Position numbers and translations under genes: made by a program
Notes under the pieces: generated by a model
Told to the model about the DNA's origin: nothing
Databases searched by the model: none
Seen by the model: the letters and a program-made list of their open reading frames with translations, nothing else
Shown here: positions 1 through 43,263 of the stretch, in pieces
How the letters are laid out: every line of letters starts with the position of its first letter
Numbering within the stretch: position 1 is the first letter of the stretch
DNA from: an uncultured Alphaproteobacteria bacterium
GTDB taxonomy: Bacteria > Pseudomonadota > Alphaproteobacteria > CAAHEQ01 > UBA3637
Assembly: GCA_944392785.1 (NCBI GenBank)
Contig: CALXXW010000025.1
Span: 1 to 43,263, forward strand
Length of the DNA stretch: 43,263 bases
Direction: 5' to 3'

Positions 1-55
1 GAGTCGTAATGGCCCCTAAAATACATAAAAAATGTGTCCAATGTTTCATGAGAAC

Positions 56-1222
56 CTACCTTTCCAACCACCAAGGGTAATCAGGATCTGACGGATCCTT
101 GGGTCGGGGAATAACCGCAATTTCCCCCGGACGGCAACACAAGCATCCTTGATTATAAAAATCCGAGATACACGTTTTTTCCGGCGGACAGGCGCCACCG
201 CAGATCCCCGCACGTCGTCCGCAGGTTAAATCATCATCACCGTTGTCCCCTAAAAACAAGGAAGAGACGATATCCCCCGTCGTTTCCGGTTGAGAGGTTG
301 TTTCAGGAGCAGCCGTCGTTTCCGGGTCCTGACACACATGAACAATCACGATATGTCCGTTGTGCATTTGCTCCTGAGACGCCCATTTGGCGCACAACAG
401 GGCGTTGGCATAACACCCGCTACCGGCCGGACCATTTTCCAGATAAACCGTTCCCTCCGGGCATTCAACCTCATTGCCGCCGCCGCCATTGTCGTTCGGA
501 CAATACCCCTGAGCATTACAGGGAGAAGAGCAACATCTATCCAGACATTGATATTCGTCCGACGGACATCCACCAGATCCCGTCCCCGAGCCTTTGGCGC
601 AATCATCCCCAAAACACAGAATCAACAAATCATAATTGTTGGCGGCAATTTCGTCGGGCGTGAATTTTTCCACCTCGGACGGACGCCGCTCTAACGGGTC
701 AATGATTTTACATAACGCCTCTTTATCCTCAGGGGTGCTGCCCATATAAACACGGCTGCCGTTACGGTCGGCATAGGCCAACGTATACTCTAAATTCGCA
801 TTCAAAATTTTACGACAGGCATTAAACGTCAAATTGTTGGCTACAACAGCAAAAGTGTTGCGAGATAAAACTTCGGCCGATACAATGGTGTTGGCAATCG
901 TCTTAAACTCATAAATACGATTGTCGGTCGGATCAGGCGGCAAAAAGTCAACATTACTGATGACATCTTTCATCGGAATGGAAACAGGTTGTCCCGACTG
1001 TTCCGCGTCTTCACCATAATCCCTTAACACTGTTCCGGTGCGGGCCCCGACAACGGTTTTGACAATCTGATCAACGGTTTCGTTTTCTTTGTGCATTTCA
1101 ACGGCTAAACGATATCCCACCAATCCGCCGATGGATAATAATCCCATAATTGCCAGCGTTGCCAACATCTCAGACATGGTGCGGCCAAGTTGACTTTTTT
1201 TGCTTTCCGGTGTCTTTGTCAT
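56..1222 (-). CDS. Prepilin-like protein with cysteine-rich, Thr-rich C-terminal region
   Basis: A 388-residue protein with a type IV prepilin-style N-terminus. A short basic leader ends in Gly13, followed by RTMSE (Glu at +5, as in pilins) and a hydrophobic helix to about residue 42. Prepilin peptidase would cut after Gly13. The body (about 43-200) has no motif I recognise. From about residue 210 it becomes cysteine-rich, with several CC and CxxxC groups, a Gly-rich linker and a PETT-type repeat (three ETT units near residues 305-318), then a second cysteine cluster before the C-terminus. This suggests an exported, disulfide-stabilised surface protein, not a simple major pilin. It has its own promoter and no pilus assembly gene beside it. 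The start is set by the leader. The pilin-like N-terminus is clear; the function of the rest is unknown. Confidence 0.8.
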   Translation of the reverse strand: MTKTPESKKSQLGRTMSEMLATLAIMGLLSIGGLVGYRLAVEMHKENETVDQIVKTVVGARTGTVLRDYGEDAEQSGQPVSIPMKDVISNVDFLPPDPTDNRIYEFKTIANTIVSAEVLSRNTFAVVANNLTFNACRKILNANLEYTLAYADRNGSRVYMGSTPEDKEALCKIIDPLERRPSEVEKFTPDEIAANNYDLLILCFGDDCAKGSGTGSGGCPSDEYQCLDRCCSSPCNAQGYCPNDNGGGGNEVECPEGTVYLENGPAGSGCYANALLCAKWASQEQMHNGHIVIVHVCQDPETTAAPETTSQPETTGDIVSSLFLGDNGDDDLTCGRRAGICGGACPPEKTCISDFYNQGCLCCRPGEIAVIPRPKDPSDPDYPWWLER

Positions 1223-1258
1223 GAAAAAGCCCCTTTTTAATTGAATTCAATTGTCTCT

Positions 1259-1287
1259 ATTATATGAAAAATAAATTTGAATTGCAA
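1259..1287 (-). promoter_or_regulatory. Sigma70-type promoter of the prepilin-like gene
   Basis: On the minus strand TTGCAA (1287-1282) is followed by a 17-base spacer and a perfect TATAAT (1264-1259). It lies about 37 bases upstream of the start codon at 1222. A purine-rich AAAAAGGGG stretch lies between the promoter and the ATG and may serve as ribosome binding site. Confidence 0.75.
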
Positions 1288-1374
1288 GCGCTTTTTTCAT
1301 CTTTTTTTTCATGGGGAAACAGAGGTCTGAGATCGGAAGAAAACAGCCGGCTCAAAACACAAGGCGATAGAGGA

Positions 1375-2478
1375 CTAAGGCATGTGCCAATCTCCCCCGG
1401 AAACAGGGGCCGAAACTCCGGTCGTTCCGGGAAAGCTGATAGGTAAATTCATCCAAGAACGGACAGCTAAAAACGCATAGGCCGGTGCTCCGGCTTCATA
1501 AAAGGAAAGTTTGGCCTCGGACGCCGTTTGCACCAAGCCGCCCAGCCGCTTTTTCAATAGGCGAACCAGGTTGGGATTGTGAATGCCGCCTCCCAATAGA
1601 ATCCATTGAGCGGGACGCGTGGGCAGAAAATCCAGCGCTTTTACAATCGATTCCACAATAAAGTGCGTCAGAGTGGTGGCTCCGTCCGCCGTGGACAAGC
1701 CTTCTACTTGCTCTAACAAGCCGTCAAAATCGTCTCGATCAAGCGTTTTTGGGGGGCGCTGAGCCAAGTAGGGAGCCTTTAAAAGCTGCTCCAAAACTTT
1801 GGTATCCGGTTGACCTTTGGCACCCCATGTCCCATCAAAATCCATGTCAAGATCGGCATGCCGCTTTAACCACTTGTCTAACAACAGACAACCAACCCCT
1901 ATGTCAAAGGCTTGCAGCTCACCGACAGCGCCAATGTAGGTCAAGCCGGAAATCCCTCCCAGAGTCACATACCCCAAAGGTTTTTGAAGCGGTCGGGAAA
2001 GCGCCTCTAAAAACGGAGCCGTCATGGGGCCTCCCGTCCCGCCGGCCCTTAAATCCGCTTGAACAAAACGATTGACAACAGGAAGGTGAAGCGCTTGAGC
2101 CACAACATGACCCTTGCCCAGTGTAAAGTCAAATCTGTCCGCCGCTTTGTGCCGAACAGAGTGCCCCGAATAACCGACAATTTCAATGTTCGGATGCGTT
2201 TTTTGCGTTTGATCTAATAGCTCTTGCGCAACAGAAATCTGAAAAGCCATCAGATCTTCCTCCACTTGGCTGAGACGGGCCGTATCGACAAGGCTATCCG
2301 CTCCTTTTAACGCTAAAACCTGCTCGCGCAAATCCGCCGGATAAGAACGCGTGATCATCACGGGAGGCGTTAAAATGTCCAGGCCGTCCGTCTCTAAAAT
2401 CGCCGCGTCAACATAAACGGCCGCAGAATCAGAATAAAGCCCCAAAGCCTTGACTGGACGTAATTGATCTAAAGGCAT
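1375..2478 (-). CDS. anmK: Anhydro-N-acetylmuramic acid kinase-like protein (AnmK family)
   Basis: The family phosphorylates and opens 1,6-anhydro-MurNAc during peptidoglycan recycling in the cytoplasm. The 367-residue length is normal. Family blocks are present: GHSVRH, the DLRAGGTGGP segment carrying the presumed catalytic Asp, LGGISGLT, LLGGGIHNP and the C-terminal SFPGTTGV. The N-terminal phosphate-binding loop, normally SGTSxDG after GLM, reads SDSAAVY at residues 16-22, so the Gly-Thr-Ser and Asp-Gly are lost. That could weaken or abolish ATP use, so the catalytic call is less certain than the family. It is the last gene of the ftsE-ftsX-ydcF-plsC operon and overlaps plsC by 10 bp, with an AAGGAGA ribosome site before its ATG. 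Confidence 0.85.
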   Translation of the reverse strand: MPLDQLRPVKALGLYSDSAAVYVDAAILETDGLDILTPPVMITRSYPADLREQVLALKGADSLVDTARLSQVEEDLMAFQISVAQELLDQTQKTHPNIEIVGYSGHSVRHKAADRFDFTLGKGHVVAQALHLPVVNRFVQADLRAGGTGGPMTAPFLEALSRPLQKPLGYVTLGGISGLTYIGAVGELQAFDIGVGCLLLDKWLKRHADLDMDFDGTWGAKGQPDTKVLEQLLKAPYLAQRPPKTLDRDDFDGLLEQVEGLSTADGATTLTHFIVESIVKALDFLPTRPAQWILLGGGIHNPNLVRLLKKRLGGLVQTASEAKLSFYEAGAPAYAFLAVRSWMNLPISFPGTTGVSAPVSGGDWHMP

Positions 2479-3218
2479 GTCGTCTCCTTGTCTTGAAAGG
2501 GGGGAAGCGTCTCCTCGGCTCTGTCAATACGGTTATATAATTCGTTTAAAAAAGCACGACGTTCCATCCCCGGATAAATCGGCGGTAAAATGCGTATCGT
2601 CACTGTTCCCGCATTCTTTCGAATCCGATTCTTGGGCCAGGCATAACCCGTGTTTAAAGCAACCGGAACAACCGGTACTTGACACTGCTCGTAAAGTAAA
2701 GCAACACCAGGGCTAAAAGGCTTTTTCATGCCGGGGGCAACGCGCGTGCCTTCAGGAAAAATAATCAGGTTCATGCCATCGTTTAATCGCTCGGAAACTT
2801 TCTTGAGCATTTGACGCATCGTGCGGGCGCCCCCTCGGCGATCAATCGGCACGCAACCCGTCTTTATAAAATACAAGCCCGCGAATGGAATCAATAACAG
2901 CTCCCTTTTTAAAACGTAAAAAGCGTTGGGAATCAGACAATGAAAAAGCGTTGTTTCTAACGCCGATTGATGCTTGGATGCTATAATATAACCATTTTGT
3001 TTCGGCAGGTTGTCACGCCCTTCAATGCGAACCCGAACGCCACAAATCACTCGCAACAAAGCTTGTGTCATGCGTGTCCAAAATATCGGGAAAAATAAGG
3101 CTTTCTTGCGCGGTAAAAACAGCGTGGGAAGCATCAGGATAAATAATATCAAGGTGACACTGTATAGAATAATCAAAAAAATAACAGAGCGAATCAAAGT
3201 CCCAATCAAAGATAACAT
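2469..3218 (-). CDS. plsC: 1-acyl-sn-glycerol-3-phosphate acyltransferase
   Basis: It transfers a second acyl chain to lysophosphatidic acid at the inner membrane, giving phosphatidic acid for phospholipid synthesis. The 249-residue protein starts with a hydrophobic N-terminal segment (about residues 5-35). It has the acyltransferase block SKHQSALETT, where the usual HX4D is HX4E, a form common in alphaproteobacteria. The second block GCVPIDRRGG and the third FPEGTRVAPG follow in the expected order. The start lies one base after the ydcF stop, with GGA about 10 bases ahead, and the 3' end overlaps anmK. Placement with ftsEX suggests coordination of membrane synthesis with division, which is inference. 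Confidence 0.9.
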   Translation of the reverse strand: MLSLIGTLIRSVIFLIILYSVTLILFILMLPTLFLPRKKALFFPIFWTRMTQALLRVICGVRVRIEGRDNLPKQNGYIIASKHQSALETTLFHCLIPNAFYVLKRELLLIPFAGLYFIKTGCVPIDRRGGARTMRQMLKKVSERLNDGMNLIIFPEGTRVAPGMKKPFSPGVALLYEQCQVPVVPVALNTGYAWPKNRIRKNAGTVTIRILPPIYPGMERRAFLNELYNRIDRAEETLPPFQDKETTCL

Positions 3219-3219
3219 G

Positions 3220-3804
3220 TTAAAATATCCTTTCGATTAAATGGTAAGTGTAGACGGCTAAAAATTTGTGATACTCAACGAACAACAGCCAAGCGTAGCG
3301 CGTATAAATCCAATCAACGGATTCGTCAAAACGTTTGGGAAAAACAGGCTCGGGAACAATGACAAGGTTCGGTGCTAAACGCTGGATTTCAAATAAACTG
3401 CGCGGCATATGATAAAAACTGGTGACAAGTGTAATGGATCGGATATCATGCTGTTGAATCCAATAGGCGGTTTCAATGGCATTTTCTTTTGTGTTTGTCG
3501 CTAAATATCCCAGAGTGATGCGCGGTTGTAAAAAAGGCATGGCGCGTTCCATAATTTCGGACAGTGTGACGGTTTTGTTAACACCGGAAATCAATAAATG
3601 TTCACTTTTCGTCTGCTCTAATAAATCAATGCCCTTTTGAACGCGAGCGTTGCCACCCGTTAAGACCACTATAGCCTCCGTCGCGGCCTGGGGTTGAAGT
3701 TTAAAGCTGAGAGCATAGGCACAAAAAATACAAAATCCAATCAGCCATAGCACAAAAACAACAGCAAAACAATAAGAAAAAAAGCCAAGAGTCTTTTTTA
3801 TCAT
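3220..3804 (-). CDS. YdcF/SanA-type DUF218 membrane protein
   Basis: A 194-residue protein of the YdcF/ElyC/SanA group (DUF218). One N-terminal transmembrane helix (about residues 5-30) is followed by the domain start AIVVLTGG. Further family features are the ARVQKGIDLL helix, LLISG, TxENA (TKENAIETA) and the VTSFYHMPRS block. The family acts in envelope or undecaprenyl-linked processes, but the reaction is poorly defined. I chose the start at 3804, whose ATG shares its A with the ftsX TGA (TGATG), over an upstream in-frame ATG inside ftsX; this fits translational coupling. The last base lies one nucleotide before plsC. Confidence 0.82.
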   Translation of the reverse strand: MIKKTLGFFSYCFAVVFVLWLIGFCIFCAYALSFKLQPQAATEAIVVLTGGNARVQKGIDLLEQTKSEHLLISGVNKTVTLSEIMERAMPFLQPRITLGYLATNTKENAIETAYWIQQHDIRSITLVTSFYHMPRSLFEIQRLAPNLVIVPEPVFPKRFDESVDWIYTRYAWLLFVEYHKFLAVYTYHLIERIF

Positions 3805-4697
3805 CACAGAAACCGCTTCAAATAACAATCGACTGTTTTATAGGCCGTGAGGAACCCTAATATCGCCAGTATCACCGGAATGAACGCTAAAATACCCCAA
3901 TGCCATGAAGTGAGCCCTATCGCCAGGGCCGTATCGTTTGAAAAAGTGCGCAAGAAAAAAGAAACGCCGATGATTAATGGTATGGCAAGTAAAAATCCAA
4001 ACAGAGCCCCTAAAAAAGTCTGTTTCATGCTATGCCAAGCGTATTGCCGGATAATAAAGAAGTCATTTGCCCCCATCATATGGACAAGATTAATGACGGA
4101 TTCATGGACCGTCAGGCTGGCACGCGTGGCATAAATAACAGTAAAGGTGGTCGTTAATGTTAATAAGACCAAAATAAAGCCAATCATTTTCAACATGTTA
4201 TGTGCCAATCGAACCAAGGAATCCAACCAAAAGCGATGGCTATCTAAAACGGCTTGAGGAACTTGTTCGGCTAAATCAGCCTGTATTTGTTTGATATGAG
4301 GTGGTGCTGCGTGGTCTATTTCGACATCTATCAACTGAGGTAAGGGTAATTCTTGAATAACCGTATTCGGCGCCAGCCAAGGTTGCATCAAAGTTGCCAT
4401 TTGATTATCGTCCAAAACGGTTGCTCCTTTAATACCGTCACTTGTGCGTAGAATCATCAACGCTGTTTCGACATCTTCTTGAACGACATCGCCGCGGGGT
4501 TTTCCTTCTCGGTCATATGTGGGAATTTGGACGGTAATAGCTCCGGATACACTGCGCTCCCAGTCTGAAATAGTGGCGTAGCTGATCAGTCCTCCGGCTA
4601 AAATCAGAGTCGCGATAAACGCCATAATCATACTCATCCACGCCAGAAACAACGTATCGGACGCCGATCCGAAAAAAAGATTTGTCTTATTAATCAT
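3804..4697 (-). CDS. ftsX: Cell division protein FtsX
   Basis: FtsX is the four-helix membrane partner of the FtsE ATPase. The complex sits at the septal ring and activates periplasmic peptidoglycan hydrolases. The 297-residue protein has a first helix at about residues 15-40, a periplasmic domain of roughly 110 residues, and three C-terminal helices with the family block ESVINLVHMMGAND. The start at 4697 (MINKTN) is supported by a strong GGGGAGG site ahead of it. A longer frame reading back into ftsE has no such site. It overlaps ftsE by 8 bp. Confidence 0.92.
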   Translation of the reverse strand: MINKTNLFFGSASDTLFLAWMSMIMAFIATLILAGGLISYATISDWERSVSGAITVQIPTYDREGKPRGDVVQEDVETALMILRTSDGIKGATVLDDNQMATLMQPWLAPNTVIQELPLPQLIDVEIDHAAPPHIKQIQADLAEQVPQAVLDSHRFWLDSLVRLAHNMLKMIGFILVLLTLTTTFTVIYATRASLTVHESVINLVHMMGANDFFIIRQYAWHSMKQTFLGALFGFLLAIPLIIGVSFFLRTFSNDTALAIGLTSWHWGILAFIPVILAILGFLTAYKTVDCYLKRFL

Positions 4698-5439
4698 GGG
4701 TACCTCCCCGGTTGAAAAGTTTAGATGCCATGTCCACATAAGGCTTTTGACTTGGGATGATTTTTAATTGGCCGTGGGAAAGATGCAGCTGAGGGAAGTT
4801 GGTCTGTTTAATAAGCCCTTGGTTGTGCGTCGCAATAACCACGGTTGTTCCTAATTTGTTCAGCTCTAAAAATAAGCGTAATAGGCGATTGGCCATAGCA
4901 TCATCCACATTTCCCGTTGGTTCATCGGCCAGCAATAATGTCGGTCGATTGATAACAGCACGGGCAATGGCAATGCGTTGTTGTTCTCCGCCGGATAGCT
5001 CGGGCGGAAGGGCTCGCATTTGTTTTTCCAGTCCAACCCAGGCCAACAGCTCGGAAACATGGTGGCGAATCTCACTTTCTTTGACTCCGGCGATTCTAAG
5101 CGGTAAGGCGACGTTATCAAAAGCATTTAAGTGATTAAGCAGGCAAAAATCTTGAAAAACAACGCCTATTTGTCGCCGAATATGTGCTTTGGCGCGGCGA
5201 GATAACTGATCGACCGCGTACCCAAACAGCCGGACACGACCTTTGGTCGGCAACGCGTTCAGATAGAGCAAACTCAGCAGCGAGGTTTTCCCGGCCCCGC
5301 TTTCCCCGGTCATAAAATGAAACGACCCCGGTTCCAAAGAAAAATGAATATCTTTCAGAACATCGTTTCCTCCGGGATAACGAAAGGAGACGCCGTTGAA
5401 TTCGGCAATTAGGGACGACAATTTATTTTGCTCTATCAC
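4690..5439 (-). CDS. ftsE: Cell division ATP-binding protein FtsE
   Basis: FtsE is the cytoplasmic ABC ATPase of the FtsEX divisome complex. In the 249 residues one sees the Walker A loop GESGAGKTS (about 45-53), the Q-loop VVFQDFCLL, the ABC signature LSGGEQQR, the Walker B LLLADEPTGNVD and the switch histidine in VIATHNQ. It is the first gene of a five-gene minus-strand envelope operon. It faces a zinc-ribbon membrane protein across an 86-base divergent intergenic region. Confidence 0.95.
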   Translation of the reverse strand: MIEQNKLSSLIAEFNGVSFRYPGGNDVLKDIHFSLEPGSFHFMTGESGAGKTSLLSLLYLNALPTKGRVRLFGYAVDQLSRRAKAHIRRQIGVVFQDFCLLNHLNAFDNVALPLRIAGVKESEIRHHVSELLAWVGLEKQMRALPPELSGGEQQRIAIARAVINRPTLLLADEPTGNVDDAMANRLLRLFLELNKLGTTVVIATHNQGLIKQTNFPQLHLSHGQLKIIPSQKPYVDMASKLFNRGGTHD

Positions 5440-5461
5440 GTGGGTTCCTCACTAAAAACTG

Positions 5462-5490
5462 TTGTATCTTTTTTTCAAATCGTATATAGT
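5462..5490 (+). promoter_or_regulatory. Promoter of the zinc-ribbon gene and downstream series
   Basis: TTGTAT (5462-5467), a 17-base spacer and TATAGT (5485-5490) form a good sigma70-like pair. An AAAAGGGG ribosome site follows just before the ATG at 5526. This intergenic region must also hold the divergent ftsE promoter, which I could not place with confidence. Confidence 0.6.
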
Positions 5491-5525
5491 ATCTTTACAC
5501 TATTTTTTTGAAAAGGGGAAGTTAA

Positions 5526-6734
5526 ATGTTTGTGATATGCCCAAAATGTTCTGCCGAATACCGTATTCCGGCCGATAAACACCTTGAAAAGGGCCAACTT
5601 TTAAAGTGTTCGGCCTGTCATCATCTGTTTAAGTGCCCCGTTGCGTCAGATGTATCGGAAACCGAAAAAACAGTGCCGGAGATGCCATTACCGGAAACAC
5701 CGGTATTGACGGAAACACCCGGCTTGACGCAAGACTCGGCTCCTTTCCCGAACGGTGCTTTCAAAATGTCGTTATATGAGCAGCCGATTAAGGAAAAACT
5801 GGATACGCCGGCCTTTTTTGCGGATGAACGTATTAAAATGGCGGCAAATGAGCATGATGAGCTTTTACCCGAAGAATTTATGCCTCTGGTTGCTCCCGAA
5901 AAGAACAACAAACGTCACTGGGTTCCCCTTTACATTGCTTTTTATTTGGTGGTTATTGCTGCCGCCGGATGGTTGGGGTGGCATTATCGGTTTGTTCTGA
6001 AACCACATTTTTATGATTTATCGATTTTGTTTGACGAAAAGAGCAGGGCTCGTCCCGTTATAAAAATAACGGTGCCGACACCGAATGTGCAGTCGTCTTC
6101 AACAAGGGATTCAGCCTCGACGCTGGAAGTCGTCTCGAAAACAAATACAATCCCCAACGTGGAACAAGTATCAGATTCTAAGCCGCTGCCTGAGGTCAAG
6201 GTGGCTACCGGAACAGAGCCTATCTTTGATGTTGAAAAGGCTGGGCCGGATGAACCAAGGAAGAATATCAAGGGGGGTGAGGATAAAGCCTCCTTTATCC
6301 CGCCAACACCTGTTGAGTCAGTTGTTTCGGTGACGGCTCAACCTTCGGCAACGGCCACCACACCACCTCAAGTAGAGGATATGTCGCCGCGTGAGGAGAT
6401 ATCAGTGGAAAATGCGGTCGAACAGTCACTTGACAAGTCAATTCAAGATGAGTCTTCTTTGTTTACGATTCTGCCGTTGACATATCGCATTGAACAACAG
6501 GTGGGACAGGCGTCTCAATTATTGATTGAAGGAAGTGTGAAAAACAGCTCGTTCGAGGAGCAGCCATCTCCTATGGTGCAGGTGCGTGTTTATGATAAAA
6601 CGGGTCATGTTGTGGCGAGCAAAAAAGTGCATTTAACGGATACGGTTCTGCCGCCGGAAGGGATTGGTGCTTTTTTTACGGGCATAACACCGGCGCCGAC
6701 AGAGGTTGAACGAGTTGAGGCAACGGTCGAATAG
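5526..6734 (+). CDS. MJ0042-type zinc-ribbon membrane protein (DUF3426-like)
   Basis: A 402-residue protein. Residues 1-37 form an MJ0042 zinc ribbon with Cys5, Cys8, Cys28 and Cys31, plus an extra Cys37. A Pro/Thr/Glu-rich linker leads to one transmembrane helix near residues 133-153. A long low-complexity region rich in Ser, Thr, Pro and Glu (about 170-310) precedes a C-terminal beta domain (about 320-402) like DUF3426, with VRVYDKTGHVVA. Such proteins are common next to ftsEX in alphaproteobacteria and their role is not established. The layout implies a cytoplasmic zinc ribbon and a periplasmic C-terminal domain. Confidence 0.82.
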   Translation: MFVICPKCSAEYRIPADKHLEKGQLLKCSACHHLFKCPVASDVSETEKTVPEMPLPETPVLTETPGLTQDSAPFPNGAFKMSLYEQPIKEKLDTPAFFADERIKMAANEHDELLPEEFMPLVAPEKNNKRHWVPLYIAFYLVVIAAAGWLGWHYRFVLKPHFYDLSILFDEKSRARPVIKITVPTPNVQSSSTRDSASTLEVVSKTNTIPNVEQVSDSKPLPEVKVATGTEPIFDVEKAGPDEPRKNIKGGEDKASFIPPTPVESVVSVTAQPSATATTPPQVEDMSPREEISVENAVEQSLDKSIQDESSLFTILPLTYRIEQQVGQASQLLIEGSVKNSSFEEQPSPMVQVRVYDKTGHVVASKKVHLTDTVLPPEGIGAFFTGITPAPTEVERVEATVE

Positions 6735-6754
6735 TTGTTAAAAGGAGAAGAGTG

Positions 6755-7486
6755 ATGAAGCGTCTTTTGGTTATTCTGGTTTTCTTTAGTGTTTCTACCT
6801 CTGGTTGGGCAAAATGTGTCGAGGCCGATCGCATCGCGCGCACAAAGGACATGCTGACGGCCATTTCGACATATGAGTCATGTGCCATTCAATATAATGA
6901 CGATGTTTCGCAGGCATTGTTGGCGCCTATTTATGAAGAGGGACGCTATGGTGTCGCTCGGAATTTACAACGAGCCTTGCTTTTCTACCACCTGTCAGCG
7001 GAAAACGGCAATGCTGTTTCTCAGACGGCATTGGCAGAGTTGTTGATGCGTCTGGATGAAAATGAGGAGGGGCGTGCCGAAATCAGAAAGTATATACGCA
7101 AAATTAACGTAGCGGGCAAAACAACCGGGGGTCGGGTATCGGCAGATATTCTTCATCCCTATGCGCTGTTGGCGTTGGCAGCCGAAAAACAAGCGGCTAA
7201 ATGGTATTATCCCAGTGATGTTTTGTCGTCCCCAAAAGCGGCTCATTTATTCCGTTCCTATCAAATTGAGCCGGATAAGCAGAAAGAGGTGATGCGTCTG
7301 GCGACGGCTTGGAAAAATCGTAAGTTGTTGGCGGCAGCGAAAGAGGTTTTATCGGCCGATGAATACCAACGATTTTATGACGAGCTCTATCCTGCCGTCG
7401 GGCGTCCCGATGCTTTTTCGCGATCGCAAACCTTGCAACGTTTAGAAGAACAGATGAAAATCTATCGAACAAAGGCTGAAAGATGA
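6755..7486 (+). CDS. Secreted Sel1-like repeat protein
   Basis: A 243-residue protein with a Sec signal peptide (cleavage probably after SGWA, near residue 20). At least one or two Sel1/TPR-like helical repeats lie near residues 50-90 (YEEGRYGVARNLQRALLFY). The rest is helical without a recognised motif, so the product is probably periplasmic. The ATG at 6755 is preferred over the GTG immediately before it, because AAAGGAGAAG sits at the better distance. The stop overlaps the miaB start by 4 bp (ATGA), so the two are translationally coupled. A link between the periplasmic protein and tRNA modification is not implied. Confidence 0.78.
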   Translation: MKRLLVILVFFSVSTSGWAKCVEADRIARTKDMLTAISTYESCAIQYNDDVSQALLAPIYEEGRYGVARNLQRALLFYHLSAENGNAVSQTALAELLMRLDENEEGRAEIRKYIRKINVAGKTTGGRVSADILHPYALLALAAEKQAAKWYYPSDVLSSPKAAHLFRSYQIEPDKQKEVMRLATAWKNRKLLAAAKEVLSADEYQRFYDELYPAVGRPDAFSRSQTLQRLEEQMKIYRTKAER

Positions 7487-8793
7487 AAAAATTGTATATA
7501 AAGACATTCGGCTGTCAAATGAATGTTTATGATTCGGCGCGAATGCGAGATGCCTTGCTGGCGCTGGGATATCAGGAAACAGAGGAACCGGATGAGGCAG
7601 ATATTCTGCTGATTAACACATGCCATATTCGGGAAAAGGCTTCTGAAAAGTTGTATTCGGAAATAGGAAGATTAGCGGCTTTTAAGACCGCGCGACAGGC
7701 TCGGGGACAAGAAACTTTGATTATTGTCGCGGGGTGTGTTGTTCAAGCGGATGGTTCGGAATTGCTTCATCGTGCCCCGGCTGTTGATATTGCTGTCGGA
7801 CCGCAAAATTATCATCTTTTACCGGAATTGATTACCAAGCGGTTGCGTCTGAAAAGTCGGCAGATAGTTGCCGATTTCCCGGCAGAGTCGAAATTTGATT
7901 TTTTGCCCGAGACAAAAGCGGGATCGGCTTCTTGCTTTTTGGCCATACAAGAGGGATGTGATAATTTTTGTTCGTATTGTGTGGTGCCTTATACGCGCGG
8001 GTGCGAGTACTCAAGACCGGCGGCAGATATTTTGGCCGAGGCGCGTCAGTTGGTTCGGACGGGTGCTAAAGAAATCATGCTGTTGGGACAAAATGTGAAT
8101 GCCTGGCATGGGGAAGGAGCCGCCGATTTAGGGGAACTGATTCGACGTTTATGTGATATTGAAGGATTGCAACGATTGCGCTATACGACTTCATACCCTT
8201 CGAAAATGACGGACAGTATCATTTCGGTGCATGCTTTAGAAAAGGTGATGCCGTATATCCATTTGCCTATTCAAGCCGGCAGTAATGCGATTTTAAAAGC
8301 GATGAATCGTCAGTATACAGTGGCCGAGTATGAGGATATTGTCGCACGTTTTCGAGAGGTGCGGCCGGATATGGCTATTTCCTCTGACTTTATTGTCGGC
8401 TTTCCGGGGGAAACCGATGCGGATTTTGAGCAGACGCTGGCTCTTGTCGAACGTGTCAAATATGCCAGTTCTTTTTCTTTTAAATTCAGTGCTCGTCCGG
8501 GAACGCCGGCCAGTTTGATGAAAAATCAGATTCCGGAAAAGGTCAAGACAGAGCGTCTGATGCGCTTGCAAGAATTGTTAATGTGTCAGCAGCGTGCCTT
8601 TAATGATCAGACGGTTGGCAAAGAATTGGATGTTTTGCTGATCGAAGAGGGTAAAAAGAAAGGACAACTGTTGGGGTATACGCCGTATTTACAAGGCACG
8701 CATGTCTCGTCGGATAAAGCCCGATTGGGGGATATTGTGCGTGTTAAAATAACAGGTAGCAGTGCAACCTCCTTGTCAGGTGAGGTAATTTAG
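7483..8793 (+). CDS. miaB: tRNA-2-methylthio-N6-dimethylallyladenosine synthase MiaB
   Basis: This radical-SAM enzyme adds the 2-methylthio group to i6A37 of tRNAs reading UNN codons. The 436-residue protein has the N-terminal methylthiotransferase domain with Cys11, Cys47 and Cys85 for one 4Fe-4S cluster. It has the radical-SAM motif CxxxCxxC at 159, 163 and 166 for the other, and a C-terminal TRAM domain (about 375-436). Motifs such as [15 protein letters not shown] and PYTRG fit MiaB rather than MtaB or RimO. It opens the conserved alphaproteobacterial run miaB-phoH-ybeY-corC. Confidence 0.96.
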
Positions 8794-8834
8794 GGTATAC
8801 TACCACAGAGCAAACGGGTATCAATGGAGGAAAA

Positions 8835-9581
8835 ATGAAATACGAGGATCCGAAAAAAATAGCAGAACAGGATGAAGCAGCCGCCGGTTATGCGGCGGGT
8901 GATTTAACGTTAAAAACAAAAAAGCGTTTTATCAATCCGAGAACGGCAACACAGGGGGCTTTTATTGAAGCCATGAATACGCATGAGATGGTTTTTGGAT
9001 TGGGACCCGCCGGAACGGGTAAAACATTCTTGGCCGTTGCAAAAGCCGTTTCCATGATGTTGGAAGGCAAAGTGGATAGGATTATTTTAACACGTCCGGC
9101 GGTAGAGGCCGGCGAGAATCTTGGCTTTTTGCCCGGGGACCTGAAGGAAAAAATAGATCCGTATTTGCGACCGTTATATGATGCGCTATATGAGATGCTG
9201 CCCGCCGATATTGTGGATAAAAAATTGGAGAGCGGGGAAATTGAAATTGCACCGCTGGCTTATATGCGTGGACGGACGTTGTCTCATGCGGTCGTCATTT
9301 TAGATGAAGCGCAAAATACAACAGCAATGCAGATGAAAATGTTCTTGACGCGATTGGGCGAGGGATCTCGTATGATTATCAACGGGGATTTGACTCAGAC
9401 AGATTTACCACGAGGCGTTGTTTCCGGGTTAATCGATGCGACACGAATTTTAAAAAGTGTTCCGGAAATAGCCTTTATTACCTTTACGGAAGCGGATGTT
9501 GTGCGACATGGACTGGTATCTAAAATCGTGAAGGCATATGATTTGGCTAATCAAGCGGGAGAAAATACGCAGGTCAAATGA
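8835..9581 (+). CDS. phoH: PhoH-like ATPase (YbeZ)
   Basis: A 248-residue PhoH family P-loop NTPase, thought to act with YbeY in RNA processing. It has the Walker [25 protein letters not shown], the Walker [12 protein letters not shown] and the GDLTQTDLP motif. It is shorter than many YbeZ proteins (around 320-350 residues) because the N-terminal extension is almost absent. A clear GGAGG site before the ATG at 8835 supports this start. The gene overlaps ybeY by 4 bp. Confidence 0.93.
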
Positions 9582-10051
9582 GTAAGCCATCTATTTCAAT
9601 CCGGGTTCAGGATCATCGCTTTTACGGGCGTCGCTTGCCGATACGAGCCTTGTGTCAGAAAGCCATAGAGGTGGCTTGGCTGTATCAGGGTGTCGCTGAA
9701 ATATCCGTTGTCTTGACGGATAATGTGACGGTACATGCTTTGAATCGACAGTATCGAGGAGTAGATAGGCCGACGAATGTCCTCTCGTTTGAAAATTCTC
9801 TGAAACCGCCCAAAGGGATACCTTGGGCTGCGGGGGATATTATTATCGCTTATGAAACGGTCCGAGATGAGGCGAGTGCTCAGAAAAAAACATTTGCTGC
9901 TCATTTAACGCATTTGTTGATACATGGTGCTCTGCATTTACAAGGATATGATCACTTGACCGATTCGCAAGCTGAAGAAATGGAGTCTTTGGAAAGGGAT
10001 ATGATGCACCGCTTGGGATATGCGAATCCCTATTCGGAAAAGGAAGGATAA
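9578..10051 (+). CDS. ybeY: Endoribonuclease YbeY (rRNA maturation factor)
   Basis: YbeY is a zinc-dependent single-strand endoribonuclease used in 16S rRNA 3'-end maturation and ribosome quality control. The 157-residue protein carries the metal-binding [11 protein letters not shown] motif (H-x3-H-x5-H) and the upstream [16 protein letters not shown] block typical of the family. Its start is coupled to phoH by a 4-base overlap, and corC begins 1 base after its stop. Confidence 0.95.
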
Positions 10052-10052
10052 T

Positions 10053-10931
10053 ATGGATCTAGGACATAAAATTAAATCGTTTTTTACACACCACCCCGAA
10101 GAGGAGCAGGTTATTGAAACCATCGAAGCTATTATGGATAAGCGTGAGGAACGCGGAGATGATGTATTGGTTGATGCCGATGAATTAACACTGTTGAAAA
10201 ATCTTTTTAAGTTAAAAGACGTGCGGGCGGCTCAGGTTATGATTCCGCGAATCGATATTGTCGGGATCAGAGTGAACGCCTCGCCGGAAGAGCTGAAAAC
10301 AGTTATCTTGCGGGATAAATTTACCCGCTTGCCCGTGTATGATAAGACGCTTGATAATATCGTCGGCGTTTTACATGTGAAGGATTTATTATGCCATTTG
10401 ATGGAAGGAAAAGAACTTTCTATTTCGGATATTATGACAAATAATGTTATGTTTGTGCCGGCTGCTATACGAGTTTTGGATTTGTTGCGTGACATGCAGG
10501 CTAAATGTACTCAAATGGCCGTTGTCGTCGATGAATATGGCGGAACGGATGGATTGATTACATTGGAGGACTTATTGGAAGAAATTGTCGGGGAAATCGA
10601 AGACGAACATGATGCATTGGACGATCCTCCGATTTTGAAAAAGCTGGGCGCTCATTGTCTGGAGGCTGATGCGCGTGTTCTTTTAGAGGATTTAGAGGCG
10701 ACAATCGGTTGTTTTATTACAAAAGAAGAGCGTTCGGCAAAAATCGATACGGTTGGCGGATTGGTGTTTCATACCATTGGTCGTTTGCCGCATCGCGGTG
10801 AGGTCGTGACACATTCTTCCGGCGTGACTTTTCAGGTGTTGGAAGTGGATACACGGCGTATTAAAAAGGTTAAAATTACCCACTTTAAACAACTTCGACA
10901 AGCTAAAAAGGGACGTTGTAAAAAGAAATGA
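10053..10931 (+). CDS. corC: CorC/HlyC-type CBS-domain protein
   Basis: A 292-residue soluble protein of the CorC/YbeX group. It has two CBS domains (about 55-190, including VMIPRIDIVGI and VVDEYGGTDGLITLEDLLEEIVGEI) and a C-terminal transporter-associated domain (about 205-285). The family is linked to magnesium and cobalt efflux and, through its neighbours, to ribosome metabolism. The start at 10053 is preferred over an upstream in-frame ATG inside ybeY, because GGAAGG stands at the right distance. The stop overlaps mtaB by 4 bp. Confidence 0.9.
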   Translation: MDLGHKIKSFFTHHPEEEQVIETIEAIMDKREERGDDVLVDADELTLLKNLFKLKDVRAAQVMIPRIDIVGIRVNASPEELKTVILRDKFTRLPVYDKTLDNIVGVLHVKDLLCHLMEGKELSISDIMTNNVMFVPAAIRVLDLLRDMQAKCTQMAVVVDEYGGTDGLITLEDLLEEIVGEIEDEHDALDDPPILKKLGAHCLEADARVLLEDLEATIGCFITKEERSAKIDTVGGLVFHTIGRLPHRGEVVTHSSGVTFQVLEVDTRRIKKVKITHFKQLRQAKKGRCKKK

Positions 10932-12124
10932 AAATCATCACTTTCGGATGTCGCTTAAACACTTTTGAGACGGCTTTAATGCACCAGTTAGCGGCAAACG
11001 AGCTGAAGAATGTCATTTTATTTAATACATGTGCCGTGACGGCCGAGGCAGAACGTCAATGTCGGCAAGCCATTCGAAAAGCGCGCCGAGATAATCCTCA
11101 AGCCCTAATCGTTGTCGCCGGATGTAGTGCTCAGTTGCATCCGGAAGTATATGCCACTATGCCCGAAGTGGATCGTGTCTTGGGGAATCATGAAAAATTA
11201 ACACGTTCCGCTTTGTTCGGTCATGAGAAAGTTATGGTCGGAGATATCAAAGAAGATTTACCGGATATGCCGATAGTTTCCGAGTTTGAAGGTAGAACGA
11301 GGGCTTTTTTACAAATTCAACAGGGGTGTGATCATCATTGTACATTTTGTATCGTACGCCAAGCGCGTGGACCTAATCGAGGGTTGCCGGCGGATCAGGT
11401 TGTCGAGCAAGCTAAAGCCTTTGTCGCTAAGGGTTTTTCGGAATTGGTCTTGACGGGTGTAGATGTGGCTTCCTATCCCGGGGGATTGGTGCCGTTGGTG
11501 TATCGTTTGGTGCGGGAGGTTTCGGGTATTAAACGATTGCGCTTTGGTTCTTTGGATCCGGCTGTTTTGGATGAGCATTTTTTGGCGCTGTTTCAAGAAG
11601 TGCCAATAGTCATGCCGCATCTACATTTATCCATGCAAGCCGGTCATGATGTGATTTTAAAACGTATGGGACGTCGTCATCAGACGAAACAAGTGGTTTC
11701 TTTCATAGAACGTTTACGTCTTATTCGTCCTCATCTGGCTATCGGTTTGGATTTAATTGCCGGCTTTCCGACCGAAACCGAAGAACAATTTCAAGAGACC
11801 ATGTCTTTTGTGCAGCGTGTTCAAGCTACTCATTTACATGTTTTTCCGTTTTCATCAAGGCCGGGAACACCGGCTGCTAAAATGCCGATGGTTCCCATGC
11901 CTGTTCGAAAACAACGAGCTTTAAGACTGCGGACCTTGGGAGAGCAGCAGTATCAGCATTTTTTAGATACCTTCATGGGTAAAGAAGTTCCGGTTTTGGT
12001 AGAGGCAAAAGGACGTGGCTTGACAGAAAATTATGTACCGGTTATGCTGTCGGATACGATGGAAGTCGGTCAACTGATAACACTTAGAATAAAAGGGAAA
12101 AAAGATGACGCTTTGGTTGGATAA
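10928..12124 (+). CDS. mtaB: tRNA t6A37 methylthiotransferase MtaB
   Basis: This radical-SAM methylthiotransferase converts t6A37 to ms2t6A37 in tRNAs reading ANN codons. The 398-residue protein has cluster cysteines at 8, 35 and 66 and the radical-SAM CxxxCxxC at 134, 138 and 141. The YqeV/MtaB-type FGCRLNTFET and IVRQARGPNRG separate it from MiaB. The C-terminal TRAM-like segment is short. It is coupled to corC by a 4-base overlap and overlaps ftsY by 20 bases. Finding miaB and mtaB in one transcript joins both ms2 modifications. Confidence 0.92.
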   Translation: MKIITFGCRLNTFETALMHQLAANELKNVILFNTCAVTAEAERQCRQAIRKARRDNPQALIVVAGCSAQLHPEVYATMPEVDRVLGNHEKLTRSALFGHEKVMVGDIKEDLPDMPIVSEFEGRTRAFLQIQQGCDHHCTFCIVRQARGPNRGLPADQVVEQAKAFVAKGFSELVLTGVDVASYPGGLVPLVYRLVREVSGIKRLRFGSLDPAVLDEHFLALFQEVPIVMPHLHLSMQAGHDVILKRMGRRHQTKQVVSFIERLRLIRPHLAIGLDLIAGFPTETEEQFQETMSFVQRVQATHLHVFPFSSRPGTPAAKMPMVPMPVRKQRALRLRTLGEQQYQHFLDTFMGKEVPVLVEAKGRGLTENYVPVMLSDTMEVGQLITLRIKGKKDDALVG

Positions 12125-13013
12125 ACTGAAAAACGGCATGAAAAAAACAGCGGCATTGTTCACATTTCAAGGCGTGGATGCGGCAGCCTTTGAATCCGTG
12201 GAGGAAGCCCTCTTGCGAGCAGATGTCGGCTATGAAACAACAGAGGATATGATAAGGCAGTTAAAACAATCTCATCCGAAAGATTCGGCCGAATTGAAAC
12301 ACCATTTAAAACGAATCGTGACAGAAAAAATAGAACCGATTGCCAAGACATTGACAATAGATCCTCAACACAAGCCTTTTGTTATCCTGATGATCGGTGT
12401 GAACGGGGCCGGAAAGACAACAACAATCGGAAAATTAGGACAGGCTTATCAAGAGCAAGGTTTAAATGTTGCCTTTGTGGCCGGGGATACATTTCGTGCC
12501 GGAGCGACAGAACAACTGCAGCGGTGGGGAGAGCGTCTTCATATCCCCGTTTATGCCGGTAATCATCAGGCGGAGGCTTCCGGTTTGGTGTATGAGGCTC
12601 TTGAAAAAGCCTCTTTGGCTCACACGGATGTGCTGCTGATTGATACGGCCGGTCGTCTACATAACCGGTCGGATTTAATGGATGAGTTGAAAAAAATTCG
12701 ACGTGTTATCCAAAAAAAAGAGCCAACAGCCCCACATGCTACTTTGTTGGTGCTTGATGCAACCAGTGGGCAAAATGCGCTGAAACAAGTTGACGCTTTC
12801 CAAGACATGATAGGCGTTTCCGGATTGGTCATGACAAAGTTAGATGGAACGGCAAAGGGAGGTATTTTGCTGGCTTTGGCAGATCGATATCACTTGCCGG
12901 TTTATGCCATAGGCGTTGGTGAAAGTGCCGATGACTTACAGCCCTTTTCGGCCGAAGAATATGCCGGATCATTGATAGGTGAGGAGGTCACATGCGTCTC
13001 ATCCGCTATTTAG
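12105..13013 (+). CDS. ftsY: Signal recognition particle receptor FtsY
   Basis: FtsY is the SRP receptor GTPase that delivers ribosome-nascent chain complexes to the translocon. The 302-residue protein is essentially the NG core: a helical N domain (about 1-85), G1 GVNGAGKTT, G2 DTFRAGATEQL, G3 DTAGRLHNRSDL and G4 TKLDGTAKGG. The acidic A domain of E. coli FtsY is missing, as in many alphaproteobacteria. Both ends overlap neighbours (mtaB by 20 bp, the next gene by 22 bp), a sign of tight operon packing. Confidence 0.95.
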   Translation: MTLWLDKLKNGMKKTAALFTFQGVDAAAFESVEEALLRADVGYETTEDMIRQLKQSHPKDSAELKHHLKRIVTEKIEPIAKTLTIDPQHKPFVILMIGVNGAGKTTTIGKLGQAYQEQGLNVAFVAGDTFRAGATEQLQRWGERLHIPVYAGNHQAEASGLVYEALEKASLAHTDVLLIDTAGRLHNRSDLMDELKKIRRVIQKKEPTAPHATLLVLDATSGQNALKQVDAFQDMIGVSGLVMTKLDGTAKGGILLALADRYHLPVYAIGVGESADDLQPFSAEEYAGSLIGEEVTCVSSAI

Positions 13014-15766
13014 TGCTCAAGGCTTTTATGTTGCCGGTCGAGGTATGGCAGGCGCTTCTTCTGTTAATGGCGGGAGCTCTATTGAAAGTGTTCGTCATCG
13101 TCTTTTTTGATATAGGTACGGTGGCCTTGCTGGGAGACGATAATCACCTGATGCACGTTGGCTTCGACTTGTTATGGAGCGCAGTTTTGATGGCCTGTAT
13201 AGGGCGTATGGTGTTAAAACTGGAACGTCAAAAAGGCTATGGTGCAACCTTGATTGCGGCCGTTTTATTTTTTGTATTGACGCTTGCCGTTTGGGGGACG
13301 TTGGAATTGGGGCTCCCCTTTATGCCGGATGTCTTATACACGCTGCGTTATGCGCTGGTTATGTTGATGAGCGTTTTATTTTGGACAACGGCGGCACGCT
13401 TTATTCCTATGCGTATGGATTCATTAAAGTTCATGGGTATTTTCGGTGTTGAACTTTTGGGCGCTTTGGGTGTGGGGATGATGGTCCAAGGGTGGATGTG
13501 GCAGCCGGCTACTTGTTTGTTGATAGCGCATGTTTGTGCGGCTGTTTTTGTGCTTGTTTTAATGGGATTAAATCGGTTGTCCCCCGTTGTGAAAGAAGCT
13601 TTTATCCCTAAAAACGGAGGGGTACAAGATGACTTTGAAAAGCAACTGGTTTGGGCTATTTTAATTCTTTCTCTTCTTTATACGGCAACCAAGGCGTTGG
13701 CCGATTGGATTTTTTATAAGGCCGTTCCGGCTCATGAGCTTGTGAACTGGATGGGGTTAGCATATACGCTATACGGTGGATTGGGGCTGGGGGTCCTGAT
13801 TTTCCTATGTCGTACCCGTTATCTTTATACGACTCTGGCCGGTATGTTGGTGATAGCCGCTTCTGTCGGGTCTATTGGTGTGTTTTCAGAAATGCATTTT
13901 TTGCCCGGCTTGTTATGTGCTTATGTTATGTTTATGATTAGTTCTTATTTTTATTTTCAAGGCTATGTTCAGTTATTGCCTCGGCCGTTGACCTATGGTA
14001 AAGGACGACGAATCAAGGAAACACGGTTGCTTGTCTCGGTGCCGACCGGAATGGTTTTAGCCGGCATTATTTTAATTCAAGTCCCGTTAGAAATGAATGT
14101 GGCGGCGATTTTAACGGGGATGGGCGTTTTATTAACATTGGTTATTTGGGGAGCTTCTTGGTTATATACCCGCTTATTATGGCGGCAAATTAACATGCGG
14201 GTTTGGTGCGGCGGACCGGTGATGCTTGCTTCAAGGCAGCTACGCCACTATCTGTTTAATCACGTCGTGGAGGGTTCGTCCGATGAGGCAATTTATTGTT
14301 TGCGGATGATGGAAGTGTCAAATCATGCGCGATTCCCGAAATATATTGTCCATGCCTTGAAACATCGGAGCGAGACGGTACGTTTGTTTGCGCTGGGGCG
14401 TTTGGGGCGTCTCTATACTTTGGCTAAGTACAGAGCCGTTATCGAATCGATTTTTAAACGAGATGCTTCCGATGATGTCCGTTGTGCGGCTTTGGCTTTA
14501 CTCATTCAGATAGATAGTGAAAAGAAAGGTGTTCAAAAAACAATCACGAGTTATGCCTCCTATTTGGATCATCAACCGTTAAAATATGGAGCTATGGTTG
14601 GATTTTTTAAAATAGGTGGGGCAGCCACTTTACGAGCTATGGCTGTTCTGCAACGAATGGCGCAATCGAAAAAAATAAAGGAGCAACTTTTATCTTTGAA
14701 GGTTATGGCAGAAGCACCGAATCTGGGATTTGTCCCTTTGTTAATGCCCTTGTTGAAAAGTACGCATTTGGCGGTAGAGCGTCAAGCCTTGTTGACGGCC
14801 GGCGTGATAAGGCCGGCAGAGGCTTTGCCCGAGATTTTACGAGCATTAGACCGTGTCGAAACACAAGAAGAAGCTCTGACGGCGTTAAAGCAATACGGAA
14901 AGTCGGCATTTGCACCGATTGAAAAGATGATGATGAATGCATCGGCTCCTTTATTGCGCAGAAAACTTTTGGTCCTGTATTTGGGGGCTTTACCAAGCGG
15001 CGAAGGAAAACAGATTCTGATGAGAGCAACGGATATTGATAACCTTAAGCTCAAAAAAATCATTTTGATGAATTTGTTGGATTCAGGGCTTATATGGACA
15101 AAGGAACATAAGGAAACCTTCTTGCGCAAGTCTTTGAAAAAAGATTTATCCTATATGACGCATCTGATGGCTTTTCGGGATAAATACCGTCAAGCTCCCA
15201 ATCATGAAAGTGAAGAAGCTTTCGGATTTTTAATGCGCGCTCTGGAAGAGGTAATAGATGATGCTCGAGATGTGATTTTATATCAACTGTTGCTTTTACA
15301 CGACAATGTCTTGTTTGAAAAAGCTGTTCGTATTTTATTGAGTCAGGCTTATGAGTATTATCTGCCGGCTATGGGCGTTGTTCAAGATTTACTTCCTTCG
15401 CGTCTTTATCATCAATTAAAGCCTGTTTTTGTGTTGCCGTTGGAACAAAATCGAGAGCACGTGGCTATACAGGCTTCTGAGACGGAGGCGGTTCAAGCTT
15501 TGGTCGATTTACTAAAACCGACGGTTTATTCTTTGTCTCCGTGGGCGACGGCGTGTGTGTTTTATTGTTTGAGGCGTTTGGGGGATAAGTCAGCGCTTTC
15601 GACACTTTATGGTATGTTATCTGAAAAGCATCCTGTGGTGTTGGAAGCGGCTATCTGGGCTCTGGTCCGGTTGGAAACGGATCAAGACAAACTTCATCAA
15701 GCTTTGTTGAAAGTTCCGACGGCAGATTTGACTTGGCCGCATTTAGATGCCTTATTGGATAGTTAG
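12992..15766 (+). CDS. Large membrane protein: transporter-like domain plus HEAT-like repeats
   Basis: A 924-residue protein. Residues 1-400 hold about eleven or twelve hydrophobic helices in a transporter-like layout. Residues 410-924 are soluble and helical, with repeats of about 30-40 residues resembling HEAT repeats (RSETVRLFALGRLGRLY, HPVVLEAAIWALVRLE). This arrangement is like membrane proteins distantly related to the Tlc/NTT nucleotide transporters or MFS, often annotated with HEAT and cyclic-nucleotide-binding domains. I do not see the diagnostic NTT residues, so the substrate is open. GAGGAGG before the ATG fixes the start. The next gene encodes a cNMP-binding-like domain, so the pair may be a split form of such a fusion. 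Confidence 0.75.
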   Translation: MRLIRYLVLKAFMLPVEVWQALLLLMAGALLKVFVIVFFDIGTVALLGDDNHLMHVGFDLLWSAVLMACIGRMVLKLERQKGYGATLIAAVLFFVLTLAVWGTLELGLPFMPDVLYTLRYALVMLMSVLFWTTAARFIPMRMDSLKFMGIFGVELLGALGVGMMVQGWMWQPATCLLIAHVCAAVFVLVLMGLNRLSPVVKEAFIPKNGGVQDDFEKQLVWAILILSLLYTATKALADWIFYKAVPAHELVNWMGLAYTLYGGLGLGVLIFLCRTRYLYTTLAGMLVIAASVGSIGVFSEMHFLPGLLCAYVMFMISSYFYFQGYVQLLPRPLTYGKGRRIKETRLLVSVPTGMVLAGIILIQVPLEMNVAAILTGMGVLLTLVIWGASWLYTRLLWRQINMRVWCGGPVMLASRQLRHYLFNHVVEGSSDEAIYCLRMMEVSNHARFPKYIVHALKHRSETVRLFALGRLGRLYTLAKYRAVIESIFKRDASDDVRCAALALLIQIDSEKKGVQKTITSYASYLDHQPLKYGAMVGFFKIGGAATLRAMAVLQRMAQSKKIKEQLLSLKVMAEAPNLGFVPLLMPLLKSTHLAVERQALLTAGVIRPAEALPEILRALDRVETQEEALTALKQYGKSAFAPIEKMMMNASAPLLRRKLLVLYLGALPSGEGKQILMRATDIDNLKLKKIILMNLLDSGLIWTKEHKETFLRKSLKKDLSYMTHLMAFRDKYRQAPNHESEEAFGFLMRALEEVIDDARDVILYQLLLLHDNVLFEKAVRILLSQAYEYYLPAMGVVQDLLPSRLYHQLKPVFVLPLEQNREHVAIQASETEAVQALVDLLKPTVYSLSPWATACVFYCLRRLGDKSALSTLYGMLSEKHPVVLEAAIWALVRLETDQDKLHQALLKVPTADLTWPHLDALLDS

Positions 15767-15782
15767 CAGGAAAGGAAAAAAA

Positions 15783-16205
15783 ATGGCTATTACCTTTGAA
15801 AAAGTACTTGTTCTTAAAAATATCCCGCTTTTTTCAAAAGCGTCTGAAATGGCGTTAGCGGATTTAATCGCTGTCGCTGAAGAACGGACGGTGAAGGCCG
15901 GTGATATCATTTGTGATGATAAAACGGAAAATCATTGGCTGTATATGATTTTATCCGGTACGGCTCATTTAAAAGAGGGTAAAACAGTTGTCGGAGAGTT
16001 GGGAGCGCGTCAAGTTTTTGGGGAGACAACGGTTTTAAGTCCGGCTCCTTTGCCTTATCAAGTCGTTGCTCACGATAAAGTGACACTGCTGCGTGTGGAG
16101 GGAGATCAGCTGTATCGAATGATCAGTTTACATCCCACGTTGGGAAAAGGGTTTATCGGTGAATTATCACAAAGGTTAAGACTGGCTCAGACTAAAAATT
16201 TTTAA
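15783..16205 (+). CDS. Cyclic nucleotide-binding-like domain protein
   Basis: A 140-residue single-domain protein with the cNMP-binding beta-roll pattern. The N-terminal helix LKNIPLFSKAS is followed by AGDIICDDKTENHWLYMILSGTAHL and GELGARQVFGETTVL, the last matching the phosphate-binding cassette region (usually G-E-x-A-L-x-x-x-x-R-x-A). The key Arg and Ala positions are not obvious, so binding of cAMP or cGMP is unproven. There is no DNA-binding domain, unlike CRP/FNR. It lies 16 bases after the HEAT-repeat membrane protein with its own AGGAAAGG site and is probably its regulatory partner. Confidence 0.75.
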   Translation: MAITFEKVLVLKNIPLFSKASEMALADLIAVAEERTVKAGDIICDDKTENHWLYMILSGTAHLKEGKTVVGELGARQVFGETTVLSPAPLPYQVVAHDKVTLLRVEGDQLYRMISLHPTLGKGFIGELSQRLRLAQTKNF

Positions 16206-16214
16206 AAAAAGCGT

Positions 16215-16243
16215 TTGCTATTTTAAAAAAAAGGCTTTATATT
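16215..16243 (+). promoter_or_regulatory. Probable promoter of the parvulin gene
   Basis: TTGCTA (16215-16220), a 17-base spacer and TATATT (16238-16243) lie about 43 bases upstream of the ATG at 16286, in an AT-rich intergenic stretch. An AAAAAAAGGAG ribosome site follows. Confidence 0.5.
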
Positions 16244-16285
16244 GAAACTATTCGGTTGTTTTTTGACAAAAAAAGGAGACATATT

Positions 16286-17296
16286 ATGGTTCAAAAAAAA
16301 TCAACATTTCACAAGAAGCATTCCTTTGATAAAGGAGCTGCCCCTTTAAAAACAAAAGATGAGGCAATATCAACAAAGGATCACGTGACACGCGTCAGTA
16401 ATCGGCAGAGGGCCTCATTTGTTCGGACATTTGCTTTTGTGATATTGTTCTGTTTAACGGCGACAATTTGGTTTTTTGTCGGAGAAAAAGTTTTTTCTTT
16501 GGCTCTTCAAAATAAATGGATACAGAAGTCTACTTTGGAAAATGCCGAAACAGCCGCGGCTCTTATTCCAGATACCCAAGTTGTTGCCGTCATAGATAAC
16601 GAACCGATTTATATGAGAGACATTCGGGCTTTTGCCGAAACGGCGGCCCCTATTGATGCGCCGTTTGCCGCTCTTTATCCGCAGCTTTTAGATGCCGTGA
16701 TTAACGCTAAAGTTGTTTTGGCCGCGGCAGAAAAGGCAAATATTGAAAATCGTGAAGATGTCGTTCAAATGATGAAACGTGTGCGTGATCAGATTCTATC
16801 GCAAGCCTATGTTTCTGATAAATTGGATGATATGATTACACCTGAGGCCGTTAGAGCACGTTATGATGCCGAATTAAAAGCGTTTGTCCCGGAGGAGGAA
16901 ATTCATGCCAGCCATATTTTGGTCGCATCTGAAAAAGAGGCTCAGGACATTTATCGTCAATTAACGGCAGGTGCCGATTTTGCAACGTTGGCCAATTTAA
17001 AATCCTTGGATCGGAATAGCCCGGATGGAGACCTGGGGTATTTCTCAAAAGGAATGATGATTCCTGAGTTTGCTGACGCTGTCTTTGTCTTGAAAAAAGG
17101 ACAACTTTCAAAGCCCATTCAAACGCCGTTTGGGTGGCATGTGGTCCTTATCCAAGACAAACGGATGAGCACGGCCCCTTCTTATGATGAAATCAAAGAG
17201 CAGCTACGTCAGATGATGTTGCAAGATGCTTTGATTAAATTGATTGAGGAGGAACGGACCAAGGCTCAAGTGAATGTGTTAGTTCCCAAGATTTAA
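16286..17296 (+). CDS. Membrane-anchored parvulin-type peptidyl-prolyl isomerase
   Basis: A 336-residue protein with a basic cytoplasmic N-terminus (about 1-45), a single membrane anchor (about 46-70) and a SurA-like N-terminal chaperone region (about 95-200). A parvulin (PpiC) domain follows at about 205-300, with HASHILV, SLDRNSPDGDLGYFSKGMM and PFGWHVVLI. It probably acts as a periplasmic foldase for secreted or outer-membrane proteins, anchored by its uncleaved helix as in PpiD. The start at 16286 follows AAAGGAGAC; an in-frame upstream ATG has no such site. A strong terminator follows the stop. Confidence 0.88.
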   Translation: MVQKKSTFHKKHSFDKGAAPLKTKDEAISTKDHVTRVSNRQRASFVRTFAFVILFCLTATIWFFVGEKVFSLALQNKWIQKSTLENAETAAALIPDTQVVAVIDNEPIYMRDIRAFAETAAPIDAPFAALYPQLLDAVINAKVVLAAAEKANIENREDVVQMMKRVRDQILSQAYVSDKLDDMITPEAVRARYDAELKAFVPEEEIHASHILVASEKEAQDIYRQLTAGADFATLANLKSLDRNSPDGDLGYFSKGMMIPEFADAVFVLKKGQLSKPIQTPFGWHVVLIQDKRMSTAPSYDEIKEQLRQMMLQDALIKLIEEERTKAQVNVLVPKI

Positions 17297-17320
17297 GACG
17301 TTTGTTTAGATTTTGTTAAT

Positions 17321-17359
17321 AAACACCCCCTTTTTGGAGCTTTCATCAGGGGGTGTTTT
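17321..17359 (+). terminator. Rho-independent terminator after the parvulin gene
   Basis: AAACACCCCCT (17321-17331) pairs perfectly with AGGGGGTGTTT (17348-17358). The loop is about 16 bases and a short T-rich tail follows. It ends the long plus-strand gene series and separates it from the carboxypeptidase gene. Confidence 0.85.
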
Positions 17360-17410
17360 CGTATTTCGAGATAAAAGAAGAAAAAAAGATATTTTTTGCT
17401 GGACAAGGAG

Positions 17411-17440
17411 CTCTTGTTTGTGCTCTTCTGAAAACAAGAG
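17411..17440 (+). promoter_or_regulatory. Hairpin next to the ribosome site of the carboxypeptidase gene
   Basis: CTCTTGTTT (17411-17419) is the exact reverse complement of AAACAAGAG (17432-17440). This gives a 9-bp stem with a 12-base loop, ending immediately before the AAGGGGAAA ribosome site and the ATG at 17450. No T-run follows, so it is not a terminator. Its place suggests an mRNA leader structure that could protect the message or tune translation; the function is inferred. Confidence 0.5.
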
Positions 17441-17449
17441 AAGGGGAAA

Positions 17450-18688
17450 ATGATAAGACAGTTCTTCAGTGGCTTACTTTTTTTGATGAGTATCATGCTG
17501 GTACGTCCTGTTTGGGCAGATTCAGCTGCGGTTGTGGCCGATGCACAAAGTGGCTTTATACTTGTCTCAGATCATGCGACAACGCCGTTGCCTCCGGCTT
17601 CTTTGACAAAGCTGATGACACTGTATATGGTTTTTTCTGCTTTGGACAAAGGTGTTATCACCATGGATACAGAATTACCCATTTCAGAGAATGCAGCGGC
17701 TCAGCCTCGATCAAAACTCTATGTTAAAGCCGGTGAGACAATGACGGTACGAGAGGCCGTTTTAGCGTTAATTATTAAATCGGCCAATGATGTGGCTGTC
17801 GTTGTGGCCGAAAGCTTGGCCCCCAGTGAAGCTGATTTTGCAAAAATGATGACAGCCGTGGCGTTTCAAATGGGATTAAAAGATACGGTGTTTAAAAACG
17901 CGTCTGGTTTGCATGTTGAAGGGCAGGTGACGACGGCTCGTGATATGGCTATTTTGACAATTGCCCTGATTAACCATTTCCCTCAGTATTATTCCCTTTT
18001 CTCTGAACCGTCTTTCAAGTATAAGGGTAAGACCTATTACAGCCATAACATTGTGTTGCAAGAATATGAAGGTGCCGAAGGATTGAAAACAGGTTATGTT
18101 TCGGCGGTCGGATATAATATCATTGCAACCGCAACGCAGCATGATCGGCGTATTATCAGTGTCGTTCTCGGACAACAAACAGCATTGCGTCGGGATCTGC
18201 AAGCCATGCGCTTGTTGGATAAGGGATTCCAGAAAATAAAGGGACAGACCATTGCCGAGAAAAAAGGGCAAATTGCCGCTTTTCAAAACCCTTTAAATCG
18301 TCGAGCGGTGATTGCTCCTCCGATAGAGCAATCTTATTTACCTTTAATAGCGAGTAGCATACGTCAAATGGATAAACGAGTCGGCAAGCCGGTATATTTG
18401 GCTCAGCGGCTTGAAGCGGCGACGGCCGTTGAACAAGGCGATAGTGCGTCCGAGGTCTGGGGCGTACAGGTTGGCGCTTTCGATAGTCAAGAGAGGGCAC
18501 AGCAAAATGCTGTTCGGGCCAAAAGTCTTTTGGGAGAAAAAGGGATAACGATTAAAACGCCGCGAAGACATCCGTTCTATCGTTCTCGCTTGTTCGGATT
18601 TGAACGAAAGACTGATGCGGCTCATGCCTGTGATGCCTTGGAAAAGCATCAAATTGCCTGCTTCGTCGTCCCGCCGGAAGCTCCTTAG
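17450..18688 (+). CDS. D-alanyl-D-alanine carboxypeptidase with SPOR domain
   Basis: A 412-residue periplasmic low-molecular-weight penicillin-binding protein (DacA/DacF type) that trims the terminal D-Ala from peptidoglycan stem peptides. A signal peptide ends near Ala23. The active-site motifs are SLTK (Ser51, Lys54), SAN (111-113) and KTG (213-215), in normal order. After a linker, a C-terminal SPOR domain (about 335-410, WGVQVGAFDSQERA) would bind denuded septal peptidoglycan and so target the enzyme to division sites. This domain pairing is common in alphaproteobacteria. It lies downstream of a terminator and a leader hairpin, so it appears to be a separate transcription unit. Confidence 0.93.
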   Translation: MIRQFFSGLLFLMSIMLVRPVWADSAAVVADAQSGFILVSDHATTPLPPASLTKLMTLYMVFSALDKGVITMDTELPISENAAAQPRSKLYVKAGETMTVREAVLALIIKSANDVAVVVAESLAPSEADFAKMMTAVAFQMGLKDTVFKNASGLHVEGQVTTARDMAILTIALINHFPQYYSLFSEPSFKYKGKTYYSHNIVLQEYEGAEGLKTGYVSAVGYNIIATATQHDRRIISVVLGQQTALRRDLQAMRLLDKGFQKIKGQTIAEKKGQIAAFQNPLNRRAVIAPPIEQSYLPLIASSIRQMDKRVGKPVYLAQRLEAATAVEQGDSASEVWGVQVGAFDSQERAQQNAVRAKSLLGEKGITIKTPRRHPFYRSRLFGFERKTDAAHACDALEKHQIACFVVPPEAP

Positions 18689-18710
18689 GTCCGGAAAGGG
18701 CAACTTCTTT

Positions 18711-19031
18711 TTAAACCCAAAACGTATTGATTAAAAATAAGGCAGCAATAGCACATAGCATGACAATGTTGATAATCAGCGTGTCGCGAATAATACGTAA
18801 AAACAACCCCTTGAGATCATATAAGGATGCTTTTTCAACAACCAACCACAGCGTCAAATGAACTCCGATAACAATCAGAAAAGCAATCAAATAAACGTCT
18901 CGCTGCGTTAAATAGGCGGAAATGGGGGTTTTCTCATTTTGTAAAGAGTATAGCCATACGGCAACAGCAATCCCGCAAAGAGGGATAAAACGAAAAGTGA
19001 AAAAAGGCTTAATTAAAGATGAGATATGCAT
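18711..19031 (-). CDS. Small three-helix membrane protein
   Basis: A 106-residue hydrophobic protein with three predicted transmembrane helices (about 12-30, 42-62 and 80-103). I recognise no family. The start at 19031 is set by GAAAGGAGC in front of it; a longer frame reading into the upstream gene has no ribosome site. It begins 13 bases after the stop of the Sel1-repeat protein and is probably cotranscribed with it. It converges with the carboxypeptidase gene with only 22 bases between the stops. Confidence 0.65.
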   Translation of the reverse strand: MHISSLIKPFFTFRFIPLCGIAVAVWLYSLQNEKTPISAYLTQRDVYLIAFLIVIGVHLTLWLVVEKASLYDLKGLFLRIIRDTLIINIVMLCAIAALFLINTFWV

Positions 19032-19044
19032 ATCATGCTCCTTT

Positions 19045-20040
19045 CTAACGCCGTCTTCTTCTGGGGAGTCTTTGTCGCACAACACGTTGATTTTGCGCCG
19101 GTGCTTCTTCCACCTGTGATTCTATTGTCGGTTTAGGGGTTTTCCCAAAGACATTTTGTTGAATTTCCAAAGCTTTCCGACGTGCGGCATCAATATCCGA
19201 CAGGGATAAGGAGGGGGTCAGATGGGTTAAAGCTTCTTGAGCGACTCGCAGCTTCTGATTGCTGGCCAGAGATAACCAGGCATAAGCAGTAATCCAATCT
19301 CTTTTGACGCCCTCACCGTTAGCATACATCAACCCCAGTATATACTGAGCCGGTGCGTGTTGTTCTGAGGCTGCATATAATAAAAACTGTTGTGCCAAGG
19401 TGTCATCTTTTTCAACGCCAAGACCCTTTTGATACATTTGCCCCAATTCTTTGAAGGCCGCTAAATCACCGGCCTCGGCCGCTATTGAGTAATAGCGCAA
19501 AGCCTTTTTATAATCGGTCATGTTCGCATCGTTTAAATAAATATCCCCCAAATAACGCCCGACGACGGGTGTGTCCGTCAAGCTTACCTTTTCGAAATAA
19601 GCTCTGGCTTTTTCAACATCCCGCACGACGCCGTCACCGGTATAGTAGGCTGCTCCCAAATTGAGGTTAGCTGATGAATTTCCTTGAGCGGCGGCCTTTT
19701 CATAAAGTTCAATGGCTTTGACTTTATCTTGTTCAACGGCCTCTCCCTCTGAGTAAAGATACCCCAACAAGGCTTGAGCTAAATCATACTCTTGGTCGAC
19801 CGAGTGTTGGAGATATTTTAAACCTTCGGCTTCATTTTGGGGGGTTCCGAATCCATTTAAATACATACTGGCCACATAGTATTGAGCACGAGGATTGTTT
19901 TCTGTATCGGCAATTCTTTTGAATTCGCTAAAAGCCTGAGGGTATTGCTGATTATTGTAAGCTTCCTCTGCGCTGATAAATGTCGCCCATGCCGGCACGG
20001 AAAGGCATAAAAATGTCAGTATTCGAAGCATCAAAGTCAT
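19045..20040 (-). CDS. Secreted Sel1-like repeat protein, six repeats
   Basis: A 331-residue protein with a Sec signal peptide (cleavage near AWA, about residue 19). Roughly six Sel1-like repeats of about 36 residues follow (about 45-270), each with a pattern like AxxxLGxxYxxGxGVxxDxxKAxxYYxxAA. The C-terminal 60 residues are basic and rich in Pro, Gln and Arg and end in a run of arginines. Such repeat proteins act as periplasmic scaffolds, for example in envelope or exopolysaccharide control; the partner here is unknown. The ATG at 20040 follows AAGGGAGA and a nearby promoter, and suits the signal peptide better than the longer frame. Confidence 0.82.
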   Translation of the reverse strand: MTLMLRILTFLCLSVPAWATFISAEEAYNNQQYPQAFSEFKRIADTENNPRAQYYVASMYLNGFGTPQNEAEGLKYLQHSVDQEYDLAQALLGYLYSEGEAVEQDKVKAIELYEKAAAQGNSSANLNLGAAYYTGDGVVRDVEKARAYFEKVSLTDTPVVGRYLGDIYLNDANMTDYKKALRYYSIAAEAGDLAAFKELGQMYQKGLGVEKDDTLAQQFLLYAASEQHAPAQYILGLMYANGEGVKRDWITAYAWLSLASNQKLRVAQEALTHLTPSLSLSDIDAARRKALEIQQNVFGKTPKPTIESQVEEAPAQNQRVVRQRLPRRRRR

Positions 20041-20063
20041 TGGCCGTTCTCCCTTTTGAGGGC

Positions 20064-20072
20064 AGTATAGCA
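20064..20072 (-). promoter_or_regulatory. Extended -10 promoter of the Sel1-repeat gene
   Basis: On the minus strand TGC-TATACT (20072-20064) is an extended -10 element preceded by an A/T tract. The -35 is weak. The expected start of transcription is about 17 bases before the ATG at 20040. The same ATATGCTATA core is found upstream of the AsmA gene. Confidence 0.5.
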
Positions 20073-20103
20073 TATTTTTTTTAAAAGAAAAAGTTTTTTT
20101 CAT

Positions 20104-20137
20104 AAAAAAATCGGAAAGTTTCCTCTCCGATTTTCCT
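20104..20137 (-). terminator. Rho-independent terminator after the Pal-like gene
   Basis: On the minus strand AAAATCGGA pairs with TCCGATTTT around a loop of about 10 bases. The transcript then ends in a run of seven T residues. It lies about 20 bases after the stop of the Pal/OmpA gene and separates it from the Sel1-repeat gene. Confidence 0.8.
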
Positions 20138-20155
20138 TGTCCGTTTTGAAGAAGA

Positions 20156-20620
20156 TTACTCAATCACCACGACAGCTCGGCGATTTTGAGCACGCCCTGC
20201 GGCTGTGTCATTAGAGGCTGTAAAGTGGGAAGCGCCATATCCGCGTGTTGTGATACGTTGAGACGAAATACCCTGTTTTTCCAAGTAAGCCGAAACGGCT
20301 TCAGCCCGTTGACGGGACAATTTTTCATTGTAAGCTGAGCTTCCCGTGCTGTCGGTATAACCATTAATCACGACCATTTTATCAGGGTGTTGTTTTAAGT
20401 AAGCAATAACGGCATCCAGTTGCTGCCTGTCTAAATTTGTTAAGGCATAGGAGTCAAAAGCAAAGTGGCTTAATTTATCTTGAGCGTTCAACGTCAAACA
20501 GGGCTTATCGCCGCACTGGTCACAGGATGCGCAAGATTCGTCCGAGCAATCCAAACGATGATGTGAACAGGCACCTACAAACAATGCCGATGATAAAAGT
20601 AAAAGTGTTGTTTTTTTCAT
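20156..20620 (-). CDS. Pal-like OmpA-domain lipoprotein with an N-terminal cysteine cluster
   Basis: A 154-residue outer-membrane lipoprotein. The lipobox is VGAC with Cys18 as the acylated residue. The C-terminal OmpA domain (about 50-152) contains FAFDSYAL, the peptidoglycan-binding NGYTDSTGS, LSRQRAEAV and RITTRGYGAS. It would tie the outer membrane to peptidoglycan as Pal does in the Tol-Pal complex; no tol genes are nearby, so it may be an extra paralogue. Oddly, five more cysteines (25, 30, 33, 36, 41) crowd the linker after the lipid anchor. AAAGGAGA precedes the ATG. Confidence 0.87.
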   Translation of the reverse strand: MKKTTLLLLSSALFVGACSHHRLDCSDESCASCDQCGDKPCLTLNAQDKLSHFAFDSYALTNLDRQQLDAVIAYLKQHPDKMVVINGYTDSTGSSAYNEKLSRQRAEAVSAYLEKQGISSQRITTRGYGASHFTASNDTAAGRAQNRRAVVVIE

Positions 20621-20798
20621 ATCATAATCTCCTTTTGGTGTTAATCAATATAAAAGACTAGCTTCATATGGGAGAGCCCGTTAGCTCCTGCAAGTCAATA
20701 TCACCTTTGGTCTATAGACGGATGATATGGCCTTACAGGGGAATAGGAGAAGAAACGTCAGTTGATTTGAGCAGAGGGGATATTTTTATAAAAAGTTC

Positions 20799-20827
20799 TT
20801 GACAAGCCATAAAAAGTCGCGTATAAT
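20799..20827 (+). promoter_or_regulatory. Consensus sigma70 promoter of the initiator tRNA
   Basis: TTGACA (20799-20804), an exact 17-base spacer and TATAAT (20822-20827) give a perfect consensus promoter. The tRNA gene begins 13 bases after the -10. A GC-rich stretch follows the -10, as in stringently controlled stable-RNA promoters. I see nothing else clear between the Pal-like gene and this promoter (20621-20798). Confidence 0.93.
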
Positions 20828-20839
20828 GCCCCTTACGAG

Positions 20840-20917
20840 CGCGGGGTAGAGCAGTCCGGTAGCTTGCCAGGCTCATAACCTGGAGGTCGTGAGGTTCAAA
20901 TCCCACCCCCGCAACCA
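20840..20917 (+). tRNA. Initiator tRNA-fMet (CAT anticodon), one base longer than usual
   Basis: The cloverleaf has acceptor arm CGCGGGG/CCCCGCA with the initiator-specific unpaired C1-A72. The D arm is GAGC/GCTT and the anticodon stem CCAGG/CCTGG with loop CTCATAA. The T loop is TTCAAAT and CCA is encoded. The A29-U41 pair in place of G-C is common in alphaproteobacterial initiators. The 5' side of the T stem reads GTGAGG against CCCAC on the 3' side, so one A appears bulged and the gene is 78 bases rather than 77. Confidence 0.93.
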
Positions 20918-20952
20918 ACAAAAGAAACCGTCCGAAAGGGCGGTTTTTTTGT
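20912..20952 (+). repeat. 41-bp direct repeat, copy 1 (tRNA 3' end plus terminator; possible att site)
   Basis: This copy runs from the last six bases of tRNA-fMet through its terminator. It is identical over 41 bases to 23592-23632. Its position at a tRNA 3' end is typical of integrase attachment sites. Confidence 0.85.
20925..20950 (+). terminator. Terminator of tRNA-fMet
   Basis: AAACCGTCC (20925-20933) pairs with GGGCGGTTT (20938-20946), with one G-T pair, around a GAAA tetraloop. The hairpin runs into a continuous T run. It is part of the 41-bp repeat, and an identical hairpin stands at 23605-23630. Confidence 0.9.
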
Positions 20953-21115
20953 ATGGCTTGCGCGGTTGGATGTAGAACTGAGCGACCTCTCGTGAGGTTC
21001 GACCGGAGCGTAGCGCAGGTAATGGCGAGCCTGACGTATTTTTAACCTCTACTCTTCTTTCAACGAGTGAGCCAGCCCCGAAAAGAGCATTTTTGAGGGG
21101 TGAGCGATAGCGAAT

Positions 21116-21136
21116 AAATCCCACCCCCGCAACCAA
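21116..21136 (+). repeat. 21-bp partial copy of the tRNA-fMet 3' end
   Basis: Identical over 21 bases to 20898-20918 (T-loop end, acceptor 3' strand and CCA). No tRNA body precedes it, but a terminator hairpin follows at the same distance as after the intact tRNA. An 11-base match to the tRNA T arm (TCGTGAGGTTC, 20887-20897) also occurs at 20990-21000. This looks like the remnant of an older integration or a deleted tRNA copy. Confidence 0.8.
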
Positions 21137-21143
21137 AAATCAC

Positions 21144-21176
21144 AAGTCGTCTGAAAAGGCGACTTTTTCTTTATTT
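21144..21176 (+). terminator. Terminator-like hairpin after the partial tRNA copy
   Basis: AAGTCGTC (21144-21151) pairs with GGCGACTT (21158-21165), with one G-T pair, around loop TGAAAA. A T-rich tail follows. It differs in sequence from the tRNA terminator but has the same architecture. Confidence 0.7.
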
Positions 21177-21489
21177 TACAAGCGCTTATAAAAGTTCGAA
21201 TGTTTAAGTGTCAAAAAAGGCCATTTTCTTGAATTTACGAACTCTTAACACTAAAAATCCTTTATTTTCAATGTTTCCTTGTTGGGATGTCAAAAAATTA
21301 TCCCAGAGATGGTTGGAAGTAGGTGGAGGTGATTTAGTTCTGAAATGATTGGTTGTTTTTATACCTTTAAACATCGATATTCATAAAATCAAAGTTGCTT
21401 TAAACAATACAAAACTTTTGCTCCTAAAACAGAAATTCAAGCTTTCAATTAAGCGACATTGATGTCACGAAATGGAAAGAAGTATTAGC
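21177..21489. other. AT-rich non-coding stretch
   Basis: Between the terminator-like hairpin and the stop of the DUF4105 gene I see no reading frame with a ribosome site and no RNA gene. It contains short inverted pieces (GTTCG with CGAAC, AGTGT with ACACT, about 21193-21253) but no T-run hairpin. It may be decayed island sequence. Confidence 0.5.
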
Positions 21490-23094
21490 TTAAAATGAAA
21501 AGCCAGTTTTTAACCAAATTTCATTAATATTCTTAGTATCAGTATCAAAATATCTATTGAGATTTAATTCTAAAGAATATGGTTGATTTAATTGATAAAC
21601 GAAACTCGTAGCTATTTTTTTGCCATACCCTCTGTTATTTTCTTTTGTGTTTAGATAATTTTCAAAAGAGATTATGCTTTTGAATTTATCCTTTGGAGTA
21701 AAAATAGACCCGATTTCTGGATTTAAATAAAAATTATGTATATCATTGTATCTATATCCTAATTTGGGCAATATATAGGCTTGTATATTTTGTGTGATAG
21801 GAATCCCTATGCCCATACCAAATTCTATGGTTGGATGTAAGTTTGTTTTCTTTTCATCAAAATTATTCTCTAGTGATAACTTAAAGTGTTTTGATAAAAC
21901 AGAATCTACGGAAAAATCAATAATAGAGGTCATTTTTAAAACATCTATTTTATCCAATATTACTCGATTATTCTTTAGGTTATATTTTAATTCAAAAGAA
22001 AATAATTTTGTTTCTAAATCATCATAATACAAAGTATTGGGCTCAGATAAATCCAAATAAACGGGTCTAAAAGTTAATGTCAAATAGTTATCCCGATTAT
22101 GTTGAAAGCCTATTGATATTTTAGAAGATGGATTAGCTTTTGAAATGTTTTTAACAGAATTAAAATGTTCCATTTTTTTGAGATAATCAGAACTAGGTAA
22201 TAAATTAATATGTTCAACTTTATTATCCGAAATTACTTTGCCGACATATTCAAGTGGGGTTGTCCACAGTTTATCATCTTTACTTATGATGCCTGGCTTA
22301 GCAATTTGTAAAATTTTTATGGTAGCATTCCCACAATTATGAGAAATAAAATCGTAAGTGATTTGTTTATTTTTTAACTCCCACATGTGTTGCAATAATG
22401 TTTCCTTTTCGGATTCGGATAATTTTAATTCTATTTCCCATAAAGGTCGTTGCTCTTTTTCAGTATATTCTAATGCTTTTTGATTATACGGAGACAACAT
22501 ATAATATCCATCAATGATATTGAGCAGAATTTTTGAATAAGTAATTAAAGATGTTTGTTCTTCAAAAGTTGCTAAAAAACTGAAAGCATGTTCTCGTGTA
22601 ATACCGTCAACTGAACCAGATAATTTCAAAAATAAATGTCCCATCATAGATGACGGAGAAGTATTATTTTCTCCCGCAAAGACCATATAAATATTTTGAG
22701 CACTAACTTTCTTTCTAAACTCATTATACCCAACACAATTAGTTTTGTTTTTTCGCTGAGGTAAATTGAAATGTTTTTTTATGAAGTTAATACGTGCAGG
22801 AAAGCGACAGACAACATCTTCTTCGTTTATATAGGTGGGGTGAAGGTATTCTTGTATTAAAGCGCCTAATTCATTTTCTGGATTATTTTTGCCATCTGGA
22901 TTTAGGAAAAACGCATCATCAACAACGATGCTTTTTTTGCCGTAAAAATGCAAGAAATTGAGCCAGTCCGTTTCTTGAGATACAGAAAAAATATCTTCCG
23001 GATTTTGATAATCTTTAACGGATTGCGCAAAACTACCGGAAGATATAATAATTGATAAAAAGAGACAATACAGATATTTCACTATTTTTGACAC
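21490..23094 (-). CDS. DUF4105 (Lnb-like) protein with C-terminal outer-membrane region
   Basis: A 534-residue exported protein with a signal peptide (cleavage after SFA, about residue 23). Residues 80-275 match the DUF4105/Lnb N-terminal domain, a papain-like cysteine fold. They contain the CRFPAR motif (96-101), SPSSMMGH with His153, and YDFISHNCGNA with Cys254 as candidate nucleophile. From about residue 305 alternating hydrophobic strands ending in Phe suggest an outer-membrane beta-barrel. The Lnb family includes lipoprotein N-acylating proteins in Bacteroidetes, but many DUF4105 members are uncharacterised. The gene overlaps the upstream lipoprotein by 13 bp. Its base composition is strongly AT-rich, unlike its neighbours, which suggests transfer. 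Confidence 0.82.
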   Translation of the reverse strand: MSKIVKYLYCLFLSIIISSGSFAQSVKDYQNPEDIFSVSQETDWLNFLHFYGKKSIVVDDAFFLNPDGKNNPENELGALIQEYLHPTYINEEDVVCRFPARINFIKKHFNLPQRKNKTNCVGYNEFRKKVSAQNIYMVFAGENNTSPSSMMGHLFLKLSGSVDGITREHAFSFLATFEEQTSLITYSKILLNIIDGYYMLSPYNQKALEYTEKEQRPLWEIELKLSESEKETLLQHMWELKNKQITYDFISHNCGNATIKILQIAKPGIISKDDKLWTTPLEYVGKVISDNKVEHINLLPSSDYLKKMEHFNSVKNISKANPSSKISIGFQHNRDNYLTLTFRPVYLDLSEPNTLYYDDLETKLFSFELKYNLKNNRVILDKIDVLKMTSIIDFSVDSVLSKHFKLSLENNFDEKKTNLHPTIEFGMGIGIPITQNIQAYILPKLGYRYNDIHNFYLNPEIGSIFTPKDKFKSIISFENYLNTKENNRGYGKKIATSFVYQLNQPYSLELNLNRYFDTDTKNINEIWLKTGFSF

Positions 23095-23483
23095 GCTGAT
23101 TTTTTGTATACAGGGACAACAATGTTATCGTCATATGTCCACATAGCGCCTGTTAAAGCATCTGTAGACGAACCAAAAATCCCAATCCCTCCTGAAAAAA
23201 CATTTCCTAAGAACCAAGGTTCTATTTCACTTGATACAATTGATGTGCTAGAACGAAGGCATTGCGTTTCTTTTACTGTAATTGTAATATCTTGATTATC
23301 TTTCTTTAAAGATACAACACTGGGAACAACGATTGATTGCATTCCAGAGGCAGAAACTACATTAACTTCTACTTCTTCTCCTGTGCTTGTCATAATATTC
23401 ACATTCTTATTACGGCCCTTTACAATAGAAGCACAGCCGGAAAGCATAGAACAAACCAATAAAGCAACTAATATTTTTTTCAT
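23082..23483 (-). CDS. Small CASIVKG-type lipoprotein
   Basis: A 133-residue lipoprotein with lipobox LSGC and Cys17. The mature start CASIVKGR and the C-terminal GGIGIFGSSTDALTGAMW segment are typical of a widespread group of small envelope lipoproteins of unknown role. The central part looks like a beta-sandwich. It is cotranscribed with, and overlaps, the DUF4105 gene, so the two products probably work together at the outer membrane. An AT-rich leader with AAAAGGAT precedes the ATG. Confidence 0.78.
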   Translation of the reverse strand: MKKILVALLVCSMLSGCASIVKGRNKNVNIMTSTGEEVEVNVVSASGMQSIVVPSVVSLKKDNQDITITVKETQCLRSSTSIVSSEIEPWFLGNVFSGGIGIFGSSTDALTGAMWTYDDNIVVPVYKKSACQK

Positions 23484-23520
23484 TTTTTTATCCTTTTAAA
23501 ATTATAAAACAACATACTAT

Positions 23521-23549
23521 TTTATATCAGAAATTTTTCTTTATTACAA
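23521..23549 (-). promoter_or_regulatory. Probable promoter of the island lipoprotein operon
   Basis: On the minus strand TTGTAA (23549-23544), a 17-base spacer and TATAAA (23526-23521) lie about 38 bases upstream of the ATG at 23483. The stretch is generally AT-rich, so chance matches are possible. Confidence 0.5.
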
Positions 23550-23591
23550 GTCAAAAGTATTATTTTCAGCTCGTAAATTGCGCATCCATTC

Positions 23592-23632
23592 CAACCAACA
23601 AAAGAAACCGTCCGAAAGGGCGGTTTTTTTGT
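23592..23632 (+). repeat. 41-bp direct repeat, copy 2 (possible att site)
   Basis: Exact copy of 20912-20952, including the GAAA-loop terminator hairpin, with no tRNA body in front. The 3' flank (about 23670-23720) also loosely resembles the 3' flank of copy 1 (about 20988-21040), so the homologous block may be longer but diverged. Between this repeat and the MFS gene (23633-23886) I see nothing else supportable. Confidence 0.85.
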
Positions 23633-23886
23633 GTTTGGAAAAACTGGGGAGCCAGATACCAAGACCAGCAACTCGGTAAGCTTTGACCGTGGCACGGCTT
23701 ATGGCAAGGCAATGTGACTCTTGGGATTTTTCGGTTGTTTTTGTAGGTAAGACAATCTCAAAAAAATCAGGAAGTCGAGCGGTTGTCGTTATGGTGCGGC
23801 TTTTCTGAGATATACTCTTGAATTCATAGGGCTATTGAAACGGATACAAAGAAAGGGGCTTTCGTGTGTGTCAGATGGAAAGGCGT

Positions 23887-25176
23887 CTAAGAAGAAATAC
23901 TTCTCTGTAGACGTATTAACAGATATTCGGCTAAAAGGCAGAGCGCAACGGCGCAACAACAGAAGGAGGTCCATCCGGCTTGAGGTGAGGGGATTGAAAG
24001 TCCTTTTTCAATAGTTGTGCACACGCTTAGTGTCAAACCGGCCGATAGCGAACCCAGAGTACCCGCCAATGATTTCATGGTTGAGTTCACGGATAAATAA
24101 ATAGCGCTCATCTGATCCGGAACAAAAAGCAGAGAGGTATTGTTAATTCCCAGCGTCAATCCGGCTGTTGCTATACCCAGCAGAGCATGCAGAACAAAGA
24201 GAGAACCATAAGTTGAATAATCGTTTAGACCTGAGGCCCTATTAAGCCAGATGAGACCTAACAACACGAAAATGAACAGAGGAATGGACAATAACAGTAT
24301 CAAAACACTTCCTTTTTTATCAGCCATTTTCCCCCACGTTTGAACGGTTATCATATACATAACCTGTGATATCAAGGTCAGGAGCAAAATGCCTGACATT
24401 TGGATATTCAATCTGTTCAACATAAAAACGGTGATGAAGGGAGTGATAAAGGCTTGTGAAAAAGTTAACAGGCTTAAAGAACTCAACAGATGCCGGAAGG
24501 GCTTATTTTTGAGTGTTTGCCTTAATTTTTGGAAAAAAGGTATATCTGATCGTATTGGTATGGAACAATCCCGGACATGAAGCAGGGTATAGGCTCCATA
24601 CAGGCCGATTATAAAAGCCAAAATCAATAAAACAGCGTAAGCGTAGATCTCTTGGTCGGGGTAGGTATTATGGATGTACTGTAGGAAGAAAGAGGCTCCT
24701 AAAAAACAAATGATTTTCGCCAGCATCATATACTTAAAGCGATGGGAAAAGAAGCGTCCCATTAATGCGTTGGGCACCAGAACTTTCATCCATGGCAACC
24801 AGGCACCGCCGGCGATGCATCCTATCAGATAAGTTGCGGATAGGAAAAAAATCAACAAGGTCAAAGCCCCCGGCATGCTCGGTCTAAAGGCAAGCAAGGC
24901 AGCCAGTAAGTAGAAGGGTCTGGAAAGAAAGGAGGCCCAGTAAGAAATACGGCGCACAGACCATCCCTTTTCAATCATCCAGGCCGCCAGTAGATGGATA
25001 AGATTGCCTAAATAGGGAATGGCTCCCAAAATACCAAAAGCCAAATTACCGGCTCCGAAAAAGGTCGCATAAGCCATCAAAGTGGGTCCCACAGCCAGCG
25101 TATCCATGGCCGAGGTAGCAACACCACCGCGGACCACATAAGAAAGAGATTTTTGAAGAGAAGGATGTTTTTGCAT
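23887..25176 (-). CDS. MFS-type transporter
   Basis: A 429-residue membrane protein with about twelve hydrophobic helices in two halves and a central charged loop (about 205-230). It carries MFS-like loop motifs (GKMADKKGS after helix 8, and GRFFSHRFK in the first half). The substrate cannot be read from the sequence. It is divergent from neuA across 251 bases, so a role with sialic acid or another glycan precursor is possible but speculative. The promoter lies so close that the ATG at 25176 would be at or near the first transcribed base, and no ribosome site is present. Confidence 0.82.
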   Translation of the reverse strand: MQKHPSLQKSLSYVVRGGVATSAMDTLAVGPTLMAYATFFGAGNLAFGILGAIPYLGNLIHLLAAWMIEKGWSVRRISYWASFLSRPFYLLAALLAFRPSMPGALTLLIFFLSATYLIGCIAGGAWLPWMKVLVPNALMGRFFSHRFKYMMLAKIICFLGASFFLQYIHNTYPDQEIYAYAVLLILAFIIGLYGAYTLLHVRDCSIPIRSDIPFFQKLRQTLKNKPFRHLLSSLSLLTFSQAFITPFITVFMLNRLNIQMSGILLLTLISQVMYMITVQTWGKMADKKGSVLILLLSIPLFIFVLLGLIWLNRASGLNDYSTYGSLFVLHALLGIATAGLTLGINNTSLLFVPDQMSAIYLSVNSTMKSLAGTLGSLSAGLTLSVCTTIEKGLSIPSPQAGWTSFCCCAVALCLLAEYLLIRLQRSISS

Positions 25177-25183
25177 ACCCTAT

Positions 25184-25212
25184 TATATAGAAAAAATAGA
25201 TGTACCTGTCAA
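25184..25212 (-). promoter_or_regulatory. Promoter of the MFS gene, giving a near-leaderless transcript
   Basis: On the minus strand TTGACA (25212-25207), a 17-base spacer and TATATA (25189-25184; an overlapping TATAAT at 25187-25182) lie directly before the ATG at 25176. Transcription would begin within about 0-3 bases of the start codon. Confidence 0.65.
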
Positions 25213-25261
25213 ATAAAATTGAGGATGAATAGGGCTGCTCGCGTAGAGAGAAAAAAAGATA

Positions 25262-25294
25262 ACATGACTTCTTGAGTCGGATGAAAGGTCATGT
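25262..25294 (+). promoter_or_regulatory. Hairpin upstream of neuA with a GAGTC site in its loop
   Basis: ACATGAC (25262-25268) pairs with GTCATGT (25288-25294) around a 19-base loop holding GAGTC, a GANTC methylation target. It lies upstream of the neuA promoter, between the two divergent genes. It could be an operator or only a chance palindrome. Confidence 0.35.
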
Positions 25295-25372
25295 CGTTTT
25301 TGAATGGATATCATTTTAAGAGTATATGTGGGGTAATATAGCAAGTAGCGGGTCCAGAAAGACGGTTCCCCC

Positions 25373-25401
25373 TTGACAGAAGAAGAAGGTTATTGTAGGA
25401 T
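25373..25401 (+). promoter_or_regulatory. Promoter of the neuA gene
   Basis: TTGACA (25373-25378), a 17-base spacer and TAGGAT (25396-25401) are followed by a leader of about 20 bases with a GGGG ribosome site before the ATG at 25428. Confidence 0.75.
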
Positions 25402-25427
25402 ATGTTCAATGTGATATGGGGTAAAAG

Positions 25428-26147
25428 ATGTATAGTGGTCAAAAAATTTTGGGACTTATCCCGGCGCGCGGAGGATCCGAAGCAATCCCCCGTAAAAATA
25501 TATATCCGATTAATGGTAAGCCGTTGCTAATGTACACGATTGAGGCAGCAAAAAAATCTCAATTTTTAGACGCCCTATATTGTTCTACAAATGATGATGA
25601 AATCGCTGAAGTAGTTTCTCGGAAGGCAGGAATATGCCAAATTATCAGACGGCCGGATGAATTGAGTACAAGCACGGCCAGAACGATAGAAAGTGTTATT
25701 CATGCCTTGGATTTTTTATCGTCTGAGGGAAAGAGCTTTGACTATGTTATGATTTTACAGCCGACAAGTCCCCTACGTCAATCAATGGAAATAGATGGAT
25801 GCATTCGTTTTGTCATTGATAAGAAATTGAGCAGTTGTGTAAGCGTTTCACAAATTCACTGTTTACCGACATTATTGCGCAACCGGGACAAAGAGAGTGG
25901 CCGTTTGTCTTCTATCGTCTCAGGAAATGGGACAGTTCGTCGCCAAGATGTGCAGCCAACGTATTATGTTGACGGATGTTTATATATGTGGTCGGTCGCT
26001 GAAATCAAGAAACACGGCTTGGATATCAGTTTGAATGATGCTGCGTTCGGATATGAAATAGACAAGGTATCCGGTTTTGATTTAAATTACCTTTCGGATA
26101 TTCCGGAACTGGAATATCTCTTGCGGCAAAGACAGCGGCTAAAATAA
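25428..26147 (+). CDS. neuA: CMP-sialic acid synthetase (acylneuraminate cytidylyltransferase)
   Basis: It activates a nonulosonic acid, most likely N-acetylneuraminate, with CTP to give the CMP-sugar donor. The 239-residue protein has the nucleotide-binding IPARGGSEAIPRKNI (about 11-25; the usual Lys-Gly after GGS is Glu-Ala), LQPTSPLR (about 110-117), YYVDGCLY and the metal-binding region EIDKVSGFDLN. CMP-legionaminate or CMP-pseudaminate synthetases share this fold, but the adjacent GT80-like sialyltransferase favours sialic acid. No neuB or neuC is in the window. The two genes are 54 bases apart and probably cotranscribed. Confidence 0.87.
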   Translation: MYSGQKILGLIPARGGSEAIPRKNIYPINGKPLLMYTIEAAKKSQFLDALYCSTNDDEIAEVVSRKAGICQIIRRPDELSTSTARTIESVIHALDFLSSEGKSFDYVMILQPTSPLRQSMEIDGCIRFVIDKKLSSCVSVSQIHCLPTLLRNRDKESGRLSSIVSGNGTVRRQDVQPTYYVDGCLYMWSVAEIKKHGLDISLNDAAFGYEIDKVSGFDLNYLSDIPELEYLLRQRQRLK

Positions 26148-26201
26148 AGAAAATAGCTTTTTTGATTGTTAAATGATGTGATATGTGTTATAGGACATAC
26201 C

Positions 26202-27275
26202 ATGAGAAAAATCATATATATTGATATGGCTTTGCTTTTTGTTTGGCTGATTTGTCTTTTTCGATTATATCAGGTGTTATCCGTGCCGCCGTTGATTGCG
26301 CATATTTATCTAGATCCGGCCTCAACACCGGCCTTGTTTCAAATGACGGATTTGGTGCAACAGCCGGCCGAGGCCCCTAAATATGTAGCATGGCGGCGAT
26401 ATACGCATGAATTGCCTCAACACTTGTTGACGCAATTAAATATTCAGCGTTCAACCATCTCTGGAAGCGTTTCTAACGCTACTTTTCGGGAAACCGTAAA
26501 ACAAGAAATAAAAGATTTTTACCGTCAATATCCTCACTATCAATTTGTCATACACGGGAATATGTTTCACCTTTGGTCGTTTGTCCCGGCATTGGCCGTT
26601 ATCCCGAAAAATCAGGTAAAATCACTGCATCTATATGAGGATTCTATTGGACGTATTCTTTGGAACGGGTGTTCAACACTGCGTATAGACTATGCGCAAA
26701 ACTGGCCAACGGTTTTTCGGGTGGCTTTTTTGGATGAGGTAAAAAAAAGTTGTCCCGAACAATCCGGTTTAACGTTTCAGGAAACAAATCTGTTTCAACT
26801 AAAGGATACTTTGTCGTCGGTTGAAAAAAAGCACGTGTATACTTTGGCCGGGTTTGATGAAAAAACGATTCGTCCTTTATTTGAAAACGGTGCCGTTGCC
26901 GTTTATTTGGATGATCAGGCGATCAATATGGATAAGCTCCTCGCATGGCTAACACAGGAAAGAAAGGCTAAACCAGAGTTAGAACAAGCAACGTGGCTTT
27001 ATAAAAATCATCCGCGCTTGGGTTGGCACGGACATGCTTGGGAAGCGTTGAAAAATAATCTTAAAAAAATAGAGGCTCTGCCCTTTAAAGTACCTTTTGA
27101 GATTTTAATTTTAGCCGATTTAATACCTCAATATGTGTTGGGATATGGCTCCTCATCGTTTTTTTCCGTGCCGACGGGACATGTTCTGGGGTATATCAAA
27201 CGTCCCTACGATCCCTATGTGCCCGTGCTGAAAAAATTGGGCATTTTGCAGGATAATCATGTTCTTACTTTTTGA
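26202..27275 (+). CDS. Membrane-anchored GT80-family sialyltransferase-like protein
   Basis: A 357-residue protein with an N-terminal membrane anchor (about 8-30), then YLDPASTPAL (36-45), which matches the start of Pasteurella multocida and Photobacterium GT80 sialyltransferases. Further matches in order are LYEDS with Asp147 (the general-base position), LAGFDE (215-220), KNHP with His270, PFE with Glu300, and GSSSFFSVP with Ser317-Ser318. These are the known catalytic and CMP-binding positions of the family with similar spacing. It would move sialic acid from CMP-Neu5Ac onto a galactose-type acceptor. neuA directly upstream supports this. The linkage (alpha-2,3 or alpha-2,6) cannot be told. 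The start at 26202 is the ATG before the anchor, with AGGA upstream. Confidence 0.85.
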   Translation: MRKIIYIDMALLFVWLICLFRLYQVLSVPPLIAHIYLDPASTPALFQMTDLVQQPAEAPKYVAWRRYTHELPQHLLTQLNIQRSTISGSVSNATFRETVKQEIKDFYRQYPHYQFVIHGNMFHLWSFVPALAVIPKNQVKSLHLYEDSIGRILWNGCSTLRIDYAQNWPTVFRVAFLDEVKKSCPEQSGLTFQETNLFQLKDTLSSVEKKHVYTLAGFDEKTIRPLFENGAVAVYLDDQAINMDKLLAWLTQERKAKPELEQATWLYKNHPRLGWHGHAWEALKNNLKKIEALPFKVPFEILILADLIPQYVLGYGSSSFFSVPTGHVLGYIKRPYDPYVPVLKKLGILQDNHVLTF

Positions 27276-27600
27276 TGATTCTGTTTGAAGGGACAAAAAA
27301 ACAGCATCAATGGGTTTTTCGTTGGACATAGAGATGTTGCTGTCAAAAAATAAATGAGGCGGGTAGTGTTCCATCCGATCATAGGATTATCGGGGCACAT
27401 GATGGTTTGTTAAATCGAGGGAGGATGAGGCCCTTTGTTAGATTTTTGTTGTCTGATTAAGTGCGGAAATGACCTTAAACAAGGCTTGAATGTGTCGTTC
27501 GGTGGAGCTGAATGGGTTGCTTCTTAGGAAAAAAGAGCTGAGAATAGCCTCTGAGCAATAACCCGAGGTCTAAAAAAAAGATGACTTTTTATTTTTTTTT
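27276..27600. other. Intergenic stretch without a recognised gene
   Basis: Between the sialyltransferase-like gene and lptG no reading frame has a credible ribosome site and no RNA fold was recognised. The 3' part ends in long A and T runs just before the lptG promoter. Confidence 0.5.
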
Positions 27601-27609
27601 TGCTATAAA
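27601..27609 (+). promoter_or_regulatory. Extended -10 promoter of the lptG gene
   Basis: TGC-TATAAA (27601-27609) follows a run of T residues. The transcript would start about 14 bases before the ATG at 27630, just ahead of the AAAGGA ribosome site. No good -35 is present. Confidence 0.5.
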
Positions 27610-27629
27610 AGCCCTTAAAGGACAGAACA

Positions 27630-28736
27630 ATGACCCTAAACGTGATTATTTCGAAATATATTTTAAAACAGTTTGCGTTGATTTTTTTTGCAACACTGTT
27701 TGTGTTGACGGCGGTTATTATGCTGTTTGATGTTATAGAGCTTTTGCGAACGGCCGCCAAAAAAGAGGTCGCTTCCTTCTTGGATATTGGCGTTTTGGCG
27801 TTGTTAAAGTCACCTCAGATGATCCACCTGATTTTACCGTTTGTGGTGCTGATCGCCGGGTTGATTTTCTTTTTCCGTATGAGCCGTTCTTCCGAGTTAA
27901 TTGTTATGCGTGCCGTAGGGCTATCTGTCTGGAATTTTGTCATGCCGGTTGTCTTGTTCGTTTTTATCATTGGGGTCCTAGATATATTGGCTTTTAATCC
28001 GATAACGGCACTGACAGCCCGCCGCTATGAGCGTTTGGAAGAACAGCTGGGTATGACCAGCTCCAATCCTTTTTCGTGGACAGAGGAAGGCTTGTGGTTT
28101 CGTGAAGTCAAAGATGACAAAGTCTTGGTCATGCGCGCGGCACGCGTGCGACAAGAGGGAAAATCTGTTTTGTTGGATAATGTGTCGGTGATTGAGTTGA
28201 CTCCTCTGGATCGTTTGGTGCGGCAGAGTGAAGCGGCCGTCGGTTATCTGAACCAAGGAGGATTGACGTTAAAAGATGCGTTTGTTATTGACACATCGTC
28301 AGAAACAACACATACGTTGCCGATAGAAACATTTGAAACCCGTTTGAGCCTGGAGCGTATCTTGGAAAAGTTTGATGAGCCACAAACAATGTCCTTTTGG
28401 CGTTTTCCTAAATTTATTCGTTTTCTGGAAGAGTCCGGTTTTTCGGCCGCCAATCATCGTATGTATTGGCATGAACTGATTGCCTTTCCGTTGTTCTTAG
28501 TCGCCATGTTAATGATTTCTGCCGTTTTCTCTTTACCGCCGACCAGCCGTCAGGGAAAGATATTGATACGAGTTTTAATGACGGTTTTAGGCGGTTTTTT
28601 GCTGTACTTTTTCTCACGAATTACCAGCGTTATCGGTATCGCCGGAGGGTTGCCCATGTTTTTGGCGGCTTGGGGTCCGGCACTGGTGTCTATCCCTTTA
28701 TGTGTGTCGGCTTTGTTGCATTTTGAAGACGGCTAA
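27630..28736 (+). CDS. lptG: LptG-type lipopolysaccharide export permease (YjgP/YjgQ family)
   Basis: A 368-residue inner-membrane protein. Two N-terminal helix pairs (about 10-35 and 50-120) come first, then a periplasmic beta-jellyroll domain (about 130-265), then three to four C-terminal helices (about 275-368). This is the LptF/LptG layout that, with LptB2 and LptC, extracts LPS from the inner membrane. The blocks LPFVVLIAGLIFFFRMSRSSEL and MRAVGLSVWNF read like the LptG rather than the LptF paralogue. Usually lptF and lptG are adjacent; here lptG is alone among glycan genes, so the assignment between paralogues is less certain than the family. Confidence 0.82.
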   Translation: MTLNVIISKYILKQFALIFFATLFVLTAVIMLFDVIELLRTAAKKEVASFLDIGVLALLKSPQMIHLILPFVVLIAGLIFFFRMSRSSELIVMRAVGLSVWNFVMPVVLFVFIIGVLDILAFNPITALTARRYERLEEQLGMTSSNPFSWTEEGLWFREVKDDKVLVMRAARVRQEGKSVLLDNVSVIELTPLDRLVRQSEAAVGYLNQGGLTLKDAFVIDTSSETTHTLPIETFETRLSLERILEKFDEPQTMSFWRFPKFIRFLEESGFSAANHRMYWHELIAFPLFLVAMLMISAVFSLPPTSRQGKILIRVLMTVLGGFLLYFFSRITSVIGIAGGLPMFLAAWGPALVSIPLCVSALLHFEDG

Positions 28737-28739
28737 GCC

Positions 28740-28760
28740 AAGGCGTTAACAGACGCTTTT
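28740..28760 (+). terminator. Weak terminator after lptG
   Basis: AAGGCGT (28740-28746) pairs with ACGCTTT (28753-28759), with one G-T pair, around a six-base loop. Only four T residues follow. A second perfect small palindrome, TAGGGTCCCTA, lies near 28793-28803. Confidence 0.4.
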
Positions 28761-28839
28761 CCCTCTTGGTATCCCCGGAAGACTACTTGTCATAGGGTCC
28801 CTACTGTCCTATATATCCCATAAATATGGTTTTTCTGGC

Positions 28840-28868
28840 TTGCTTTTTTATATCCTTTCGGATACAAT
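28840..28868 (+). promoter_or_regulatory. Promoter of the GT2 glycosyltransferase gene
   Basis: TTGCTT (28840-28845), an exact 17-base spacer and TACAAT (28863-28868) lie about 30 bases before the ATG at 28899. Confidence 0.6.
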
Positions 28869-28898
28869 GGCTTTAACCTATCGTTTAAAGGAATGATT

Positions 28899-29756
28899 AT
28901 GCCAAAAGTTTCTATTTTATTGCCGATTTATAAAACAAAATCTTCTTTTTTAAGGGAAGCCATTGACAGCATTTTGCAACAGACCTTTCAGGACTTTGAA
29001 TTGTTGATTTTAAATGATTCTCCTGAAGAGGTGTATCTGGATCAGCTTGTTTCCTCTTATGCGGACCAACGTATAAAATATTTCAAAAATGAGGAAAACA
29101 AGGGTATTACGGCCTCACGTAATCGCTTGATAGATTTGGCCAAAGGGGCATATCTGGCCGTCATGGATCATGATGATGTTATGTTGCCGGAGAGGTTGAA
29201 AAAACAGGTGGCCTATTTAGATGAACATCCCGAAGTCGGTGTCGTGGGAGGAGCGGCCTGTCTGATACCTTCGGGGCGGATACGCCGCAATCCGACGGAT
29301 GATCATGATATTAAGTTAGCCATGATGCATGTTCCTGCCATGATGCATCCTGCCTCGATGATACGGGCCAGCGTGTTGAAAAAGACGCAAATACGTTATG
29401 AGGGGCAATTTTCTCCGGCAGAGGATTATGGGTTATTTGCTCGGTTGATACCTTATACGCAGTTTCATAACTTAGAGGATATTGTGTTGAAATATCGCCT
29501 TCATGCAACGAACACGTCTCGTTTGCAGCGGGGCAAGATGACAAGCGGTGCTTTGGCGGTTCAGGCTTTTGTTTCGGTTGAAAACCCTATGCTGTATAGT
29601 GAGTTTTTGAAGTCTGCCGAGCATCGTAAACGGATTCGATTGTTTGGGAAAATACCCTTTTTGCTGATGCTTTCTCGTGGAGATTTAACACGGGTTAAGC
29701 TGTTTGATATCATTCCGCTGTGCACGATAAAAAACACAATTAAAATGCGTTTTTGA
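28899..29756 (+). CDS. Family 2 glycosyltransferase
   Basis: A 285-residue GT-A fold inverting glycosyltransferase. It has the N-terminal KVSILLPIYKT, the nucleotide-binding ILNDSP, EENKGITASRNRLIDLAKG, the metal-binding VMDHDDVMLPERL (DxD-like) and the acceptor region AEDYGLFARL with the usual ED. It probably adds a sugar to an LPS or capsule chain; the sugar cannot be read. The second of two in-frame ATG codons (28899) has the better spacing to AAAGGA. The gene appears to be monocistronic, with its own promoter. Confidence 0.88.
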   Translation: MPKVSILLPIYKTKSSFLREAIDSILQQTFQDFELLILNDSPEEVYLDQLVSSYADQRIKYFKNEENKGITASRNRLIDLAKGAYLAVMDHDDVMLPERLKKQVAYLDEHPEVGVVGGAACLIPSGRIRRNPTDDHDIKLAMMHVPAMMHPASMIRASVLKKTQIRYEGQFSPAEDYGLFARLIPYTQFHNLEDIVLKYRLHATNTSRLQRGKMTSGALAVQAFVSVENPMLYSEFLKSAEHRKRIRLFGKIPFLLMLSRGDLTRVKLFDIIPLCTIKNTIKMRF

Positions 29757-29800
29757 AAAAGGCTTTCAGAGCTTGATTTTTCTGGAGTTTAGGGAGAAAT

Positions 29801-29828
29801 TTGCTTTTTTCAAGAAAAGTGATAAACT
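29801..29828 (+). promoter_or_regulatory. Probable promoter of the 515-residue protein gene (leaderless type)
   Basis: TTGCTT (29801-29806), a 16-base spacer and TAAACT (29823-29828) lie just before the ATG at 29835. The first transcribed base would coincide with the start codon. No ribosome site is present between them. Confidence 0.5.
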
Positions 29829-29834
29829 ATTCTT

Positions 29835-31382
29835 ATGACCAGAAAAAAAGTTGATACCGCTTTAATTTCAGCACTGCTTTCCAATGTGTTTGAAGGACTG
29901 CAAGCTCCGGTGATCATTAACATCGGTTTTATTGGCATGAAACAAATGCTGGAAAAAAAGTTAACACCGGTCGGTATAGCCAATGAATTGCGTCAAAACG
30001 GTATAGATGCTGTTCCTTTCTTTGTGCCGGAGGCAAAAGATCCCTCAAAAACCGTTGTCTCTTGTACGGGGGTTCAGACACCGTTTGTCTGTGCGGCTGA
30101 GGCGCGACAAACCGCTGCTCGTTTTTTGACGATATTGGAAAGGATGGGCGTTTCTTGCAATATGCCTTTTCCGGTGATGGCAGCTCAATTATATTTGCCG
30201 GGGAAAAGTGGTGTATTGAAGACGGATAGGTTTCGAAAGTTGACAACGACGCTTTTGAAGGAAGCTTACCAAAAATCCGCTGACAACAATGTTAACGAGT
30301 TGAATACGTTGCAGGAATTGACGGGGCATTCATGTGTTTTTCGTGGCGCTTCTTTGGGAGGAAATCCCTATGGTGTTGTGGCCGCGCGTGAAAATAAAGC
30401 CGTTGCATATGCGGCACCTAATGTGTTGAATGCCGTGTCTTTTTGCACGGGGGCTTTGATGAAAACATCATTTTTTTGTGACAATTTGCAGTCTAGGTAT
30501 GGTTTTTTATATGAATATGCTGCTGCTGCGGATCAGAAACATTATGATGATTGGGAGTTGGAGGAAATGGCCTCTTTAAGATTACATAAAAATCCCAAGG
30601 AGCCGCTTGTCTGTGAAATACCTTATGAAACACCGATTTTCCCTCATCGTAATCCGTTGAAGAACATCTATATAGCGTTGAGTGATTCTCGCGTCTACCG
30701 TATTCCACGAGAGGATCCCAGATGGCAGGAATTTTTGCAAGGGCATAAAGTTCGAGATACGACGATTTTTGGATTCTTGGCTGAGCGACGTGTGGCTCAT
30801 CTTAAAGAGCTTATTCAACAGAAACGAAGATATCCGCGGGTGTATCATTTGTTAAATACAACCAGTCTGACACCTTTACCATTCCATGATCAAAGCCATC
30901 GCGATAGTTTGGAATTTTTCCGTGGCGTATATGGGTTTGATGCGTTGGTATGTGATGAGGGAGGGCAGTTGTATTGGACATATAAAAAGCCGGGATCTTT
31001 GGCTCAACCCTTGATGTGGGATGGGGAGGATTTAAAACTGGCCGGTATCCAAAAATTTCCGAAAGGTTCTTGTGTCATTGACTATGATCGTTTTCAGAGG
31101 CCCCTGGATGCTCAAGAACAATCGAGAAACGATGATAATGTGTCGGAAACTTGGAGCGAGATACAGCGTTGGAAAAATGAACTTCAAACGGCTGTTTCTG
31201 AACTGGATACATCGTTGAAAAAAATCCTGGACACCAGCTTGATTTCGGAAGATATTTTTGCTATAAAGGGAGGAGAGTTGATCGGTGGAACAGAAGCTAT
31301 GCTGCCCTTGGATATCTTAAAGAAAAAAATAATCGGCAAAAAGACTGTCAGACCGCTTCAGACACAACATACCAGAGTATAA
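29835..31382 (+). CDS. Unrecognised 515-residue protein in the glycan locus
   Basis: I do not recognise this protein. It has no signal peptide or transmembrane helix. Residues 1-150 look like an alpha/beta domain with hydrophobic strands (PVIINIGFIGM, GIDAVPFFVP) and several cysteines. The middle (about 260-400) contains segments such as IYIALSDSRVYRIPRED and VRDTTIFGFLAERRVAHLKEL. The C-terminal 80 residues include a likely coiled coil (about 440-480, SEIQRWKNELQTAVSELD). It sits between GT2 and GT4 glycosyltransferases and runs into the GT4 gene with 27 bases between. It may be a glycan-locus enzyme or an unrelated cytoplasmic or secreted protein. The start has no ribosome site. Confidence 0.75.
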   Translation: MTRKKVDTALISALLSNVFEGLQAPVIINIGFIGMKQMLEKKLTPVGIANELRQNGIDAVPFFVPEAKDPSKTVVSCTGVQTPFVCAAEARQTAARFLTILERMGVSCNMPFPVMAAQLYLPGKSGVLKTDRFRKLTTTLLKEAYQKSADNNVNELNTLQELTGHSCVFRGASLGGNPYGVVAARENKAVAYAAPNVLNAVSFCTGALMKTSFFCDNLQSRYGFLYEYAAAADQKHYDDWELEEMASLRLHKNPKEPLVCEIPYETPIFPHRNPLKNIYIALSDSRVYRIPREDPRWQEFLQGHKVRDTTIFGFLAERRVAHLKELIQQKRRYPRVYHLLNTTSLTPLPFHDQSHRDSLEFFRGVYGFDALVCDEGGQLYWTYKKPGSLAQPLMWDGEDLKLAGIQKFPKGSCVIDYDRFQRPLDAQEQSRNDDNVSETWSEIQRWKNELQTAVSELDTSLKKILDTSLISEDIFAIKGGELIGGTEAMLPLDILKKKIIGKKTVRPLQTQHTRV

Positions 31383-31409
31383 AAGATTGAGCTTTAAAAA
31401 AGGGGAAAA

Positions 31410-32543
31410 ATGAAAATCTTATTGGTACGGGATCGCAATGTTTTAAACACGAATTGGTTGGTTCTATACGCGAATTTATTGGCCGAGCGCGGTTATGAAA
31501 TCGTTATTGCCACCGATACCTATGCCAAGCTGGGCAAGTTGTCCGTTGGCATGACATTACATCCCAGCATTCGATTGATTAACCTTAATGCCCCGACGCA
31601 TAGCAAACTTCAAAATGTTTGGCGACGGTGGCGTGAAAAACTGCCTTTTCGATCCAGGCGTTTCTATCATGTTATTCTGTCGGAAAAGCCGGATGTTATC
31701 GTTTGTTATTTCCCAACGGATTTGTTTAATGTTGTTCGTTGGAAAAGGCCACAAATTCCTCTGATTCAGATGGTCCATGGGCATCCGGATATTGTTTTCG
31801 GTAAGTACCTTTTTAAACCTTGGCGGCGCTGGCGAGCCCGGCAGGCATTTAAGTGCGTGACGGTGTTCCAGGCGTTATTGCCGTCTTATATTTCCGCTGT
31901 GAAGTCTTTTTTCCCGAATCAGAGATGCGTCAGCATAGCCAATCCTGTAGCACAAATTCCTGCTGAACAGGCCGTGGATTTAAGTTGTGAAAAAAAGAAG
32001 ATAATTTATGTGGCTCGGGTTGAAAAGAACATTAAGCGTCAACATGTGTTGGTCGAGGCTTTCGGTCGTGTGGCTCGGGATTTTCCCGGATGGATTTTGG
32101 AGTTGTGGGGGCTTCAGAAGTATCCGGCCTATGATGTCGAACTGAAAAAGATTGCCGCGGCTCATGGTGTCTCAGAACGTGTGTTCCTCAAGGGATATAG
32201 CCGAGATATTGGTTCCGTTTATCGTTCGGCGGATATTCATGGATTCCCCAGTGCCAATGAGGGTTTTAGTTTGGCATTCGCAGATGGTATGGCTTATGGC
32301 TTGCCCTCGTTGGGATTCCGAGATACACCTTCGGTCAACGAGTTGATTGTGGATGGACAAAATGGTTTTTTGGCTGATGATTTGGATGATTTTACCGAGC
32401 GGTTGCGGCAACTGATGTCCGATCAGACATTACGGCGACGGATGGGCGCTCAAGCTCGACAAGACATGAAAGCCTACGCACCGAATCTGTTGGTTGATCA
32501 GTGGGAAGAGCTTTTTCATAGCTTGGTAGCCAAAGACAAGTAA
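31410..32543 (+). CDS. Family 4 glycosyltransferase
   Basis: A 377-residue GT-B fold retaining glycosyltransferase. The C-terminal nucleotide-sugar domain begins near residue 195 (KKIIYVARVEKNIKRQHVLVEAF) and has LKGYSRDIGSVYRSADIHGFPSANEGFSLAFADGMAYGLP. In the E-x7-E motif the second Glu is Asp. The N-terminal acceptor domain starts MKILLVRDRN and has LIQMVHGHPD. It probably extends a surface polysaccharide. It has an AAAAGGGGAA ribosome site and is likely cotranscribed with the upstream 515-residue protein. It converges with the recombinase gene, with five bases between the stops. Confidence 0.88.
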   Translation: MKILLVRDRNVLNTNWLVLYANLLAERGYEIVIATDTYAKLGKLSVGMTLHPSIRLINLNAPTHSKLQNVWRRWREKLPFRSRRFYHVILSEKPDVIVCYFPTDLFNVVRWKRPQIPLIQMVHGHPDIVFGKYLFKPWRRWRARQAFKCVTVFQALLPSYISAVKSFFPNQRCVSIANPVAQIPAEQAVDLSCEKKKIIYVARVEKNIKRQHVLVEAFGRVARDFPGWILELWGLQKYPAYDVELKKIAAAHGVSERVFLKGYSRDIGSVYRSADIHGFPSANEGFSLAFADGMAYGLPSLGFRDTPSVNELIVDGQNGFLADDLDDFTERLRQLMSDQTLRRRMGAQARQDMKAYAPNLLVDQWEELFHSLVAKDK

Positions 32544-32548
32544 TCGTG

Positions 32549-33160
32549 TCAAAAAATACCGATACCCAGCTCATGTTCACGAATATAGCGATAAAGGGTC
32601 ATCCGGTGTACATCCATTCTGTTGGCGATTTTTGAGATAGAAAATCCTCGATCGAGAAGAAGTTGGATTTCTTGACAGTGCAGATCTAATTTGCGTTGCT
32701 GATTTTTTTTCCCTCTTGGTCGACCCAGATGGCATCCATCGGCTTTCAATCGTTCTAAAGCTTCTCGTGTCCGCTGAGAAATTAAATTGCGCTCAATTTC
32801 TGCCGATAAACCAAAAGCAAAAGCCAAAACTTTGGATTGAATATCGGCACCCAGACGATAGTTGTCCTTAATTGTCCATACCTGGATTCCTTTATTCATA
32901 CAAAGATGCAGAAAGCTCATGACCTGCAGTAAATTCCGACCAAAACGAGAAATTTCGGTTGCAATCAGAATATCTCCTTGTTTCAGTTGAGAAAGCGCAT
33001 TCCCTAGTTTGCGTTTGTTGATACCGGTGGTTCCGCTGATCGTTTCTTCAATCCATTGGCTGATATCCAGTTGTTCCTGTTGGCAGAATTTTTTTATCTC
33101 AAATGATTGATTTTTAAGTGTTTGTTTGTCCGTGCTGACACGGATATATCCATAAATCAT
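32549..33160 (-). CDS. Mpi-like serine recombinase (DNA invertase family)
   Basis: A 203-residue small serine recombinase. The catalytic Ser9 is in YIRVSTD, with the arginine block EISRFGRNL (about 68-77) and KVLAFAFGLSAEIERNLISQRTREAL (about 110-137) forming the long E helix. A C-terminal helix-turn-helix (about 175-200, ISKIANRMDVHRMTLYRYI) completes it. The wording of the catalytic domain is strikingly close to Mpi, the master invertase of Bacteroides that flips capsule promoters. It is therefore a candidate phase-variation switch for the neighbouring glycan genes and a candidate for horizontal transfer. A strong AAAGGAGAA site precedes the ATG. Confidence 0.88.
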   Translation of the reverse strand: MIYGYIRVSTDKQTLKNQSFEIKKFCQQEQLDISQWIEETISGTTGINKRKLGNALSQLKQGDILIATEISRFGRNLLQVMSFLHLCMNKGIQVWTIKDNYRLGADIQSKVLAFAFGLSAEIERNLISQRTREALERLKADGCHLGRPRGKKNQQRKLDLHCQEIQLLLDRGFSISKIANRMDVHRMTLYRYIREHELGIGIF

Positions 33161-33168
33161 GGACTATG

Positions 33169-33283
33169 TTCTCCTTTATTTAGTTCTTAACCGGTGAAGT
33201 ATAACTTCATGTGTTCCTTATTTACCATAAAAAACAGACGGTTGGAATGTGAAAGTCTTGTTTTCTTGGCACATAAAGGAGAA
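33169..33283. repeat. 11-bp inverted repeat flanking the recombinase leader
   Basis: TTCTCCTTTAT (33169-33179) is the exact reverse complement of ATAAAGGAGAA (33273-33283). Each half contains a ribosome-site core pointing outward, and each is followed by CATGA within about 10 bases. The left half serves the recombinase. The pair could be recombination arms or a chance match of two ribosome sites. Confidence 0.4.
33195..33209. promoter_or_regulatory. 15-bp palindrome over a -10-like element upstream of the recombinase
   Basis: TGAAGT-ATA-ACTTCA is a perfect interrupted palindrome 35-50 bases upstream of the recombinase ATG. Read on the minus strand it contains TATACT, a good -10 hexamer. It may be an operator or a binding site of the recombinase itself (autoregulation); this is inference. 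Confidence 0.45.
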
Positions 33284-33345
33284 GATGCTCATGACTTTTC
33301 AACGTAAGCAAAAACAGTTATTGAGAAAATGGAGCCCTTTTCCGA

Positions 33346-35586
33346 TTAAGGTGAGACCGCTTCGACAAACCGAGCCAAAATTTTCTTCATGCCATGCTCA
33401 TCGAAATGAATTTCCAGACGCTCCCCTTCTTCCTTGATAACCGTTCCGTATCCGAACATCTCATGATAAACACGCTTGCCAACACGACGAGATGTCTTGG
33501 CACCGGGTTTGTTGAAAGGTAAACCTCTTTGAGGAGAGACAGAGTGGCTTTTCCATGAAAAAGAGTTATTTATATCCTGTTGAACCGCCCATCCCATGCG
33601 CCGATTGGTTTGATTATCGATATGTTCTTGCGGTAATTCATCAATAAAGCGGCTGGGAAGAGAATTTTGCCACGTGCCGTATATCCGACGATTGGCCGCG
33701 TAAGAAATCATCACCTGTTGACGAGCTCGCGTTATGCCCACATATGCTAAACGGCGTTCTTCTTCAAGACCGACATGACCGTTTTCATCTAGGGCACGTT
33801 GGTGGGGAAAGAGCCCTTCCTCCCATCCGGGTAAATACACATGATCGAACTCCAGTCCTTTGCTGGCATGCAGTGTCATGACGGTTAATTGTTCTTCCGT
33901 TGATTGTTCGTCACTTTCGGTGACCAAAGCCGCATATTCGATAAATTCTTGTAGTGAGTCAAAGTCGCTGAGCACATTCTGCAATTCTTTTAAATTTTCC
34001 ACGCGTCCTTCGGCATCGGCAGATTTATCCGTCTGCCACATCATCAGATAGCCGGATTCTTTTAAAATACGCTCCAGCAGTTGAGCCGGTTCTAGCTCTT
34101 GCCGAGCCTCTTGCCAATCTCGTATCAGGTTGGCAAAAGCCGTTATGGTTTTACGGACGGATGGTCGCAACTCGGCCCAGTCAATGGCGTCAAACAAGCT
34201 GAGATGTTTTTCACGTGCGGCTGTTTCCAGAGCCTTTAAAGCACCATCGCCGATTCCTCGTCGAGGTTTGTTAATAATACGTGTCAACGCTAAATCATCC
34301 GTCGTGTTTAAAACAAGGCGTAAATAGGCAACGGCATCTCGAATTTCTTCACGCTCATAAAACTTAAATCCACCGATAATTTTGTAAGGGATACCATATC
34401 GAATGAGTTCTTCCTCAAATGCTCGGGTTTGGAAAGACGCGCGAACCAAAATAGCCATGTGTGTCAAAGGTGTGCCGGCACGTTGATTGCCCTCGATTCT
34501 TTCGATGATTTTTTCGGCTTCTTGTTGACCGTTCCAAAAACCCTCAACACGGACCAAGTCACCGCTGTTATTGATGTCATCGGCAACCTTTAACGTTTTT
34601 CCCAGACGTCCTTCGTTATGTGCAATCAAGGCAGACGCGGCCCCTAAAATATGTGCGGTTGAGCGATAATTACGCTCTAGCCGAATAATCCGAGCCTCCG
34701 GAAAAACAGAGCCGAAATTTAAGATGTTATCAACATCGGCTCCACGCCAAGAGTAGATAGATTGATCATCATCACCGACACAACAAATGTTGTTATGTCC
34801 TTTGGCCAATAAACGCAGCAACATATATTGTGCCACATTGGTGTCTTGATATTCATCTACCAAAATATAATGGAATTGATTTTGGTATAACTTTAAAATG
34901 TCGGGATAGGCTTTGAAAAGCTCTAAAGGTTTTAACAATAAATCTCCGAAATCCACGGCATTCAGCTCTTTTAATCTATTCTGATAGATTTGATAGAAAC
35001 CCAACGCTTTACCATCGCAGAAGTTTGTGTTTTCCGCATCTGTGACGGCTGTCGGTATCAATCCTCGATCCTTCCAGCGTTGGATAATATCCAATAAAAT
35101 GCCGGGAGTGTATTTTTTGGTATCTATACCGTTGTCTTGCATAATTTGTTTTATCAAGCGCTCTTGATCATCGCTGCCCAATACAATAAAATGAGGGCTT
35201 AATCCACACTCTGCCGTAAACTTTTTCAAAATGCGCATACCTATGGCATGAAAAGTTCCCAGCCAAACCGAAAAAGCCTCTGGTCCAACCATATGCTCCA
35301 ACCGCTCTTTCATCTCGCGCGATGCTTTATTGGTAAAGGTGACGGCTAAAATTTGCCAAGGGTGAGCCAACCCGGCAGCCAGTAAATATGCTATACGTGT
35401 CGTTAAAACGCGTGTTTTTCCGGTTCCGGCGCCGGAAAGAACCAATAGGGGGCCCTTGGTTGTTTGAACAGCTTCACGCTGCTCGGGATTCAAATCAGCC
35501 AGAAAGGGAGGTTCCTGCCGTATCGGGCGCGCGTCCTCCGTTGACGGAACGGAGCAGACGGGATCTTCCAAATCAAAAATGTCCAT
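33346..35586 (-). CDS. uvrD: UvrD/PcrA-type superfamily 1 DNA helicase
   Basis: This 3'-5' helicase acts in nucleotide excision and mismatch repair and clears recombinase filaments. The 746-residue protein has all SF1A motifs in order: Q motif LNPEQREAV, Walker A GAGTGKT, Ia FTNKASREM, II DEYQDTN, III GDDDQSIYSWRGAD, IV RLERNYRS, V LMTLHASKGLEFDHV and VI YVGITRA. The C-terminal segment from about residue 690 resembles the PcrA/UvrD tail. It overlaps tcdA by 14 bp and is the last gene of the tatD-tcdA-uvrD operon. Confidence 0.95.
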   Translation of the reverse strand: MDIFDLEDPVCSVPSTEDARPIRQEPPFLADLNPEQREAVQTTKGPLLVLSGAGTGKTRVLTTRIAYLLAAGLAHPWQILAVTFTNKASREMKERLEHMVGPEAFSVWLGTFHAIGMRILKKFTAECGLSPHFIVLGSDDQERLIKQIMQDNGIDTKKYTPGILLDIIQRWKDRGLIPTAVTDAENTNFCDGKALGFYQIYQNRLKELNAVDFGDLLLKPLELFKAYPDILKLYQNQFHYILVDEYQDTNVAQYMLLRLLAKGHNNICCVGDDDQSIYSWRGADVDNILNFGSVFPEARIIRLERNYRSTAHILGAASALIAHNEGRLGKTLKVADDINNSGDLVRVEGFWNGQQEAEKIIERIEGNQRAGTPLTHMAILVRASFQTRAFEEELIRYGIPYKIIGGFKFYEREEIRDAVAYLRLVLNTTDDLALTRIINKPRRGIGDGALKALETAAREKHLSLFDAIDWAELRPSVRKTITAFANLIRDWQEARQELEPAQLLERILKESGYLMMWQTDKSADAEGRVENLKELQNVLSDFDSLQEFIEYAALVTESDEQSTEEQLTVMTLHASKGLEFDHVYLPGWEEGLFPHQRALDENGHVGLEEERRLAYVGITRARQQVMISYAANRRIYGTWQNSLPSRFIDELPQEHIDNQTNRRMGWAVQQDINNSFSWKSHSVSPQRGLPFNKPGAKTSRRVGKRVYHEMFGYGTVIKEEGERLEIHFDEHGMKKILARFVEAVSP

Positions 35587-36295
35587 TTTGATCTCCTTCT
35601 GATTGTTCCGTTAAAAAACGCAAGGCAATATGAGCCAAACGCAATCCGAATACTCCGGTTAATGTGATTAAACTCCCTAACTGTCGTGATTGAAAAGATG
35701 CCTTTTTCGGCGGCTCATCCGAGTAAACAACGGGAAAAGAGGGGACTTTACCCAATTTTTTTCGAAGATTTTTACGTAAATGAGCCGCCAAAGGACAAAC
35801 CTTCGTTTGATGAAAAAGGACTTCTTGAACATGAGAGGGATCTGTTCTCAGAGCCGCTCCCATCGAGGCGGCAAAGGGGATTTTTTCCGCTAATAAGTAC
35901 AAAATAAGTGCCTCTTTTGCCGCTAATGTATCAATAGCATCAAGCACAAAATCCGGTCGTTTTTCCAATAAAGAGGCACATGTTTTATCGTCTAGAAAAA
36001 AGTTGTTGCTTGAGATGTTCAAGTTGGGGTTGATGTCGTGAAGGCGTTGTCGTGCAGCCTCTGTTTTCGGTTGTCCCAGAGAACTATGAACGGCAAACAA
36101 TTGACGGTTAATGTTGCTTTCTTCAACAGTGTCACCGTCAATAAGCGTTAACTGACCGACCCCCGCCCGAGCCAAGGCTTCGGCTGCAAAACTACCGACG
36201 GCGCCGCAACCGACAATGGCGACATGGGCTTGTTGTAGAGCATGAAAAGCCTCTTCCCCTAATAACAATCGTGTCCGTGTAAATTGATCAGTCAT
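35573..36295 (-). CDS. tcdA: tRNA threonylcarbamoyladenosine dehydratase TcdA
   Basis: A 240-residue E1-like (ThiF/MoeB fold) enzyme that cyclises t6A37 of tRNA to ct6A using ATP. It has the nucleotide-binding GCGAVGSFAAEALARAGVG, DGDTVEESNINRQ with the Arg finger, DAIDTLAAKEALI, and the TcdA-type PLAAHLRKNLRKKLG and VVYSDEPP. The absence of a ubiquitin-like partner and of a ThiF or MoeB zinc CxxC pair favours TcdA over those relatives. It overlaps tatD by 8 bp. With mtaB in the same window it bears on the final state of t6A. Confidence 0.88.
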   Translation of the reverse strand: MTDQFTRTRLLLGEEAFHALQQAHVAIVGCGAVGSFAAEALARAGVGQLTLIDGDTVEESNINRQLFAVHSSLGQPKTEAARQRLHDINPNLNISSNNFFLDDKTCASLLEKRPDFVLDAIDTLAAKEALILYLLAEKIPFAASMGAALRTDPSHVQEVLFHQTKVCPLAAHLRKNLRKKLGKVPSFPVVYSDEPPKKASFQSRQLGSLITLTGVFGLRLAHIALRFLTEQSEGDQNGHF

Positions 36296-36944
36296 GTAAA
36301 AAAAGCTCCAAATTATAGGCCAGACGCTCCTCAGAAAGATTCAACCGATCCACCAGATCCGGAATTTCAACCGGGGATGCCAAGCCGTCCGGCGCATCGC
36401 TTTCAACAAACAGGCGATTTTCCGGAATAATATCAAGACAATGCGCATTGAGTGTCGAATAATAAGCATTCATCAATCGCAATTTTTGAACAATAACCTC
36501 ATTTCCCTGAAAACGATGGAATAGAAATTTGAGCTCTCGAAACGGAGCAATCAGATTTAACATATCCGGCCACGCCTTGACACAATGAACATGCACGATA
36601 CGTTGGAAATGAGAAGCTAAAGCCAGACACTGGGTAAAAACGGCTTTTTGTTTTTCATAAAAAGGTTTTGTCGCGTCCAGACCGATTTCTCCTACCATCG
36701 CCCAAGGATACTTTTTCAGGATATCCGTCAGCTGTAAAGACCAATCATCTGCCAGTTGTCCCACAAACCAAGGATGAACGCCGACGCAGGGGCGAACGCC
36801 CAAAACTCGCGAAGAAAGATCCAAGACATCTTGCCAGTTTTCGGGTCCGGTAGCATTACAAAAAAATGTGGTGACATTGCGGGCATGAGCATCTAAAAAA
36901 GCTTGATCGGGCATCAGATGCACATGAGCGTCAAAATAGGACAT
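36288..36944 (-). CDS. TatD-family metal-dependent hydrolase
   Basis: A 218-residue TIM-barrel hydrolase of the TatD group (3'-5' DNA exonuclease or related). The metal ligands are visible: DAHVHL near the N-terminus (HxH), VGEIGLD (Glu), HVHCVKAW (His), FHRFQGN (His) and ESDAPDG (Asp). It is about 40 residues shorter than typical TatD proteins, with loops trimmed in the second half. It is the first gene of the minus-strand operon, with AAAGGAG before its ATG. The substrate is not evident. Confidence 0.85.
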   Translation of the reverse strand: MSYFDAHVHLMPDQAFLDAHARNVTTFFCNATGPENWQDVLDLSSRVLGVRPCVGVHPWFVGQLADDWSLQLTDILKKYPWAMVGEIGLDATKPFYEKQKAVFTQCLALASHFQRIVHVHCVKAWPDMLNLIAPFRELKFLFHRFQGNEVIVQKLRLMNAYYSTLNAHCLDIIPENRLFVESDAPDGLASPVEIPDLVDRLNLSEERLAYNLELFLHD

Positions 36945-37052
36945 GATTTTCTCCTTTTTTGTTTCTTTTAAAAGCCAGTATACACTTTTTTATTGCAATT
37001 TAAAAGAAATAAAAATAACATGAAAGAAAATAATTGAAAGGCAGAAAACAAC

Positions 37053-38516
37053 ATGCGCTGGGGATTAGTTCTTTCTTTAGTCGGTTATATGATTATCGTT
37101 TGCGGTATGGCGATGATTATCCCAACCTTGACGGATGTTTTTGTCGGTGATGTGGAGGCGGCCAAACGATTTGCCGTGTCGGCGGCCTTAACGGTTGCCG
37201 TTGGTAGCCTTTTTCTGCTGCTTTTCCCAAGGGAGCATACTCCTTTTCGGATCAAAGAAATGTTCTTGACGACAACATTGGTATGGCTGAGTTATGCTTT
37301 TTTTTCAGCTTTGCCGTTTTGTTTGTCCGAATACCAAGTGTCTTTTACGGATGCCGTGTTCGAATCGATGTCCGGCTTGACGACGACGGGCTCAACGATC
37401 CTGACGGGGCTAGATACTCTTTCTTCCGGCCTGCTGTTATGGCGTTCCATGATACAGTGGTTGGGGGGTGTCGGGATTGTCATTGTGGCGATTATGATTT
37501 TCCCCATGCTGCGTATAGGAGGTATGCAGTTTTTTAACACGGAATCTTCCGCTCAATCTAACCGTGATGAACCGGCTATGGCAAAAACAACGCGGGCGAT
37601 TTTCGGGTATTTTATCGGGTTGACGGTTTTATGTGCTCTGGCTTTGTATGCGGCCGGCATGTCGGCTTTTGATGCCATTAACCATGCCATGACGTGTTTG
37701 GCAACGGGAGGCTTTTCAACGCATGATGCCTCAATCGCTTATTTTAACAGTCCGGCGATTGAGTGGATTTTGACGTTCTTCATGATGGTGGGCGGCTTGC
37801 CGCTCATGATGGGATTGTATTTGTTGCAACGTCAATGGGCGCCAATTCGTCATAATGAGCAAATTAAAACATATTTCCTTTTCTTGCTGGGAGTTATTGC
37901 TATATTAAGCTTGTTCCGTTGGCAATTTGACTGGGAGCGCTGGACGGAATTAGGCGCGATTATTCGATCCAGTGCTTTCAACGTTATCTCGATTGTGACA
38001 ACGACCGGTTATACCTCGGGCAATTACCAATTATGGGGTAATTTTGCCGTAGCTCTGTTTATGTTCTTATTAATGGCCGGAGCATGCACAGGGTCTACTT
38101 CCGGCGGCATCAAAATGTTTCGATTTACCGTTATGTTAAAAAGCGTTTCCATACGCTTAAAACATTTATTGCAACCCTATGGGGTGTTTATCGCTCGATA
38201 CGGAGAAACACCCATCTCTGATGATATTTTAATCAGTGTGCTGGTTTTCTTTGGATTATATTTGGGAACAGCTGTTGTGGCGACTCTTGGAATGACGTTG
38301 TGTGGCCTTGATTTTATGACGGGATTGTCCGGTGTTTTGACGGCTTTGAGCAACGTTGGCCCCGGATTAGGAACCGTTATCGGTCCAGATCAAACATTTG
38401 CGGCATTGCCGGACACGGCAAAATGGATTTTGACGTTTGTGATGCTTTTGGGCCGCCTGGAGTTCGTATCGGTTATTGTGTTGTTCTTTCCTTTTCTGTG
38501 GCGCAAACACGCCTAG
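37053..38516 (+). CDS. trkH: Trk-type potassium transporter membrane subunit TrkH
   Basis: This is the pore subunit of the Trk potassium uptake system, which usually works with the NAD-binding TrkA (not in the window). The 487-residue protein has about ten to twelve transmembrane helices in four membrane-pore-membrane units. Filter-like loops are present (SGLTTTGSTIL, TCLATGGFSTHD, VTTTGYTSGNY, LSNVGPGLG), and WLGGVGIVI follows the first. A long AT-rich intergenic region separates it from the divergent tatD operon. Confidence 0.95.
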   Translation: MRWGLVLSLVGYMIIVCGMAMIIPTLTDVFVGDVEAAKRFAVSAALTVAVGSLFLLLFPREHTPFRIKEMFLTTTLVWLSYAFFSALPFCLSEYQVSFTDAVFESMSGLTTTGSTILTGLDTLSSGLLLWRSMIQWLGGVGIVIVAIMIFPMLRIGGMQFFNTESSAQSNRDEPAMAKTTRAIFGYFIGLTVLCALALYAAGMSAFDAINHAMTCLATGGFSTHDASIAYFNSPAIEWILTFFMMVGGLPLMMGLYLLQRQWAPIRHNEQIKTYFLFLLGVIAILSLFRWQFDWERWTELGAIIRSSAFNVISIVTTTGYTSGNYQLWGNFAVALFMFLLMAGACTGSTSGGIKMFRFTVMLKSVSIRLKHLLQPYGVFIARYGETPISDDILISVLVFFGLYLGTAVVATLGMTLCGLDFMTGLSGVLTALSNVGPGLGTVIGPDQTFAALPDTAKWILTFVMLLGRLEFVSVIVLFFPFLWRKHA

Positions 38517-38594
38517 CCATTGGCGCAGAGCAGATGAAAATCCGCTTGAAATGAAAAGATTGATAAAAAAGTCTTTCCAAAACTAAAAAAAATA

Positions 38595-38603
38595 TGCTAT
38601 AAC
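38595..38603 (+). promoter_or_regulatory. Extended -10 promoter of the AsmA-family gene
   Basis: TGC-TATAAC (38595-38603) follows an A-rich tract, with the same ATATGCTATA core as upstream of the Sel1-repeat gene. It gives a leader of about 28 bases to the ATG at 38638. Confidence 0.5.
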
Positions 38604-38637
38604 AAGAAACAAGATGTTTTTTTTCGGGGGATATGAC

Positions 38638-43263
<4,626 letters not shown>

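Follow-up and report, generated by a model that had tools for sequence, protein, structure and literature searches.

Sialyltransferases of family GT80 are widely used as tools, and the solved structures of the family come from Pasteurella and Photobacterium. The protein described here resembles these enzymes (PmST1/PM0188 of Pasteurella multocida, PdST and those of Photobacterium) in its predicted fold, its catalytic Asp, its KxHP, PFE and SS motifs and a profile match over the full length, but shares 18-26% identity with them, carries an N-terminal transmembrane (TM) helix and comes from gut alphaproteobacteria, where it is partnered by an MFS carrier and, in one relative, fused to NeuC. Its gene stands beside that of a protein of the same family as the NeuA/CMP-Neu5Ac synthetases 6ifd and 1eyr (the latter from Neisseria), which scores under the PseF cut-off and was assigned to the NeuA type, not to one nonulosonate.

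Two described transporters can be set beside the carrier. NanT, an MFS importer of sialic acid, is likewise linked to sialic acid genes, but the MFS protein found here has no NCBIfam match, is linked to genes for transfer and also occurs beside NeuB. The Golgi CMP-sialic acid transporter SLC35A1, from a transporter family (SLC35) other than MFS, is alike in the role that we propose, bringing CMP-sialic acid across a membrane to a sialyltransferase, as a functional analogy only.

The putative sialyltransferase and its NeuA-type neighbour

The window, that is, the whole stretch of 43,263 nucleotides analysed, belongs to an uncultured alphaproteobacterium with a genome of 1.12 Mb that is 98% complete. 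A preliminary description had placed a neuA gene at 25428-26147 and a GT80-like gene at 26202-27275, and both open reading frames were recovered there. The features considered are:

23887-25176, minus strand: MFS carrier with 12 TM segments, partner of the GT80 and neuA genes (MFS_1, 33.3 bits; adjacency and co-occurrence; AlphaFold2 model)
25177-25427, no strand: intergenic region between the divergent MFS and neuA genes, with a promoter-like site on the plus strand at 25373-25401
25428-26147, plus strand: predicted CMP-nonulosonate (NeuA-type) cytidylyltransferase, 239 aa (CTP_transf_3; closeness to solved CMP-Neu5Ac synthetases)
26202-27275, plus strand: predicted GT80 sialyltransferase, 357 aa (profile, fold and motifs), with an N-terminal TM anchor at residues ~4-22 and the catalytic domain from about residue 30

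From sequence and structure comparison, the protein at 26202-27275, whose ATG is preceded by AGGA, is almost certainly a GT80 sialyltransferase, being assigned to the family by profile score, motif order and the GT-B fold of its model. The Pfam profile search gave a significant match to PF11477 (51.4 bits, gathering score 25, E 1e-13), phmmer matched it to PM0188/PmST1 at 5.5e-11, and a profile built from 17 relatives matched solved GT80 enzymes over their full length at about 1e-44. In the structure predicted by AlphaFold2 from 11 natural sequences (pLDDT 91.8), the closest solved folds in VIA-align were all GT80 sialyltransferases (Z 25.0-27.9; rmsd 3.1-3.5, with one entry at 5.8, over 305-326 residues), the next-best family being the plant UGTs at Z 15.6. 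Both the profile search and the structure comparison thus bear out the family proposed in the preliminary description.

The catalytic Asp, the KxHP His, the PFE Glu and the SS pair are present in order and align to the motifs of the solved enzymes, and residues D147, K268, H270, P271, E300, S317 and S318 show no variation among the 17 aligned sequences. In the profile of relatives, D147 pairs with the second Asp in LYDDG of the solved enzymes, a residue (D141 in PmST1) taken to be the catalytic base; the same alignment implies that D147, H270, E300 and S317-S318 would meet at one site. The Pro of the YLDPAS position is common to this protein and the alpha-2,3-type PmST1 (P34), which gives a hint of alpha-2,3 linkage, a weak one since other relatives vary there.

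The upstream protein matches CTP_transf_3 in Pfam at 5e-18, and its best solved relative is the CMP-Neu5Ac synthetase 6ifd (2.6e-32), with KdsB entries at 3e-6 or weaker; a separate KdsB-like gene is found on contig C9 of the same genome. By these comparisons the protein is placed in the NeuA rather than the KdsB family, so the CMP-sialic acid synthetase of the preliminary description holds in the form of a NeuA-type CMP-nonulosonate synthetase. The best NCBIfam model was PseF, at 107.5 bits below its cut-off of 205.7, and NeuA-type membership alone does not name the nonulosonate. Very probably, the GT80 donor is of the CMP-sialic-acid type. The genes had also been described as lying under a good promoter; a site with a 10/12 match (TTGACA-17-TAGGAT, 25373-25401) does exist, but the number of such sites, 10 against 8.6 in shuffles, is not above chance, which makes it weak evidence of a promoter.

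Distribution in the family and the MFS partner

Among 385 genomes sampled across the Alphaproteobacteria, the PF11477 cut-off was passed by only two, the window's own genome and another of its family. Within the family itself GT80 was detected in 17 of the 43 genomes (16 clear cases and one contig-edge fragment, in G017), often in several copies; a single GT80 protein used as query had found nothing in the first scan of genome contigs. GT80 is therefore unusual within the class and widespread in this bacterial family, and its occurrence in Alphaproteobacteria, as first proposed from the window, is real and belongs to the clade, not to a single aberrant genome. Every named relative is a MAG from the Alphaproteobacteria, and the titles of several point to roe deer, sheep, yak, water buffalo or rabbit (Lapin).

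When all neighbours in the window were compared by BLAST, the MFS gene proved to be conserved across related GT80 loci, and the remaining flanking genes, LptF and GT4 among them, proved not to be. The preliminary description had read the adjoining LptF gene as an LPS-export context; of the GT80 loci fetched, the window alone has LptF next to GT80, and we regard it as incidental. In four loci (L058, L063, L065 and L066) the MFS gene touches or overlaps that of GT80, and the close MFS form, defined as scoring over 590 bits, usually adjoins GT80 or neuA. The alignment search for the MFS protein gave 19 loci, all alphaproteobacterial, and it is the sole carrier that travels with GT80.

Co-occurrence gave the same picture. 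The close MFS form was present in 12 of the 43 family genomes, all with GT80 (Fisher p = 4e-7), NeuA-type genes in 18, of which 16 are common to the GT80 set (9e-9), and NeuB in seven, all with GT80, the G017 copy being the contig-edge fragment (6e-4); these tests ignore kinship. Weaker KdsB-like matches were found in nearly all 43. Distribution within genera is patchy, MFS and GT80 occurring together in two of four genomes of g3 and two of 11 of g4. Five GT80 genomes have no close MFS form, namely four from rabbit gut, which have a distant form, and G017, with only the GT80 fragment; the distant form occurs in six further genomes in all, these four and two without GT80 (G001 and G032). One genome (G004, locus L061) has GT80 and MFS and no NeuA-type gene; a disrupted GT52-like gene lies 2.3 kb away from its MFS gene. 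Judged from gene order and co-occurrence, the MFS carrier, the NeuA-type synthetase and GT80 form a conserved three-gene association.

The AlphaFold2 model of the MFS protein has the MFS fold (pLDDT 90.1). No NCBIfam family matched the protein up to E 0.1, a result that speaks against NanT in so far as NCBIfam includes a NanT model. Reading the substrate from the fold proved uninformative, since the model scores about equally well against carriers for sugar efflux, nucleosides, sugar phosphates and other substrates.

Several observations concern other genes of these genomes. Some cassettes contain GT52-type transferases or have them close by (L055, L076), and in L066 (2822-4037) the GT80 gene is split over two frames, by either decay or sequencing error, in a cassette that keeps MFS and NeuA. 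In two genomes, G006 and G015, a more complete nonulosonate operon (NeuD-like acetyltransferase, NeuB, NeuC; L052 and L053) lies away from the GT80 cassettes. A single N-terminal TM helix, N-in like that of the GT80s, is also seen in GT8 and GT2 glycosyltransferases of the window's own genome (L075:7641-8681, contig C9) and of L062, L064, L065 and L040, and the family may possess a set of extracytoplasmic glycosyltransferases. In the window, an Mpi-family recombinase (Master DNA invertase, NF009949, 301.7 bits, cut-off 272) is encoded at 32549-33160 on the minus strand. In L046 a homologue lies some 1 kb away from GT80, and in L048 one overlaps the GT80 end. Recombinases of this type switch capsule promoters in Bacteroides, and their presence near GT80 hints at phase-variable glycans; promoter inversion here is unsupported, given that no convincing inverted repeats for an invertible promoter were found near the cassette; the only exact pair, of 11 nt (33169/33273), is located upstream of the recombinase gene. 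A region at 21490-23483 (minus strand), encoding an Lnb_N/DUF7843/DUF7840 periplasmic protein and a small lipoprotein-like gene, has a GC content of about 31%, compared with about 44% in the surrounding DNA, and was probably acquired. The 515-aa open reading frame at 29835-31382 (plus strand) had no significant match in Pfam or NCBIfam.

Membrane topology and the route of the donor

All 17 GT80 proteins have one N-terminal hydrophobic helix, in agreement with the membrane anchor proposed earlier, and in 15 of them the net charge of the N-terminal flank exceeds that of the C-terminal flank, the other two being ties; several also have signal-peptidase-like sites (e.g. SFA|Q). In locus L063 the overlapping genes run in the order NeuB, a 742-aa NeuC-TM-GT80 protein, and MFS. 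The NeuC part of this protein aligns along the whole of stand-alone NeuC (TIGR03568, 314.7 bits against a cut-off of 235.9) and is followed by KKPRINRIFR, one TM helix and the GT80 domain, an architecture that ties the GT80s of the clade directly to the sialic acid pathway. NeuC needs cytoplasmic UDP-GlcNAc, and a cytosolic NeuC joined through a single helix would place the GT80 domain outside the inner membrane. It is likely, in a call made entirely from hydropathy and charge, that the GT80 catalytic domain is periplasmic, on the opposite side of the membrane from NeuA. The location of gonococcal Lst has been revised from the surface to the cytoplasmic face (PMC11078009), which calls for caution over the topology of GT80 as well.

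With a periplasmic GT80, CMP-sialic acid would need to cross the inner membrane. In the mechanism that we propose, a sialic acid, Neu5Ac or one closely related to it, would be activated with CMP by the NeuA-type enzyme in the cytoplasm, the MFS protein would take CMP-sialic acid outward, probably in exchange for left-over CMP, and GT80, hanging on its N-terminal helix with the catalytic domain in the periplasm, would cap a surface glycan, so that host-like sialic acid on the cell surface is plausible. That the MFS protein carries the activated donor, as its genomic partnership and the GT80 topology suggest, is a reading that we hold with slightly less than even confidence; the whole chain, from activation by NeuA through export to periplasmic capping, is put forward as tentative, and a truly Golgi-like sialylation, with a new MFS subfamily exchanging CMP-sialic acid for CMP and periplasmic GT80 capping surface glycans, seems to us somewhat unlikely. 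Counting against CMP-sialic acid as the substrate are the MFS fold, which names none, the five GT80 genomes without the close MFS form, the two with the distant form and no GT80, and G004, which lacks a NeuA-type gene despite having GT80 and MFS.

The main rival, doubtful but a serious contender, is that free sialic acid enters from gut mucus through the MFS protein and is then activated by NeuA and transferred by GT80, at either membrane face. NeuB, already noted as lacking from the window in the preliminary description, is absent from the whole genome in a genome-wide search, so in this organism sialic acid would have to come from outside. TRAP-type uptake was rejected, as no DctP match to a TRAP binding protein was found in the genome, and the one SSF carrier, on contig C9 (G000), considered as SiaT, is much nearer the choline transporters (88 bits, against 24 for the sialic acid symporter entry 5nv9). 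The genome has only six MFS-type matches. Import by the MFS protein gives the simplest account of genomes without NeuB, and NanT is a precedent for sialic acid uptake by a protein of this superfamily (PMC9631793). If the MFS protein is instead an exporter, another importer of free sialic acid would be needed, of which these searches identified none; this counts against our reading. On the other hand, the L063 operon holds MFS together with NeuB and NeuC-GT80, and MFS is at least as frequent in GT80 genomes with NeuB (6/7) as in those without (6/10), a pattern that is not that of a pure scavenging importer. Import would also leave a periplasmic GT80 with no donor, and the MFS protein has no match among NCBIfam families.

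It is unlikely that these cassettes carry out a classical LOS sialylation at the cytoplasmic face, in which the helix does no more than hold GT80 at the inner leaflet, synthesis and use of the donor both take place in the cytoplasm and MFS is accessory. The GT52-type proteins of the same cassettes, which have no TM helix, would fit this arrangement, but the charge bias, the signal-peptide-like N-termini and the NeuC-TM-GT80 fusion argue against it for GT80.

Transfer of another 2-keto sugar, either Kdo from CMP-Kdo or legionaminic or pseudaminic acid, instead of Neu5Ac, is improbable. It would agree with the general presence of a KdsB-like gene in the family, with G004 and with the PseF score of the NeuA-type protein, and a GT52 enzyme can transfer Kdo, going by a title cited in PMC11078009. 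These points have to be set against NeuA-type genes in 16 of the 17 GT80 genomes and the fusion to NeuC, which scores above cut-off. Least probable of all is that MFS flips a lipid-linked acceptor glycan to the periplasm for GT80 to cap there, for although some MFS proteins flip lipids (LtaA) and the structural matches include the lipid carriers SPNS2 and MFSD2A, the scores do not set one MFS fold apart from another and the donor problem stays.

Novelty and biological meaning

The GT80 family itself is known; the novelty lies in the clade, in the partnership with MFS and in the fusion of NeuC to GT80. Among the open-licence papers searched, none was found that joins GT80, sialyltransferase and Alphaproteobacteria, or sialic acid, neuA, rumen and Alphaproteobacteria. 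Beyond the preliminary description, the analysis adds the MFS partner, the wide occurrence of GT80 in the family, and neuB/neuC in some relatives, once fused to GT80.

How signal-bearing GT80s meet a cytoplasmic donor is a question made directly testable by the MFS partnership and the natural NeuC-TM-GT80 fusion. To our knowledge, no earlier bacterial nucleotide-sugar exporter dedicated to sialylation is known, and Golgi-like export, if true, would be the first. If sialic acid is displayed, the finding would be relevant to immune evasion among poorly known bacteria that live in the guts of ruminants, rabbits and other animals.
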